Source: Candidatus Nanopelagicales bacterium (lineage in GTDB: Bacteria; Actinomycetota; Actinomycetes; S36-B12; CAIYMF01). Taken from it: a stretch of 47,418 nucleotides of DNA. Every line of letters starts with the position of its first letter. The stretch's first letter is position 1. The notes beneath the pieces were generated by a model. The model was not told the origin of the DNA. It worked only from the letters and a program-made list of their open reading frames with translations, and did no database searches. Positions 1 to 47,418 of the stretch are shown here, piece by piece. The stretch covers positions 1 through 47,418 of the forward strand of contig JADGOZ010000077.1 of the NCBI GenBank assembly GCA_017882705.1. The letters run 5' to 3'. The position numbers and the translations under genes are program-made.

Positions 1-497
1 CCCCGAGCGGTGCTGCGGTCGCGTCCTTCACGGTCGCGTCCAACTCCCGCTACCTGGACAAGACCACCAACGAGTGGAAGGACGGCGAGCCCGTCTTCAT
101 GCGGTGCTCGGTGTGGCGTCAGTACGCGGAGAACGTCGCCGAGTCCCTCACGCGAGGCACTCGGGTGATCGTCACCGGCCGCCTCAAGCAGCGCAGCTAC
201 GAGACCCGCGAGGGCGAGAAGCGCACGGTGCTCGAGATGGAGGTCGACGACGTCGGCCCGGCGCTGCGTACCGCGACGGCGAAGGTCACCAAGGTGGCCC
301 GCGCCGGCGGCGGTGGCTTCGGCGGCGACGGTGGTGGCTTCGGCGGCGGCAACTCCGGCGCCGGCGGCGGCGGCAACGACGACCCGTGGGCGAGCCAGAC
401 CGGTGGCGGCGGGGCGCAGTCGCGTCCCCAGTCCTCCGGCGGCGACTCCTGGGGCGGCGGTGGCGGCGGCCAGTCGTTCGACGAGCCCCCGTTCTAG
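1..497 (+). CDS. ssb: Single-stranded DNA-binding protein, 3' part
   Basis: The start lies before the window. Reading from base 3, 164 codons are visible and end at TAG 495-497. The first ~95 residues are the second half of the OB fold, with the SSB-type run [19 protein letters not shown], which binds ssDNA. A long Gly/Ser/Gln-rich linker follows (about base 300 onward). The protein ends in the acidic tail DEPPF, close to the usual SSB DDIPF/DEPPF tip that recruits replication and repair partners. Position directly before rpsR and rplI is the conserved bacterial order. Function: tetrameric ssDNA protector at the replication fork. Confidence 0.97.
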
Positions 498-606
498 GCG
501 TCCAGCCAGACCAGTGCACGACCCGGGTGCGACCAGTGCGCAGCCGGACATCCGGAACTACCCCATCCCGGCATGACGCCGGGCTCCCGACCTAAGGAGC
601 ACCACG

Positions 607-843
607 ATGGCCAAGCCTGCTCTTCGTAAGCCGAAGAAGAAGGTCTGCGTCTTCTGCAAGGAGAAGATCGCCAGCGTCGACTACAAGGACACGTCGCTGC
701 TGCGCAAGTACATCTCCGACCGCGGCAAGATCCGTGCCCGCCGCGTGAGCGGCAACTGCACCCAGCACCAGCGCGACGTCGCGATCGCGGTCAAGAACGC
801 CCGCGAGATGGCGCTGCTCCCCTACACCTCGACCGCCCGCTGA
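607..843 (+). CDS. rpsR: 30S ribosomal protein S18
   Basis: The 78-aa product has the full length of S18, which sits on the 30S platform next to S6. The sequence is Lys/Arg-rich and shows the conserved KYISDRGKI stretch. It keeps cysteines (VCVFC near residues 13-17 and C near 51), so it looks like the zinc-type C+ form. The ATG at 607 follows a good ribosome site (AAGGAG at about 594-599). The gene is 110 bp after ssb and 19 bp before rplI, so the three are probably co-transcribed. Actinobacteria often carry a second, zinc-free S18 used under zinc starvation; none is seen here. Confidence 0.98.
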
Positions 844-862
844 CGAAGGAGGCGACTACACC

Positions 863-1309
863 ATGAAGCTCATCCTGACTCAGGACGTGAACGGTCTCGG
901 CGCCCCTGGCGACGTCGTCGAGGTCAAGGACGGCTACGGCCGCAACTACCTGCTCCCGCGTGGTCTCGCGACCGCGTGGACCAAGGGCGGGGAGAAGCAG
1001 GTCGCGCAGATCAAGCGCGCCCGCGACGTCCGCGAGGTCCGCGACCTCGACGACGCCGCGGCGATCAAGTCGAAGCTCGAGGGCCTCAAGGTCACGCTCT
1101 CGGCCCGCACCGGTGACACCGGCCGCCTCTTCGGCGCCGTCACCGTCGCCGACGTCGTCGACGCCATCACGGCGGCCGGCGGCCCGGCGGTCGACAAGCG
1201 CAAGGTCACGATCGTCGCCCCGATCAAGACCGTCGGCGCCCACAAGGTCGAGGTCCGGGTCCACCCCGAGGCCCTCGCGACCCTCAACGTGGACGTCGTC
1301 AGCGCCTGA
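863..1309 (+). CDS. rplI: 50S ribosomal protein L9
   Basis: The 148-aa product is the usual length for L9, a two-domain protein bound at the base of the L1 stalk. The N-terminal rRNA-binding domain shows [13 protein letters not shown] and [13 protein letters not shown] (residues 1-45). A long charged helix follows (about 45-75), then the C-terminal domain. The ribosome site GAAGGAGG (about 845-852) precedes ATG 863. A long perfect hairpin at 1319-1354, nine bases after the stop, closes the ssb-rpsR-rplI unit. Confidence 0.98.
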
Positions 1310-1318
1310 CACGCACAC

Positions 1319-1354
1319 ACGACGGCCGCCACCCGCATGGGTGGCGGCCGTCGT
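1319..1354 (+). terminator. Intrinsic terminator after rplI
   Basis: A perfect 16-bp stem (ACGACGGCCGCCACCC at 1319-1334, complement at 1339-1354) with loop GCAT is followed by a short T-containing tract (CTGTCT). It lies 9 bp after the rplI stop. The T tract is weak, as is common in GC-rich genomes. Confidence 0.85.
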
Positions 1355-1380
1355 CTGTCTCGCGCCCTCTGGTGCGGCGC

Positions 1381-1436
1381 GTAACAGTCGGAAGAGTCCA
1401 GAAGCCCTTGTGGATATGAGCAGATCCGGCTGTTAC
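1381..1436. repeat. 56-bp palindromic repeat, copy A
   Basis: The outer arms are GTAACAGTCGGA (1381-1392) and TCCGGCTGTTAC (1425-1436), complementary with one mismatch (G.U in RNA). The first 14 bases are identical to the start of copy B at 2493. Copies A and B bracket the DUF559 gene. See copies C (37221) and D (39647). Confidence 0.75.
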
Positions 1437-1497
1437 CTGCACTGCCCTGGGGACGGGTCGGGCGGCGGCACACGACGGACACCGACCCTCGTGCCTC

Positions 1498-2496
1498 GTG
1501 GGACATCGCGCGCACACCGTCGAGGCAGTCGACCACCTCGTCGCGGCCCACGGGCCAGGACCCTGGTCCCTCGCTGAGCTCCGCGACCACGGTTGGAGCG
1601 TCAGCCAGGTTCGCCGAGCCGTGGATGCCGGTCGACTTGTCCGGTATCCGCGCGGCGTCCTGGGCCTGCCTCAGCTCGCGATGGTGCCCCATGCCGACGC
1701 TCGGCGGCATCAAGGGATCCAGGCTGCGCTTCTGACGGCGTCGTCCCGGGCCGTCGTCAGTCACGAGTCAGCGGCTGAGGTTCACGGGCTGTGGACACCG
1801 AGTCGTCGCGACGGGCACGTGCACCTGACGATCCCGGGAGCACCGGACGACGTGCGTCACGGCGTACGCGTTCACGGATCGGGACTCCCGGCGGAGCTCG
1901 TGACGCGGACCGGGGGGATCCCGGTCACGTCGATCGCTCGCACGGCGGTGGACGTGGCTCGGGGACGGGACCTTCCCTCGGCGTTGGTCATCCTCGACAG
2001 CGCGGTGCGGATGATCGCCGGTGCGGGGAAGTCCGCGACCCGTCTGCGCCAGCCCGAAGCCCGGCGCCAGGCGCTGGAGGCCGCCGCCCCGCTCCTCCGG
2101 GCCGCCCACGAGTCCGTCTACGGCTGGCCCGGAAGCGTCGCGGTCCGCAACGCCCTGCCAGTCATCGACGCGGGCAGCGAGTCAGCCTTCGAGAGCTGGT
2201 CCCGCGGACAGATGCTGGTGCACTCGGTTCCGACGCCATCGGTCGGAGTGCCGGTGCTGGGCACGTCCGGTCGGCTCTACTGGTGCGACTTCGGCTGGCT
2301 CGACAGGGGCGTCGTGGGCGAAGCCGACGGCTTGTCCAAGTACGGCGACACGTCAGATGACGTGCGGGCTTCCCTCGCCGCGGAACGTCACCGGCAGCGT
2401 GACATCGAAGATGCCGGTTGGCGATTCGTCCGATGGGACACCCGTGAACGGCCCGCCAGATGGATTGCTCGAGTCCTGAGGAGTCTCGGGGCGTAA
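1498..2496 (+). CDS. DUF559-type endonuclease-like protein with AbiEi-like N-terminus
   Basis: The protein has 332 aa from GTG 1498; no ribosome site is evident and the start is uncertain. The N-terminal ~60 residues (WSLAELRDHGWSVSQVRRAVDAGRLVRYPRGV) form a winged-helix of the type annotated as AbiEi antitoxin N-domain. The C-terminal ~110 residues resemble the DUF559/Vsr-like PD-(D/E)XK nuclease fold: SAFESW with a conserved Glu, then CDFGWLDRGVVGEADG with Asp and Glu-x-Asp, followed by a Lys (SKYG), and a closing WRFVRWD strand. Such proteins are common orphans in Actinobacteria, and their function is not established. No partner toxin is adjacent. The gene is exactly bracketed by palindromes A and B, and its TAA stop lies inside copy B. 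Confidence 0.85.
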   Translation: MGHRAHTVEAVDHLVAAHGPGPWSLAELRDHGWSVSQVRRAVDAGRLVRYPRGVLGLPQLAMVPHADARRHQGIQAALLTASSRAVVSHESAAEVHGLWTPSRRDGHVHLTIPGAPDDVRHGVRVHGSGLPAELVTRTGGIPVTSIARTAVDVARGRDLPSALVILDSAVRMIAGAGKSATRLRQPEARRQALEAAAPLLRAAHESVYGWPGSVAVRNALPVIDAGSESAFESWSRGQMLVHSVPTPSVGVPVLGTSGRLYWCDFGWLDRGVVGEADGLSKYGDTSDDVRASLAAERHRQRDIEDAGWRFVRWDTRERPARWIARVLRSLGA

Positions 2497-2548
2497 CAGT
2501 CGGAAGTGTTCCGAAATCGGCCCAGGAAGGCGCACTTCCGACTGGTAC
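2493..2548. repeat. 56-bp palindromic repeat, copy B
   Basis: Arms GTAACAGTCGGAAGTG (2493-2508) and CACTTCCGACTGGTAC (2533-2548) pair over 16 bp with one mismatch. The TAA stop of the DUF559 gene (2494-2496) is within the left arm. It lies between convergent genes and could also act as a transcription terminator. Confidence 0.8.
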
Positions 2549-2571
2549 ACGCGGGGTCGCCGAGACGGTGG

Positions 2572-3072
2572 TCAGGCGAGCCGGGTCTTGAGGTAGGTCA
2601 GCACCCCTGGGGTTGCCCGCTCGATCATCTGCAGGACCGTCTCGAAGCCGTCGCCGCCGCCGTAGTAGGGGTCAGGGACGTCGAGGTCCGTGTCCGGTCG
2701 TGCGGCGAGTCTCGCGTCGAAGCTGCGCATCATCCGCACGTCGGCGTCGGGGGCCATCCGACGCAGTGCCGCGTAGTGGCTCGAGTCCATCGCGAGCAGG
2801 AGGGCGGGGGCGTCGTCCGCCTCGAACCAGGAGCTGGTGATCTGCTGGACGCGGTGGGCGGAGCCGTCGTAGCCGTGCTTCGCGAGCACCGCGACGGAGC
2901 GACGGTCGGCGCCGTCACCGACGTGCCAGGCACCGACGCCCGCGGAGTCGACGACGATCGCGTGCGAGAGCCCCGCGTCCTCGACGGCCGCGCGCAGGAC
3001 GTACTCCGCCATCGGCGAGCGGCAGATGTTGCCCGAGCAGACGGCGGTCACGCGCAGCGGTGAGGAGCTCAC
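2572..3072 (-). CDS. Low-molecular-weight protein-tyrosine phosphatase
   Basis: The 166-aa product removes phosphate from protein tyrosines. It has the P-loop CSGNICRS (Cys12 nucleophile, Arg18; the CX5R motif) near the N-terminus and the general-acid motif DPYYGG with Asp134. The length matches the family (~150-165). GTG at 3072 is chosen because the CX5R motif then begins at residue 12 and because CAGGAT sits exactly 6 nt upstream, as at other leaderless-looking genes here; the same bases (AGGA) could also act as a ribosome site. It follows the MATE gene on the same strand after 56 bp. Confidence 0.93.
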   Translation of the reverse strand: MSSSPLRVTAVCSGNICRSPMAEYVLRAAVEDAGLSHAIVVDSAGVGAWHVGDGADRRSVAVLAKHGYDGSAHRVQQITSSWFEADDAPALLLAMDSSHYAALRRMAPDADVRMMRSFDARLAARPDTDLDVPDPYYGGGDGFETVLQMIERATPGVLTYLKTRLA

Positions 3073-3128
3073 GCGGTCATCCTGCCGCGCACCTCGTCCG
3101 CCGGCACGGCCGAGCCCGTCGACCGCCG

Positions 3129-4517
3129 TCATCCCCCGGCATCGCCGAGCGCGGCGGACTCGGTGGCGTCGACCGAACCGCCGCTGGTCCTGAGCCAGGC
3201 GTCGCCGCGCGAGCGCCACGTGAGCAGCAGCCCGCGCACCACCATGAACCAGGTGAGCGCCCACCACAGCCCGACCACGCCGAGGTCATGAGCCAGGACG
3301 AGGTACGCCGCAGGCGCGAACGCCACGAGCATGACGAGCCCGGCAGCGGCGAGCCATCGCCCGTCGCCCGCTCCGATGAGCACGCCGTCGAGGACGAACA
3401 CCGGCCCGGCCAGCGGCTGCATGATCGCGACCACGACGAGCGACGACGCGATCAGCCCGCGGACCACCGCGTCGTGCGAGAACACCGACGGTAGCCACGG
3501 CACGCACGCCAGCACGAGCAGCCCGAGCACGACGCCCATCACCGCGCCGAGCCGCACGAGCCGAGCCGTCACCGCCCGCGCGCCGACGGGGTCGCCCGAG
3601 CCGAGGTAGCGGCCGAGGAGCGCCATGCCCGCGATGGCGAGCGCGTCGGCGGCGAGCGCGAGCAGCATCCACACCTGGAAGCTGACGTGGTAGGCCGCGA
3701 GGTCGACGTCGCCGAGCCGTGCGGCGACGGCCGACGCGAGCAGGAACACCGAGCGCAGGACGACGGTCCGCGCGAAGAGCGGGCCGCCGGTGCGCGCCGC
3801 ACCGAGCATGCCGACGCCGGACGGGCGCATCGAGACGCCGTGGTGCCGCGCGACGCGCACCAGGACAGCGACGTACGCCGATGCCTGGACGGTCTCGGCC
3901 ACCGCGGTCGCGGCGGCCGAGCCGCCGATCCCGAGGTGCAGCCCGAGCACGAGGAACGCGGCGAGGCCGAAGTTGACCGTCACCGCGAGGAGGGTGACGA
4001 GCAGCGTCGTGCGGGTGTCCTGAAGACCGCGCAGCACTCCCACGCCGGCCATCGCGACGAGCGCGGCGGGGAAGCCGAGCGCGATGACGTGCAGGTAGGT
4101 CACGGCGTAGGGCGTGACCTCCGGCGAGGCGCCGAGCGCCACGACGGCGGGCTCGGCGAGCAGCCAGGTGAGCACGCCGATCACCACGCCGAGCCCGAGC
4201 CCGAGGGCCAGGCCCTCCACACCCTCGGACACCGCGGCGTCCCACTGGCCCTCGCCGACGCGACGCGCGACCGAGGAGGTGGTGGCGTAGGCCAGGAAGA
4301 TGCACAGGCCCAGGACGAGCGAGACCAGGGTGGCCGCGGCTCCGAGCCCGGCGAGCGGGAGGGTGCCCAGCGTGCCCACGATCGCGGCGTCGACCAGGAC
4401 GAACAGCGGCTGCGCGACGAGCGCCCCGAGCGCCGGGACGGCGAGGCGGAGGATCTCGCGCAGCGACCCGTCAGGTGCCGGGCCGGGACCTGGCGCGGGA
4501 GTCCGCTCGCCGGTCAT
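3129..4517 (-). CDS. MATE-family efflux transporter (DinF-like)
   Basis: This is a 462-aa polytopic membrane protein with about 12 hydrophobic segments. Near residues 20-70 it has the MATE signature region (LAVPALGALVAQPLFVLVD, then a GTLGTLPLAGLG run), and the second half repeats the fold. MATE proteins export cationic drugs or metabolites in exchange for H+ or Na+. The start is taken at ATG 4517 (MTGERTPAP...), because the reading frame upstream is unrelated Arg-rich sequence. CACGAT lies exactly 6 nt before this ATG, a leaderless-type spacing. The substrate cannot be inferred. Confidence 0.92.
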   Translation of the reverse strand: MTGERTPAPGPGPAPDGSLREILRLAVPALGALVAQPLFVLVDAAIVGTLGTLPLAGLGAAATLVSLVLGLCIFLAYATTSSVARRVGEGQWDAAVSEGVEGLALGLGLGVVIGVLTWLLAEPAVVALGASPEVTPYAVTYLHVIALGFPAALVAMAGVGVLRGLQDTRTTLLVTLLAVTVNFGLAAFLVLGLHLGIGGSAAATAVAETVQASAYVAVLVRVARHHGVSMRPSGVGMLGAARTGGPLFARTVVLRSVFLLASAVAARLGDVDLAAYHVSFQVWMLLALAADALAIAGMALLGRYLGSGDPVGARAVTARLVRLGAVMGVVLGLLVLACVPWLPSVFSHDAVVRGLIASSLVVVAIMQPLAGPVFVLDGVLIGAGDGRWLAAAGLVMLVAFAPAAYLVLAHDLGVVGLWWALTWFMVVRGLLLTWRSRGDAWLRTSGGSVDATESAALGDAGG

Positions 4518-4940
4518 GCTGCCATCGTGACGGAGCCCGCGAGTCGGCCCTCGACCGGGGTTGCGTCGGACGGGTCGGGTGTGCCCACGTCGGGTCGTGT
4601 TCACCAGTCGGACACCCGCGGGAAGTTTTTCCCCTCCCCAGGCTGGGGAGGGCATCGCCGCAGGTCAGGGCGATACGTGATCAAGATCCATTGGGTTATC
4701 CCACGGTTGTCCACAGCCTTGTCACCCGACTCGCCGACGCTCCTCCCCACGTCGTCCCCAGGTTGTCCACAGGGCCCGTTGTGGTCCGCCCCGGACCTCT
4801 CTACGGTCGCGGAGGCGATGTCGTACCCCCGGCGTAGACAGGGGTCGGGACGACGCCCCGGGCCTTCGCGCACCCGCGTGAGGTGCCCGGAAACCGGGGG
4901 GCATGAGGCGTCCCGCGAGGTCCGACCGAGGAGCCGCCCT
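4518..4940. promoter_or_regulatory. dnaB upstream region with DnaA boxes
   Basis: This 423-bp gene-free stretch holds two exact TTGTCCACA motifs (4707-4715 and 4763-4771), the form of DnaA box preferred in high-GC Actinobacteria. A near-match TTATCCCAC lies at 4696-4704. An 8-bp stem (CCTCCCCA/TGGGGAGG, 4633-4651) next to a TTTTT run lies upstream. It probably contains the dnaB promoter; DnaA control is an inference. Confidence 0.6.
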
Positions 4941-6299
4941 GTGAGTGTCGTCGAGCTCTCGTCCCGCGACGGCACCGGCGCCCCGGACCGCACCCCGCCC
5001 CAGGACATCGCCGCGGAGCAGTCGGTCATCGGCGCGATGCTGCTGTCCAAGGACGCCATCGCCGACGTCGTCGAGACGATCCGCGAGGGCGACTTCTACC
5101 GCCCCGCGCACACCCTGATCTTCGCCACGATCCTCGATCTCTACGGCCGCGGCGAGCCGGCCGACGCGGTGACGGTGTCGGGCGAGCTCACGAAGCTCGG
5201 CGAGCTCGGTCGCGTGGGTGGAGCGCCGTACCTCCACACGCTCGTCGCCTCGGTGCCCACGGCTGCCAACGCCGGCTACTACGCCCGCATCGTCCGCGAG
5301 CGCGCCGTGCTGCGCCGCCTCGTCGAGGCCGGCACCCGCATCGTGCAGATGGGCTACGCCGGGGACGGCGACGTCGACATGATCGTCGACCGCGCCCAGG
5401 CCGCGATCTACGACGTGACGGACCGGCGCACGAGCGAGGACTACCTCTCGCTCGCCGACATCATGCCCGGCACCCTCGAGGAGATCGACGCGATCGCCTC
5501 GCGCGGCGGCCAGCTCTCCGGCGTGCCCACCGGCTTCGCCGACCTCGACGCCGTCACCAACGGCCTGCACGCCGGACAGATGATCGTCGTCGCCGCACGT
5601 CCCGCGATCGGCAAGTCCACACTCGGGCTCGACCTCGCCCGCTCGGCGTCGATCCACCACGGCCTCACCAGCGCCATCTTCAGCCTGGAGATGAGCCGCA
5701 ACGAGATCGCGATGCGCCTCCTGTCGGCCGAGGCGTCGATCGCGCTCAACCACCTGCGCAGCGGCACGATGTCCGACGCGGACTGGCAGAAGCTCGCGCG
5801 CAAGATGAGCGCGGTGTCCGAGGCGCCGCTGTTCATCGACGACTCGCCCAACATGACCATGATGGAGATCCGCGCGAAGTGCCGCCGGCTCAAGCAGCGC
5901 CACGACCTGCGCCTCGTCGTCATCGACTACCTCCAGCTGATGAGCTCGGGCAAGAAGGTCGAGAGCCGCCAGCAGGAGGTCTCGGAGTTCTCGCGCTCGC
6001 TCAAGCTCCTCGCGAAGGAGCTCGAGGTGCCGGTCGTCGCCATCTCGCAGCTCAACCGAGGCGCGGAGCAGCGCACCGACAAGAAGCCGATGATGAGCGA
6101 CCTGCGCGAATCAGGCAGCATCGAGCAGGACGCCGACATGGTGCTGCTGCTGCACCGCGAGGACGCCTACGAGCGCGAGTCGCCGCGCGCGGGCGAGGCC
6201 GACTTCATCCTCGCCAAGCACCGCAACGGCCCGACCGCCAACATCACCGTGGCCTTCCAGGGCCACTACAGCCGCTTCGTCGACATGGCCCAGAGCTAG
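4941..6299 (+). CDS. dnaB: Replicative DNA helicase DnaB
   Basis: The 452-aa hexameric 5'-3' helicase unwinds the replication fork. The N-terminal primase-interacting domain (QDIAAEQSVIGAML, residues ~15-120) is followed by a linker and a RecA-like ATPase domain. Walker A is ARPAIGKST (Lys225), the B-region is VVIDYLQLM, then AISQLNRG and DLRESGSIEQDAD. The Walker A region is uninterrupted, so there is no intein, unlike in several actinobacteria. GTG 4941 is chosen because the DnaB N-terminus starts there and GAGGAG lies at 4928-4933; the open frame extends far upstream without meaning. Confidence 0.97.
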   Translation: MSVVELSSRDGTGAPDRTPPQDIAAEQSVIGAMLLSKDAIADVVETIREGDFYRPAHTLIFATILDLYGRGEPADAVTVSGELTKLGELGRVGGAPYLHTLVASVPTAANAGYYARIVRERAVLRRLVEAGTRIVQMGYAGDGDVDMIVDRAQAAIYDVTDRRTSEDYLSLADIMPGTLEEIDAIASRGGQLSGVPTGFADLDAVTNGLHAGQMIVVAARPAIGKSTLGLDLARSASIHHGLTSAIFSLEMSRNEIAMRLLSAEASIALNHLRSGTMSDADWQKLARKMSAVSEAPLFIDDSPNMTMMEIRAKCRRLKQRHDLRLVVIDYLQLMSSGKKVESRQQEVSEFSRSLKLLAKELEVPVVAISQLNRGAEQRTDKKPMMSDLRESGSIEQDADMVLLLHREDAYERESPRAGEADFILAKHRNGPTANITVAFQGHYSRFVDMAQS

Positions 6300-6387
6300 C
6301 GCCTGCGACGGACCGACCGAGGCGACGTGCGCACGCGGGCGTCGCGGCGGACCGCGGTCGTGGCCGTCGTGAACCAGGCGCGATCGG

Positions 6388-6512
6388 TCACGGGGTCATC
6401 CAGGGAGTGGACGGGCCCGCCTGTCCACGCGTGAGCGCCTGGTAGCCGGTACCGAGGTAGCCCCAGCGCGCAGCCGTCTCGTAGGACAGGTTGTCCGGCC
6501 GACGGCGCGGCC
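6388..6512 (-). pseudogene. Possible C-terminal gene remnant
   Basis: On the minus strand a short in-frame stretch (PDNLSYETAARWGYLGTGYQ, then ...TPWMTP and TGA at 6388-6390) has protein-like composition but no start and no recognisable domain. It lies in the 340-bp gap between dnaB and the GH3 gene. It could be the tail of a lost gene or chance. The family was not recognised. Confidence 0.25.
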
Positions 6513-6629
6513 CGCGAGGCGCGTCCGTGGCGGCCGGTCTCCTCGGAGGACATCGCGCTCGACACCCATGCGCGCGAGCTCGTCGCCCTGCGCAGCGAGG
6601 TCGAGCCCGCCCTCCCGGCCGGGCGCTAG
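6501..6629 (+). pseudogene. Possible C-terminal gene remnant
   Basis: A plus-strand stretch reads ...SSEDIALDTHARELVALRSE... and ends at TAG 6627-6629. The helix-like composition suggests a protein tail, but there is no start and no family was recognised. Together with the opposite-strand stretch at 6388-6512 it fills the dnaB-GH3 gap, which otherwise shows nothing. Confidence 0.25.
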
Positions 6630-6639
6630 GTCGTCGGCG

Positions 6640-9030
6640 TCACCTCTCCGGTGCGAGCGGGATGCTCCAGCGCACGTCCCCGAGCCCGCGCGCGACGACG
6701 AGGCGTCCCTCGTCGGGCAGCAGGTGCCAGGAGCCCGATGCCACGTCCCAACGGCGCCACATCCGACGGTCGCACGCCACCGCGACGTCCGTCGTCTCGT
6801 CGGGCTCGGCCCGAACCGCGGTCCACCCGACGAGCCGGATCGGCTGGGTCGGGTCCGACGGCTCGAAGTAGACCTGCACGACCTCCCGGCTCGCGCGGGT
6901 GCCGGTGTTGGTGACGGCCACCGAGACCGACACGGCGTCCGCATCGACCGTCGCGCGCGGTTCGGCGTAGTGCCAGCTGCTGTAGCCGAGGCCGTGGCCG
7001 AACCAGAACACGGGTGCGGGGGCGCGCCGTGCGTGGTGCCCTCGGTAGCCGATGAAGGTCCCCTCGTCGTAGCGGAGGTCGCCGTCGACCGGCACGACCG
7101 ACCACGCGGGCGAGGCGGCGTCGGCGGCGGGGAAGGTGGTGACGAGACGGCCCGACGGCTCGATGGAGCCGAGCAGAGCGGCTGCCACGGCGTGCCCGCC
7201 CTCCTGGCCGGGGAGCCCCGCCCACAGGACGGCGTCGACCGCGTCGAGCCACGGCATGAGCACCGGTGTCGCGGCGTTCACGACGACGACCGTGCGCGCC
7301 GCGACGGACGCGACAGCAGCGACGAGGTCGTCCTGCCGGCCGGGCAGCCGCAGCGTGCTCTTGTCCACCGCCTCGGTCTCCTGCTCGTCGGTGAGCCCCA
7401 CCACGACGACGGCGACGTCGGCGCCGGCCGCGGCCGCGGCAGCGTCGCGGATCACCAGGTCCGGGTCTCGCGGCGCCCTGCCCGCGATGAGCCCGACGGC
7501 ACCGAGGAGCCCGGTCGCGCCCGTGCTCGAGTGGTGGCCCCCGTCCGCACCGACCGACATCGTCGCCTCGACCAGGTCGCCCGCCTCGACGTCGAACTCC
7601 TCGGTCGCGCGCGGCGGGTCGAGGATCTCCTCGCCCATGCCCGTGCCTGCGAGTCGGAGCGTCAGGTCGACGCTGCGTCCTCCCGCCGTCAGGGTCCAGC
7701 GCCCGACGCCGATGACGCCCAGGGCGAGCCGGCCACCCTCGACGAGGCGGGCGCGGACCCGGACGGTGTGGACGACGCCGTCGACGTCGTCGTCGAAGCC
7801 GACCAGGGTGGATCCGGTGCGGCTGTGGCGTTCCTCGAGGACGCTGCCGTCCGGGGCGAACAGCGTGAAGCCCACACCCGGCTCACCGGTGAGCGGGTCG
7901 GTGACGAAGGTCGGTCGCGCCGCGACCGGCTTGCTGCGCACCTCGACGCCGTCGGTCACCGTGACCCGATCGCCGAGCACCGCAGTTAGCCCCTCCGCCA
8001 CGCTCACGTGGTGGGGGGCGTTGACCTGCGCCGAGCCGCCGCCCATGGTCGAGGTCTCGACCGCGTGCCGACCGATGAGCGCCACGCTCTGATCCGGGTC
8101 GAGCGGCAGGACCGCGTCGTGGTTCGTCAGCACCGTCATCCCGGCCGCGGCGAGCCGCGTCAGCTGAAGCCGTCGTACGGCGCTGTCCGGGCCGGGCACG
8201 TCGCTGGGGTAGTCGCGCTCAGGACCCAGGACGCCGACGCGCTCGGCCAGGACGAGGAGGCGCCGCACGTGCTCGTCGACGACCGCCTCGTCGACCTCGC
8301 CGGAGGCGACGGCGGCGACGAGGGCGTCGCCCCACGGTCCGAACGGTCCCGGCATCACCAGGTCGAGGCCGCCGTTGGCCGCAGCCGCAGCCGACTTGGT
8401 CGCGAACCAGTCCGACATGACCAGACCGGAGTAGCCCCACTCGCCCTTCACGACCTCGTTGACGACGTGATCCTGCTCGGTGGCAGGAACGCCGTTCACG
8501 TCGTTGTAGGCGGCCATCATCGTCCAGGGATCGCTGGCCTCGGTCGCGATCTCGAACGGCAGCAGGTAGAGCTCCCGGAGCGTCGCCTCGTCGACGACGC
8601 TGTTCATCGTGTTGCGCAGCGTCTCGGACTCGTTGGCGACCAGGTGCTTGAGGCAGGCGCCGACACGGTGGTGCTGCATCCCCGCGACGTAGGCGGCGGC
8701 CAGCACCCCGGTGAGCAGCGGGTCCTCGGAGTAGGCCTCGAACAGACGGCCGCCGAGCGGAGTCCGGTGCAGGTTGATCGTCGGGCCGAGCACGACGTGG
8801 ATGCGCTGGGCCAGGGCCTCCTCGGCGAGCAGCTCACCCACCTCGTACGCCGTCTCCTCGCTCCAGGACGACGCGAGGAGCGTGGCGTTGGGGAAGAGGG
8901 CGACGACGCGTCCGCCGCTGAACCTCAGGCCGCGCACACCGGTCGGGCCGTCGGAGAACCGCAGCTCGCCGAGGCCGATCGACGGCTCGGGCACGAGGGT
9001 GAACATGCTCGCACCGGTGAGCAGCCGCAC
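6640..9030 (-). CDS. Glycoside hydrolase family 3 beta-glucosidase-like
   Basis: 796 aa are readable from GTG 9030. The order is GH3 N-terminal TIM barrel (the MSDWFA motif carries the nucleophile, Asp207 in this numbering), a glucose/galactose-type insert, the GH3 C-terminal domain (VAVVVVGLTDEQETE) and a fibronectin-III-like tail (VTNTGTRASREVVQVYFEP). It would hydrolyse beta-glucosides or related glycosides; no signal peptide is seen. The first residues (RLLTGASMF) begin inside a conserved motif, so the true N-terminus is missing. An ATG at 9112 would supply it (MAPSSSTPP... then ARPHADLVGTLDLATKV) if the C8 run at 9086-9093 had one base less. Confidence 0.9.
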   Translation of the reverse strand: MRLLTGASMFTLVPEPSIGLGELRFSDGPTGVRGLRFSGGRVVALFPNATLLASSWSEETAYEVGELLAEEALAQRIHVVLGPTINLHRTPLGGRLFEAYSEDPLLTGVLAAAYVAGMQHHRVGACLKHLVANESETLRNTMNSVVDEATLRELYLLPFEIATEASDPWTMMAAYNDVNGVPATEQDHVVNEVVKGEWGYSGLVMSDWFATKSAAAAANGGLDLVMPGPFGPWGDALVAAVASGEVDEAVVDEHVRRLLVLAERVGVLGPERDYPSDVPGPDSAVRRLQLTRLAAAGMTVLTNHDAVLPLDPDQSVALIGRHAVETSTMGGGSAQVNAPHHVSVAEGLTAVLGDRVTVTDGVEVRSKPVAARPTFVTDPLTGEPGVGFTLFAPDGSVLEERHSRTGSTLVGFDDDVDGVVHTVRVRARLVEGGRLALGVIGVGRWTLTAGGRSVDLTLRLAGTGMGEEILDPPRATEEFDVEAGDLVEATMSVGADGGHHSSTGATGLLGAVGLIAGRAPRDPDLVIRDAAAAAAGADVAVVVVGLTDEQETEAVDKSTLRLPGRQDDLVAAVASVAARTVVVVNAATPVLMPWLDAVDAVLWAGLPGQEGGHAVAAALLGSIEPSGRLVTTFPAADAASPAWSVVPVDGDLRYDEGTFIGYRGHHARRAPAPVFWFGHGLGYSSWHYAEPRATVDADAVSVSVAVTNTGTRASREVVQVYFEPSDPTQPIRLVGWTAVRAEPDETTDVAVACDRRMWRRWDVASGSWHLLPDEGRLVVARGLGDVRWSIPLAPER

Positions 9031-9085
9031 CTTCGTCGCGAGGTCGAGCGTCCCGACCAGGTCCGCGTGCGGCCGGGCGATGGGC

Positions 9086-9093
9086 GGGGGGGG
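9086..9093 (-). other. C8 homopolymer at the GH3 N-terminus
   Basis: Eight Gs on the plus strand (eight Cs in the coding sense) separate the likely ATG at 9112 from the reading frame of the GH3 domain. Seven Cs would join them. It is either a sequencing indel, a disabling mutation, or a slippage-prone switch. Confidence 0.6.
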
Positions 9094-9175
9094 TGGATGA
9101 CGACGGTGCCATGGCGGTGGCCTTCGCTGGTGGGTGCCTGGTCGGCGGCTTCACCGCATCCTCCCCCCGGACGTG

Positions 9176-9212
9176 CCGGGAGGGCACCGGAACTGGTCCG
9201 GTGCCCTCCCGG
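9176..9212 (-). terminator. Terminator-like hairpin after the reductase gene
   Basis: A perfect 16-bp stem (CCGGGAGGGCACCGGA / complement) with a 5-nt loop lies 17 bp beyond the minus-strand stop at 9230. No T run follows on the minus strand. Confidence 0.7.
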
Positions 9213-9229
9213 GTCAGCGCGCGATCGGG

Positions 9230-9805
9230 TCAGGCGGCGACTCCGAAACCGCCGACCCAGCTGACCTTCTCGGCCGCGGCGAGCGTGATCTGCAGGTAGC
9301 CGAAGGCCTCGAGCTCACGGGCGCGCTTGAGCGAGCCGGCGTCGATCGCCCTGAGACCGGCGGCGGTGACGACGCCCGCGAGGAGCGCCTTCGCGTCGGC
9401 GTCGTCGCCGGCGATCTGCACGGTGGTCGTGAGGTCGCCCACCTTGCCCGAGGCGAGCGTGGCGGCGAACGTGGTGTTGAAGGCCTTGAGGACCTTCGAG
9501 CTCGGCAGCAGAGCGGCGAGCTCGGCGGCGGCGGAGCTGTCGGCGGGGACGACGAGGGAGTCGAAGGTCTCGAAGTTCACCGGGTTGGAGATGTCGACGA
9601 CGACCTTGCCCGCGAGCTGCTCGCCGCGCGCGGCGACGATGTCGGCGAGGGCGGCGTAGGGCACGGCGAGGATGACGATGTCGCCGGTGACGGCCTTGTC
9701 GGCGTCGGCCTCGGTGATGACCTCGAGCACGTTGCCGCCCTGGGTGACGAGGCTGGCGATGGCCTGGCCCATGTTGCCGGTGCCGATGACTGAGACGTGG
9801 GTCAT
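9230..9805 (-). CDS. NAD(P)-binding reductase of the F420-dependent NADP reductase family
   Basis: The 191-aa product begins MTHVSVIGTGNMGQAIASLV, a Rossmann dinucleotide-binding start (GxGxMG, residues 8-13), followed by ILAVPYAALADIV and DISNPV, as in the NpdG/F420-oxidoreductase family. These enzymes transfer hydride between a nicotinamide and another cofactor; which one is not decidable here. ATG 9805 is preceded by AGGAG at good spacing. It is divergent from a MarR regulator (90-bp gap with a palindromic operator), so it is probably that regulator's target. Confidence 0.82.
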   Translation of the reverse strand: MTHVSVIGTGNMGQAIASLVTQGGNVLEVITEADADKAVTGDIVILAVPYAALADIVAARGEQLAGKVVVDISNPVNFETFDSLVVPADSSAAAELAALLPSSKVLKAFNTTFAATLASGKVGDLTTTVQIAGDDADAKALLAGVVTAAGLRAIDAGSLKRARELEAFGYLQITLAAAEKVSWVGGFGVAA

Positions 9806-9859
9806 GGTGATCTCCTGAAGGTGATTGGTTGTTGCTTCAAGTAAGACCTTACGGCGTGA

Positions 9860-9877
9860 TACTTGATCCGTCAACTA
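9860..9877. promoter_or_regulatory. Likely MarR operator in the divergent promoter
   Basis: TACTTGA-tccg-TCAACTA is a near-perfect inverted repeat (6 of 7 positions) in the 90-bp gap between the reductase and the MarR gene. A second related motif (CTTCAAGTAAG) lies at about 9835-9845. The site would cover the region just upstream of the -10 at 9884-9889. Confidence 0.55.
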
Positions 9878-9883
9878 ATGAGC

Positions 9884-9889
9884 TAGCAT
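9884..9889 (+). promoter_or_regulatory. -10 element, leaderless type (marR)
   Basis: TAGCAT ends exactly 6 nt before ATG 9896, so transcription should begin at or near the A of the start codon. Confidence 0.55.
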
Positions 9890-9895
9890 GGGGTC

Positions 9896-10381
9896 ATGAG
9901 AACTCGCTGGCTGGACGACGACGAGCAGGCTGCCTGGGTCCGCCTCGCGGCGGTCGTGGAGCTGCTGCCCGGCGTCCTCGAGACGCAGCTGCGCCGCGAC
10001 GCCGACCTCACCCACTTCGAGTACTGGGTGCTCGCGATGCTGTCCGAGGCGCCGACGCGCACGCTGCGGATGACGGCGCTGGCCTCGCGCACGAGCGCCA
10101 GCCTCTCGCGCCTCTCGCACGTCGTGACCCGCCTCGAGGGCCGCGGCCTGCTCGAGCGCTTCCCCTGCCCCGAGGACCGTCGCGCCACCAACGCACGCCT
10201 GACCGACGCCGGCTGGGACGTCGTGGTCGCGGCTGCCCCGGGCCACGTCGAGACCGTGCGGGACTACGTCGTGGACGCGCTGACCGCACGGCAGGTCGCC
10301 CAGCTCACCGAGATCGCTGGCGCCATCCTCGACCGCCTCGACCCCGACCTCGCCGTCATCCCCCAGTTCCGCACGTCATGA
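9896..10381 (+). CDS. MarR-family transcriptional regulator
   Basis: The 161-aa winged-helix regulator shows the helix-turn-helix (LRMTALASRTSASLSRLSHVVTRL, about residues 58-81 across the motif) and the wing (RFPCPEDRRATNARLTDAG) with the family's DxR pair. It belongs to the MarR/SlyA type that usually represses a divergent gene until a small ligand binds. There is no ribosome site before the ATG. A -10-like TAGCAT 6 nt upstream indicates a leaderless message. The divergent reductase gene is the likely target. The stop codon lies inside the palindrome at 10372-10421. Confidence 0.93.
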   Translation: MRTRWLDDDEQAAWVRLAAVVELLPGVLETQLRRDADLTHFEYWVLAMLSEAPTRTLRMTALASRTSASLSRLSHVVTRLEGRGLLERFPCPEDRRATNARLTDAGWDVVVAAAPGHVETVRDYVVDALTARQVAQLTEIAGAILDRLDPDLAVIPQFRTS

Positions 10382-10421
10382 CGTGAGCGCGCCCTCCGAC
10401 GCGCGTGCATGTCATGACGTG
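10372..10421. repeat. 50-bp palindrome between convergent genes
   Basis: Ends CACGTCATGAC and GTCATGACGTG are exact complements, with a second block (GCGCG/CGCGC) further in. Each end is itself a self-complementary GTCATGAC core. It lies between the marR stop and the M13 peptidase stop, so it is a candidate bidirectional terminator. Its ends differ from the GTnACnG family. Confidence 0.65.
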
Positions 10422-10428
10422 GGCGTTC

Positions 10429-12366
10429 TCACCAGATCTCGATGCGCTCCTCGCGGGGACGGAGCATCGGGGCGTCGTCGGCGAGGTCGAACGCCTCCTG
10501 GAAGGCGTCCATGTTCGACAGCGGTCCGCGGGCGCGGAAGCGACGCGGGCTGTGCGAGTCGACCTGCGCGAGCGTGCGCGCGAGCTCCTCGCTCTCGATG
10601 CCGCGCCACACCGTCGCCGCGGCGGTGAAGAAGCGCTGTGCCCGGGTGAGGCCGTCGATCGCAGGCGACCCGGAGCTCACCCGCGCGTGGGCGCGCGAGG
10701 CCAGTGCCACTCCGCCGAGGTCGGCGATGTTCTCGCCGAGAGTGAGCCGACCGTTGACGTGCACGTCGCCGACAGCGACGTAGTCGTCGAACTGCGCGAC
10801 GAGACGGTCGGCGAGCGCGGTGAAGTGCGCGCGGTCGTCCTCGGTCCACCAGTCGCGGAACTTCCCCGCGCCGTCGAAGCGGCTGCCGGCGTCGTCGAAG
10901 CCGTGCGTGATCTCGTGCGCGATCACCGTGCCGATGCCGCCGAAGTTCACGGCGTCGTCGGCGTCGGCGTCGAAGAACGGCGGCTGCAGGATGCCCGCCG
11001 GGAACACGATCTCGTTGCGCACCGGGTGGTAGTAGGCGTTGACGACGTGCGGCGGCATCTCCCACTCGGTGCGGTCGACCGGCTCGCCGAGCTGCCCGAT
11101 CTGGCGGTCGTTCTCGAACCGCGCCGCGGCGAGCCGGTTGGCGGCGTACGACGTGCGGTCCACCCGCAGGGTGGACCAGTCGCGCCACACGTCGGGGTAG
11201 CCGATCTTGACCTGGAACGACTCGAGCTTCTCGATCGCCTGCGCGCGCGTCGAGCCGCTCATCCAGCTGCGGGTCTCCAGCGAGCGCCGCATCTCCGCGA
11301 CGATCTCGTCGACCATCTGGCGGGCCCGCTCCTTAGCCCGCGGCGGGAACGTCTCCTCGACGAACCGGTGGCCGAGCGCCTCCCCGATGTCCTGGCCGAG
11401 CGCCGCGACGACGCGCTGGTAGCGCTCCTTCTGCTCCTGCTGGCCGCCGACGCGCTTGCCGTAGAACTCGAAGTTCTCGTCGGACACGACGGCGGTGAGC
11501 GCTCCGGCCACGGTGCGCACGACGTGGAACGTGAGGTAGGCGCGCAGCGTGGACAGGTCCGCACCGGAGACGACGCCGTGCAGCGCCGTGAAGTACTCCG
11601 GTGACTGGACGTTGACCGTCTCGACACCTGTCGCGCCGACCGCGGCGAGGTAGCCGGGCAGGTCGAGCTCAGGGGCGAGGTCGTGCAGCGCCGCGAGGTC
11701 GTGGCGGTTGAGCGTGTTGCGCGGGTCGCGACGGTCCTCGGCGCGCATCTGGTGCGCGGCGAGCGCGGACTCGAACGCGAGGACCGACGCGGCGAGGTCG
11801 GCCGCCTGCTGCCCGTCGACGCCGGTGTTCACGAGCTGAGCGGCGACGTGGTCGACGTAGGCCGCGCGCAGCGCGACGTTGGCCTCGGTGCCGCTGTCGT
11901 AGCTGTCGCGGTCCGGGAGACCGAGGCCGGCCTGCACGAGCCAGAGCAGGTGCTGGGTCGAGTCGTCGTGGTCGACCGTCACGCCGAACCCGAAGAGCGC
12001 GAGGATCCCGGTGGAGTGCAACGCGGGGAGCAGCGCCAGGACGTCGGCGTACGACGCGACGCCGTCGATCGCGTCGAGCAGGGGGGCGATCGCCGTGAGG
12101 CCCGCCGCCTCGACCGCGTCGACGTCCATGCCCGCGCTGAAGTAGTCGCCGAGCATGCGGTCGAGGTCGTTGCTCGGGCTCTCGGCCGCGTGCAGCAGGA
12201 GGTCGTGCAGCTTCGCCTCGTTGCGCCGCGACACCTCCTCGAACGACCCCCACGCGCCGTAGCCGGCCGGGATCACGTTGGCGTCGATCCAGCCGCCGTT
12301 GGCCCAGCGGTAGAAGTCGGTGCCGGGCTCGGCCGACGGGTCGCGGTCGGCGGCGTGCAGCGTCAT
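10429..12366 (-). CDS. M13-family (neprilysin-like) zinc metallopeptidase
   Basis: The 645-aa protein is full length for PepO-type bacterial M13 enzymes. The zinc motif HEITH (His484, Glu485, His488) is followed by the third-ligand motif ENIADLGG. The N-terminal M13 domain (EPGTDFYRWANGGWIDANVIP) and the FPAGILQPPFF stretch are also typical. It cleaves small peptides; no signal peptide is apparent, so it is probably cytoplasmic. ATG 12366 has GAGGAGA upstream, and a possible -10 TAGGTT lies about 25 nt further up. It converges with marR and is divergent from the AI-2E transporter. Confidence 0.95.
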   Translation of the reverse strand: MTLHAADRDPSAEPGTDFYRWANGGWIDANVIPAGYGAWGSFEEVSRRNEAKLHDLLLHAAESPSNDLDRMLGDYFSAGMDVDAVEAAGLTAIAPLLDAIDGVASYADVLALLPALHSTGILALFGFGVTVDHDDSTQHLLWLVQAGLGLPDRDSYDSGTEANVALRAAYVDHVAAQLVNTGVDGQQAADLAASVLAFESALAAHQMRAEDRRDPRNTLNRHDLAALHDLAPELDLPGYLAAVGATGVETVNVQSPEYFTALHGVVSGADLSTLRAYLTFHVVRTVAGALTAVVSDENFEFYGKRVGGQQEQKERYQRVVAALGQDIGEALGHRFVEETFPPRAKERARQMVDEIVAEMRRSLETRSWMSGSTRAQAIEKLESFQVKIGYPDVWRDWSTLRVDRTSYAANRLAAARFENDRQIGQLGEPVDRTEWEMPPHVVNAYYHPVRNEIVFPAGILQPPFFDADADDAVNFGGIGTVIAHEITHGFDDAGSRFDGAGKFRDWWTEDDRAHFTALADRLVAQFDDYVAVGDVHVNGRLTLGENIADLGGVALASRAHARVSSGSPAIDGLTRAQRFFTAAATVWRGIESEELARTLAQVDSHSPRRFRARGPLSNMDAFQEAFDLADDAPMLRPREERIEIW

Positions 12367-12544
12367 GCGTGTCTCCTCGGGCTCGGCGCGAACCTATCTC
12401 GAACTCGGCGGTCCGGTGCGATCACCCGTGGCGCGTGACACCGTTACGCGACGACGGGACTCGGCCCTCACCCGACCGCGACGCCGCTAGGCTCCACGCC
12501 GATCGTGACGCCCGATGTCCCCATCCCCCGACGCCGAGGTCCTG

Positions 12545-13672
12545 ATGAGCGAGCGCATCGCCACCCCTGACGCCGTAGCCGGATCGACGGACGGCCGGCT
12601 CCAGGTCACCTTCGTGCCGGCCAACGTCTGGCGCACGGGCATGGTCGTCCTCGGTGTCGTGGCGTTCGGTCTGGTCATGCGGTTCGTCATCGACGACGGC
12701 GGCAGCGTCATCTTCACCGTGCTGATGTCGTGGTTCGCGGCGATCGCGATGGCGCCCCCGGTCAACTGGCTCGCCAAGCGGATGAAGCGCGGCCTCGCAA
12801 CCATCACCGTGATGATCGCGTTCCTGCTCTTCGTGGTCGTCTTCGTCTTCGCGTTCGGCTCGCTGCTGGTGGACCAGCTCTCGCAGCTGGTCTCGCGCAT
12901 CCCCGACCTCATCGACTCCGCGCTGACGTTCGTCAACACCCACTTCAACCAGTCGCTGACGCTCGAGGGGATCCTCTCCGGTGTCGGCGGAGGCAGCGTG
13001 GACTTCGGCTCGATCGCCAAGACGATCGGCGGCAACCTCGTCGGCATCCTCAGCTCGGTGCTCGGCAGCGTCTTCGGGTTGTTCACGTTCGCGCTCTTCG
13101 CGTTCTACTTCTCGGCGCAGATGCCGCAGCTGCAGGTGTGGATCGCCAGCCTCTTCCCCACCCGCCAGCAGGGGATCGTGCAGAACGTCTGGCGCCTCAC
13201 GGCCGAGAAGACCGGCGGCTACGTCGCCGCCCGCGTCGTCCTCGGTACGATCAACGCCGTCACGAGCGGCATCGTCTTCTTCGTCATCGGGCTTCCCTAC
13301 TGGCTGCCGCTCGCGATCTGGACCGGCGTCGTCGCGCAGTTCGTCCCGACGATCGGCACCTACATCGCGATCGTCCTGCCGGTGCTCGTCGGCCTGCTGA
13401 GCGACAAGCCGGTCACGGGCGTGATCGCGTTCGTGTGGGCGCTGCTCTACCAGCAGGTCGAGAACCTCACGATCGAGCCGAAGATCAGCGCCAAGGCCGT
13501 CGACGTGAATCCCGCGGTCTCCTTCGGCGCCGTGCTCCTCGGCGCCGCGCTGTTCGGCGTGGCCGGGGCGTTCCTCGCCGTTCCCGTCGTCGCGATGATG
13601 CTCGCGCTGCTCGACATCTACGGGAAGCGCTACGAGCTCGGCCAGCGACTCCGACCTCGACGGTGTCCCTGA
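12545..13672 (+). CDS. AI-2E-family transporter (TqsA/YdiK type), 3' end frameshifted
   Basis: The ~375-aa membrane protein has about eight hydrophobic segments, with family landmarks GGYVAARVVLGTINA, GLPYWLPLAIWTGVVAQFVP, QQVENLTIEPKIS and AVDVNPAVSFGAVLLGAALFG (given piecewise). The role of this family is loosely defined as export of signals, metabolites or ions. ATG 12545 (GAGG just upstream) is preferred over ATG 12515. The terminal peptide RLRPRRCP looks wrong: dropping one base at 13637-13643 gives an acidic tail (ASDSDLDGVPDALQDSD...) ending at 13712, which overlaps the next gene's GTG as GTGA. Confidence 0.9.
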   Translation: MSERIATPDAVAGSTDGRLQVTFVPANVWRTGMVVLGVVAFGLVMRFVIDDGGSVIFTVLMSWFAAIAMAPPVNWLAKRMKRGLATITVMIAFLLFVVVFVFAFGSLLVDQLSQLVSRIPDLIDSALTFVNTHFNQSLTLEGILSGVGGGSVDFGSIAKTIGGNLVGILSSVLGSVFGLFTFALFAFYFSAQMPQLQVWIASLFPTRQQGIVQNVWRLTAEKTGGYVAARVVLGTINAVTSGIVFFVIGLPYWLPLAIWTGVVAQFVPTIGTYIAIVLPVLVGLLSDKPVTGVIAFVWALLYQQVENLTIEPKISAKAVDVNPAVSFGAVLLGAALFGVAGAFLAVPVVAMMLALLDIYGKRYELGQRLRPRRCP

Positions 13673-13708
13673 CGCGCTCCAGGACTCCGACGTCGAGGGC
13701 GCGCCGGC

Positions 13709-14259
13709 GTGAGCGCTGACGACGACCTCCGTCTCCTGCGCGCCTTCGAGCCCGTCTCAGACTGACGCAGGGCGAGTTCTTCCTGCCCGTCGGCGTCGAG
13801 GACTACGTGAAGAACGCGGCGCTGTGGTTCACCGGCCCGGACGACGTGGCCGTCGTGCTCGCCGAGCCCGGGACGCTCGACCTCGACTCGCTCGCCGCGC
13901 TCGGCTCGACCGTCACGGGCGCGGGCCAGTCGATCAGCGGCATCACCGCGCGAATCACGGCGCGCATGACGGCGATCCGACTGGCCGACGAGCGCGAGCG
14001 CCTGGTGCGCAGGCAGCGCGACGGTGTCGCGCGCGTCGACCCGCATGCCCACCTGGGCCACCGGCGTACGCCGATCGGCGAGAACGAGCGCGGTCGCTCG
14101 AGGTTCCTCACCGGCTGGGCGACCCTGAGCACGCCGCTCGTGCTGTGGCTGATCTCGGTGCTCTTCCGGCCGGAGATCTACGGCCGCGCCCAGTTCGCGA
14201 TCGGCGCCCTCGTCCTGGTCCTCCGACGTGCCGAGGGCGCCGCGATCCCAGCATGGTGA
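13709..14259 (+). pseudogene. Frameshifted, truncated conserved membrane-protein gene
   Basis: GTG 13709 starts MSADDDLRLLRAFEPV and then stops at TGA 13763-13765. Restoring one base near 13753-13758 joins it to a long open frame (LRLTQGEFFLPVGVEDYV... through FLTGWATLSTPLVLWLISVL to TGA 14257-14259). The N-terminal pattern (...FEPVLR.T.GE.FFPV.VE.YV...LW) resembles that of large membrane proteins of unknown function in Nocardioidaceae-type genomes, from memory. The body here is much shorter, so it also lacks its C-terminus. It overlaps the corrected end of the AI-2E gene (GTGA), suggesting past translational coupling. Confidence 0.6.
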
Positions 14260-14539
14260 AGGGCGCCGGCTGCGGCGGGGGGCGGCCGGGTCCGGTCCGC
14301 GTCGCTGATGTGCGACGTGGGTGGGCTGCGTCGCTGTCGAGATGTGGTGTGAGAACTCCCTGGACCCCGCCGTCACGCCACATCGTGGTCGAGACGGTGG
14401 GGTTGACGTGGGGTTGGCGGCTGCGACGGTGGACAACGCTGTGGATCGTGACGCGGCGTGACGTGGAATCGCTGGAAGTAGTTGTCCCCGCTGAGGTTTG
14501 CAGGGGTCGTACTGTCAGACCCGCGTCTGGAGTTCTCGT
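14260..14539. other. Gene-free stretch, no clear feature
   Basis: 280 bp between two decayed loci show no convincing ORF. The GGTCGTACTGTCAGACCCG segment (about 14505-14524) resembles leaders I associate with DUF222/HNH genes. No hairpin terminator was found. Confidence 0.4.
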
Positions 14540-15256
14540 ATGTGCTCGATCAGTCAGGCGTCCCACGGCAGTGCTGCCGCCCCACTCGCCGCGCTGACGA
14601 GGCATTCGTGGGAGGTCAACGCCGAGATCCCGGAGCTCCTCGCCGACCCCGGCGTCGCCGCGGAGCTGGCCACGATTCCGGGCGACGCGCTGCCCGAGCA
14701 CGTGGTCACCCTGCTCGCCTCCGCGGACCGCGCCACGGCGTCGGCCACCGTGTTGACGGGCACGGTCGAGGCGACGGGTGGCCGGTCGGCGGGGAGGCCG
14801 ATCGTGGGCCGGGACGCGTCGACGGCTCGGTTCCTCGAGGTCGAGGCCGGGCTGTCCGTGGGCTCGGCGAAGGCGATCGTGGCGCGGGCGCGGGACTCCG
14901 CGGGGAGTACACCTGCGTCACGCAGCCCTGGCTGTCCGCTGACCTGACCGGGGACGCCGCGCGTGCGGTGACCGTCGGTGTCCGTGCCGCCGCAGAACGT
15001 CGCCGCGATGATGACCGTCCTCACCCAGCAGATCGACAAGCGACGCCGTGCCGGTGACCTCGCCCCGCAGGAGCAGCTGCCCGAGGGTGTGGATACAGAG
15101 ACCTGGGACGGGAGTCGGCAGGCGAACGCCCGCTACGACCACCTGCTCGCGATCGCGTTCGGGGAGCCGCGAACGCCGACGAGATCCGCGGGGCGGCCGA
15201 GCTTCCAGGAAGCCGCGCGGGGACTGCTCAGTCCGCGGGGCCGTAGAACTGGGTGA
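14540..15256 (+). pseudogene. DUF222 / 13E12-type HNH endonuclease remnant
   Basis: ATG 14540 opens a DUF222-like N-terminus (AEIPELLADPGVAAELATIP, then DASTARFLEVEAGLSVGSAK and AIVARARD), which breaks frame at about 14900. A second in-frame piece, about 14978-15256 (MMTVLTQQIDKRRRAGDL, RQANARYDHLLAIAFGE), resembles a later part of the same domain. The C-terminal HNH nuclease (usual protein ~400-500 aa) is absent. These multicopy genes are common and recombination-prone in Actinobacteria. The 3' end abuts and slightly overlaps the GntR gene, where the deletion probably ends. Confidence 0.7.
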
Positions 15257-15962
15257 TGTGGGCCTCGACGAGGTCGGCCGCGACCTCGGGGCGACCGCGT
15301 CGGATGGCGTCATAGATGCCGTGGTGGTCGACCCGCAGCTGCGCGGTCACCGACGCGAGATCCGCTGCCGCCTGCAGCGCCGAGAGCAGCCGCGGGCGCA
15401 TCGACTCGCGCAGCGCGATGGTGAGCTCGGCGACGAGCGGGTTGCCGGTGGCGTGCGCGATCGCGACGTGGAACGCGGTGTCGTGGTCGTTGAAGCCGTC
15501 GGCGTCGAGGGCCGGGTCGTCCATGGCGTCGAGGTGCCTGGCGATCGCGGCGTGGTCGTCCGGCGTCGCGTGCCGCGCGGCGAGTCGGGTCGACTCGCGC
15601 TCGAGAGCGACCCGTGCGCGTACGACGTCGGACGAGCCGATGCTCGCGAGCAGGGCGTGCAGCCGCAGGAAGCGGGTCAGCGCCGCCGCGGGTGCGGCCA
15701 CGAGCACGGTGCCCGACTCGGGGCCCGAGCCGGTGCCCGACACGACCGTGCCCCACGCCTCCAGCACGCGGATCGCCTCGCGCACGGCCGGCCGGGAGAT
15801 GCCGAGGTCGGCGGCGAGCTCGCGCTCGGGCGGGAGCCGGTCCCCGACGTGCAGGCGCCCCGCCGCGAGGTCGGCCTCGACCCGGTCGAGGACCTGCTCC
15901 CAGGCGCGGGATCGCGGGGCTGAGGTCGGCGTCGCGCGGTCCACGCCCGATCCCTGCGCCAT
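15228..15962 (-). CDS. GntR/FadR-type regulator of the adjacent glcDF-like operon
   Basis: The 244-aa regulator has an N-terminal winged helix (LHVGDRLPPERELAADLGIS, RPAVREAIRVLE; residues ~30-75) and a C-terminal FCD ligand domain with metal-ligand-type residues (NDHDTAFHVAIAHATGN, then DHHGIYDAI). This is the subfamily of LldR, GlcC and PdhR, which sense lactate, glycolate or pyruvate. ATG 15962 has GGAGG at good spacing. It is divergent from the glcD-like gene, with a perfect palindromic operator between them, so it most likely controls that operon and itself. Confidence 0.93.
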   Translation of the reverse strand: MAQGSGVDRATPTSAPRSRAWEQVLDRVEADLAAGRLHVGDRLPPERELAADLGISRPAVREAIRVLEAWGTVVSGTGSGPESGTVLVAAPAAALTRFLRLHALLASIGSSDVVRARVALERESTRLAARHATPDDHAAIARHLDAMDDPALDADGFNDHDTAFHVAIAHATGNPLVAELTIALRESMRPRLLSALQAAADLASVTAQLRVDHHGIYDAIRRGRPEVAADLVEAHITQFYGPAD

Positions 15963-16027
15963 GGCACCTCCCCGGCTCGTGACCCCTTGTGCGGCTCGTC
16001 GGCGGAGCCTACTGTGGCCGACGCGCT

Positions 16028-16042
16028 TGTGGTCAGACCACA
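16028..16042. promoter_or_regulatory. Operator for the GntR/FadR regulator
   Basis: TGTGGTCAGACCACA is a perfect 15-bp palindrome of the TGGTnnnACCA form bound by FadR-subfamily proteins. It lies between a possible -10 (TACTGT, about 16011-16016) and the glcD ribosome site, where bound repressor would block transcription. Confidence 0.8.
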
Positions 16043-16065
16043 GGTCCACGAGGAGGTGGCCGCCG

Positions 16066-17472
16066 ATGTCGACGTCGGTCGTCCGCGGTGTGGGCCTGAC
16101 CCCCGAGATCCTCGACCGGCTCCGCGAGATCGTCGGCGCCGAGCACGTCCTCACGACCGACGGCGACGTCGAGCCCTTCTCGCGCGACGCGACGCCGCTG
16201 TTCCGCGCCCGTCCCGACGCCGTCGTCCTGCCCGCCACGACGGCCGAGGTCGCCGACGTCCTGCGCCTCGCGACCGAGACCGGCACACCCGTCGTGCCGC
16301 GCGGCGGAGGGTCGAACCTCGCGGCGGGCACGGTGGCCGAGCGCGGCGGCATCGTGCTCGTCCTCACCCGGATGACGGTCGTGCAGGAGGTCAGCGCAGA
16401 CGAGCTGCTCGCGGTCGTCCAGGCCGGTGTCACGACGTCGACGCTCGCCGACGCCGCGTCGGCACGCGGGCTGCTCTACCCGCCGGACCCGGGCAGCCGC
16501 ACGGTGTCCACGGTCGGCGGCAACGTCGCGACCTGCGCGGGCGGGCTGCGCGGCCTGAAGTACGGCGTCACCCGCAACTACGTCCTCGGCCTCGAGGTCG
16601 TGCTCCCCACGGGCGAGGTGATCCGCACCGGCGGCCGGCTCTGGAAGGACGTCGCCGGCTACGACCTCACCCGGCTGCTGACCGGCTCGGAGGGCACGCT
16701 CGGCGTGATCACCGAGGTGACGGTCGGCCTGCTGCCGATGCCGGAGACGTCGCGGACGGGGATCGCCTACTTCGACTCCCTCGCCGACGCGGGTCGCGCG
16801 GTCACCGCGATCATCGCGGGCGGCACGCTGCCGGCGACGCTCGAGTTCCTCGACCGCGCGTGCATCGGGGCGGTGGAGGACTTCGCCCACCTCGGACTCG
16901 ACCGCGACGCCGGTGCGCTGCTGCTCTTCGGCGACGACGGGTCGCCGCGCGACGTCGTCGAGTCGCTCGACCGGATGGCCGCGGCCTGCACGGCGAACGG
17001 CGCTCGCGGCATCGAGCTCGCCACCGACGTCGCCGGCTCCGAGGACCTGCTCGCCGCGCGGCGCTGCTCCCTCCCGGCACTGTCGCGACTCGCGCCCGTC
17101 ACGATGCTCGAGGACGTCACGGTTCCCCGCCCGCAGATCGCGCGGATGGTCGACGACATCGAGGAGATCGCGCGCCGGCACGACGTCGTGTGCGCGACGT
17201 TCGGCCACGCCGGCGACGGCAACCTGCACCCCACGATCGTGTTCGACGCCGACGACCACGACGCGCGGCGTCGCGCCGAGGCGGCGTTCGACGAGGTGTT
17301 CGGCCGTGCGATCGCCCTCGGGGGCACGATCACCGGCGAGCACGGCGTGGGCGCGGCGAAGCTGCCCTGGCTCGCGCAGCGGCTCGGCGCCGACCAGCTC
17401 GCGCTGCTGCGCCGGGTCAAGGCCGCGTTCGACCCGGCCGGGATCCTCAACCCCGGAAAGCTCGGCTCGTGA
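16066..17472 (+). CDS. glcD: FAD-linked 2-hydroxyacid oxidase, GlcD/lactate dehydrogenase type
   Basis: The 468-aa flavoprotein oxidises glycolate, D-lactate or a related 2-hydroxyacid. The FAD-binding PCMH fold shows VVPRGGGSNLAAGTV, STVGGNVATCAGG and LTGSEGTLGVI. The C-terminal FAD-oxidase domain has the metal/substrate motif FGHAGDGNLHPT and ends ITGEHGVGAAK...FDPAGILNPGKL. ATG 16066 is preceded by AGGAGGTGG. It overlaps the iron-sulfur subunit gene by GTGA. GlcE is absent, so this may be a two-subunit D-lactate or glycolate dehydrogenase feeding the quinone pool or another acceptor. Confidence 0.93.
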   Translation: MSTSVVRGVGLTPEILDRLREIVGAEHVLTTDGDVEPFSRDATPLFRARPDAVVLPATTAEVADVLRLATETGTPVVPRGGGSNLAAGTVAERGGIVLVLTRMTVVQEVSADELLAVVQAGVTTSTLADAASARGLLYPPDPGSRTVSTVGGNVATCAGGLRGLKYGVTRNYVLGLEVVLPTGEVIRTGGRLWKDVAGYDLTRLLTGSEGTLGVITEVTVGLLPMPETSRTGIAYFDSLADAGRAVTAIIAGGTLPATLEFLDRACIGAVEDFAHLGLDRDAGALLLFGDDGSPRDVVESLDRMAAACTANGARGIELATDVAGSEDLLAARRCSLPALSRLAPVTMLEDVTVPRPQIARMVDDIEEIARRHDVVCATFGHAGDGNLHPTIVFDADDHDARRRAEAAFDEVFGRAIALGGTITGEHGVGAAKLPWLAQRLGADQLALLRRVKAAFDPAGILNPGKLGS

Positions 17473-18581
17473 CCGCGTCGCAGGACCGCGCGCCGGTCGA
17501 CGTCTCGCTGGGTCTGTTCGACCAGGACCTCCTCGCGGCGTGCATCTCCTGCGGCTTCTGCCTCCCCGCCTGTCCGACCTACCAGCTCACGCTCGACGAG
17601 CGCTCGAGCCCGCGCGGGCGCATCACGCTGATGCGCGCCGTGGACTCCGGTCGGCTCCCCGCCGACGACCCGACCGTGCTCGAGCAGTCGTCGTACTGCC
17701 TCGGGTGCCGGGCGTGCGAGCCGGTCTGCCCTGCGGGCGTGCAGTACGGCGCGCTCCTGGAACAGTGGCGCGACCTGACGTGGAGCGGCGCTCGCACGCC
17801 TCCCGTCGCGGCCGCGCTCCGCGCGGGGATGCGGATGACTCCCGCGCTCGCCGCCGCCGGTCGCGTGCGCGGCGCCGCGCGCACGACCGGACGCGCACGT
17901 GGCGACGGTGTTCAGCTCATGCTCGGCTGCGTCGAGCGATCGCTGTTCCCTGGTGTCTCCCAGGCGGTCACGCGGCTGCTCCCCGGCATCGAGGTGCCCT
18001 CGGGACAGGGCTGCTGCGGTGCCCTGCACGCCCACAGCGGGGGCAGCACCGAGGGTCATCACCTCGCCGAGAGGCTCGGTGAGGCGCTGCCCGGAACGAT
18101 CCTCACGACCGCCGGCGGCTGCGCTGCGCACCTCGTCAACGTGCTCGGTCGCGACCGTGTCCACGAGCTGTCCGAGCACCTCGTCGACGTGTGGTCGGCC
18201 TCCGAAGCCCCTGCGCTCACCGACGTCCGCGTCGGCGGACGTCGCGCGCGCGTCGCGCTGCAGGACTCCTGCCACCTGCGCAACGGGCTCGGCACGAGCG
18301 CCCAGCCGCGCGACCTCGTGGCGCGCGTCGCCGACTACGTCGAACTGCCGTCGGCCGGCGCCTGCTGCGGCGGCGCGGGAACCTACTCGCTGCTGCGCCC
18401 CGACGACGCTGCCGCGGTCGTCGCCCCCAAGCTCGACGAGGTGGAGTCGCTCGACCTCGACTACCTCGTCGTGGTCAACCCCGTCTGCCAGCGCCAGCTC
18501 GTGACCGCGCTGCGCCGTCGCGGCTCCCGGGTGCGCGTCGTGCACCTCGCCGAGCTGCTCGCACTCGCCCTCCCGACCTGA
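17469..18581 (+). CDS. glcF: Iron-sulfur subunit, GlcF type
   Basis: The 370-aa protein carries two [4Fe-4S] motifs, CISCGFCLPACP and CLGCRACEPVCP (residues ~22-90), followed by two CCG domains (GCCGALHAHSG and ACCGGAGTYSLL) typical of GlcF/HdrB-like electron carriers. It passes electrons from the GlcD-type flavoprotein to a membrane acceptor. GTG 17469 overlaps the glcD TGA by 4 nt (GTGA), so translation is coupled. No membrane segment is seen. Confidence 0.93.
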   Translation: MTASQDRAPVDVSLGLFDQDLLAACISCGFCLPACPTYQLTLDERSSPRGRITLMRAVDSGRLPADDPTVLEQSSYCLGCRACEPVCPAGVQYGALLEQWRDLTWSGARTPPVAAALRAGMRMTPALAAAGRVRGAARTTGRARGDGVQLMLGCVERSLFPGVSQAVTRLLPGIEVPSGQGCCGALHAHSGGSTEGHHLAERLGEALPGTILTTAGGCAAHLVNVLGRDRVHELSEHLVDVWSASEAPALTDVRVGGRRARVALQDSCHLRNGLGTSAQPRDLVARVADYVELPSAGACCGGAGTYSLLRPDDAAAVVAPKLDEVESLDLDYLVVVNPVCQRQLVTALRRRGSRVRVVHLAELLALALPT

Positions 18582-18625
18582 TCCGTCCCGAACCCCGTCA
18601 TCCGACACCAGCAGGAGGACCACTG

Positions 18626-19258
<633 letters not shown>

Positions 19259-19260
19259 CG

Positions 19261-19437
19261 TCGGCTGCGGCGTTCACGGCCACGGCGGCTCGTACCGTGC
19301 TCCTCACCGGCCGTGTCTGCTCCTACCCGACCGTGCGGGAGGCGGAGGTCAGCGGTACCGACCTGCTGCACGGCCCGCTCGCGATGATCGTCGGTCAGGA
19401 CTCGTGGGGCACCGTGGGCGCGATCCCGGTGAACGAC
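19261..19437 (+). pseudogene. SIS-domain sugar-phosphate isomerase remnant
   Basis: A plus-strand frame without a start reads LLTGRVCSYPTVREAEV directly joined to SGTDLLHGPLAMIV. Both resemble the GlmS/AgaS-type SIS domain (pattern L.GRG..YP.A.EAALK...SGADLLHGP.AMI), with the intervening ~15-20 residues deleted. No upstream part remains. It overlaps the 3' end of the GGDEF gene on the other strand. Confidence 0.55.
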
Positions 19438-20858
19438 TCCCGCGGCGCGGGCAGCGCGCCGCGGGAGTCCGGGGCGTGCGGCGCGGCCGTTCCTTCGGTG
19501 ACGTCGGCCTCGGTGCGGCCGCGACCGGCGTCCTTCGCGCGATAGAGCGCGACGTCGGCACGGTGCAGGACGTCCTCGGACCGGTCGCCGGGGCGCGCGA
19601 TCGTGAGGCCGATGCTGACGCTGACGCGCACGCGCATGTCGTCGACCAGGATCGGCTTCGTGAGCCGGGCGTGGATGGCGTCGGCCACGTGCCACGAGTC
19701 GTCCGCAGCGGCGAGGGAGGGCAGGAGCACGACGTACTCGTCGCCGGCGAACCGGCCGACCACGTCGTCTCGGCGCAGCGTCTGCGTGATGCGACGGCCG
19801 ACCTCGACGAGAACGGCGTCGCCGATGCGGTGCCCGTGCGTGTCGTTGAGGTCCTTGAGCCGGTCGACGTCGAGGAACAGCACGGCGGTGGACGTGCCGG
19901 CGCGTGGCTCGTGCCCGAGCACCGCGTCGAGCTTCTCGAGCAGGTCGCGCCGGTTGGGCAGGCCGGTCAGGGAGTCGCTGCGGGCCTGACGCTGGAGCTC
20001 CTCGCGCATCTCGTGCGCGACGGTCACGTCGCGCAGCGAGTCGATGCCCCCGAGCACGCTGCCGTCGTCCGCGAGGACGGCGCGACCGCTGTTGCTCATC
20101 CACATCCAGGATCCGTCGGCGCGCAGGAAGCGCGCCTCGGTGCGTCCTGTCAGCAGCCCCGCCGCCAGGCTCGTGCGGATCAGGCCGCGCACGCGAGCGT
20201 GGTCGTCGGGATGCATGAGGTCGACGACGCGGCGGCCGACGAGCTCCTCCGGTGCGAAGCCGAGGATCGCCGACGCCGACGGCGACGCCCAGTCGATGAG
20301 CCCGGTGGTGGCCGTGGTGTGCAGGACGACGTCCGTCGCGTTGTCGGCGAGCATCCGGTAGTGCGCCTCGGAGGCCGAGCTGGCCGCTTCGGCCTCGACC
20401 TGGTCGGTGACGTCACGGATCGTCACGACGAAGTAGTCCAGCGCACCCGAGTCGCGGCGGACCACACGCGTGCGGCTGGTCACCCGGCGCCGCGTGCTGT
20501 CGGCGCACCGGACGGTGCCGTGGCCGTCGATGACCTCGACCCCGTCGCGCATCCGGAAGGTGACCAGGTCCTCGGCCAGCTCGTTCTCGTGCGGGTCCCC
20601 CAGCCTCAGGGGGGTGCCCACGACGGCGAGGTCGTCGTAGCCGAACGTGGTGCGCAGCGACGGCGACGCCCACAGCACGAGACCGGCCGCGTCGTACTGC
20701 ACGATGACGTCCGAGGCGTTCTCGAGCACGAGCCGGAACTGCGCGGTGAGGTCGTGCAGCGCGCGTGCAGGGACCAGCGCATCGTCGGCGGGACTGACCG
20801 GGATCGACGACGACCCACGATCGTCCCCCGGGTGCGCGGTGAGGTCGTCCGCCTGCAT
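19395..20858 (-). CDS. PAS-PAS-GGDEF diguanylate cyclase
   Basis: The 487-aa sensor protein has PAS 1 at about residues 38-155 (VLENASDVIVQYDAAGLVLW), PAS 2 at about 165-285 (MLADNATDVVLHTTATTGLI, ending IDSLRDVT), then a GGDEF domain at about 295-460 (DSLTGLPNRR, LFLDVDRLKDLND). The active-site loop is AGDEY rather than GGDEF, a variant in which the first Gly is replaced; related AGDEF enzymes can be active. It probably makes cyclic di-GMP in response to a PAS ligand or redox state. No membrane segment is seen. ATG 20858 is preceded by AGGAGCGAG. Confidence 0.92.
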   Translation of the reverse strand: MQADDLTAHPGDDRGSSSIPVSPADDALVPARALHDLTAQFRLVLENASDVIVQYDAAGLVLWASPSLRTTFGYDDLAVVGTPLRLGDPHENELAEDLVTFRMRDGVEVIDGHGTVRCADSTRRRVTSRTRVVRRDSGALDYFVVTIRDVTDQVEAEAASSASEAHYRMLADNATDVVLHTTATTGLIDWASPSASAILGFAPEELVGRRVVDLMHPDDHARVRGLIRTSLAAGLLTGRTEARFLRADGSWMWMSNSGRAVLADDGSVLGGIDSLRDVTVAHEMREELQRQARSDSLTGLPNRRDLLEKLDAVLGHEPRAGTSTAVLFLDVDRLKDLNDTHGHRIGDAVLVEVGRRITQTLRRDDVVGRFAGDEYVVLLPSLAAADDSWHVADAIHARLTKPILVDDMRVRVSVSIGLTIARPGDRSEDVLHRADVALYRAKDAGRGRTEADVTEGTAAPHAPDSRGALPAPRESFTGIAPTVPHES

Positions 20859-20974
20859 GGCTCGCTCCTGATCGCGTCAGGCTCCACGGTAGTGGTGCGG
20901 GCCGGTCGTCGCGCGCGGATCTTGGACAGCGTCCGATGAACGGGAGACGGCTGCCCGCCGAGGGACGGGAGGGG

Positions 20975-22333
20975 CTACTTCGCCGAGGGCTTGGGCACGA
21001 TCGAGCTGGCGGGGACCGCCTTCGTCACGGCGGCGGCCATCTGCGTGAGCGACGTCATCGTCGACTTCGCGGCGACCTGCTCCAGCCCCGGGAGGGAGAG
21101 CACCTGCAGCCACTCCTTGCCGCTGGTCCACAGGCAGTAGCCCCCGGCGACCCCGGACACGGTCATCGGCATGCACCAGGTCTTGCCACCGACCGGGCTC
21201 GCGTACTCGGCCGGGGTTCCGGCCACGGCCTTCCCGCTGCTGCCGGACGTGATCCCCGCGCTCACGTCCTTGAGCAGCGCTGTGGCGGCGTCGCGGCTGG
21301 TGAGGGCTCGGACGGCGTCGCCGCGTGAGGACACCGGGACGTCGGAGGCGAGGTAGAGCGTGACGGAGTCGCGCGTGCCGTAGGTCTGCGCCCAGGCCCA
21401 TGCTGCGCCGTCGGTGGTGAGCCGCTGGGTCCTGCTGTCGAGCCCGGGCACGGTGAGCTTCTTCTGCCCGGCGAGGGTGCGCGGCGCACTGTGGACGAGC
21501 ACGTCCGGAGCCTGGGCGGCCGTGGCCTGGGCCTGCGAGTCCCGGTACCTCGGGATCGCGACCGCAGTGGCGCCGCCGAGCACGAGGACAGCGACGAGGG
21601 CGATCGCCGTGGGGCGCTTCCAGCTCCGCGCGGGCGCGTAGGTGCCCGGGTGCATCGGACCGGCACCAGCAGTCCCGAAACCCGGCGGAACTGCGCCGTG
21701 ACCGATCGGAGCCGAGCCGAAGGCGGCCGGTGCCCCGCCGAACCCGGGTCCCTTCACTGCGGGCGCGGCGGACGACGCCGAGCCGTCGACCCACGACGAG
21801 GCGGGCGCGCTCGGGGCGACGGGAGGTCGTGGGGCCGCGGACGCGGGCACCACGGGTGGCGGCGCCGGGGCGGGTGCCGGTGCTGCGGGGGCGACGGCGA
21901 CCGGACGGCGGGCTCCCGGTCGGGAGCGGTCGACCTCCTCCGCGTCCTCGCCGGCACCGGCCGGAGCGGCGGCGGGTTCGGGTGCCGGGGGCATCGGCCT
22001 GCGGGCGCCGGGGCGCGACCGGTCGACATCCTCGTCGCTCGTCGTCGTCGGTGCGGCGACCGCTGCGGGCTGCGGAGTCGGGGCCGGGGTCGGGTCGGGA
22101 GCGGGTGTCGCCATGGGGACGGGGCTGGGCGTGGCGGTCACGGTGACGACCGGGGCGAGCGCGGGCTCGGGCACGGCTGCGGAGGAGGAGCCGACGGAGG
22201 CGCCCAGGGAAGCGCCGGCCATGGCGAGCTCGCGGGGTGCGGCACGGGTCTGGGCGGACCACGAGGACCCGTCCCACCAGCGCACGGCGGACGGGTCGGT
22301 CGGGTCGGCGTACCACCCAGCCTCTGGACTCAC
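20975..22333 (-). CDS. DUF2510 membrane-anchored protein
   Basis: The 452-aa protein begins with a DUF2510 motif (GWYADPTDPSAVRWWDGSSW, residues 6-25), common in Actinobacteria and of unknown function. A long Pro/Ala-rich disordered region contains two copies of VDRSRPGARRP. One transmembrane helix (ALVAVLVLGGATAVAIP, around residue 240) and a ~200-residue C-terminal domain, presumably outside the cell, follow. The latter has two Cys (WCMP and YCLW) that could form a disulfide. GTG 22333 has only a weak Shine-Dalgarno sequence. It lies downstream of the phosphatase gene on the same strand, but a hairpin separates them. Confidence 0.85.
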   Translation of the reverse strand: MSPEAGWYADPTDPSAVRWWDGSSWSAQTRAAPRELAMAGASLGASVGSSSAAVPEPALAPVVTVTATPSPVPMATPAPDPTPAPTPQPAAVAAPTTTSDEDVDRSRPGARRPMPPAPEPAAAPAGAGEDAEEVDRSRPGARRPVAVAPAAPAPAPAPPPVVPASAAPRPPVAPSAPASSWVDGSASSAAPAVKGPGFGGAPAAFGSAPIGHGAVPPGFGTAGAGPMHPGTYAPARSWKRPTAIALVAVLVLGGATAVAIPRYRDSQAQATAAQAPDVLVHSAPRTLAGQKKLTVPGLDSRTQRLTTDGAAWAWAQTYGTRDSVTLYLASDVPVSSRGDAVRALTSRDAATALLKDVSAGITSGSSGKAVAGTPAEYASPVGGKTWCMPMTVSGVAGGYCLWTSGKEWLQVLSLPGLEQVAAKSTMTSLTQMAAAVTKAVPASSIVPKPSAK

Positions 22334-22411
22334 GCTCGCCCCCGTTCCTCTCGTGCCGAGACAGCCTCCCTGTGTCTCTCGGTCCGAACCCTGCGGAACT
22401 GAAGGCGACGA

Positions 22412-22429
22412 CCCGATCAGCCGATCGGG
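22412..22429 (-). terminator. Small hairpin after the phosphatase gene
   Basis: CCCGATC-agcc-GATCGGG forms a 7-bp stem with a 4-nt loop, 17 bp past the minus-strand stop at 22446. It is a weak terminator candidate without a T run. Confidence 0.35.
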
Positions 22430-22445
22430 AGGGCCGGGCCCGGGC

Positions 22446-23627
22446 TCAGCCCACGCGGCGCAGCGCGACGAGCGTGACGTCGTCGCGCCGCCAGTCGGGT
22501 GACTGCGCGCGCACGTCGGCGAGCACCCGGGCGACGAGCTCGCGGGGCTCGCGGGTGGGGATGCCCGACACGATCCGGGCGAGGTCGTCGTCGGACATCT
22601 CGCGGTCGGCGTCGCGCGCCTCCACGAGGCCGTCGGACCACACGAGCACGACGTCTCCGGCGGTGAACGGGGCGGTCTCCGTCACCCAGGAGCCGCCGAG
22701 GCTCGAGAGGAGGGGTCCGGTCGGAGCCAGCGGCGTACGCCGGTCGCACGCCCCCGACGGGAGCAGCCAGCCGGCGGGGTGCCCGGCGTTCGCCCACGAC
22801 ACCGTGCCGGCTGCCGGGTCGACGACCGCGACGAGCGCCGTGGCGAACCGGCCGTCGGCGGCATCCCGGAAGGAGGCGGCGCCGCGGGTGAGCGCCGTGC
22901 CGGGGTCGACGCCGGAGCGCAGCGCGACGGTCATGACCGATCGCAGCCGCTGGAGCACCAGCCCGGCGAGCTCTCCGTGGCCCGCGACGTCGAGCAGCAG
23001 GAGCGCGGTGCGGTCGTCGTCGAGCGGGAGGGCTCCCCACCAGTCGCCGGCGAGCACGCCGTGCGCGGCCTCGACCCGACCGTGCACCTCGAGCCCTGCG
23101 GCGATCGGGTCGCTCACCGTCGCGAGGTCCGCCCGGAGCGCGGCGACGACGGGGCTCTCCTGCTCGAGACCCTCGTCGGCGGCCCGGGCCGCGTCGGTCT
23201 CGGCGAGCAGCGCCCGGCGCATCGACTCGGCGTCGGTCCCGACCGCGCGCAGCTCCGGGGGTCCGCTCGGCACGATCACCTGCTCGCGGTGGCCGAGGCG
23301 TGCGACGCCACGGAGCTGGCGGCGCAGGTCGTCGAGCGGCTCGAGCACCCAGCGCCGGAGCAGCACGAACGAGCTGGCGACGAGCGCGAGCGCCGCGACG
23401 CCGGCCACCGTGAGCGCGACCGCCATGCGCCGGGCCACGCCGGCCAGGCCCTCGATGGCCGCGTCGCGCTGGTCGACCGTGGCGTTCTGGACCGCCTTGG
23501 TGGAGGTCGCGACGTCGACGTAGGCCAGCCGCACGAGGACGCCGATGACGACGAGCGCGACGATGGCGACGACGCCGAGCAGGGCCATGCGCGTGCGCAG
23601 GCTCAGGCCGCCGGTCCGCTGCTCCAT
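22446..23627 (-). CDS. Membrane-bound PP2C/SpoIIE-type serine phosphatase
   Basis: The 393-aa protein has two transmembrane helices (about residues 14-36 and 66-90) flanking a short external loop, then a HAMP-like linker (RRWVLEPLDDLRRQL), and a PPM phosphatase domain (about 150-390). Metal-binding Asp motifs are AGDWWG, LDVAGHG, WSDGLVEARD and RRDDVTLV. Such proteins dephosphorylate anti-sigma-factor antagonists in partner-switching cascades. No anti-sigma gene is adjacent. The start at ATG 23627 avoids an unsupported upstream extension; TACCGT lies 7 nt before it. Confidence 0.92.
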   Translation of the reverse strand: MEQRTGGLSLRTRMALLGVVAIVALVVIGVLVRLAYVDVATSTKAVQNATVDQRDAAIEGLAGVARRMAVALTVAGVAALALVASSFVLLRRWVLEPLDDLRRQLRGVARLGHREQVIVPSGPPELRAVGTDAESMRRALLAETDAARAADEGLEQESPVVAALRADLATVSDPIAAGLEVHGRVEAAHGVLAGDWWGALPLDDDRTALLLLDVAGHGELAGLVLQRLRSVMTVALRSGVDPGTALTRGAASFRDAADGRFATALVAVVDPAAGTVSWANAGHPAGWLLPSGACDRRTPLAPTGPLLSSLGGSWVTETAPFTAGDVVLVWSDGLVEARDADREMSDDDLARIVSGIPTREPRELVARVLADVRAQSPDWRRDDVTLVALRRVG

Positions 23628-23679
23628 GCGGACCACGGTAGTGACCGGGACGAGCCGCAGCGCGCTCCGTCGCCCCGGA

Positions 23680-23685
23680 TAGGGT
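23680..23685 (+). promoter_or_regulatory. -10 element, leaderless type (hisC)
   Basis: TAGGGT ends exactly 6 nt before ATG 23692. No ribosome site is present between them. Confidence 0.55.
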
Positions 23686-23691
23686 CCACGC

Positions 23692-24771
23692 ATGTCCGAG
23701 AGCACGCCGCGTCTGCGCGAGACGCTGGGCCGGCTGCCCGCCTACGTCGCCGGCAAGCCGCCCACGGCCGCGGAGGGTCTGACGCCCTACAAGCTGTCCA
23801 GCAACGAGAACCCGCACGACCCGCTGCCCGGCGTCCTCGAGGCCATCACCAGGGCCGCCGCCGCGATGAACCGCTACCCGGACCCGGCGTCCTCCGCCCT
23901 CGTCGAGGCGCTGGCCCAGAAGTACGACGTGCCCCGCGAGCATCTCGCGCTGGGCACCGGCTCGGTCGGGCTCCTCCAGCAGGTCGTGCAGATCAGCGCC
24001 GGTCCGGGCGACGAGGTGCTCTTCGCCTGGAGGTCCTTCGAGGCCTACCCGATCATGACGATCATCGCCGGCGCGACGCCGGTCCAGGTGCCGCTGCGTG
24101 CCGACGAGGGCCACGACCTCGACGCCATGGCCGACGCCATCACCGAGCGCACCCGGCTGGTCTTCGTGTGCACCCCGAACAACCCGACCGGTGCGGTCGT
24201 CCGCCAGGACGACCTCGACCGCTTCCTCGACCGGGTGCCCGACGACGTGCTCGTCATCGTCGACGAGGCCTACGTCGAGTTCGTCCGCGACCCCGACGCG
24301 GTGCGCGGCATCGAGACCTACCGCGCCCGGCCGAACGTCGCCGTCCTGCGCACCTTCTCCAAGGCCTACGGCCTGGCCGGCCTGCGCGTCGGCTTCGCGA
24401 TCGCGCACGGTCCGGTCGCCCAGGGGCTGCGCCAGACCCAGGTGCCCTTCGGCGTCTCCACCGTCGCGCAGGCGGCGGCGCTCGCGTCGCTCGCGGCCGA
24501 GGACGCCCTGCTCGAGCGGGTGGAGCACATCGTCGGGGAGCGGACCCGGGTCGAGGCCGTGCTCGCCGACCAGGGCTGGCGGCTGCCGCCGAGCCAGGCC
24601 AACTTCGTGTGGCTGCGCCTCGGCGACCGGATCGGGGAGCTCGTCGCCGCGTGCGACGCCGTCAACCTCGCGGTCCGTCCCTACGGCGACGACGGCGTCC
24701 GCGTCACCATCGGCGAGCCCGAGGCCAACGACCGCTTCCTCAGCGTCGTCGCGCCATTCGCTCCGCGCTGA
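23692..24771 (+). CDS. hisC: Histidinol-phosphate aminotransferase-family enzyme
   Basis: This is a 359-aa PLP-dependent fold-type I aminotransferase of the HisC group. Visible landmarks are [13 protein letters not shown] near the N-terminus, [17 protein letters not shown], and the PLP lysine in [15 protein letters not shown] (Lys224). It transfers an amino group between glutamate and imidazole-acetol phosphate, or an aromatic oxoacid if it is the HisC2/PAT paralog. It is outside any his operon, which favours the paralog role. It is divergent from the phosphatase; its 3' end overlaps the convergent EamA gene by 32 bp. Confidence 0.9.
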
Positions 24772-25687
24772 CGACGAGCATCACGCCCACCACCACGACC
24801 GCTCCGCCGACGAGCAGTCCGAGCGTGAGCGGCTCGCCGAGGATCCACCAGCCGAGCAGCACCGCGACGACGGGGTTGACGTAGGCGTAGGTCGAGACGA
24901 GCGAGAGCGGTGCGTGACCGACGAGCCAGACGAACGCGGTGTAGGCGACCAGTGACCCGACCACGACCAGATAGGCCCAGCCCCACCACGAGCGGGCGGT
25001 CGCGTGCGCCATGTCGGTCACGTGCTCGCCGCGCAGCAGCCCCACGGCGGTGAGCGCGAGCCCGCCGGTGAGCATCTCGTAGAAGGACATGAGGAGCGGG
25101 TCGCGCGGGGTGCGGATCCTCGGCTGCAGGAACGAGCCGAACGCCCAGCACGCGGTGCTGCCCAGCATGGCGACCGACCAGAACGTGCGCTGCGCCGCGG
25201 CGTCGCCACCGGCCGAGCCGGGACCGACGAGCACGACGACGCCGGCGATCCCGACAGCCACACCGAGCCAGGTGACGAGCGGTGGGCGGTCGCCGGTCAC
25301 GGCCCGGAGGATAACGACCCAGAGCGGCATGATCGCGACGATCAGCGCGGCGACCCCGCTCGGCACGTGCTGCTCGGCGAGGCTGAGGACGCCCATCCCC
25401 ACGCCGAGGAGGAGAGCGCCGACGACGACCGCCCCGCGCAGCTCCTGCCACGGCACGGCGAGGGCCCGAGGGCCGCGACGTAGGACGAGGGCCAGGCCGA
25501 GGACCGCGCAGGCGGCGAGGAACCGGGTGCCGAGCGCCGTCAGCGGCGGCATGGTCTCGACGGCCACGGCGATGGCGAGGTAGGTCGAGCCCCAGACGAC
25601 GTAGACGACCCACAGCGCCGACCAGACCGCGACCGACGAGGCGGGCGCGATGCCGCGCGGCGAGGTCTGCTGGGCGGCGGCGGTCAC
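24740..25687 (-). CDS. EamA (DMT-superfamily) transporter
   Basis: The ~315-aa protein has ten hydrophobic segments in two EamA repeats (first repeat [14 protein letters not shown], second repeat [19 protein letters not shown]). Members export amino acids, nucleotides or other metabolites; the substrate is unknown. GTG 25687 is preferred because CAGGAT lies exactly 6 nt upstream; GTG 25693, two codons earlier, is possible. It converges on hisC with a 32-bp overlap of the coding 3' ends. Confidence 0.9.
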
Positions 25688-25693
25688 CGGCAC

Positions 25694-25971
25694 ATCCTGG
25701 GGGCTGGTCGTCCTGCCGTCGCGTCCGGGGCCGCCGGCAGCGGCCGCACGTGCCCGCGCGTGTCCGATGTGCGGTCGGTGACCACGCCGAGTGACGGGGA
25801 AGGCATGCCTGACTCACGCTGGACGATGTGCGCACGCACGTCGCGGGTATGACTGAGGGCAGCCTTCACTTAGCGACAGGCTTCACAGCGATCTGAGCCC
25901 GGAGGAGGTTTGAGGTAGAGCAGAGTGTCCACCGAACGATTCGCGTTCCGGCAACGAAGGGGTCTGCTGCG
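25694..25971. promoter_or_regulatory. cyd promoter/leader region
   Basis: 278 bp between divergent EamA and cydA. It holds a 10-bp palindrome AGGCATGCCT (25801-25810), a repeated CTTCAC (25864-25869 and 25881-25886), a strong ribosome site GGAGGAGG (about 25901-25908), and a small ORF at 25925-25975 that abuts cydA. No Rex-type site was recognised. Confidence 0.45.
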
Positions 25972-25975
25972 ATGA
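25925..25975 (+). CDS. Possible 16-residue cyd leader peptide
   Basis: GTG 25925 reads MSTERFAFRQRRGLLR and stops at TGA 25973-25975, overlapping cydA's ATG as ATGA. A ribosome site (GAGGT, about 25911-25915) lies at good spacing. The peptide is Arg-rich (5 of 16). It could couple translation into cydA or act as a regulatory leader. It is too short to prove from one sequence. Confidence 0.35.
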   Translation: MSTERFAFRQRRGLLR

Positions 25976-27381
25976 ATGCGCTCGATCTGGCGCGGTGGCA
26001 GTTCGGAATCACCACGGTCTACCACTTCCTGTTCGTCCCGCTCACCATCGGAACCTCGATGCTGACGGCGGTCATGCAGACCGCGTGGTTCCGCACCGGT
26101 GACGAGAAGTGGCTCAAGGCCACGAAGTTCTTCGGGAAGCTCTTCCTCATCAACTTCGCACTCGGTGTGGTCACCGGCATCGTGCAGGAGTTCCAGTTCG
26201 GCATGGCGTGGAGCGACTACTCCCGCTTCGTCGGCGACATCTTCGGTGCGCCGCTCGCGGTCGAGGCGCTCGCCTCCTTCTTCCTCGAGTCGACCTTCCT
26301 GGGGCTCTGGATCTTCGGCTGGGACCGCCTGCCGCGTGGCCTGCACCTCGCCACGATCTGGGCCGCGGCGTTCGGCACGATGCTGTCGGCGTACTTCATC
26401 CTCGCCGCGAACTCGTTCATGCAGCACCCCGACGGCTACGTCATCAACCCGGTGACCAAGCGCGCCGAGCTCACCAGCTTCGGTGCGGTGCTCACCCAGA
26501 ACACGACGGTGGCGACCTTCGCCCACGTGATCTCGTCGGCGTTCCTCGTGTCCGGCGTCGCGATCGTCGGTGTGAGCCTGTGGCTGATCATGAAGGGCAA
26601 GTCGGTCGACGCCATGCGCTCGACCCTCAAGCTGGGTGCGATCGTCGCGATCGTCGCCGGACTCCTCGTCATGTACACCGGCGACGTCCAGGCCAAGATC
26701 ATGGTCAAGCAGCAGCCGATGAAGATGGCCGCGGCCGAGGCGGTCTACAAGACCGCCGAGAACGTGCCGTTCAGCCTCGTCACCGTCGGGAGCCTCGACG
26801 GGTCCGAGGCCTACTGGGCGCTCGACATCCCCGGCCTCACCTCGTTCCTCGCGACCGGCAGCTGGACCGGCCCGGAGAGCACCGTGCAGGGCATCAACGA
26901 CCTGCAGGCGGAGTACGAGAAGAAGTTCGGTCCCGGCAACTACGCGCCGTACGTGCCGCTCGCCTTCTGGGCCTTCCGCGCGATGATCGGGCTCGGCGGG
27001 CTGGGCGTGCTGTTCGCGATCTTCGCCCTGTGGATCACCCGCAAGGGACGCGTCCCTTCCAAGGCGTGGATCCGGCTCATGTCGTCCATCGCGCTGCTCG
27101 TGCCGCTGGTGGGCATCTCGGCCGGCTGGATCTTCACCGAGATGGGCCGCCAGCCCTGGATCGTCTACGGGCTCATGAAGACCGAGAACGGCGTCTCGCC
27201 GACGATGTCGTCGTTCACCGTCGGTCTCTCGCTGGTCGTGTTCACGCTGCTCTACGGCGCGCTCGCGGTCATCGAGGTCGGCCTGCTGGTCCGGGCCGTG
27301 AAGATCGGTCCGCCCGAGACTGTCGAGCTGATGGACGCGGATGACGCGAACAACGGCCAGACCCTGACCTTCTCGTACTGA
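25972..27381 (+). CDS. cydA: Cytochrome bd ubiquinol oxidase subunit I
   Basis: The 469-aa, nine-helix membrane subunit oxidises quinol and holds the haems of cytochrome bd, the high-affinity terminal oxidase used at low oxygen. Visible residues are His18 in YHFLFVPLTIG (haem b595 ligand), His in FAHVISSAF (b558 ligand) and Met in FRAMIGLGG (second b558 ligand). The GRQPWIVYGLMKT motif is also conserved. The Q-loop is of the short type. It is the first gene of cydABDC; ATG 25972 overlaps the stop of a possible leader peptide. Confidence 0.97.
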   Translation: MNALDLARWQFGITTVYHFLFVPLTIGTSMLTAVMQTAWFRTGDEKWLKATKFFGKLFLINFALGVVTGIVQEFQFGMAWSDYSRFVGDIFGAPLAVEALASFFLESTFLGLWIFGWDRLPRGLHLATIWAAAFGTMLSAYFILAANSFMQHPDGYVINPVTKRAELTSFGAVLTQNTTVATFAHVISSAFLVSGVAIVGVSLWLIMKGKSVDAMRSTLKLGAIVAIVAGLLVMYTGDVQAKIMVKQQPMKMAAAEAVYKTAENVPFSLVTVGSLDGSEAYWALDIPGLTSFLATGSWTGPESTVQGINDLQAEYEKKFGPGNYAPYVPLAFWAFRAMIGLGGLGVLFAIFALWITRKGRVPSKAWIRLMSSIALLVPLVGISAGWIFTEMGRQPWIVYGLMKTENGVSPTMSSFTVGLSLVVFTLLYGALAVIEVGLLVRAVKIGPPETVELMDADDANNGQTLTFSY

Positions 27382-27396
27382 GACCGGAGCATCGAC

Positions 27397-28467
27397 ATGA
27401 CTCACGACCAGCTCGCGATCATCTGGTTCGTCCTCATCGCCGTGCTCTGGTGCGGCTACTTCGTCCTCGAGGGCTTCGACTTCGGGGTCGGCATCCTGCT
27501 GCCCTTCATCGGCAAGAACGAGGCCGAGCGACGCACCGTCGTCTCGACCCTCGGCCCGGTGTGGGACGGCAACGAGGTGTGGCTGCTCACGGCGGGCGGC
27601 GCGACCTTCGCGGCGTTCTCCCTCTGGTACGCCACGCTGTTCAGCGGCTTCTACCTCGCCCTGCTGCTCATCCTCGTCGCGCTCATCATCCGCGGCGTGG
27701 CCTTCGAGTTCCGCAGCAAGCGCGGCACGGCGGCGGCCCCGAACTGGCGCCGCAACTGGGACGCGGCGATCTTCGTCGGGTCGTTCCTCCCCGCGCTGCT
27801 CTGGGGCGTCGCGTTCGCGAACATCGTCGCGGGCGTGCCGCTGGAGATGCAGAACGGCAACAGCGAGTTCACCGGCAACCTGTTCACGCTGCTGAACCCC
27901 TACGCCCTGCTCGGCGGCCTCGTCACCCTGGGCCTGTTCACGACCCACGGCGCGATCTTCCTGGCGCTCAAGACCGAGGGCGACATCCGCACCCGCGCCA
28001 ACAAGCTGGCGGGTCAGATCGGTCTCGTGACCGCGGTGCTCGCCGTGGCCTTCGGCCTCTGGACCCAGCTCGCGCACAGCAACAACACGGCCGCCAGCGT
28101 GGTCGTGCTGGTCCTCGTGGTGCTGGCCTGGGTGGGCGCGCTCGGCGCCAACCGGATGGGTCGTGAGGGCTGGGCCTTCATCGCCTCGGCCGCCACGATG
28201 GTGTTCGTGGTCGTGTTCCTGTTCACCTGCCTCTACCCGAACGTGATGCCGAGCTCCACGAACGCGGACGCGACGCTCACGGTGCAGAACGCGGCGAACT
28301 CGCAGTACACGCTGACGATCATGACCTGGGTCGCCGTGATCCTGACGCCGGTCGTGCTCGTCTACCAGTCCTGGACCTACTGGGTGTTCCGCAGGCGGCT
28401 CTCGCCCAGCCAGATCCCGGACCCGGAGCACGGCTCGCTCGACCTGCCGCACGAGGTGTCGGCCTAA
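27397..28467 (+). CDS. cydB: Cytochrome bd oxidase subunit II
   Basis: The 356-aa, about nine-helix partner of CydA stabilises the haem pocket and provides a proton path. It shows the family start LEGFDFGVGILLPFIGKNE, the following GPVWDGNEVWLLTAGGA and the FTTHGAIFLALKTEGD motif. It starts 15 bp after cydA. Cys in the FLFTCLYPNVMPS segment and the C-terminal YWVFRRR tail fit actinobacterial CydB. Confidence 0.97.
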   Translation: MTHDQLAIIWFVLIAVLWCGYFVLEGFDFGVGILLPFIGKNEAERRTVVSTLGPVWDGNEVWLLTAGGATFAAFSLWYATLFSGFYLALLLILVALIIRGVAFEFRSKRGTAAAPNWRRNWDAAIFVGSFLPALLWGVAFANIVAGVPLEMQNGNSEFTGNLFTLLNPYALLGGLVTLGLFTTHGAIFLALKTEGDIRTRANKLAGQIGLVTAVLAVAFGLWTQLAHSNNTAASVVVLVLVVLAWVGALGANRMGREGWAFIASAATMVFVVVFLFTCLYPNVMPSSTNADATLTVQNAANSQYTLTIMTWVAVILTPVVLVYQSWTYWVFRRRLSPSQIPDPEHGSLDLPHEVSA

Positions 28468-28488
28468 CAGCCGGCTCCGCCCACCACG

Positions 28489-28494
28489 TAACCT
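28489..28494 (+). promoter_or_regulatory. -10 element, leaderless type (cydD)
   Basis: TAACCT ends exactly 6 nt before GTG 28501, in the 33-bp cydB-cydD gap. It suggests a separate promoter giving cydDC messages without cydAB. Confidence 0.45.
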
Positions 28495-28500
28495 GTCGAG

Positions 28501-30147
28501 GTGTCCAAGCCGCTCGACCCCAGACTGCTGCGCTACGCCCGAGGTGTACGCACGCTGCTGATCGGGTCGGTGGCGGTGGCCTCCGGAACAGCAGTTCTCG
28601 TCGTCGCCCAGGCGTTCTGCCTGGGCGACGTCGTGTCACGGGTGTTCCTCGAGGGCGCCACGCTCGACGACGTGAAGACCGTCGTCGGGATCCTCACGCT
28701 CGTGGTGCTCGGTCGCGCGGTGCTCGCCTCGATCGGTGAGACGCTCGCGCAGCGCGCGGCCACCCGTACGTCAGCACAGCTGCGCGAGGCGCTGCTCGCG
28801 CACGTCGTGAGGCTCGGGCCGATCTGGCTCTCCGGCGAGCGCCGCGGCCAGGTGGCCACGCTGGCGACCCGTGGCGTCGACTCGGTCGAGCCCTACGTCG
28901 CCCGCTACCTGCCCTCGCTCGTGATCGCCGTGATCGTGCCGCTCACGGTCGGCGTCGCGATCCTCACCCAGGACTTCGTGGCCGCGGTCATCGTCGCCGT
29001 CACCGCGCCGCTGATCCCGGTCTTCATGGCGCTGATCGGCATGTACACGCAGACCGCCACGGCCAAGCAGTGGAACACCCTCGGCGTCCTGTCCGGCCAC
29101 TTCCTCGACGTCGTGTCCGGCCTTCCGACCCTCAAGGCGTTCGGCCGCGAGCGCGCGCAGTCGCAGCGGATGGCCGAGATCGACAAGCGCTACCGCACCG
29201 CCACGATGGGCGTGCTGCGCATCTCGTTCCTGTCGTCGTTCGTGCTCGAGCTGCTCGCGACGATCTCGGTCGCCGTCGTCGCCGTCTCGATCGGCGTCCG
29301 CATGCTCGACGGCGGGCTCACGCTGCGGACCGGCCTCACCGTCCTGATCCTCGCCCCGGAGGTCTACCTCCCGATCCGCGCGGTCGGTGCGCAGTTCCAC
29401 GCCGCCGCCGACGGCATCGACGCCGCGGAGCAGGTCTTCGCCATCATCGGCACGGAGCCCGCGATCACCGGCACGCGCACCGACGTCCCGACCGGTGACG
29501 TCGTGGTCGACGACGTCACCGTCACCTACCCGGGCGCCGACGTCGTGTCGCTCGCGCCCGTGTCGCTGACGCTGCGCGCGGGACGCATCACCGCGGTCGT
29601 CGGTCCGTCCGGCGTCGGCAAGTCCACGCTGCTCGCGACCCTGCAGGGCTTCGTCGCGCCGACCTCCGGCACCGTGACGGTCGGCGGCGTCGACCTCACC
29701 ACGCTCGATCCCGAGGCGTGGCGCTCGCGCCTCGGCGTCGTCGGCCAGGACCCCGTGCTGGTCGGCCCGACCGTCGGCGACGACGTCCGACTGCGCCGAC
29801 CGCACGCGACCGACGCCGAGGTCGACACCGCGCTCCGCGCCGCCGGCATCGACCCGAGCACGCTCCCGGACGGTGCCGCGTCGCGCGTCGGCGACCTCGC
29901 GTCCGACGTGTCGGCCGGCCAGCGCCGTCGCGTGGCGCTCGCCCGAGTGCTGCTCGACCCGCCGCCGCTCGTCATGCTCGACGAGCCCACCGCCGGCCTC
30001 GACGACGCCACCGAGATCGACGTGGTCGACGCGATCCGTCGCCTCGCCGACGCGGGCGCTGCCGTGGTCGTGGTCGCGCACCGTCCGTCGCTCGTGCAGG
30101 GCGCCGATGAGATCGTCGAGCTCGACCCGGTGGCGGTGGTCGCATGA
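28501..30147 (+). CDS. cydD: Cysteine/glutathione-type ABC exporter subunit CydD
   Basis: The 548-aa half-transporter has six membrane helices (about 1-310) followed by an ATPase domain: Walker A VVGPSGVGKST (Lys374), Q-loop VGQDPVLVG, signature VSAGQRRRVALARVLL and Walker B VMLDEPTAGLD. With CydC it forms the heterodimeric exporter needed to assemble cytochrome bd. The signature is VSAGQ rather than LSGGQ, as often seen in CydDC. It starts with GTG and overlaps cydC by ATGA. Confidence 0.95.
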   Translation: MSKPLDPRLLRYARGVRTLLIGSVAVASGTAVLVVAQAFCLGDVVSRVFLEGATLDDVKTVVGILTLVVLGRAVLASIGETLAQRAATRTSAQLREALLAHVVRLGPIWLSGERRGQVATLATRGVDSVEPYVARYLPSLVIAVIVPLTVGVAILTQDFVAAVIVAVTAPLIPVFMALIGMYTQTATAKQWNTLGVLSGHFLDVVSGLPTLKAFGRERAQSQRMAEIDKRYRTATMGVLRISFLSSFVLELLATISVAVVAVSIGVRMLDGGLTLRTGLTVLILAPEVYLPIRAVGAQFHAAADGIDAAEQVFAIIGTEPAITGTRTDVPTGDVVVDDVTVTYPGADVVSLAPVSLTLRAGRITAVVGPSGVGKSTLLATLQGFVAPTSGTVTVGGVDLTTLDPEAWRSRLGVVGQDPVLVGPTVGDDVRLRRPHATDAEVDTALRAAGIDPSTLPDGAASRVGDLASDVSAGQRRRVALARVLLDPPPLVMLDEPTAGLDDATEIDVVDAIRRLADAGAAVVVVAHRPSLVQGADEIVELDPVAVVA

Positions 30148-31808
30148 CGACAGTCGACGTGAAGGTCGCGCGCGGCGTCTCGCCGGTGCGCCGGCTGGTC
30201 CCGTGGGTCGCCACGGAGTGGAAGCGCCTCGCCCTCGCGGTGTTCCTCGGCACGATGGCGATCGGGTGCGGCGTAGGACTGCTCGCGGTCAGCGCGTGGC
30301 TGATCTCGAGCGCGGCCCTGCGTCCGCCGATCTTCGAGCTGAACCTGGCTATCGTCGGTGTGCGTGCGTTCGGCATCGGCCGCGGCTGCTTCCGCTACGC
30401 CGAGCGCCTGGTGTCGCACGACGCCGCGTTCCGCGCGCTGTCGCGCCTGCGCCTCGCCGTCTACGACCGGCTCGCCGTCGTCGCGCCCGCCGGTGTGCCG
30501 GCCTACCGACGCGGCGACCTGCTCGAGCGTCTCGTCCGCGACGTCGACGCCACGCAGGACCTGCCGCTGCGCGTGCTCGTGCCGTACGCCTCCGGCGCGA
30601 TCGTCGCCATCATGTCGGTGGTCCTTGCGTTCTTCATCCTCCCCGCGGCCGGCGTCGTGCTGCTCGTCTCGCTGCTGCTGGCCGCGACCGTGGTCCCGTG
30701 GATCACGTCGGCGTCGGCCGCCGAGGCCGAGCGGGCCAGCGCTCCCGCGCGCGGCGAGCTCAACGGCGACGTGCTCACGCTGCTCGACGGCATCGGCGAC
30801 CTCACGACGGCCGGTGCCGCGCAGGCCTGGCTCGACCGGCTCGCCGAGGACGACCGGCACATCGGCCGGCTCGCCGAGCGGCGTTCGCGCGCGTCGGGTC
30901 TCGCCTCGGGACTCGGCATCCTGCTCTCCGGCGGCGCCGTCGTCGTGACGCTGCTCGTCGCGATCCCCGCGGTGCGCTCCGGAGCGCTCGTCGGCGTCAA
31001 CCTCGCGGTACTCGCGCTGCTGCCGCTGGCGACGTACGAGGCGGTCGTCGCGATGCCGACCGCGGCGCTCGCCCTCGGCCGTGTGCGTGGCTCGGCTCAG
31101 CGCGTCGTCGAGGTGCTCGACGCGGTCGACCCGGTCCCGGACCCCGAGTCGCCGGTCGCGGCGCCCGTAGGAGTCGTCGGCGTACGCCTGGCCGGCGTGA
31201 GCTCCGGCTGGCCGGGCGGCGAGCACGTGCTGCAGGGTCTCGACCTCGACGTCGCACCGGGTGGGCGCGTCGGCGTCGTCGGCTCGTCGGGCGTGGGCAA
31301 GTCGACGCTGCTCGCGGTGTTGGCGGGGTTCCTGCCCTACGACGGATCCGTTCGGCTCGGCGACGTCGAGATGCACGACATGACCGGGCACGACGTACGC
31401 AGCGTCGTGGGCTGGTGCCCGCAGCTGCCGCACGTGTTCGACACGTCGGTCGTGGAGAACGTGCGCCTCGCGAAGCCGGGTGCCAGCGACGAGGAGTGCC
31501 GCGTGGCCCTCGACGCCGTGGGTCTCGGGCCGTGGCTCGACGCCGCACCGCAGGGTCTCGCCACACCCGTCGGCGACCACGGCGCACTCGTGTCGGCCGG
31601 CCAGCGCCAGCGTCTCGGGGTCGCGCGCGTGCTCCTCGCCGGCCACCCCGTCGTGCTGCTCGACGAGCCGACCGAGCACCTCGACGAGTCCACGGCCGAC
31701 GTCGTCGCCGCCGAGCTCCTCCGCGCGCTCGAAGGCCGGACGGTCCTGTGGGTCGCCCATCGCCCCCACGGCCTCGCCAGCCTCGACCGCATCGTCCGCC
31801 TCACCTGA
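30144..31808 (+). CDS. cydC: ABC exporter subunit CydC
   Basis: The 554-aa half-transporter has a membrane domain (about 30-330, with the CydC-type IGRGCFRYAERLVSHD segment) and an ATPase domain: Walker A VVGSSGVGKST (Lys386), signature VSAGQRQRLGVARVLL and Walker B VVLLDEPTEHLD. It pairs with CydD. ATG 30144 overlaps the cydD stop (ATGA), giving coupled translation. It is the last gene of the cyd operon. Confidence 0.95.
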   Translation: MTTVDVKVARGVSPVRRLVPWVATEWKRLALAVFLGTMAIGCGVGLLAVSAWLISSAALRPPIFELNLAIVGVRAFGIGRGCFRYAERLVSHDAAFRALSRLRLAVYDRLAVVAPAGVPAYRRGDLLERLVRDVDATQDLPLRVLVPYASGAIVAIMSVVLAFFILPAAGVVLLVSLLLAATVVPWITSASAAEAERASAPARGELNGDVLTLLDGIGDLTTAGAAQAWLDRLAEDDRHIGRLAERRSRASGLASGLGILLSGGAVVVTLLVAIPAVRSGALVGVNLAVLALLPLATYEAVVAMPTAALALGRVRGSAQRVVEVLDAVDPVPDPESPVAAPVGVVGVRLAGVSSGWPGGEHVLQGLDLDVAPGGRVGVVGSSGVGKSTLLAVLAGFLPYDGSVRLGDVEMHDMTGHDVRSVVGWCPQLPHVFDTSVVENVRLAKPGASDEECRVALDAVGLGPWLDAAPQGLATPVGDHGALVSAGQRQRLGVARVLLAGHPVVLLDEPTEHLDESTADVVAAELLRALEGRTVLWVAHRPHGLASLDRIVRLT

Positions 31809-31875
31809 CCTGATTCCTGGGGCGAGCCCGGCCGAGAACCTCGCGCCCCCGGTCTGCGTTGGACAGGGTGTGGGG

Positions 31876-32400
31876 ATGAGCAGCGGGGGACCCGGGACGG
31901 CGGAGGACGAGTTCCGTGCGTTCGTCGCGTCGACGCAGACCAGGCTGCTGCGGGTCGCGCTCACGCTCGACCGCGGGCTCGCCGAGGGCCTCGTGCAGAC
32001 GGCGTACCTCCGCACCTACGCGCGGTGGGGCCGCCTGCGCGACCAGGACCCGGTGGCGTACCCCGGCGTCCGCGCCGTCCTCTCGCCGCTGCTTCCCGTG
32101 AACCCCGCCGCGACGACCGTCAGCATCGAATACGTGCAGCTGCTCGACGGGCCGGCCAGGCCGTCGGTCGTCGTGCCGCCCGGGCGCGCGGTCTTCGTCG
32201 TCATCGACGTCCCGGCCACGTGCACGGCCGCCGACGACCAGGTGTCCGCGGTCGTCACGGTCGCCCTGCGTTCCGCCTCGGGCGGGACGGCACACCGTCG
32301 TGTCTCGACCCTCATCGGCCCGGGACACGACGGTTGGCGCAGCGAATTGCGGTTCGGAAGCCACTTTCCGGTCGAGTACCGATGGACCCGCCGCAGGTGA
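31876..32400 (+). CDS. Truncated SigE-like sigma ORF with unrelated C-terminus
   Basis: 174 aa. The first ~65 residues (DEFRAFVASTQTRLLRVALT, then GLAEGLVQTAYLRTYARWGR) match region 2 of SigE-subfamily ECF sigma factors as found in Streptomyces and Nocardioides-type genomes. Region 4, needed to bind the -35, is missing. After residue ~75 the sequence becomes a beta-rich, Val/Ala-rich segment (VEYVQLLDGPARP-like, CTAADDQVSAVVTVAL) that resembles a secreted or membrane-protein domain. It may be an in-frame deletion fusing a sigma gene to its downstream neighbour. CAGGGT lies exactly 6 nt before ATG 31876. A sigma function is doubtful. Confidence 0.6.
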   Translation: MSSGGPGTAEDEFRAFVASTQTRLLRVALTLDRGLAEGLVQTAYLRTYARWGRLRDQDPVAYPGVRAVLSPLLPVNPAATTVSIEYVQLLDGPARPSVVVPPGRAVFVVIDVPATCTAADDQVSAVVTVALRSASGGTAHRRVSTLIGPGHDGWRSELRFGSHFPVEYRWTRRR

Positions 32401-32495
32401 TTTGATGCCGGTACACGCGGCGTTGCGTGGGAGGCCCCCGGCGATCCCGGCGGCTCCTGGGTGGCGCCTCTCGGTTACCGCCTAGGAGTCCATCC

Positions 32496-33578
32496 ATGAC
32501 CGCAGACGGAGGCCCCGAGCTCGTCCAGCTCCTCACCCCTGAGGGCGAGCGGGTCCACCATCCCGAGTACGACGTCGACCTGTCCGACGAGCAGCTGCGC
32601 GGCCTCTACCGCGACCTCGTCCTGGTCCGCAGGGTCGACTCCGAGGCCACCGCCCTGCAGCGCCAGGGCGAGCTCGGGCTCTGGGCGCAGTGCATCGGCC
32701 AGGAGGCGGCGCAGGTCGGCTCGGGTCGCGCCCTGCTGCCGGGGGACTTCGCGTTCCCGACGTATCGCGAGCACGGGGTCGCGTGGGCGCGCGGGGTGCA
32801 GCCGCTGCAGCTGCTCGGCCTGTTCCGCGGCGTGACCAACGGCGGGTGGGACCCGCACGAGCACAACATGGCGCTCTACACGATCGTCATCGGCGACCAG
32901 ACCCTGCACGCCGTCGGCTACGCCATGGGCATGCAGCGCGACGGCTCCGACGACGCCACCATCTGCTACTTCGGCGACGGCGCGACGAGCCAGGGCGACG
33001 TCAACGAGGCCTTCGTCTTCTCCGCGGTCTACAACGCGCCGGTCGTGTTCTTCTGCCAGAACAACCAGTGGGCCATCAGCGAGCCGCTCGAGCGCCAGAC
33101 CCGCATCCCCCTCTACCGCCGAGCCGACGGCTTCGGCTTCCCCGGTGTCCGCGTCGACGGCAACGACGTGCTCGCGGTGCTCGCCGTCACGAGCGCGGCG
33201 CTGCAGGCAGCGCGCGAGGGTCAGGGCCCGACGCTCATCGAGGCGTTCACGTACCGCATGGGCGCGCACACGACGTCGGACGACCCGACCCGCTACCGCG
33301 TGTCGGCCGACCTCGAGGCCTGGAAGCTCAAGGACCCGATCGAGCGCCTGCGCGTCTACCTCGCCCGCAACGGCTGGGCCGACCACGACTACTTCGACGC
33401 GATCGACGCCGAGGCGGAGACGCTCGCGATCCACCTGCGCGAGGGCTGCCGGTCGATGCCCAACCCCGAGAAGACGTCGATGTTCGACCACGTCTACGCC
33501 GCTCCGCACCCGCTCGTCGAGGCGGAGCGTGCCGAGTTCGCGGCGTATCACGCGTCGTTCGCGGGAGGGGAGCACTGA
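32496..33578 (+). CDS. bkdA: 2-oxoacid dehydrogenase E1 component, alpha subunit
   Basis: The 360-aa TPP-dependent subunit decarboxylates a branched-chain 2-oxoacid or pyruvate with the beta subunit. The TPP-binding motif begins GDGATSQGDVNEAF and ends in CQNNQWAIS (the GDG...NN pattern). The substrate-channel segment FPTYREHGVAWARG and the MGAHTTSDDPTRYR loop fit the family. ATG 32496 has TAGGAG upstream. It overlaps the E1-beta start (TGATG). Branched-chain (bkd) identity is preferred over pyruvate on overall resemblance only. Confidence 0.9.
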   Translation: MTADGGPELVQLLTPEGERVHHPEYDVDLSDEQLRGLYRDLVLVRRVDSEATALQRQGELGLWAQCIGQEAAQVGSGRALLPGDFAFPTYREHGVAWARGVQPLQLLGLFRGVTNGGWDPHEHNMALYTIVIGDQTLHAVGYAMGMQRDGSDDATICYFGDGATSQGDVNEAFVFSAVYNAPVVFFCQNNQWAISEPLERQTRIPLYRRADGFGFPGVRVDGNDVLAVLAVTSAALQAAREGQGPTLIEAFTYRMGAHTTSDDPTRYRVSADLEAWKLKDPIERLRVYLARNGWADHDYFDAIDAEAETLAIHLREGCRSMPNPEKTSMFDHVYAAPHPLVEAERAEFAAYHASFAGGEH

Positions 33579-34561
33579 TGGCCGCGACGACGATGGCGAA
33601 GGCGATCAACGCCGGCCTGCGCAAGGCGCTCGAGAACGACCCCAAGGTCCTGCTCATGGGCGAGGACATCGGCAAGCTCGGCGGCGTCTTCCGCGTGACC
33701 GACGGCCTGCAGAAGGACTTCGGCGAGGCGCGCGTCATCGACTCGCCGCTCGCCGAGAGCGGGATCGTCGGCACCGCGGTCGGCCTCGCGATGCGCGGGT
33801 TCCGCCCGGTCGTCGAGATCCAGTTCGACGGTTTCGTGTTCCCCGCGTTCGACCAGATCGTCACGCAGGTCGCCAAGCACAACGCCCGATCCGCGGGACG
33901 CACGCCGATGCCCATCACGATCCGCATCCCCTACGGCGGCGGCATCGGCGCCGTCGAGCACCACAGCGAGTCGCCCGAGGCCTACTTCGCCCACACCGCA
34001 GGGCTTCGCGTCATATCGCCGTCGAACCCGCTCGACGCGTTCGTCATGGTGCAGCAGGCCATCGCGTGCCCCGACCCGGTGATCTTCTTCGAGCCGAAGC
34101 GCCGCTACTGGGACAAGGCCGACATCGACGAGAGCATCGACATCGCGTCGGCGCCCTCGCCGTTCCAGGCCCGCGTCGTACGCCCGGGGTCGTCGATCAC
34201 GGTCGCGTGCTACGGCCCGATGGTCCGCACCGTCCTCGAGGCGGCGACGGCCGCCGCGGCCGACGGCACCGACATCGAGGTGATCGACCTGCGCACGATC
34301 TCGCCGCTCGACGTGGAGACCGTGGCCGCGTCGGTACGCCGTACCGGGAGGCTCGTCGTCGTGCACGAGGCGCCGGTGTTCCTCGGGCTCGGCGCCGAGC
34401 TCGCGGCGCGCATCACCGAGCAGTGCTTCTACTCCCTCGAGGCGCCGGTGATCCGGGTCGGCGGCTACCACACGCCCTACCCGCCGTCCCGGCTCGAGGA
34501 GGACTACCTCCCCGACCTCGACCGCGTGCTCGACGGCGTCGACCGCGCGCTGGCCTTCTGA
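33578..34561 (+). CDS. bkdB: 2-oxoacid dehydrogenase E1 component, beta subunit
   Basis: The 327-aa partner of E1-alpha has the transketolase pyrimidine-binding domain (MGEDIGKLGGVFRVT, SPLAESGIVGTAVGLAMRG, IRIPYGGGIGAVEHHSES) and the transketolase C-terminal domain (RTGRLVVVHEAP). The ATG at 33578 overlaps the E1-alpha stop, and the gene ends 13 bp before E2. It is the middle member of a standard E1a-E1b-E2 operon. Confidence 0.93.
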   Translation: MAATTMAKAINAGLRKALENDPKVLLMGEDIGKLGGVFRVTDGLQKDFGEARVIDSPLAESGIVGTAVGLAMRGFRPVVEIQFDGFVFPAFDQIVTQVAKHNARSAGRTPMPITIRIPYGGGIGAVEHHSESPEAYFAHTAGLRVISPSNPLDAFVMVQQAIACPDPVIFFEPKRRYWDKADIDESIDIASAPSPFQARVVRPGSSITVACYGPMVRTVLEAATAAAADGTDIEVIDLRTISPLDVETVAASVRRTGRLVVVHEAPVFLGLGAELAARITEQCFYSLEAPVIRVGGYHTPYPPSRLEEDYLPDLDRVLDGVDRALAF

Positions 34562-34574
34562 GGTGGTGCCCGAC

Positions 34575-36005
34575 ATGACCGACACCAAGACCTTCAACCT
34601 CCCCGACGTGGGCGAGGGCCTCACCGAGGCCGAGATCCTCACCTGGCACGTGAAGCCGGGCGACACGGTCACGGTCAACCAGACCATCGTCGAGATCGAG
34701 ACCGCCAAGGCCGCCGTCGAGCTCCCCTGCCCCTACGCCGGCGTCATCACCGAGCTCTTCGTCGCCGAGGGCGACGTCGTGCTCGTCGGCACCCCGATCC
34801 TCACCATCGCCACCTCGGGTCCGACCACCACGCAGGCGCCGGGCCCGGGGGCCGCCCGACCGGAGGTCGCGCAGGCGATCGGCTCGCTGCCGACGTCCGC
34901 GGCTCCGGCCGCGCGCGAGGCGGTGCTGGTCGGCTATGGCGTGAAGCAGACGGGCACGCCGCAGCGCCGCGCCCGCGTGCTCGCCCACGACCCGCACGGC
35001 ACCACCGCGCCCGAGGCCGGCCCGCCCGGCGAGGCCGTGAAGCCGGTGCGGCACGGGGGTCTCGAGATCGGCCGCCACGCCGAGGAGGTCCTCTCGCGGC
35101 GCGCGGCCGTCCTCGCCAAGCCACCGGTACGCCGGCTGGCGAAGGACCTCCACGTGGACCTCTCCGTGGTCGACCCCACCGGCGCCGGCGGCGTCATCAC
35201 GAGAGCCGACGTCGAGCGGACCGCCATGCTCACGGCAGCCGTGAGCACGGAGAGCCGTCCGGCGTCGACCCGGACGACGCCGCTCATGCGCGACGCGTCG
35301 ACGCCGCGGGAGGTGCGGACCCCGATCAAGGGGGTCACGAAGGTGATGGCCGAGGCGATGGTGGCGTCGGCGTTCACCGCGCCGCACGTCACCGAGTGGG
35401 TCGAGGTCGACGTGACCCGCACGCTCGACCTCGTCGATCGCCTGCGCACGCGTCCGCAGTTCGAGGGCGTCAAGGTGAGTCCGCTGCTGCTCGTCGCGAC
35501 CGGTCTGATCCGCGCGGCCCGAGCGCACCCGGGAGTCAACGCGACCTGGGACGCTGCGGCCGGCGAGATCGTGACGAAGAACTACGTGAACCTCGGCATC
35601 GCCGCAGCGACTCCGCGCGGACTCGTCGTACCGAACGTGAAGGACGCGGATCTGCTCGACCTCGTCGGGCTCGCCCGCGCGCTGCAGGACCTGGTCGAGA
35701 CCGCGCGTGCCGGTCGCACCAGTCCGGCCGACATGGCGGGCGGCACCATCACCATCACCAACGTCGGCGTCTTCGGCGTGGATGGCGGAACTCCCATCAT
35801 CAACCCCGGCGAGTCGGCCATCCTGTGCATGGGCCGCGCGGTGGCCAAGCCGTGGGTCGTCGAAGGAGAGGTGCGGGTGCGCCAGGTCATGCAGCTCACG
35901 CTGTCGTTCGACCATCGGCTCGTCGACGGCGCGCTGGGGTCGCAGGTCCTCGCGTCGGTCGCGCGCTTCCTCGAGGACCCGGCGGTCGAGCTTGTCCTCG
36001 GCTGA
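34575..36005 (+). CDS. bkdC: Dihydrolipoyl acyltransferase (E2)
   Basis: The 476-aa core subunit of the complex has one lipoyl domain (residues 1-80, lipoyl-Lys45 in EIETAKAAVEL), an E1/E3-binding domain (about 180-215, PPVRRLAKDLHVDLSVVD) and a catalytic acyltransferase domain with SFDHRLVDGA (His and Asp active-site pair). ATG 34575 is chosen because GAGGTGG lies just upstream; GTG 34563 is an alternative. The dihydrolipoamide dehydrogenase (E3) gene is not in the window and must be supplied from elsewhere. Confidence 0.93.
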   Translation: MTDTKTFNLPDVGEGLTEAEILTWHVKPGDTVTVNQTIVEIETAKAAVELPCPYAGVITELFVAEGDVVLVGTPILTIATSGPTTTQAPGPGAARPEVAQAIGSLPTSAAPAAREAVLVGYGVKQTGTPQRRARVLAHDPHGTTAPEAGPPGEAVKPVRHGGLEIGRHAEEVLSRRAAVLAKPPVRRLAKDLHVDLSVVDPTGAGGVITRADVERTAMLTAAVSTESRPASTRTTPLMRDASTPREVRTPIKGVTKVMAEAMVASAFTAPHVTEWVEVDVTRTLDLVDRLRTRPQFEGVKVSPLLLVATGLIRAARAHPGVNATWDAAAGEIVTKNYVNLGIAAATPRGLVVPNVKDADLLDLVGLARALQDLVETARAGRTSPADMAGGTITITNVGVFGVDGGTPIINPGESAILCMGRAVAKPWVVEGEVRVRQVMQLTLSFDHRLVDGALGSQVLASVARFLEDPAVELVLG

Positions 36006-37233
36006 CGGAGCCGCTGGTGCCGGAGCCTCGGGTGACGGTTCCGCGGTCGAGCACCCGTCCGGGCGTCTCGTCGAGCCCGGCACCGACGAGCGGTCGCGCC
36101 GCGCGACGCTCGACAACTGGCTCGATGCCGACCACATCGCGTGGTCGGTGCGGCACGTGCGCGAGCTCATCCCGACCGAGCGGATCCGCTCGTCGCCGTC
36201 GCCGCGCGCGCTGCCCGAGCGGCTCGACCCCGCGTTGCTCGACCTCACGGTCGAGGCGCACGACGGCGCGGTGCGGCTCGGGGACCTGCTGCGCGAGCGC
36301 GAGCGCGACGCCCTGCTCGTCGTGCACCGCGGCGAGGTCGTGCTCGACTGGCTCGCGCCGGGCGTGCGCACCGACGAGCAGCACCTCGTCTTCAGCGTCA
36401 CGAAGTCGGTCACCGGCCTGCTCGCCGGCGCGCTCGCGACCCGCGGCCAGCTCGACCTCGAGGCCTGCGTCGGAGACCTCGTGCCCGAGGTGGCGGGCAG
36501 CGCCTTCGCCACGGCGACCGTGCGCCAGCTGATGGACATGGAGGCGTCGTTCGCCTTCGTCGAGGACTACACGCCCGGACCCGACGTCGAGGCCTACCGG
36601 CATGCCGCGGGCTGGTACCCCGCGCCGCCGGGATCGCCCGCGCTGCGGGACTTCCTGGCCACGCGGGTGCCCGACGGCCCGCACGGCGAGCGCTTCCGCT
36701 ACCTCTCGCCGACGATCGACCTGCTCGGCTGGATCTGCGCGCGTGCCGCGGGCACGACCTGGGCCGAGGCCGTGGAGCGCCACCTCTGGCAGCCGTGCGG
36801 CGCCGAGCTCGGCGCGAGCGTCACGCTCGACCGCGAGGGCACGCCGCGAGCCGCGGGCGGGATGAGCGCTCTGCCGCGCGACCTCGCGCGTCTCGGACTC
36901 GTCGTCGCCGAGCGCGGTGCGGGGATCGTGAGCGAGGAGTTCCTCGACGACCTGCTGCACGCCGGGCACCGCGAGCAGTGGAAGCGCGGCGACTTCGCCG
37001 ACATGTGGGTCGACGGCGCCTACCGCTCAGGGTGGTACACGCCCAACCTCGACCCCGACGTCGTGCTCGGTGTCGGCATCTACGGCCAGATGCTCTACGT
37101 CGACGTCCCGAGGCAGGTCGTCGTCGTCGTCCTGTCGTCCTGGTCCGAGCCCGACGACGAGGACTGGCACCAGGACAACCACACCCTCTGCCGCACGCTC
37201 GCCCACCACCTCTCCCCGACGTCACTGGCGTAA
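35992..37233 (+). CDS. Beta-lactamase-fold serine hydrolase
   Basis: The ~413-aa serine hydrolase of the class C beta-lactamase/esterase superfamily has its nucleophile motif SVTK (Ser135, Lys138) in LVFSVTKSVTGLLAGAL. The remainder (YLSPTIDLLGWI, GGMSALPRDLARLG, GVGIYGQMLYVD) fits this superfamily. No export signal is seen, so it is probably a cytoplasmic esterase or amidase. The start is uncertain: TTG 35992 overlaps the E2 stop, and later GTG codons are possible. It follows the E2 gene directly and may be in its operon. The TAA stop sits inside palindrome C. Confidence 0.85.
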   Translation: MSSADGAAGAGASGDGSAVEHPSGRLVEPGTDERSRRATLDNWLDADHIAWSVRHVRELIPTERIRSSPSPRALPERLDPALLDLTVEAHDGAVRLGDLLRERERDALLVVHRGEVVLDWLAPGVRTDEQHLVFSVTKSVTGLLAGALATRGQLDLEACVGDLVPEVAGSAFATATVRQLMDMEASFAFVEDYTPGPDVEAYRHAAGWYPAPPGSPALRDFLATRVPDGPHGERFRYLSPTIDLLGWICARAAGTTWAEAVERHLWQPCGAELGASVTLDREGTPRAAGGMSALPRDLARLGLVVAERGAGIVSEEFLDDLLHAGHREQWKRGDFADMWVDGAYRSGWYTPNLDPDVVLGVGIYGQMLYVDVPRQVVVVVLSSWSEPDDEDWHQDNHTLCRTLAHHLSPTSLA

Positions 37234-37276
37234 GTGCGAAGCTGGAGACCTCCAGCTCGACAGTTGCGCCAGTGAC
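37221..37276. repeat. 56-bp palindromic repeat, copy C
   Basis: The ends are GTCACTGGCGTAA (37221-37233) and TTGCGCCAGTGAC (37264-37276), complementary at 12 of 13 positions. An inner 8-bp stem AGCTGGAG/CTCCAGCT closes on a 2-nt centre, so nearly the whole 56 bp folds into one hairpin. The stop of the serine hydrolase gene is within the left arm. Confidence 0.8.
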
Positions 37277-37282
37277 GTGCGG

Positions 37283-38137
37283 CTACGGCGTGATCGCCAG
37301 GGACTCGAGGACGCGGCCGGCCAGCTCGGGGTCGCCCGTGACCCGTGCCCGCTCGAGGACGTCGGGTGCGGTGACGTCGAGGCGCCCGGCGCCGAGCCGT
37401 GCGTAGGTCTCCCAGTCGGTGTCGAGTGCGAGCGTCGGCGCCGCCGGCCGCGAGACCCCGTCGATGTCGACGCCGCGCAGGTCGTCGTCGATCCCTGCCC
37501 ACCGCTCGAACGCGATCGGTCCGGTGACGGTGATGTGGAACGTCGTTCCCGCGGGCGCCTCGATGCTGCGCGCGAGGACGTACGACGTGGACCGCGCCAT
37601 CTGCAGCGCGGAGACCTGCGCGCCGGGGGTCGCGAGGTCGCCGGGGTGCGCGACCGCGCGCCGCACGTCCTGCAGGTGCGTCCACGAGTCGAAGATCCGG
37701 ATGCGCAGCAGGCGCTCGAGGGGCACGAGGCTGCCGAAGACTCCCATCACCTCGCTCTCGAGCGAGAGGTCGTCGAGCTCCATGATCTGCGCGAGGCGCA
37801 CGTCGATCAGCGTGTCGAGCTCGTTGCACGCGTCGACCTGAGACAGGGCGCGGCGTACGTCGACGCCGGTCTCCGTCATCCGAGCGAAGTCGCCCTCGAC
37901 GTGCGGGAACCTCGACCAGTCCATCTCGTGCTCGGGGTCGCGACGCCCGGCGAGGAACGCCTCGATCCAGGCGAGATGGCGTACGACGTCCCCGGCGCTC
38001 CATCCCGGGCACTCGGTCGGCGCCTCCCACTGCTCCGGCGTCACGACCCGGCCGAGCATGCTCACGGCGCGCAGCGTCTGCTCCCACGAGTCGAGCAGGG
38101 TGCGCAGGTCGTAGGTCTCGGCAGCCATCGCGGTCAT
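37283..38137 (-). CDS. Maleylpyruvate isomerase-family mycothiol-dependent-type enzyme
   Basis: The 284-aa protein has a DinB-like four-helix N-terminal domain (about residues 12-170) with the metal/mycothiol-site pattern VTPEQWEAPTECPGWSAGDV and VVRHLAWIE, and a His in FDSWTHLQDVRRA. A C-terminal SCP2-like domain follows (FHITVTGPIAFERW). Family members catalyse mycothiol-dependent isomerisation or thiol transfer; the substrate is unknown. A leaderless-type TAGCCT lies exactly 6 nt before ATG 38137. It is divergent from the acyl-CoA ligase gene. Confidence 0.88.
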   Translation of the reverse strand: MTAMAAETYDLRTLLDSWEQTLRAVSMLGRVVTPEQWEAPTECPGWSAGDVVRHLAWIEAFLAGRRDPEHEMDWSRFPHVEGDFARMTETGVDVRRALSQVDACNELDTLIDVRLAQIMELDDLSLESEVMGVFGSLVPLERLLRIRIFDSWTHLQDVRRAVAHPGDLATPGAQVSALQMARSTSYVLARSIEAPAGTTFHITVTGPIAFERWAGIDDDLRGVDIDGVSRPAAPTLALDTDWETYARLGAGRLDVTAPDVLERARVTGDPELAGRVLESLAITP

Positions 38138-38143
38138 GCCCGG

Positions 38144-38149
38144 AGGCTA
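38144..38149 (-). promoter_or_regulatory. -10 element, leaderless type (mycothiol-type enzyme)
   Basis: On the minus strand TAGCCT ends exactly 6 nt before ATG 38137. Confidence 0.55.
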
Positions 38150-38180
38150 GTCCGCACCGCGCGTGCGGCAGGATCGAACC

Positions 38181-39650
38181 GTGAGTCTCACCGCCGGCTG
38201 GGCCGGGCGCTGGCGCGCCGACCCCGGCCGCGTCGTGCTCGTCGACGCCGCGGACGGTCGCACGGTCACCGCGCGTGCGCTGGACACGCGCACGGCTGGC
38301 GTCGCCGCACGGCTCAGCGCCGTCGGGGTCCGTCCCGCGGACCGGGTCCTTCTCTCCTGCGGACAGTCCCTCGAGACGGTGATCGCCTATGTCGGGATCC
38401 TGCGGCTCGGCGGCGTCGTCGTCCCCGCGAACACGGCCTACACGGCCGGCGAGCTCGGACACATCGTCGCGGACGTGCGCCCCGTGCTCGCGATCCTCGA
38501 CGACCCCGCGCGCGCGAGCGCCCTCCCGCAGCCGCTGCCGCTCGGCGCCCACCGGGCCGACCTCACCACGCTCGACGGCACGAGCGAGGGCTGGGCCGCG
38601 CTCGACGACGCGGCGGACGAGGAACCTGCGATGGTCGCCTACACGAGCGGCACCACGGGTCGCCCCAAGGGCGCGGTGCTCTCGCAACGCAACCTGAGCG
38701 CCGGTGCTGAGGCGCTCGTGCAGGCATGGGGCTGGACACCGGACGACCGGCTCGTGCACGCGCTGCCGATGTTCCACATGCACGGGCTCGGCGCCGCGAT
38801 CAACGGATCGCTGACCGCGGGCGCGTCGATGGTCGTGCTGCCGCGCTTCGACCCCGCGGCCGTGGCCGACGCGGCAGCGGCGTACGACGCGACGATGTAC
38901 TTCGGCGTGCCCACGATGTACGCGCGGCTGCGCGACACCGGGCATCTCGCGGCGCTCTCCGGGCTGCGGCTGCTCGTGTCTGGGTCGGCGCCGCTGGATC
39001 CCGTTCTGTTCCAGGCGATCGCGGTGCAGGCGGGTCAGGCGCCGATCGAGCGCTATGGCATGAGCGAGACCGTGATGCTCACGTCGAACCCGCTGCACGG
39101 CGAGCGCCGCGCGGGCTCGGTCGGCCGGCCGCTTCCCGGCGTGCACGTGCGGCTCGGCGAGGGCGACGGCGTCGAGGTGACCGGGCCGAACGTGTTCGGC
39201 GGCTACTGGGAGCGGCCCGAGGCCAACGCGGAGGCGTTCACGCCCGACGGCTGGTTCCGCACGGGCGACATCGGCGAGCTCGATGCCGACGGCTACCTCC
39301 GCCTGGTCGGCCGTGCGAGCGACCTCGTGATCACCGGCGGCTACAACGTCTACCCGCGCGAGGTCGAGGACGCCGTCCTCGAGCACCCGGACGTGATCGA
39401 CGTCGCGGTCGTCGGCGTCCCCGACGACACCTGGGGCGAGACCGTCGCCGCCTACGTCGTGCTCCGCACCGACCTCGCGGCGGATCCCGCCCACGCCGCG
39501 CAGATCGGCGATGCGCTCTCCGCGCACGTCTCGTCACGGCTCGCGGCGTACAAGCGGCCGCGGCGCTGGACGGTTGTGACGGACCTCCCGCGCAACGCCA
39601 TGGGCAAGGTCCGCCGCGACCTCCTGCGCACCCCGCCCCCTGCGATGTAA
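38181..39650 (+). CDS. AMP-forming acyl-CoA ligase (malonyl-CoA synthetase-like)
   Basis: The 489-aa ANL-superfamily enzyme activates a carboxylic acid to its CoA ester via an adenylate. The P-loop is YTSGTTGRPKGAVLS, then YGMSETVM (A5), GWFRTGDIGELDADGYLRLV (A7), GRASDLVITGGYNVYPREVE (A8) and the catalytic Lys near the C-terminus (RNAMGKVRRDLL). The short length and RYGMSET-type A5 recall malonyl-CoA synthetases (MatB), but the acid is not certain. GTG 38181 is chosen; CAGGAT lies exactly 6 nt upstream. The TAA stop sits inside palindrome D. Confidence 0.9.
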   Translation: MSLTAGWAGRWRADPGRVVLVDAADGRTVTARALDTRTAGVAARLSAVGVRPADRVLLSCGQSLETVIAYVGILRLGGVVVPANTAYTAGELGHIVADVRPVLAILDDPARASALPQPLPLGAHRADLTTLDGTSEGWAALDDAADEEPAMVAYTSGTTGRPKGAVLSQRNLSAGAEALVQAWGWTPDDRLVHALPMFHMHGLGAAINGSLTAGASMVVLPRFDPAAVADAAAAYDATMYFGVPTMYARLRDTGHLAALSGLRLLVSGSAPLDPVLFQAIAVQAGQAPIERYGMSETVMLTSNPLHGERRAGSVGRPLPGVHVRLGEGDGVEVTGPNVFGGYWERPEANAEAFTPDGWFRTGDIGELDADGYLRLVGRASDLVITGGYNVYPREVEDAVLEHPDVIDVAVVGVPDDTWGETVAAYVVLRTDLAADPAHAAQIGDALSAHVSSRLAAYKRPRRWTVVTDLPRNAMGKVRRDLLRTPPPAM

Positions 39651-39701
39651 CTGGTGGTGTGGTCGCTACCCGGCCCCGGAAGCCACCGCAGCACCAGTTA
39701 C
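39647..39701. repeat. 55-bp palindromic repeat, copy D
   Basis: The ends are GTAACTGGTG (39647-39656) and CACCAGTTAC (39692-39701), perfect complements. Pairing continues inward with a few mismatches to a GC-rich centre. It begins in the last codon and stop of the acyl-CoA ligase gene and ends 32 bp before the next gene. Confidence 0.8.
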
Positions 39702-39733
39702 GTCGGATCCGCCGGGTCGGGGATGATGTCGGC

Positions 39734-40507
39734 ATGACCCGTGTGGCGCTGATCCAGCTGGACGTGAACGACGCCGAGACGGTCGCGGAGCGCGTCGAGC
39801 GGGCGGGCAGGATCGTCGAGGGGCTCGTCGACGTCGACCTCGCGGTGCTCCCTGAGCTCTGGCACGTCGGCGCGTTCGACCTCGAGGCCGCCCGCGAGCA
39901 CGCCGAACCGCTCGACGGCCTCGTCGTCACCCGGATGCGCGCGGCGGCGGCGAAGGCGGGTATCTGGCTGCACACCGGGTCCTTCGCCGAGCTCGCGGGC
40001 GGACACCGCTACAACACGTCGGTCGTCCTCGACCGGAGCGGCGACATCCTGGCGACGTATCGCAAGCAGCACCTGTTCGGCTGGGAGGACGGCGAGCCCT
40101 CGGTGATGACGGCGGGCGACACCCTCGTCGTGCTCCCGACACCGCTCGGCGCCACCGGCCTCGCGACCTGCTACGACCTGCGCTTCCCCGAGCTCTACCG
40201 TCGTCTCGTCGACTCCGGCACGGAGACGTTCCTCATGGCCTCGGGCTGGCCGATGCCGCGCATCGAGCACTGGTCGGTGCTGCTGCGCGCCCGGGCGATC
40301 GAGAACCAGGCGTGGGTCGTGGCGTGCAACACCGCGGGCACGCACAACGGTGTGCTCATGGGTGGGCGCTCGGCCGTGATCGATCCGCGGGGCACGGTCG
40401 TCGCCGAGGCCGGTGACGACGAGGAGATCCTCTACGCCGAGGTCGACCCGGCCGCCGTGCGCGAGTGGCGTCTGGCCTTCCCCGTGCTCGCCGACCGCCG
40501 GATGTAG
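39734..40507 (+). CDS. Nitrilase-superfamily carbon-nitrogen hydrolase
   Basis: The 257-aa amidase has the Glu-Lys-Cys triad: Glu41 in VLPELWH, Lys111 in YRKQHLFG and Cys146 in ATCYDLRFPE. It is close to the omega-amidase/Nit2 type, which hydrolyses oxoacid amides or deaminated glutathione. ATG 39734 is 6 nt after GATGAT and has no ribosome site. It lies 83 bp after the acyl-CoA ligase gene, with palindrome D between, so co-transcription is not assured. Confidence 0.92.
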   Translation: MTRVALIQLDVNDAETVAERVERAGRIVEGLVDVDLAVLPELWHVGAFDLEAAREHAEPLDGLVVTRMRAAAAKAGIWLHTGSFAELAGGHRYNTSVVLDRSGDILATYRKQHLFGWEDGEPSVMTAGDTLVVLPTPLGATGLATCYDLRFPELYRRLVDSGTETFLMASGWPMPRIEHWSVLLRARAIENQAWVVACNTAGTHNGVLMGGRSAVIDPRGTVVAEAGDDEEILYAEVDPAAVREWRLAFPVLADRRM

Positions 40508-40593
40508 CCCCGCTCGTGGTCGAGCGCGAGCTGCGTCAGCCAGTCGCACCGCGGCGAGTCCGGGAGCGCGCCGGTTCCTGGGGCGCGTCGCGG

Positions 40594-41160
40594 TCACTTC
40601 CCGAGCTGTGTCGACCTCACCGGTGCCGAGTCCCGGCCGTACGTCGTCCACTCGCCCACTTGCCGCCCGCGGTCGAAGGAACCGGTGCGCAGCAGCGAGC
40701 CGTCCTTGCGCCACCACTGCCACGTGCCGTGCAGCTCGCCGTCCTTCACCTTGCCCTTCGCCTTGAGCCCGCCGTCGTCGTAGAAGTCGCGCCGGAACCC
40801 CTTGCTGTCCGGGGTCGTGGCGGCCTCCTGCAGCCGCGCCTTGATGACGGCGCGGAGGATCGACCTGGGGAGGGGCGCGTCGACGGCGAACCGGACCGTG
40901 CCCTTGGCCAGGTCGTAGCCGGTGAGCGTGTCGGCGAGGCCATCGAGCGTGGTGCCGGAGTGGGGGAAGAACGCGCAGTGCCGCTTGCTCGCGCCGATCC
41001 CGGCGACCGCGGTGCCGTCGACCCGCCAGGACGGCATGCCGTAGGCCAGGCACTCCTCGGCGCGGGGCAGGAGGGTGCCGATGGTCGCGCGCATCGCGGT
41101 CAGGGTGCTGCGCTGCGGCTCGGGCTGTGCGGAGATGTAGGCCGTGACGTCGTCGTCCAT
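40594..41160 (-). CDS. DUF1801 domain protein with YwqK/MORN-like tail
   Basis: 188 aa. The first ~125 residues are a DUF1801/YdhG-type domain (YISAQPEPQRSTLTAMRATI, ECLAYGMPSWRVDGTAVAGI, HCAFFPHSGTTLD), a small fold of unknown function. The tail has two MORN-like repeats (YDDGGLKAKGKVKDGELHG and RKDGSLLRTGSFDRGRQVGE) like those in the YwqK antitoxin family. The combination in one polypeptide is noteworthy. Its role is unknown. It lies convergent with the nitrilase gene. Confidence 0.82.
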   Translation of the reverse strand: MDDDVTAYISAQPEPQRSTLTAMRATIGTLLPRAEECLAYGMPSWRVDGTAVAGIGASKRHCAFFPHSGTTLDGLADTLTGYDLAKGTVRFAVDAPLPRSILRAVIKARLQEAATTPDSKGFRRDFYDDGGLKAKGKVKDGELHGTWQWWRKDGSLLRTGSFDRGRQVGEWTTYGRDSAPVRSTQLGK

Positions 41161-41207
41161 GCCGCAGATTCAACCCCACTTCCCGGGCAAGAAAGGGTCG
41201 GGCGGGG

Positions 41208-41783
41208 TCAGAGGTCTGCGAGGAAGGCGAGGACGCGGTCGCGCAGGAGGGAGGCGGCGGCCTCGTCGTAGTCCGGCAGGGAGCTGTCGGCGAACAGGTG
41301 ACGGTCGCCGGGGTAGAGGAACAGCTCGGCATCCTCGGACTCGGCGACCAGAGCGCGAGCCGCATCGATGTCGCCCTCGTCGACGAAGAACGGGTCGTGG
41401 TCCATCGCGTGGATCTGGACCGGCACGTTCGCGGGCCAGGACGGGCCGAACTCCGTCACCGGAACGGCCGCCGCGACCAGCAACGCTCCTCGGGCCCCCG
41501 GGCGGTTCTGCGCCAGCGCCTGGGCCGGCAGCACGCCGAGGGAGAAGCCGGCGTAGACCAGCCCGGCGGGCAGGCCTTCGGCTGCGGCGACACCTCGCCC
41601 GATCACCTCGCCGAAGCCGATCTCCTGCGCGTGGGCGACACCCTCCTGCACGGTCGCGAAGGTGCGACCGGAGTAGAGGTCCGGCGTGTGCACCGTGTGC
41701 CCCGCGGCGCGCAGGTCGTCGGCGAACGCGAGAACGCCGTCGGTCAGCCCGTGGGCGTGGTGGAAGAGCAGGATCTCGGCCAT
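41208..41783 (-). CDS. Dienelactone hydrolase-family alpha/beta hydrolase
   Basis: The 191-aa alpha/beta hydrolase begins with a short DLH-type N-terminus (ILLFHHAHGLTDGVLAFADD). Its nucleophile elbow is AGFSLGV, so Ser replaces the Cys of classical dienelactone hydrolases. Later Asp (HDPFFVDEGD) and His (YPGDRHLF) complete a triad. The substrate is unknown. GGGAG lies before ATG 41783. It is divergent from a small membrane-protein gene. Confidence 0.88.
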   Translation of the reverse strand: MAEILLFHHAHGLTDGVLAFADDLRAAGHTVHTPDLYSGRTFATVQEGVAHAQEIGFGEVIGRGVAAAEGLPAGLVYAGFSLGVLPAQALAQNRPGARGALLVAAAVPVTEFGPSWPANVPVQIHAMDHDPFFVDEGDIDAARALVAESEDAELFLYPGDRHLFADSSLPDYDEAAASLLRDRVLAFLADL

Positions 41784-41819
41784 GGTTGACTCCCGGACGG
41801 ATCGGTCGAAGGAGGGCCC

Positions 41820-42338
41820 ATGACATCAGATCCGTCCGACACCGTCGACGACGCGACCGATGCGGGACGGCGCCATCTCGAGCTGGTGCGCGAGTCCCTG
41901 ACCATGGCCCTCTACGTGAGCCTCTCGCTGCTCGCCGTCCTCATCGCGATGCCCGTGGCGGCTCAGGACAACCGGGTGGAGGCCGGTCTCGTCGTGCTGG
42001 GCACGGCAGTCGGTCTCGTGCTCGCCCACCACCTCGCGTTCCGCATGTCCACGCGGCTGGTCAACGGCGGGCTGCTCACGCCCGAGAGCGTCCACGCGCT
42101 GAAGGCCCAGGCGATGGGCGGCCTCCCCGTGGCGGTGCTGGCCGCGCTGCCGGTGTTCGTGCTCGGCGAGGAGCCGGGCGAGACCGTGTCGGAGCTGCTC
42201 CTCCTCGCGTTCGTCGCGCTCGTCGGCTACCGCAGCGCTCGTTACACCTCGGGCCGGACCCGGTCCCTGCTCTACGTCGGATTCCTCGTGCTCGCCGTGG
42301 CGGGCGTGCTGCTCGTCAAGCTGGCCGTCGGCCACTGA
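41820..42338 (+). CDS. Small integral membrane protein, unknown function
   Basis: The 172-aa protein has an acidic soluble N-terminus (about 25 residues) and four hydrophobic helices (roughly 30-50, 55-73, 98-118 and 125-168 in two segments). No family was recognised. AAGGAGG precedes ATG 41820. It converges with the alpha/beta-hydrolase membrane protein. Confidence 0.85.
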   Translation: MTSDPSDTVDDATDAGRRHLELVRESLTMALYVSLSLLAVLIAMPVAAQDNRVEAGLVVLGTAVGLVLAHHLAFRMSTRLVNGGLLTPESVHALKAQAMGGLPVAVLAALPVFVLGEEPGETVSELLLLAFVALVGYRSARYTSGRTRSLLYVGFLVLAVAGVLLVKLAVGH

Positions 42339-42374
42339 CGGCCTCGGTCGCACCGTACGATCGACGCTGACGGG

Positions 42375-44111
42375 CTACTCGACGGGCAGGGTCGCGATGA
42401 GCTTCTCGAGCCTGACGGTGTCGGCCTCGGTCCAGCCGGGGGGCTGCGTCACCTGGGCGAAGGCCGCGGGCATCGAGGTCCCGTAGTTGTGGCCCTGCCC
42501 CTGCGGCACGTCGACGCCGGTGAACTGGTCGACCGTCACCTGCAGGAACGTCAGGATCGGGTAGTAGCGCATGGTCGGCGTACGTCCCGGGCCGGGCGGC
42601 TCGGCGAGCCAGTCCGGCTCCTCGACGAGCAGCTGCGGGCTCCACCACACGACCGGGTCGTTCGCGTGCTGGAAGTAGGCGACCCGTGGGCCGCTCCACG
42701 CGCTCGCCGGCGTGGCGAGGTCCGTCGGCACGCCGGCGAAGCGGATCTGCTTGCCGGCCTCGTAGACCGGCTGCCACTGCGGCGACCCGGGCTCGCGGTC
42801 GGCGGAGATCCGTCCCCACGGCTGGCTGAAGTTGGGCGTCCCGACGAGCACCGCGCCCTGCGTCCGCGAGGTCAGGTCCGCGGCGTCCGGGAACGCGCCC
42901 TGGATCGAGAACGACCCGAGGCTCAGGCCGTAGGCGATCAGCTTGGGCCGCGTCGCCTGGGGGAGCTTGACCCAAGCGGCGTAGACGGCGTCGAACAGCG
43001 CGTTGCCGGCCTCCCGCGCCTTGTCGGCGTCGACGAGCGTGGAGATCCAGCTCGGCAGGAAGGAGTACTGGATGCCGACGATCGCGCTGTCGCCGCCCCA
43101 CTCGTACTCGACGCTGTCGACCGACTGCGGCTCGAGCCAGCCGGTGCCGGTGGTACCGGCCACGACGAGGACCTTGCGGCTGAACGCGTCGGTGCGCTCG
43201 AGCTCCTGGACGGCGATCTTGGCGCGGCCGGCCGCGGTGTCGGCGCCGTCGAGCCCCACGTAGACGCGGATCGGCTGGAGCGCGGGCTTGCCGGTGAAGT
43301 TCGTTATCTCGGTGGAGTTCGGGCCGCGGGCGACGAAGTTGCGCCCCTCCATGCCGAGGGTGCTCCACGGGGAGAACGACGCGCGCGACCCGGAGCGCAG
43401 CGCGGACGACGGCTGCTCGATGCCGTCGCGCGTGCTCGCGTTCGTCCCCGCGTAGATGTTGTTCATCGCGACGACGAAGGCGTTGAAGATCACGCCCGTG
43501 ACGGCGAAGTAGATGACGGCGCCGACGATGACGACGGCGCCGGTCCAGGCGACGGGCCGCGGGATGAAGCGTCCGAGGTGGCGCGCGATCCAGCCGTTGA
43601 AGCGGCGCAGCACCCGGCCCAGGAGCCAGCAACCGATCGCCACGGGTACGGCGACCACGGCGACCTCGAACGCCGTGGCGAGACCCTCGTCCGCCATGCC
43701 GACGAGCGTGCGCACCTCGTTCTGCCAGCCGACGCCGAGGAGCAGCGACACCACGAGGTAGATCGGTCCGATGATCGCGAGGCCCACCCACGCGCGGTGT
43801 TTGAACACCGGACCGCGCTCGCGCAGGGGGAACTGGCGGATGAGCCACGACAGGAAGCAGCCGAGGCCGTAGCCGAGCGCGGCGCCGATGCCCGCGATGA
43901 CGCCCTCGAACAGCCACGGGCGCGGCAGCAGCGACGGGGTGAGCGCCCACTGGAACGCCAGCGCGGCGAACACCAGGCCGAGGAAGTTCGGACGGCTGAA
44001 GAACCGACGCCACCACGAGACCGGTGCGGCACCGACCTCGTCGAGGTCGCCGGCACCGGCGGGTGCGGGGGCCGACGCAGGGCGTCTGCGGTTCTTCGGC
44101 GTGTTGCTCAC
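42375..44111 (-). CDS. Multipass membrane alpha/beta-hydrolase family protein
   Basis: 578 aa. The N-terminal half has about five membrane helices (residues ~35-215), and the C-terminal half is an alpha/beta-hydrolase-like domain with the nucleophile motif YGLSLGS (GxSxG). This is the architecture of actinobacterial membrane proteins assigned to the Abhydrolase_9 type, as I recall. The extracytoplasmic or cytoplasmic side of the domain is not determined. GTG 44111 follows TAGAGT by exactly 6 nt. The role may be lipid or envelope related; the substrate is unknown. Confidence 0.85.
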   Translation of the reverse strand: MSNTPKNRRRPASAPAPAGAGDLDEVGAAPVSWWRRFFSRPNFLGLVFAALAFQWALTPSLLPRPWLFEGVIAGIGAALGYGLGCFLSWLIRQFPLRERGPVFKHRAWVGLAIIGPIYLVVSLLLGVGWQNEVRTLVGMADEGLATAFEVAVVAVPVAIGCWLLGRVLRRFNGWIARHLGRFIPRPVAWTGAVVIVGAVIYFAVTGVIFNAFVVAMNNIYAGTNASTRDGIEQPSSALRSGSRASFSPWSTLGMEGRNFVARGPNSTEITNFTGKPALQPIRVYVGLDGADTAAGRAKIAVQELERTDAFSRKVLVVAGTTGTGWLEPQSVDSVEYEWGGDSAIVGIQYSFLPSWISTLVDADKAREAGNALFDAVYAAWVKLPQATRPKLIAYGLSLGSFSIQGAFPDAADLTSRTQGAVLVGTPNFSQPWGRISADREPGSPQWQPVYEAGKQIRFAGVPTDLATPASAWSGPRVAYFQHANDPVVWWSPQLLVEEPDWLAEPPGPGRTPTMRYYPILTFLQVTVDQFTGVDVPQGQGHNYGTSMPAAFAQVTQPPGWTEADTVRLEKLIATLPVE

Positions 44112-44117
44112 GCACGA

Positions 44118-44123
44118 ACTCTA
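44118..44123 (-). promoter_or_regulatory. -10 element, leaderless type (membrane hydrolase)
   Basis: On the minus strand TAGAGT ends exactly 6 nt before GTG 44111. Confidence 0.5.
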
Positions 44124-44133
44124 GAGGGAGACC

Positions 44134-45402
44134 TCAGCTGCGGGACTCGCTCGGTGCCGCACGCCCTGCCGGTGTCACCGCTACGTCGGGGTCGTCCCTC
44201 GGTCCGCGGTCGCGGGTCGCCCAGTAGACGAGGAAGGCGAGCGCGGTCCAGACGACGGTGCCGAGTCCGCCGCCGACGAGACCCGAGCGCGGTCCGAAGC
44301 GGTCGGCCGCCCAGCCGATGAGAGGAGCCCCGACGGGCGTGCCGCCGAAGAAGACGAGCGTGTAGATGCCCATGACCCGACCTCGTACCCAGTCCTCGGA
44401 GTGGGTCTGCAGGAAGCTCTGCGCCGATGTCGTGAACGTCATCGCGAGGATGCCGGCGAACGGCAGCACGAGGAGCATCGTGAGGTAGCTGGGCGCGAAG
44501 CCCACGAGGATCTCCACCGCGCCGAACGCGATCGCGGCCACGAACACGAGCCGCAGGGACACCCGGGTACGCCGGGCCGCGACGAGCGATCCCGCGAGGG
44601 CGCCGAAGGCGAGGAAGGTCGACATGAGGCCGAACGCCTCGGCGCCGAGCTCGAACTGCTGACGGGCCATGAGCGCCATCGTCATCTGGTAGTTCAGGCC
44701 GAACGTCGCGACGCCGAACGCGAGCGCCAGCACGAGGATGAGGTCGCGACGGGCCCGGACGTAGTGCAGCCCCTGCACGAGCCGGACGCTGCCGGCACGG
44801 CGCACCTGCGGGAACAGCTCGGAGCCGCGCATGAGCAGCAGCGCCAGGATGGTCACGCCGAACGACGCGGCGTTGAGGATGAAGACCCAGCCGCTGCCGA
44901 TGAGCGCGACCATCACGCCGGCGAGCGCGGGGCCGCCGAGGCGGGCCAGGTTGAACGACGCGCTGTTGAGCGCGATCGCGTTGGTGAGGTCGGCGGGGCT
45001 GACGATCTCGTTGACGAAGGCCTGACGCGCCGGGTTGTCGAGCGCGGAGGCGCAGCCGAGCAGGAAGGCGAAGACGTAGACCAGCGGCACGGTCGCGTGG
45101 CCGAGGATGGTGACGGCGCCGAGCGCGAGCGCGAGGAGCCCCATGACCGACTGCGTCCACACGAGCATCCGTCGGCGCGAGAAGCGGTCGGCGAGCGTGC
45201 CGCCCCAGAGCGAGAACATCAGGTAGGGCAGGAACTGCAGGCCCGTCGTGATGCCGAGCGCGACGCCGGACGTGCCGGACAGGTCGAGGACCAGCCAGTC
45301 CTGCGCGACGCGCTGCATCCACGTACCGGTGTTCGAGAGCACCTGGCCGGCGAAGTAGAGCCGGTAGTTGCGCACCGAGAGTGCGCGGAACATGGGGGTC
45401 AC
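44134..45402 (-). CDS. Major facilitator superfamily exporter (MFS_3/EntS-like)
   Basis: The ~422-aa, 12-helix transporter begins MFRALSVRNYRLYFAGQVLS, then NTGTWMQRVAQDWLVLDLSG, the signature start of this MFS exporter group. A motif A-like loop (WGGTLADRFSRRRML) follows. It exports drugs or siderophore-like compounds. GTG 45402 overlaps the marR stop (GTGA), so the two are co-translated; ATG 45393 is an alternative. The adjacent MarR regulator probably controls it. Confidence 0.92.
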   Translation of the reverse strand: MTPMFRALSVRNYRLYFAGQVLSNTGTWMQRVAQDWLVLDLSGTSGVALGITTGLQFLPYLMFSLWGGTLADRFSRRRMLVWTQSVMGLLALALGAVTILGHATVPLVYVFAFLLGCASALDNPARQAFVNEIVSPADLTNAIALNSASFNLARLGGPALAGVMVALIGSGWVFILNAASFGVTILALLLMRGSELFPQVRRAGSVRLVQGLHYVRARRDLILVLALAFGVATFGLNYQMTMALMARQQFELGAEAFGLMSTFLAFGALAGSLVAARRTRVSLRLVFVAAIAFGAVEILVGFAPSYLTMLLVLPFAGILAMTFTTSAQSFLQTHSEDWVRGRVMGIYTLVFFGGTPVGAPLIGWAADRFGPRSGLVGGGLGTVVWTALAFLVYWATRDRGPRDDPDVAVTPAGRAAPSESRS

Positions 45403-45833
45403 GAGTCGGCGAGCACCTCCAGCACAGGGAGGGCCGCGCGCAGGGCGGCGCGCTGCTCGCGGTCGAGACCGAGCAGGTGCCCGGCGAGCCACTCGTCGCG
45501 GCGTCGCCGGTCCTCGTAGAGGAGGGTGCGCGCGCGGTCGGTGAGGGACACGAGCTGCTGACGACCGTCGGTGGGATCGGGGGTGCGGTCGACGTAGCCG
45601 CCCTCGCTCAGGTTCGCGAGCACCTTCGTCATCGACGGCGGGCGCACCTGCTCGTGCGCTGCGAGGGCGCCCGGCGTGAGCGGGCCCATCCGCTCGAGGG
45701 TGGCGAGAACGCTGAGCTGGCCGAGCGGGAGGCCGTGATCGGCACGCTGCTGGCGCAGCCGCCGGGCCAGCCGCATGGTGGCCAGCCGCAGGTCGTGCGC
45801 GAGGTCGGCGGTGACCGCAGGACTGGGAGACAT
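45399..45833 (-). CDS. MarR-family transcriptional regulator of the MFS exporter
   Basis: The 144-aa winged-helix protein shows the HTH (LTPGALAAHEQVRPPSMTKV, then LANLSEGGYVDR) and the wing (RTPDPTDGRQQLVSLTDRA). It overlaps the MFS gene by 4 nt, a common repressor-exporter pair. It has no ribosome site but has TAGGCT exactly 6 nt before its ATG, within a palindrome (45836-45852), so it likely autoregulates a leaderless operon. Confidence 0.93.
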   Translation of the reverse strand: MSPSPAVTADLAHDLRLATMRLARRLRQQRADHGLPLGQLSVLATLERMGPLTPGALAAHEQVRPPSMTKVLANLSEGGYVDRTPDPTDGRQQLVSLTDRARTLLYEDRRRRDEWLAGHLLGLDREQRAALRAALPVLEVLADS

Positions 45834-45835
45834 GC

Positions 45836-45852
45836 CGTTAGCCTAACTAACG
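45836..45852. promoter_or_regulatory. MarR operator overlapping the -10
   Basis: CGTTAG-cctaa-CTAACG is a perfect 6-bp inverted repeat whose minus-strand reading contains the -10 TAGGCT (plus 45840-45845), 6 nt before the marR start. Repressor bound here would block transcription of marR-MFS. Confidence 0.65.
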
Positions 45853-45877
45853 ATCTCCGATCCGCCAACCGGGTGCC

Positions 45878-46698
45878 GTGGCACGCACGCCTCGCGCGGC
45901 GCGCACACCGCGCATCAGGTTGCACTGGGTGTGGGTGCGCGACCGCGGCAGGGCCGTCGAGTGGACGGAGGAGGGGCGCCCGTTGCGGATGACCGGGACG
46001 CACGAGGACGTCACCGAGCGCAAGGCCGCGAGCGACGAGCTCGTCAAGCTCGCGACGCACGACCCGCTGACCGGGCTGGCCAACCGGATCGCGGGTCTCG
46101 ACGAGGTCGCCCGGGCGCTCGGCTCGGCCCGGAGGTCGGGCCGCTCGATGGCCGTGCTGATGATGGACCTCGACAACTTCAAGAACGTCAACGACACCCT
46201 GGGGCATGGCACGGGCGACCAGCTGCTCCGTGCCGCCGCCGACCGCATCGCCGGCGTCGTGCGAGCCGGCGACCTGGTGGCCCGGCCAGGAGGGGACGAG
46301 GCTCCAGCTGAGCGAGCCGGGGTTGCTCGCCGTCCTCGACGACGACGCGCCTCAACCTGGCCAGCATCCGCGCGCGTGGTGTGCACCTCGCGCTGGACGG
46401 CTTCGGCACCGGCTACGCGTCGCTCACGTACCTGCGGCAGTTCCCGGTCGACCTGATCAAGATCGACAGCAGCTTCGTCACGCAGCTGACCACGAACGAC
46501 AACGACCGTCGCATCGTCGCCGGCATCATCGCTCTCGCCGGGAGCCTTTCCATCGCAGAGACGGCCGAGGGCGTCGAGCACGACGACCAGGCACAGGTCC
46601 TGCGTCGCCTGGGGTGCCCGTCCGCGCAGGGCTTCCTGTACTCGCGCGCGGTCCCGGCGGAGCAGCTCACCGCGCTCCTCGACCGCACGTTCGCCTGA
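45878..46698 (+). pseudogene. GGDEF-EAL gene remnant with internal deletion
   Basis: The frame starts inside a PAS domain (HWVWVRDRGRAVEWTEEGRP, HEDVTERKAASDEL), continues through most of a GGDEF domain (DPLTGLANRI, MMDLDNFKNVND, RPGGDE), then breaks at about 46302. The EAL part resumes in other frames (LQLSEPGLLAVLDDD, then GVHLALDGFGTGYASLTYLR and LIKIDSSFV) to TGA 46696-46698. The rest of the GGDEF domain and the EAL motif itself are gone, and the usual DDFGTG has become DGFGTG. It is almost surely inactive. The last part (46381-46698) is still an open frame. Confidence 0.85.
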
Positions 46699-46712
46699 AC
46701 GACGCCGCCTCG

Positions 46713-46754
46713 ACACGAAGAAGGCGGACCCGATCGGGTCCGCCTTCTTCGTGT
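46713..46754. terminator. Strong perfect hairpin, bidirectional terminator
   Basis: A 42-bp perfect palindrome (21-bp arms beginning ACACGAAGAAGGCGG) lies 14 bp after the remnant's stop and 122 bp after the convergent acyl-CoA dehydrogenase stop. It can serve both strands. Confidence 0.8.
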
Positions 46755-46875
46755 GCCGCTGCGCGCCCTCGTGAGGTCGCGCGTCGCGCTCGTGCCCGTC
46801 GTCGCCATGATCGCGACTTCAGGTCAGCACGTGCCCGTCAAGGGCGCTGATCATCCGGAGAGGTCAGAAGGTGGC

Positions 46876-47418
46876 CTAGAAGGACGCCTCGTCGAGGTCC
46901 ATGAGGTCGTTGTCGGCGCTCTCGGCGATCGAGCGCTCGGCGGACAGGACCGGGAAGCGCTGGTGGGCGAAGAACTTCGCCGCTGCGACCTTGCCCTGGT
47001 AGAACGCGACGTCCTTGTCCGACGGCGTGCCCGTGAGCGCGTCGAGTGCGACGGCGGCCTGACGCAGCAGCAGCCAGCCGACGACGAGGTCGCCGAGGCA
47101 GAGCAGCAGGCGGGTGGTGTTCTGACCGACCTTGTAGAGCTCCTTCGGGTCGGCCTGCGCCTTCATCGCGTAGCCGCCGAGCGCACCGACGATGCCCTGC
47201 ACGTCCTCGAGCGCCTTGCCCAGCATCTCGCGCTCGTGCACGAGCGTGCCGTTGCCGGCGTCGCCCTTCGCGAAGTCCTGGATCTCGCCGCCGAGACGGG
47301 TCAGCGCCTGGAACTGGTCGCGGACCATCTTGCGGAAGAACAGGTCGAGGCCCTGGATCGCCGTGGTGCCCTCGTAGAGGGTGTCGATCTTCGAGTCGCG
47401 GATGTACTGCTCGATCGG
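46876..47418 (-). CDS. Acyl-CoA dehydrogenase, C-terminal part
   Basis: The gene runs off the window; 180 residues up to TAG 46876-46878 are visible. The segment YIRDSKIDTLYEGTTAIQGL is the C-terminal helix region of the dehydrogenase domain, followed by an extended domain (about 130 residues, QALTRLGGEIQDFAKGD... to DLMDLDEASF) as in long ~600-aa acyl-CoA dehydrogenases with an acetyl-CoA dehydrogenase-like C-terminal domain. It oxidises fatty acyl-CoA in beta-oxidation with FAD. Chain length is unknown. Confidence 0.93.
   Translation of the reverse strand, partial: PIEQYIRDSKIDTLYEGTTAIQGLDLFFRKMVRDQFQALTRLGGEIQDFAKGDAGNGTLVHEREMLGKALEDVQGIVGALGGYAMKAQADPKELYKVGQNTTRLLLCLGDLVVGWLLLRQAAVALDALTGTPSDKDVAFYQGKVAAAKFFAHQRFPVLSAERSIAESADNDLMDLDEASF

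Follow-up and report, generated by a model that had tools for sequence, protein, structure and literature searches.

What is a nuclease-like gene doing between two copies of one palindrome? The question is raised by a locus of Candidatus Nanopelagicales bacterium near the start of the window, by which we mean the whole stretch of DNA analysed (47,418 nucleotides of contig JADGOZ010000077.1). We argue below that the locus is a mobile, probably selfish actinobacterial DNA unit, whose protein would recognise and cut its own palindrome and so spread both palindrome and gene; we put the probability of this reading at roughly two in three.

A nuclease-like gene bracketed by two palindromes

A reading of the letters alone (the sequence-only reading) had reported a matched pair of 56-bp palindromes around the gene, with a common left end and with the stop codon inside the downstream copy. 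All three points hold: the lengths and coordinates of the copies are as given below, both begin with GTAACAGTCGGAAG, and the TAA at 2494-2496 falls within copy B. The features of the window are:

1381..1436, no strand: palindrome copy A, upstream bracket, 56 bp
2493..2548, no strand: palindrome copy B, downstream bracket, 56 bp, containing the stop codon
1498..2496, + strand: gene for a predicted AbiEi-like DNA-binding part joined to a Vsr/EDxHD-like PD-(D/E)XK nuclease, 332 aa
1498..1683, + strand: predicted N-terminal winged-helix region, about residues 1-62 (AbiEi_4 matches, AlphaFold2 model, structural matches)
1684..2178, + strand: predicted AbiEi-antitoxin-like middle domain, about residues 63-227 (6y8q, 8an5, PADLOC AbiEi)
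2179..2493, + strand: predicted nuclease domain, residues 228-332 (3r3p, 1cw0, residue conservation)
37221..37276, no strand: solo 56-bp palindrome of a second family (GTCACTGGCG type), cognate to a gene on contig C35 of the same genome

The gene has a GTG start codon, 61 bp beyond the end of copy A, and its neighbours are rplI (ribosomal protein L9), a low-molecular-weight phosphatase gene (LMW-PTP) and a MATE transporter gene. Among the outer 20 positions, 14 are complementary in copy A and 17 in copy B, while the centres of the two copies are unlike each other. As single-stranded DNA both fold better than shuffled sequences (z -3.2 for copy A and -5.5 for copy B). The element has no match in Rfam above the gathering score.

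Predicted structure of the protein

An AlphaFold2 model was built from 61 sequences (mean pLDDT 93.4, pTM 0.89), and its structural matches were sought among the fold families listed by VIA-align. In this predicted model the AbiEi antitoxin 6y8q aligns with residues 6-224 (Z 9.4, rmsd 5.0, 183 aligned) and MenT1 8an5 with residues 68-227 (Z 8.0); the winged-helix residues 1-62 are also covered, both by the structural matches and by the model. PADLOC assigns the window protein to AbiEi (E 3.7e-20). At the other end, residues 229-332 match the catalytic domain of I-Bth0305I, 3r3p (Z 12.0, rmsd 2.8, 92 aligned), and the nuclease domain matches Vsr, 1cw0 (Z 10.1, rmsd 2.6, 99 aligned). Within the family, E232, the GEADG motif (G274-E275-A276-D277-G278), K281 and Y282 are invariant and D264 is nearly so, as would be expected for an active site of the PD-(D/E)XK type; the domain is therefore probably active. 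By this prediction the protein combines a DNA-binding part like that of an AbiEi antitoxin with a nuclease like Vsr and I-Bth0305I.

Among the 61 members, Pfam finds AbiEi_4 in 40, DUF559 in 21 (E<=0.01), AbiEi_1 in 21 and MTES_1575 in 14. The window protein itself gives only weak matches to AbiEi_4 and MTES_1575 and none to the Pfam DUF559 model (PF04480), and NCBIfam has no name for it. This is a nuance to the earlier label of a DUF559-type nuclease.

Two known groups of proteins are brought to mind by this architecture. The N-terminal and middle domains resemble type IV AbiEi antitoxins (S. agalactiae AbiEi and M. tuberculosis Rv2827c), which, unlike the present protein, have no C-terminal nuclease; at the window locus no AbiEii nucleotidyltransferase toxin gene lies beside the gene. 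The nuclease fold, judged from the predicted model, is shared with the EDxHD homing endonuclease I-Bth0305I and with Vsr (Z 12.0 and 10.1). Unlike EDxHD homing endonuclease genes, however, the present gene is intergenic, at the window locus as at the Kribbella site described below, rather than placed in an intron, an intein or a phage or conserved coding gene, and an AbiEi-like DNA-binding part would take the place of the phage-type modules.

Matched palindromes throughout the family

One scan of named genomes provided 80 family loci from many Actinomycetota. Each was given a pair score that assumes no motif and adds the complementarity of the left element, that of the right element and the likeness of left to right (maximum 54). 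A matched pair, with a score of at least 42, brackets 54 of the 69 family genes with complete flanks and none of 250 control ORFs taken from these loci, the highest control score being 41. In an earlier version of the test (score of at least 44) the counts were 40 of 80 family loci and 0 of 296 controls. About a fifth of the family genes have no detectable pair. The arrangement of a gene between palindromes is far beyond chance, and the counter-case named by the sequence-only reading, that other such genes in related genomes would have no palindromes next to them, did not arise.

In most cases the upstream copy begins 80-180 bp ahead of the start codon; for the downstream copy the range runs from 40 bp ahead of the stop to 90 bp beyond it. 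Across the family the element is about 40-90 bp long, its ends vary (GTAACAG, GTCACTG, TTTGAGA and many others) and its sequence is specific to each family gene. Flanking copies are direct at 29 loci and inverted at 23; neither orientation is favoured, and so the unit needs no fixed one. Integron attC sites were considered as well, as palindromes with conserved ends, and were rejected: attC core sites read RYYYAAC/GTTRRRY, which the element ends do not fit.

Across 47 loci, protein identity correlates with the similarity of the palindrome arms (Mantel r 0.50, reached in 0 of 2000 permutations). The measure of palindrome likeness permits small shifts and its floor is therefore high: even distantly related pairs score about 0.46. 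In these alignments palindrome and protein diverge together.

Could the palindromes be ordinary terminators, or hairpins at mRNA ends, that flank the gene by chance? Many copies do lie directly after stop codons. But neither copy A nor copy B is followed by a T-run, and rplI has a separate terminator-like hairpin of its own (1315-1358). Nor would terminators be expected to have a fixed length, conserved arms and a gene-specific sequence common to both sides, to be paired around none of the 250 control ORFs, or to be missing from most related genomes that lack the gene, as is the case in Kribbella. The missing T-run, the unpaired control genes and the Kribbella distribution contradict this explanation, which we regard as extremely improbable; the sequence-only reading had named terminators without copy-number expansion as its own counter-case, and the copies do multiply.

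A second possibility is that the palindromes are mere operators, bound by an AbiEi-like regulator at its own promoter, the solo copies being its regulon. AbiEi and Rv2827c do autoregulate through inverted repeats in their own promoters (PMC7319586), and the usual position of the upstream copy would suit an operator. This explanation is unlikely, as it does not account for the matched second copy downstream of the gene, for the many solo copies directly after stop codons or for the gain and loss of copies at orthologous sites, and it leaves the conserved nuclease part without a role.

No relatives were found in IMG/VR contigs or in INPHARED phages, and plasmid records contain four weak ones. 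On these results a phage or plasmid origin was rejected.

Dispersed copies in the genome and the genus

The genome that contains the window (G000) is a draft of 194 contigs. An end-pattern search allowing up to 3 mismatches found nine GTAACAG-type copies of exactly 56 bp, namely A, B and seven solos, and the reversed control pattern gave zero matches. A covariance model finds 15 places at E<2e-4, adding six copies of the GTCACTGGCG type. The latter belong with a second gene of the family (contig C35:3828-4790). This gene is flanked by palindromes of a different sequence, one GTCACTGGCG-type copy lying 75 bp upstream and another copy downstream. Solos of this type number at least six in the genome, five elsewhere and one in the window (37221-37276), which supplies the stop codon (37231-37233) of the upstream ORF 35707-37233 and has convergent ORFs on either side. 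In this one genome there are thus two genes, and each is accompanied by a pair and a dispersed family of its own.

A third palindrome type (CACCGCCC) flanks a broken family gene on contig C95 (L073, 3008-3655), a decayed unit.

Elsewhere in the genus, G010 has about 32 palindrome copies of two types, G002 about six, and G003 a few 55-bp ones. Matched palindromes bracket nearly all intact family genes of the genus, with a sequence that differs from gene to gene. In G010 the GTAACAGYCCGAA-TGGGCC palindrome family (L080-L099) has about 16 copies and no cognate gene that we could find in the assembly; these are either orphan repeats or the mark of an assembly gap. On contig C79 of the same genome a palindrome pair lies 1.1 kb apart, like a unit, and no family gene was detected between its copies.

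Full, solo and empty sites in Kribbella

Kribbella kalugense carries a family gene with its pair (L198) and one solo copy. The cognate 55-bp palindrome was counted in 38 Kribbella genomes: 13 have 25, 21, 19, 17, 15, 10, 7, 3, 3, 3, 1, 1 and 1 copies, and 25 have zero. Copies are present in 10 of the 10 genomes that have the gene at 69% identity or more and in 3 of the 28 others (Fisher 6e-7, relatedness ignored). The expansion in copy number anticipated by the sequence-only reading is thus found in the window genome, in its genus and in Kribbella, where it reaches 25.

At the site of the K. kalugense unit, six genomes are full, with the gene and two palindromes, and G101 has a solo palindrome. 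Other genomes are empty: there little DNA separates the neighbour genes, in five cases 13 bp between conserved blocks. The empty sites for which the sequence-only reading had proposed to look in related strains therefore exist. In a tree built from the short flanks, full and empty genomes are interleaved, indicating repeated gain, transfer or loss, the polarity of which is beyond so weak a tree.

Three solo sites were also compared between Kribbella species, and every one of them carries a palindrome in some species but is empty in the rest. At site 3 the pair G128/G120 fits a clean insertion of about 61 bp (AACTTTG...CAAAGTT) after TGAAACC. No target-site duplication is visible at this well-aligned pair, and the flanks elsewhere are too diverged; the insertion of the unit at the K. 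kalugense site is untidy, with extra GC-rich DNA on both flanks. The want of a clear duplication, the untidy unit insertion, the weak polarity of the flank tree, the family genes that lack a pair, the unlike centres of copies A and B and the copies within larger repeats (below) all count against the mobile unit that we propose. At solo sites 1 and 2 (L276-L277, L344-L359) species differ in palindrome subfamily, with both arms altered in concert, a hint that whole palindromes have been replaced or gene-converted.

Pairing in the arms reaches 95% over 71 Kribbella copies, and the centre varies. Two-sided changes occur at three pairs (35 cells), a level reached in 0 of 500 shuffles; judged from these aligned copies, the arms co-vary and keep their complementarity.

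Several of these observations would also suit homing-like spread, in which a site-specific endonuclease cuts the centres of solo copies, repair proceeds from the gene-bearing copy, so that the gene homes into solo sites, and solos are collapsed units or hitch-hikers on other elements. It overlaps with the mobile unit and differs in the path of movement. Conserved arms around a variable centre, one site with full, solo and empty states, and orthologous solo sites whose subfamilies differ in both arms together all speak for it, as does the nuclease domain, nearest to that of a homing endonuclease (I-Bth0305I, Z 12.0) with a target of nearly 60 bp (PMC3943268). But solos far exceed genes and lie at many unrelated sites, which homing alone would not create, and we regard this path as possible but tentative.

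A proposed model for spread of the unit

The mobile-unit reading starts from what the analysis shows: gene-palindrome pairing, dispersed copies, co-divergence, full, solo and empty orthologous sites, and the predicted fold of the protein. From these we infer binding, cleavage, the form of the substrate (double-stranded or hairpin/cruciform) and the path of movement. The AbiEi-like part would bind its own palindrome by the arms, which form two inverted half-sites of about 20 bp on either side of the variable centre, and the Vsr/EDxHD-like nuclease would cut at or beside the palindrome, the arms thus serving recognition and the centre cleavage. The cut would allow either the palindrome alone, as a solo, or the whole palindrome-gene-palindrome unit to be copied or inserted at other places, for the most part next to gene ends, and a unit may collapse to a solo.

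AbiEi proteins bind two 23-bp inverted repeats in their own promoters, 3 bp apart, or 13 bp apart in the case of Rv2827c (PMC7319586), and the target on which I-Bth0305I forms a dimer measures nearly 60 bp (PMC3943268). Both sizes fit a 56-bp element, which is probably the binding and cutting site of the protein; the paired repeats bound by AbiEi antitoxins (PMC7319586) would have their parallel in the palindromes. A double-stranded inverted-repeat target would fit the AbiEi-like domain and the size of the site at least as well as a hairpin; the chief alternative would be a RAYT-like action on a hairpin of single-stranded DNA. Either reading predicts covariation of the arms, since a dimer on two equal half-sites also demands symmetry.

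Comparison with REP/RAYT and TIRYT elements

The sequence-only reading had likened the locus to a RAYT unit. The resemblance of layout, a Vsr-like-fold nuclease gene between palindromes, is real, and the idea as a whole is largely borne out. Like REPtrons and REPINs, the family combines an enzyme gene flanked by two palindromes with dispersed, mostly extragenic copies; the palindromes are gene-specific, there is no obvious target duplication, and no relatives were found in phages (IMG/VR, INPHARED). Membership of the RAYT group did not survive. RAYT enzymes are IS200/IS605-like HUH tyrosine transposases, whereas Pfam detected no Y1/HUH transposase domain in the window protein or in the 61 members, and the protein is predicted to be a PD-(D/E)XK nuclease with an AbiEi-like part; REPs are 20-40 bp long with a GTAG or GTGG head, whereas these elements measure 40-90 bp and have no GTAG head. 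Copy numbers are also in the tens rather than the hundreds, and a flanking pair may be direct or inverted. TIRYT elements, in which long terminal inverted repeats border a tyrosine transposase (PMC3733652), likewise have an enzyme gene between moderately abundant repeats, but theirs is a HUH enzyme and the repeats are mostly simple TIRs, whereas here each side has a complete palindrome.

We found no description of such elements in the open-access literature, most subscription papers lying outside the scope of the search, and this looks like an undescribed mobile-DNA family that resembles REP/RAYT but is built differently. On the broader proposition we are evenly balanced, namely that it represents an undescribed and widespread class of mobile element in which an antitoxin-like DNA-binding protein with a restriction-like nuclease, and no transposase, spreads its own palindrome and gene, the palindromes having co-evolved in each lineage. 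If true, there would be a second, chemically unrelated way of making and keeping REP-like palindromic repeats. A dedicated transposase is reportedly missing for some REP families (CGTC type; PMC3733652), which makes a non-transposase partner a live question. The model would also give a testable function to many actinobacterial proteins named only AbiEi-like or DUF559, and the dozens of co-diverged enzyme/site pairs would be useful for the study, and possibly the reuse, of long-site nucleases.

Copies within larger repeats

Four copies in the window genome (contigs C63, C23, C116 and C192; L060, L062, L063 and L064) lie within a common unit of about 145 bp, which suggests a larger MITE-like repeat built around the palindrome. 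In Kribbella G131 (L270-L274) and K. kalugense (L206), copies are found inside a MITE-like repeat of about 250 bp with AACGTTGACGACGT-type ends. Some of the copies may in this way be carried by another transposase. The wider view, that the palindromes are non-autonomous repeats mobilised by some unrelated DDE or HUH transposase while the nuclease gene rides along as a passenger, is quite improbable: the pairing and co-divergence of gene and palindrome over many genera would then be unexpected, and the other solos examined lack those longer flanks.

At Kribbella solo site 1, G120 and G099 (L360, L376) have unrelated repeat-rich insertions at the same intergenic spot, which looks like an insertion hotspot.

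Follow-up and report, generated by a model that had tools for sequence, protein, structure and literature searches.

A fused open reading frame (ORF) lying between cydC (TIGR02868) and the E1-alpha gene pdhA (TIGR03181) in the window, the 47,418-nucleotide stretch of contig JADGOZ010000077.1 that was analyzed here, is probably (roughly 80%, judged from sequence comparisons) a deletion remnant of a gene pair for a SigE-family ECF sigma factor and a membrane anti-sigma factor. Its product is most likely an inert remnant. A single deletion would have taken the 3' portion of the sigma gene together with the 5' portion of the gene downstream of it, with the in-frame join arising by chance. The pair can no longer work as a pair, since the sigma factor lacks region 4 and the end of region 2 and the partner lacks its N-terminal and membrane segments. 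Loss of an anti-sigma factor alone leaves its sigma factor unrestrained, so a joint deletion may be an easy route to losing both. The features of the ORF and its surroundings are collected in Table 1, in which G002 denotes a genome of the same genus that carries the two genes separately.

Table 1. Positions within the window of the fused ORF, its parts, and associated features
Feature	Position	Strand	Remark
ECF-type promoter-like motif, GAACCT-N14-GCGTT	31836..31860	+	ends 15 nt before the ATG
Fused ORF	31876..32400	+	ATG at 31876, stop codon ending at 32400, 174 aa
N-terminal part, residues 1-62: SigE-family sigma region 2, truncated before the region end	31876..32061	+	TIGR02983, E 3.8e-12
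Two-codon deletion between residues 28 and 29	31959..31960	+	gap in 0 of 42 other sigma sequences
Codon 38: Gly for the Asp/Glu of the region 2.2 motif	31987..31989	+	AEGLVQ vs AEDLVQ (alignment)
Approximate deletion junction	32061..32062	+	~755 bp of G002-like sequence missing
C-terminal part, residues 63-174: partner ectodomain and a tail of uncertain origin	32062..32397	+	G002 residues 146-233 align
Last ~10 codons of the ORF	32370..32400	+	align with G002 DNA behind the stop codon of the partner gene

The N-terminal part of the ORF was identified by its match to TIGR02983 (SigE family), in which ORF residues 8–67 cover profile positions 3–63 of 162. Region 4 was matched by neither Pfam nor TIGR02983, and no Pfam family was found in the whole ORF protein, so that the SigE-like region 2 without region 4 described in the initial annotation is borne out. 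The score of 46.4 bits lies below the curated TIGR02983 cut-off of 141.55. Past Tyr62 the ORF diverges, whereas its relatives carry on into the remainder of region 2; the segment lost at this point is presumably region 2.4. Over the part that is retained, the ORF shares 82% identity across 39 aligned codons with the sigma factor on G002 contig C69, and 80% identity with its gene over 124 columns of DNA.

For comparison across the family, the sigma profile was run on ORFs from the fetched family loci, giving 62 matches, 48 of them distinct. Of these, 42 have a match beginning no later than profile position 8 and were aligned, and the other 6 were left out; the resulting set contains four truncated genes, and the G002:C69 sigma factor is not among the 42. 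The position opposite Gly38 of the ORF is Asp in 39 of these sequences and Glu in the other 3, and the G002:C69 sigma factor has both the acidic residue and the two residues that the ORF has lost. In the sections available of PMC8999054 and PMC13147305, acidic residues of the region 2.2 motif are described as touching the RNA polymerase core. At this core-binding position the ORF has a glycine.

The C-terminal part had been called an unrelated beta-rich segment. It is in fact related to a known neighbor, as it belongs to the partner gene found downstream of the sigma gene in G002. When the ORF protein was searched against 60 relatives, two matches were returned, both on the single contig G002:C69: residues 25–63 in one frame and, after a further 760 bp or so, residues 65–144 in a different one. 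The genes on this contig run from a SigE-family sigma gene through a gene for a 254-residue protein to the same E1-alpha gene. The sigma factor is at least 150 residues long (the contig end cuts it), carries regions 2 and 4 by Pfam, and scores 158.6 bits with TIGR02983. The C-terminal part of the ORF aligns to residues 146–233 of the 254-residue protein at 39% identity (E 3.7e-4, one genome; local alignment score 104), and tblastn of the same part gave E 9.7e-8 within a 900-bp stretch. The search for this segment as a separate protein in relatives, proposed in the initial annotation, thus located it downstream of an intact sigma gene. The 254-residue protein has no Pfam or NCBIfam match and, read by eye, contains one hydrophobic stretch after ~50 residues; from its position and layout it is likely a membrane anti-sigma factor, here treated as putative. 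Its N-terminal, sigma-facing segment and its membrane helix are absent from the ORF, in which only about residues 146–233 of the 254 are represented.

Because separate sigma and partner genes precede the same pdhA in G002, the window looks like the outcome of an in-frame deletion, and the earlier proposal of a deletion fusion gains support from this arrangement. DNA homology to the G002 sigma gene extends as far as G002 position 124. At the protein level, homology picks up again around codons 144–146 of the partner gene, and DNA homology is again clear from the stretch before pdhA into pdhA itself (79% of 198 columns). Besides the segments named above, the linker between regions 2 and 4 is gone. 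In G002, the sequences flanking the two break points share no word longer than 6 bp, and this word is located away from the junction, so no long repeat is seen there. An interspersed repeat around GTGATCTTGGTCGTGTG was noted in G002, with 52 exact sites (e.g. C272:3609-3667, in L184), often as inverted pairs with starts 42 bp apart, and with 0 exact copies in 16 other family genomes. This repeat, present near the G002:C272 fusion, was considered as a possible cause of deletions; its exact core is absent from the genome of the window (G000).

Synteny with G002 was seen on the pdhA side only, which was counted against the remnant reading. Contig G002:C69 ends inside the sigma gene, and the cydC end of G002 sits on another contig (C180), where other ORFs follow it. 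With the left side of G002 cut in this way, extra genes may lie between cydC and the sigma gene, or a rearrangement may have affected the left side in one of the two genomes. The initial annotation had named two observations that would speak against a functional fused gene, namely relatives carrying two separate genes at this place and no transcription of the fused ORF; the former, which is half of that statement, is found in G002:C69 as matched on the pdhA side.

All 174 codons of the ORF are open from its ATG, and the observation of a genuine reading frame is confirmed. As evidence the intact frame is weak, since 15.6% of first-order Markov sequences of the same composition were likewise open for 174 codons; two further frames, one per strand, are also open throughout the ORF span. 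GC content at codon position 3 is gene-like (0.93–1.00) in 30-codon windows up to codons 111–140, the junction included, and an open 174-codon frame with such values across the junction counts against the remnant reading. In the last three 30-codon windows of the ORF the values are 0.83, 0.77, and 0.73. In the DNA alignment, window position 32370 corresponds to G002 position 1294, and the stop codon of the G002 partner gene is at 1213–1215. That the last codons correspond to DNA behind a stop, together with the drop in GC content there, was counted in favor of a deletion remnant. No Rfam matches were found in 901 bases.

Homologues of the fusion were sought in sets of 60, 17, and 166 genomes, which overlap. 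Of the 166 genomes of the order, two gave a match to the C-terminal part at E 0.001: G002 and the genome that contains the window, where alone this part is fused. No orthologue spanning both parts was found in 60 relatives or in 17 family genomes, and of the 136 stretches of genome contigs that matched a peptide pattern, none was confirmed as the fused ORF. At the thresholds used, E1-alpha and CydC were each detected in 13 of the 17 family genomes. The cydC–pdhA gap of the window extends over 31809–32495. In G007, the closest genome by the first 120 residues of E1-alpha (98%), the gap of ~780 bp contains no match to the ORF, which was counted in favor of a remnant. Across five genomes of the genus this gap is variable, ranging from about 0.7 to 13 kb with differing content. 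It is ~4, ~6, and ~13 kb long in G009, G003, and G010, respectively, with other genes, and in G010 a SigE-family sigma gene of another subgroup and its partner lie directly after cydC.

The promoter-like motif upstream of the ORF is likely to represent, as far as its sequence and placement indicate, a putative autoregulated promoter of the lost sigma gene. The same GAACCT-N14-GCGTT arrangement precedes the intact sigma genes at G000:C192 and G016:C276, and its distance to the first conserved Phe codon is -76 in the window vs -75 and -73 in these two. A looser pattern was used on 23 upstream stretches, of which G000:C192 and G016:C276 matched at the corresponding place; 1 of the remaining 21 (L023, G009:C384) had a looser match farther away. 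By chance, the looser pattern was present in 1.35% of 2000 random 272-bp stretches of the window. Only two N14-spaced sites exist in G000, before the window ORF and at C192, and four other matches have longer spacing. A scan for sigma-70 promoters and terminators returned 0 sites. Of the leaderless-type promoter claimed earlier, the promoter-like motif itself stands, and its proximity to the ATG would fit a very short leader, which stays putative. The C192 sigma factor, which scores 183.8 bits with TIGR02983, is intact and shares 62% identity with the G002 sigma factor over 142 columns, so it could still drive the remnant's promoter. Transcription of the ORF is plausible given the preserved motif that it has in common with the intact paralogue; that paralogous sigma factor may still recognize the promoter left in place, and the product would be a short cytoplasmic protein that is probably unstable and has no role. 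Reading by eye also picked out a second element resembling a promoter, with GCAACCTTTC in it, ahead of the sigma genes in L007, L156, L184, and L185. It is common to another SigE subgroup and is retained by two truncated copies.

Selection was estimated against G002, giving dN/dS of 0.24 for the sigma part (39 codons), 0.91 for the C-terminal part (83 codons), and 0.14 for both flanking genes. Intact control pairs from the genus, matched by gene type with orthology unproven, gave 0.25 for sigma region 2 and 0.88 and 1.22 for anti-sigma ectodomains. The apparent relaxation of constraint in the C-terminal part was dropped as evidence of decay because the intact ectodomains give such values too. 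As the dN/dS of the ORF resembles that of the intact controls, it cannot distinguish a gene under constraint from a remnant of recent origin. The comparison suggests that most of the divergence between the ORF and G002 would be older than the fusion.

Structure prediction had been recommended in the initial annotation. AlphaFold2 was run with 22 sequences, the relatives being aligned over region 2 only, and the model of the ORF (mean pLDDT 66.8) shows helices in the N-terminal part, with 10-residue blocks at pLDDT 70–93; beyond residue 80 it is mostly strands, modeled with low confidence (block pLDDT 38–69). Foldseek with this model returned nothing at E 0.001 or below; region 2 of Escherichia coli sigma-E (4lup) was paired with it at probability up to 0.92 and E-values of 0.78–0.83. 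The model of the G002 partner was poor (mean pLDDT 49.2), and a fold search with it gave zero hits at E 0.001 or below.

Other SigE-type genes in the genus are also cut after region 2. Among the matches listed, five region-2-only SigE loci were inspected, plain contig-end cuts at the 3' side being excluded; further partial matches outside these five are at G008:C69 and G004:C3. A second, independent in-frame fusion, joining SigE region 2 to the ectodomain of another pair type, is located at G002:C272:3758-4636 (L184:3758-4639). Its frame is open for 308 codons and encodes 293 residues from the ATG; the start corresponds to TIGR02983 positions 5–68, and the remainder matches partner ectodomains of G009 and G010 (E 5e-23 and 1e-21, two sequences). 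Its region 2 has Pro and Cys where the closest relatives mostly have Ala and Gly. A search of 394 class genomes at 1e-8 gave some match in 118, with up to 6 candidates per genome scored, and among the matches listed no sequence outside G002 spans both parts of the C272-type fusion. At G002:C281 (L025:1414-1968), SigE region 2 and the linker continue in frame into a tail that resembles the C terminus of a tyrosine recombinase, for which the matches are weak and sub-threshold. Two SigE genes of G000, at C20:5499-5765 and C125:13-210, keep region 2 and have lost the rest; the C125 fragment begins at base 13 of its contig, and both genes run, by eye, into seemingly out-of-frame sequence. With three partner proteins as queries, no partner remnant was found beside G002:C281, G000:C20, or G000:C125. 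Among the matches listed, in-frame sigma/partner fusions thus make up 2 of the 5 inspected loci (the window and G002:C272), a share that does not clearly exceed the one third that chance would give. The C272 fusion and the truncated C20, C125, and C281 genes point to repeated loss of SigE-type genes, as read from their sequences.

Compared with a SigE-family ECF sigma factor (TIGR02983) accompanied by a membrane anti-sigma factor, the ORF is alike in region 2, promoter layout, and pdhA-side neighborhood but lacks region 4, has an incomplete region 2, and scores below the family cut-off. The G002:C272 fusion likewise has SigE region 2 in frame with a partner-type ectodomain, but it derives from another pair and promoter type, keeps the motif Asp, and lies on another contig among other neighbors. 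The SigO-RsoA system of Bacillus subtilis has its sigma4 and sigma2 domains on two different proteins, according to the portion available of PMC8103513, and RsoA resembles the ORF as a region 2 protein without region 4. SigO supplies sigma4 to RsoA, whereas the two genes adjacent to the ORF encode CydC and E1-alpha, and a gene for the missing region 4 was not found at these two positions. The ECF43 sigma factors (EcfP) are without the acidic DAED motif in region 2.2 in the accessible part of PMC8999054, and negative charge is lost from the core-binding motif in them as in the ORF. ECF43 members have a phosphorylated Thr at the motif and possess a kinase; the ORF has Gly there and no region 4.

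Several other readings of the ORF were weighed. The fusion would be an assembly artefact if gene copies or strains had been misjoined and the organism in truth held two intact genes, and the fragmented state of the data (drafts of 194 contigs for G000 and ~300 for G002) and the failure to find an independent copy of the junction in the genomes searched fit such an error. The contig, however, extends 47 kb around the junction, no long repeat is seen at the G002 break points, and the small changes within region 2 fit decay of the gene itself, which makes misassembly unlikely. A regulated domain fusion of the ECF41 or ECF52 kind, with a regulatory domain fused to a sigma factor, is hardly credible. 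The ORF does combine a sigma domain and a partner-derived segment on one chain, as ECF52 (SCO4117) combines sigma and further sequence, but ECF52 retains its ECF sigma domain alongside a zinc finger, a membrane region, and a carbohydrate-binding domain, as given in the excerpted text of PMC5826349, and the ORF has no region 4, membrane segment, or Pfam-recognized zinc finger.

A functional regulator, in which the region 2 fragment, made from the sigma factor's own promoter, damps transcription by binding to the clamp of RNA polymerase or to the intact paralogue's partner, is quite unlikely. Region 2 is damaged: the core-binding acidic residue is gone and two nearby residues are deleted, all of them kept in 42 of 42 other sequences, and this weakens the earlier proposal of a core-RNA-polymerase-binding decoy, which is not supported. 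The intact promoter motif leaves that proposal some room; its layout is that of the paralogue at G000:C192, the only other N14 site in the genome, and this paralogue is itself close to the G002 sigma factor at the identity given above. The region 2 helices are modeled with good confidence, but the end of region 2 is absent, the C-terminal part is poorly modeled, and no fusion orthologue was found in the genome sets searched. The second in-frame fusion of the same plan in G002 would also suit a regulator and, like the intact promoter motif, was counted against the remnant reading. It is very unlikely that repeated in-frame region 2/ectodomain fusions under the sigma factor's promoter act across the genus as dominant-negative dampers on paralogous sigma factors, with the window ORF and the G002:C272 ORF as two independent cases.

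Read as a deletion remnant, the ORF illustrates the loss of a sigma/anti-sigma pair in one step. It also warns that, in genomes of high GC content, a chimeric ORF can be a deletion scar even when it looks intact. With its two independent in-frame fusions, the genus offers a small, testable set in which it may be asked whether such fragments gain roles.
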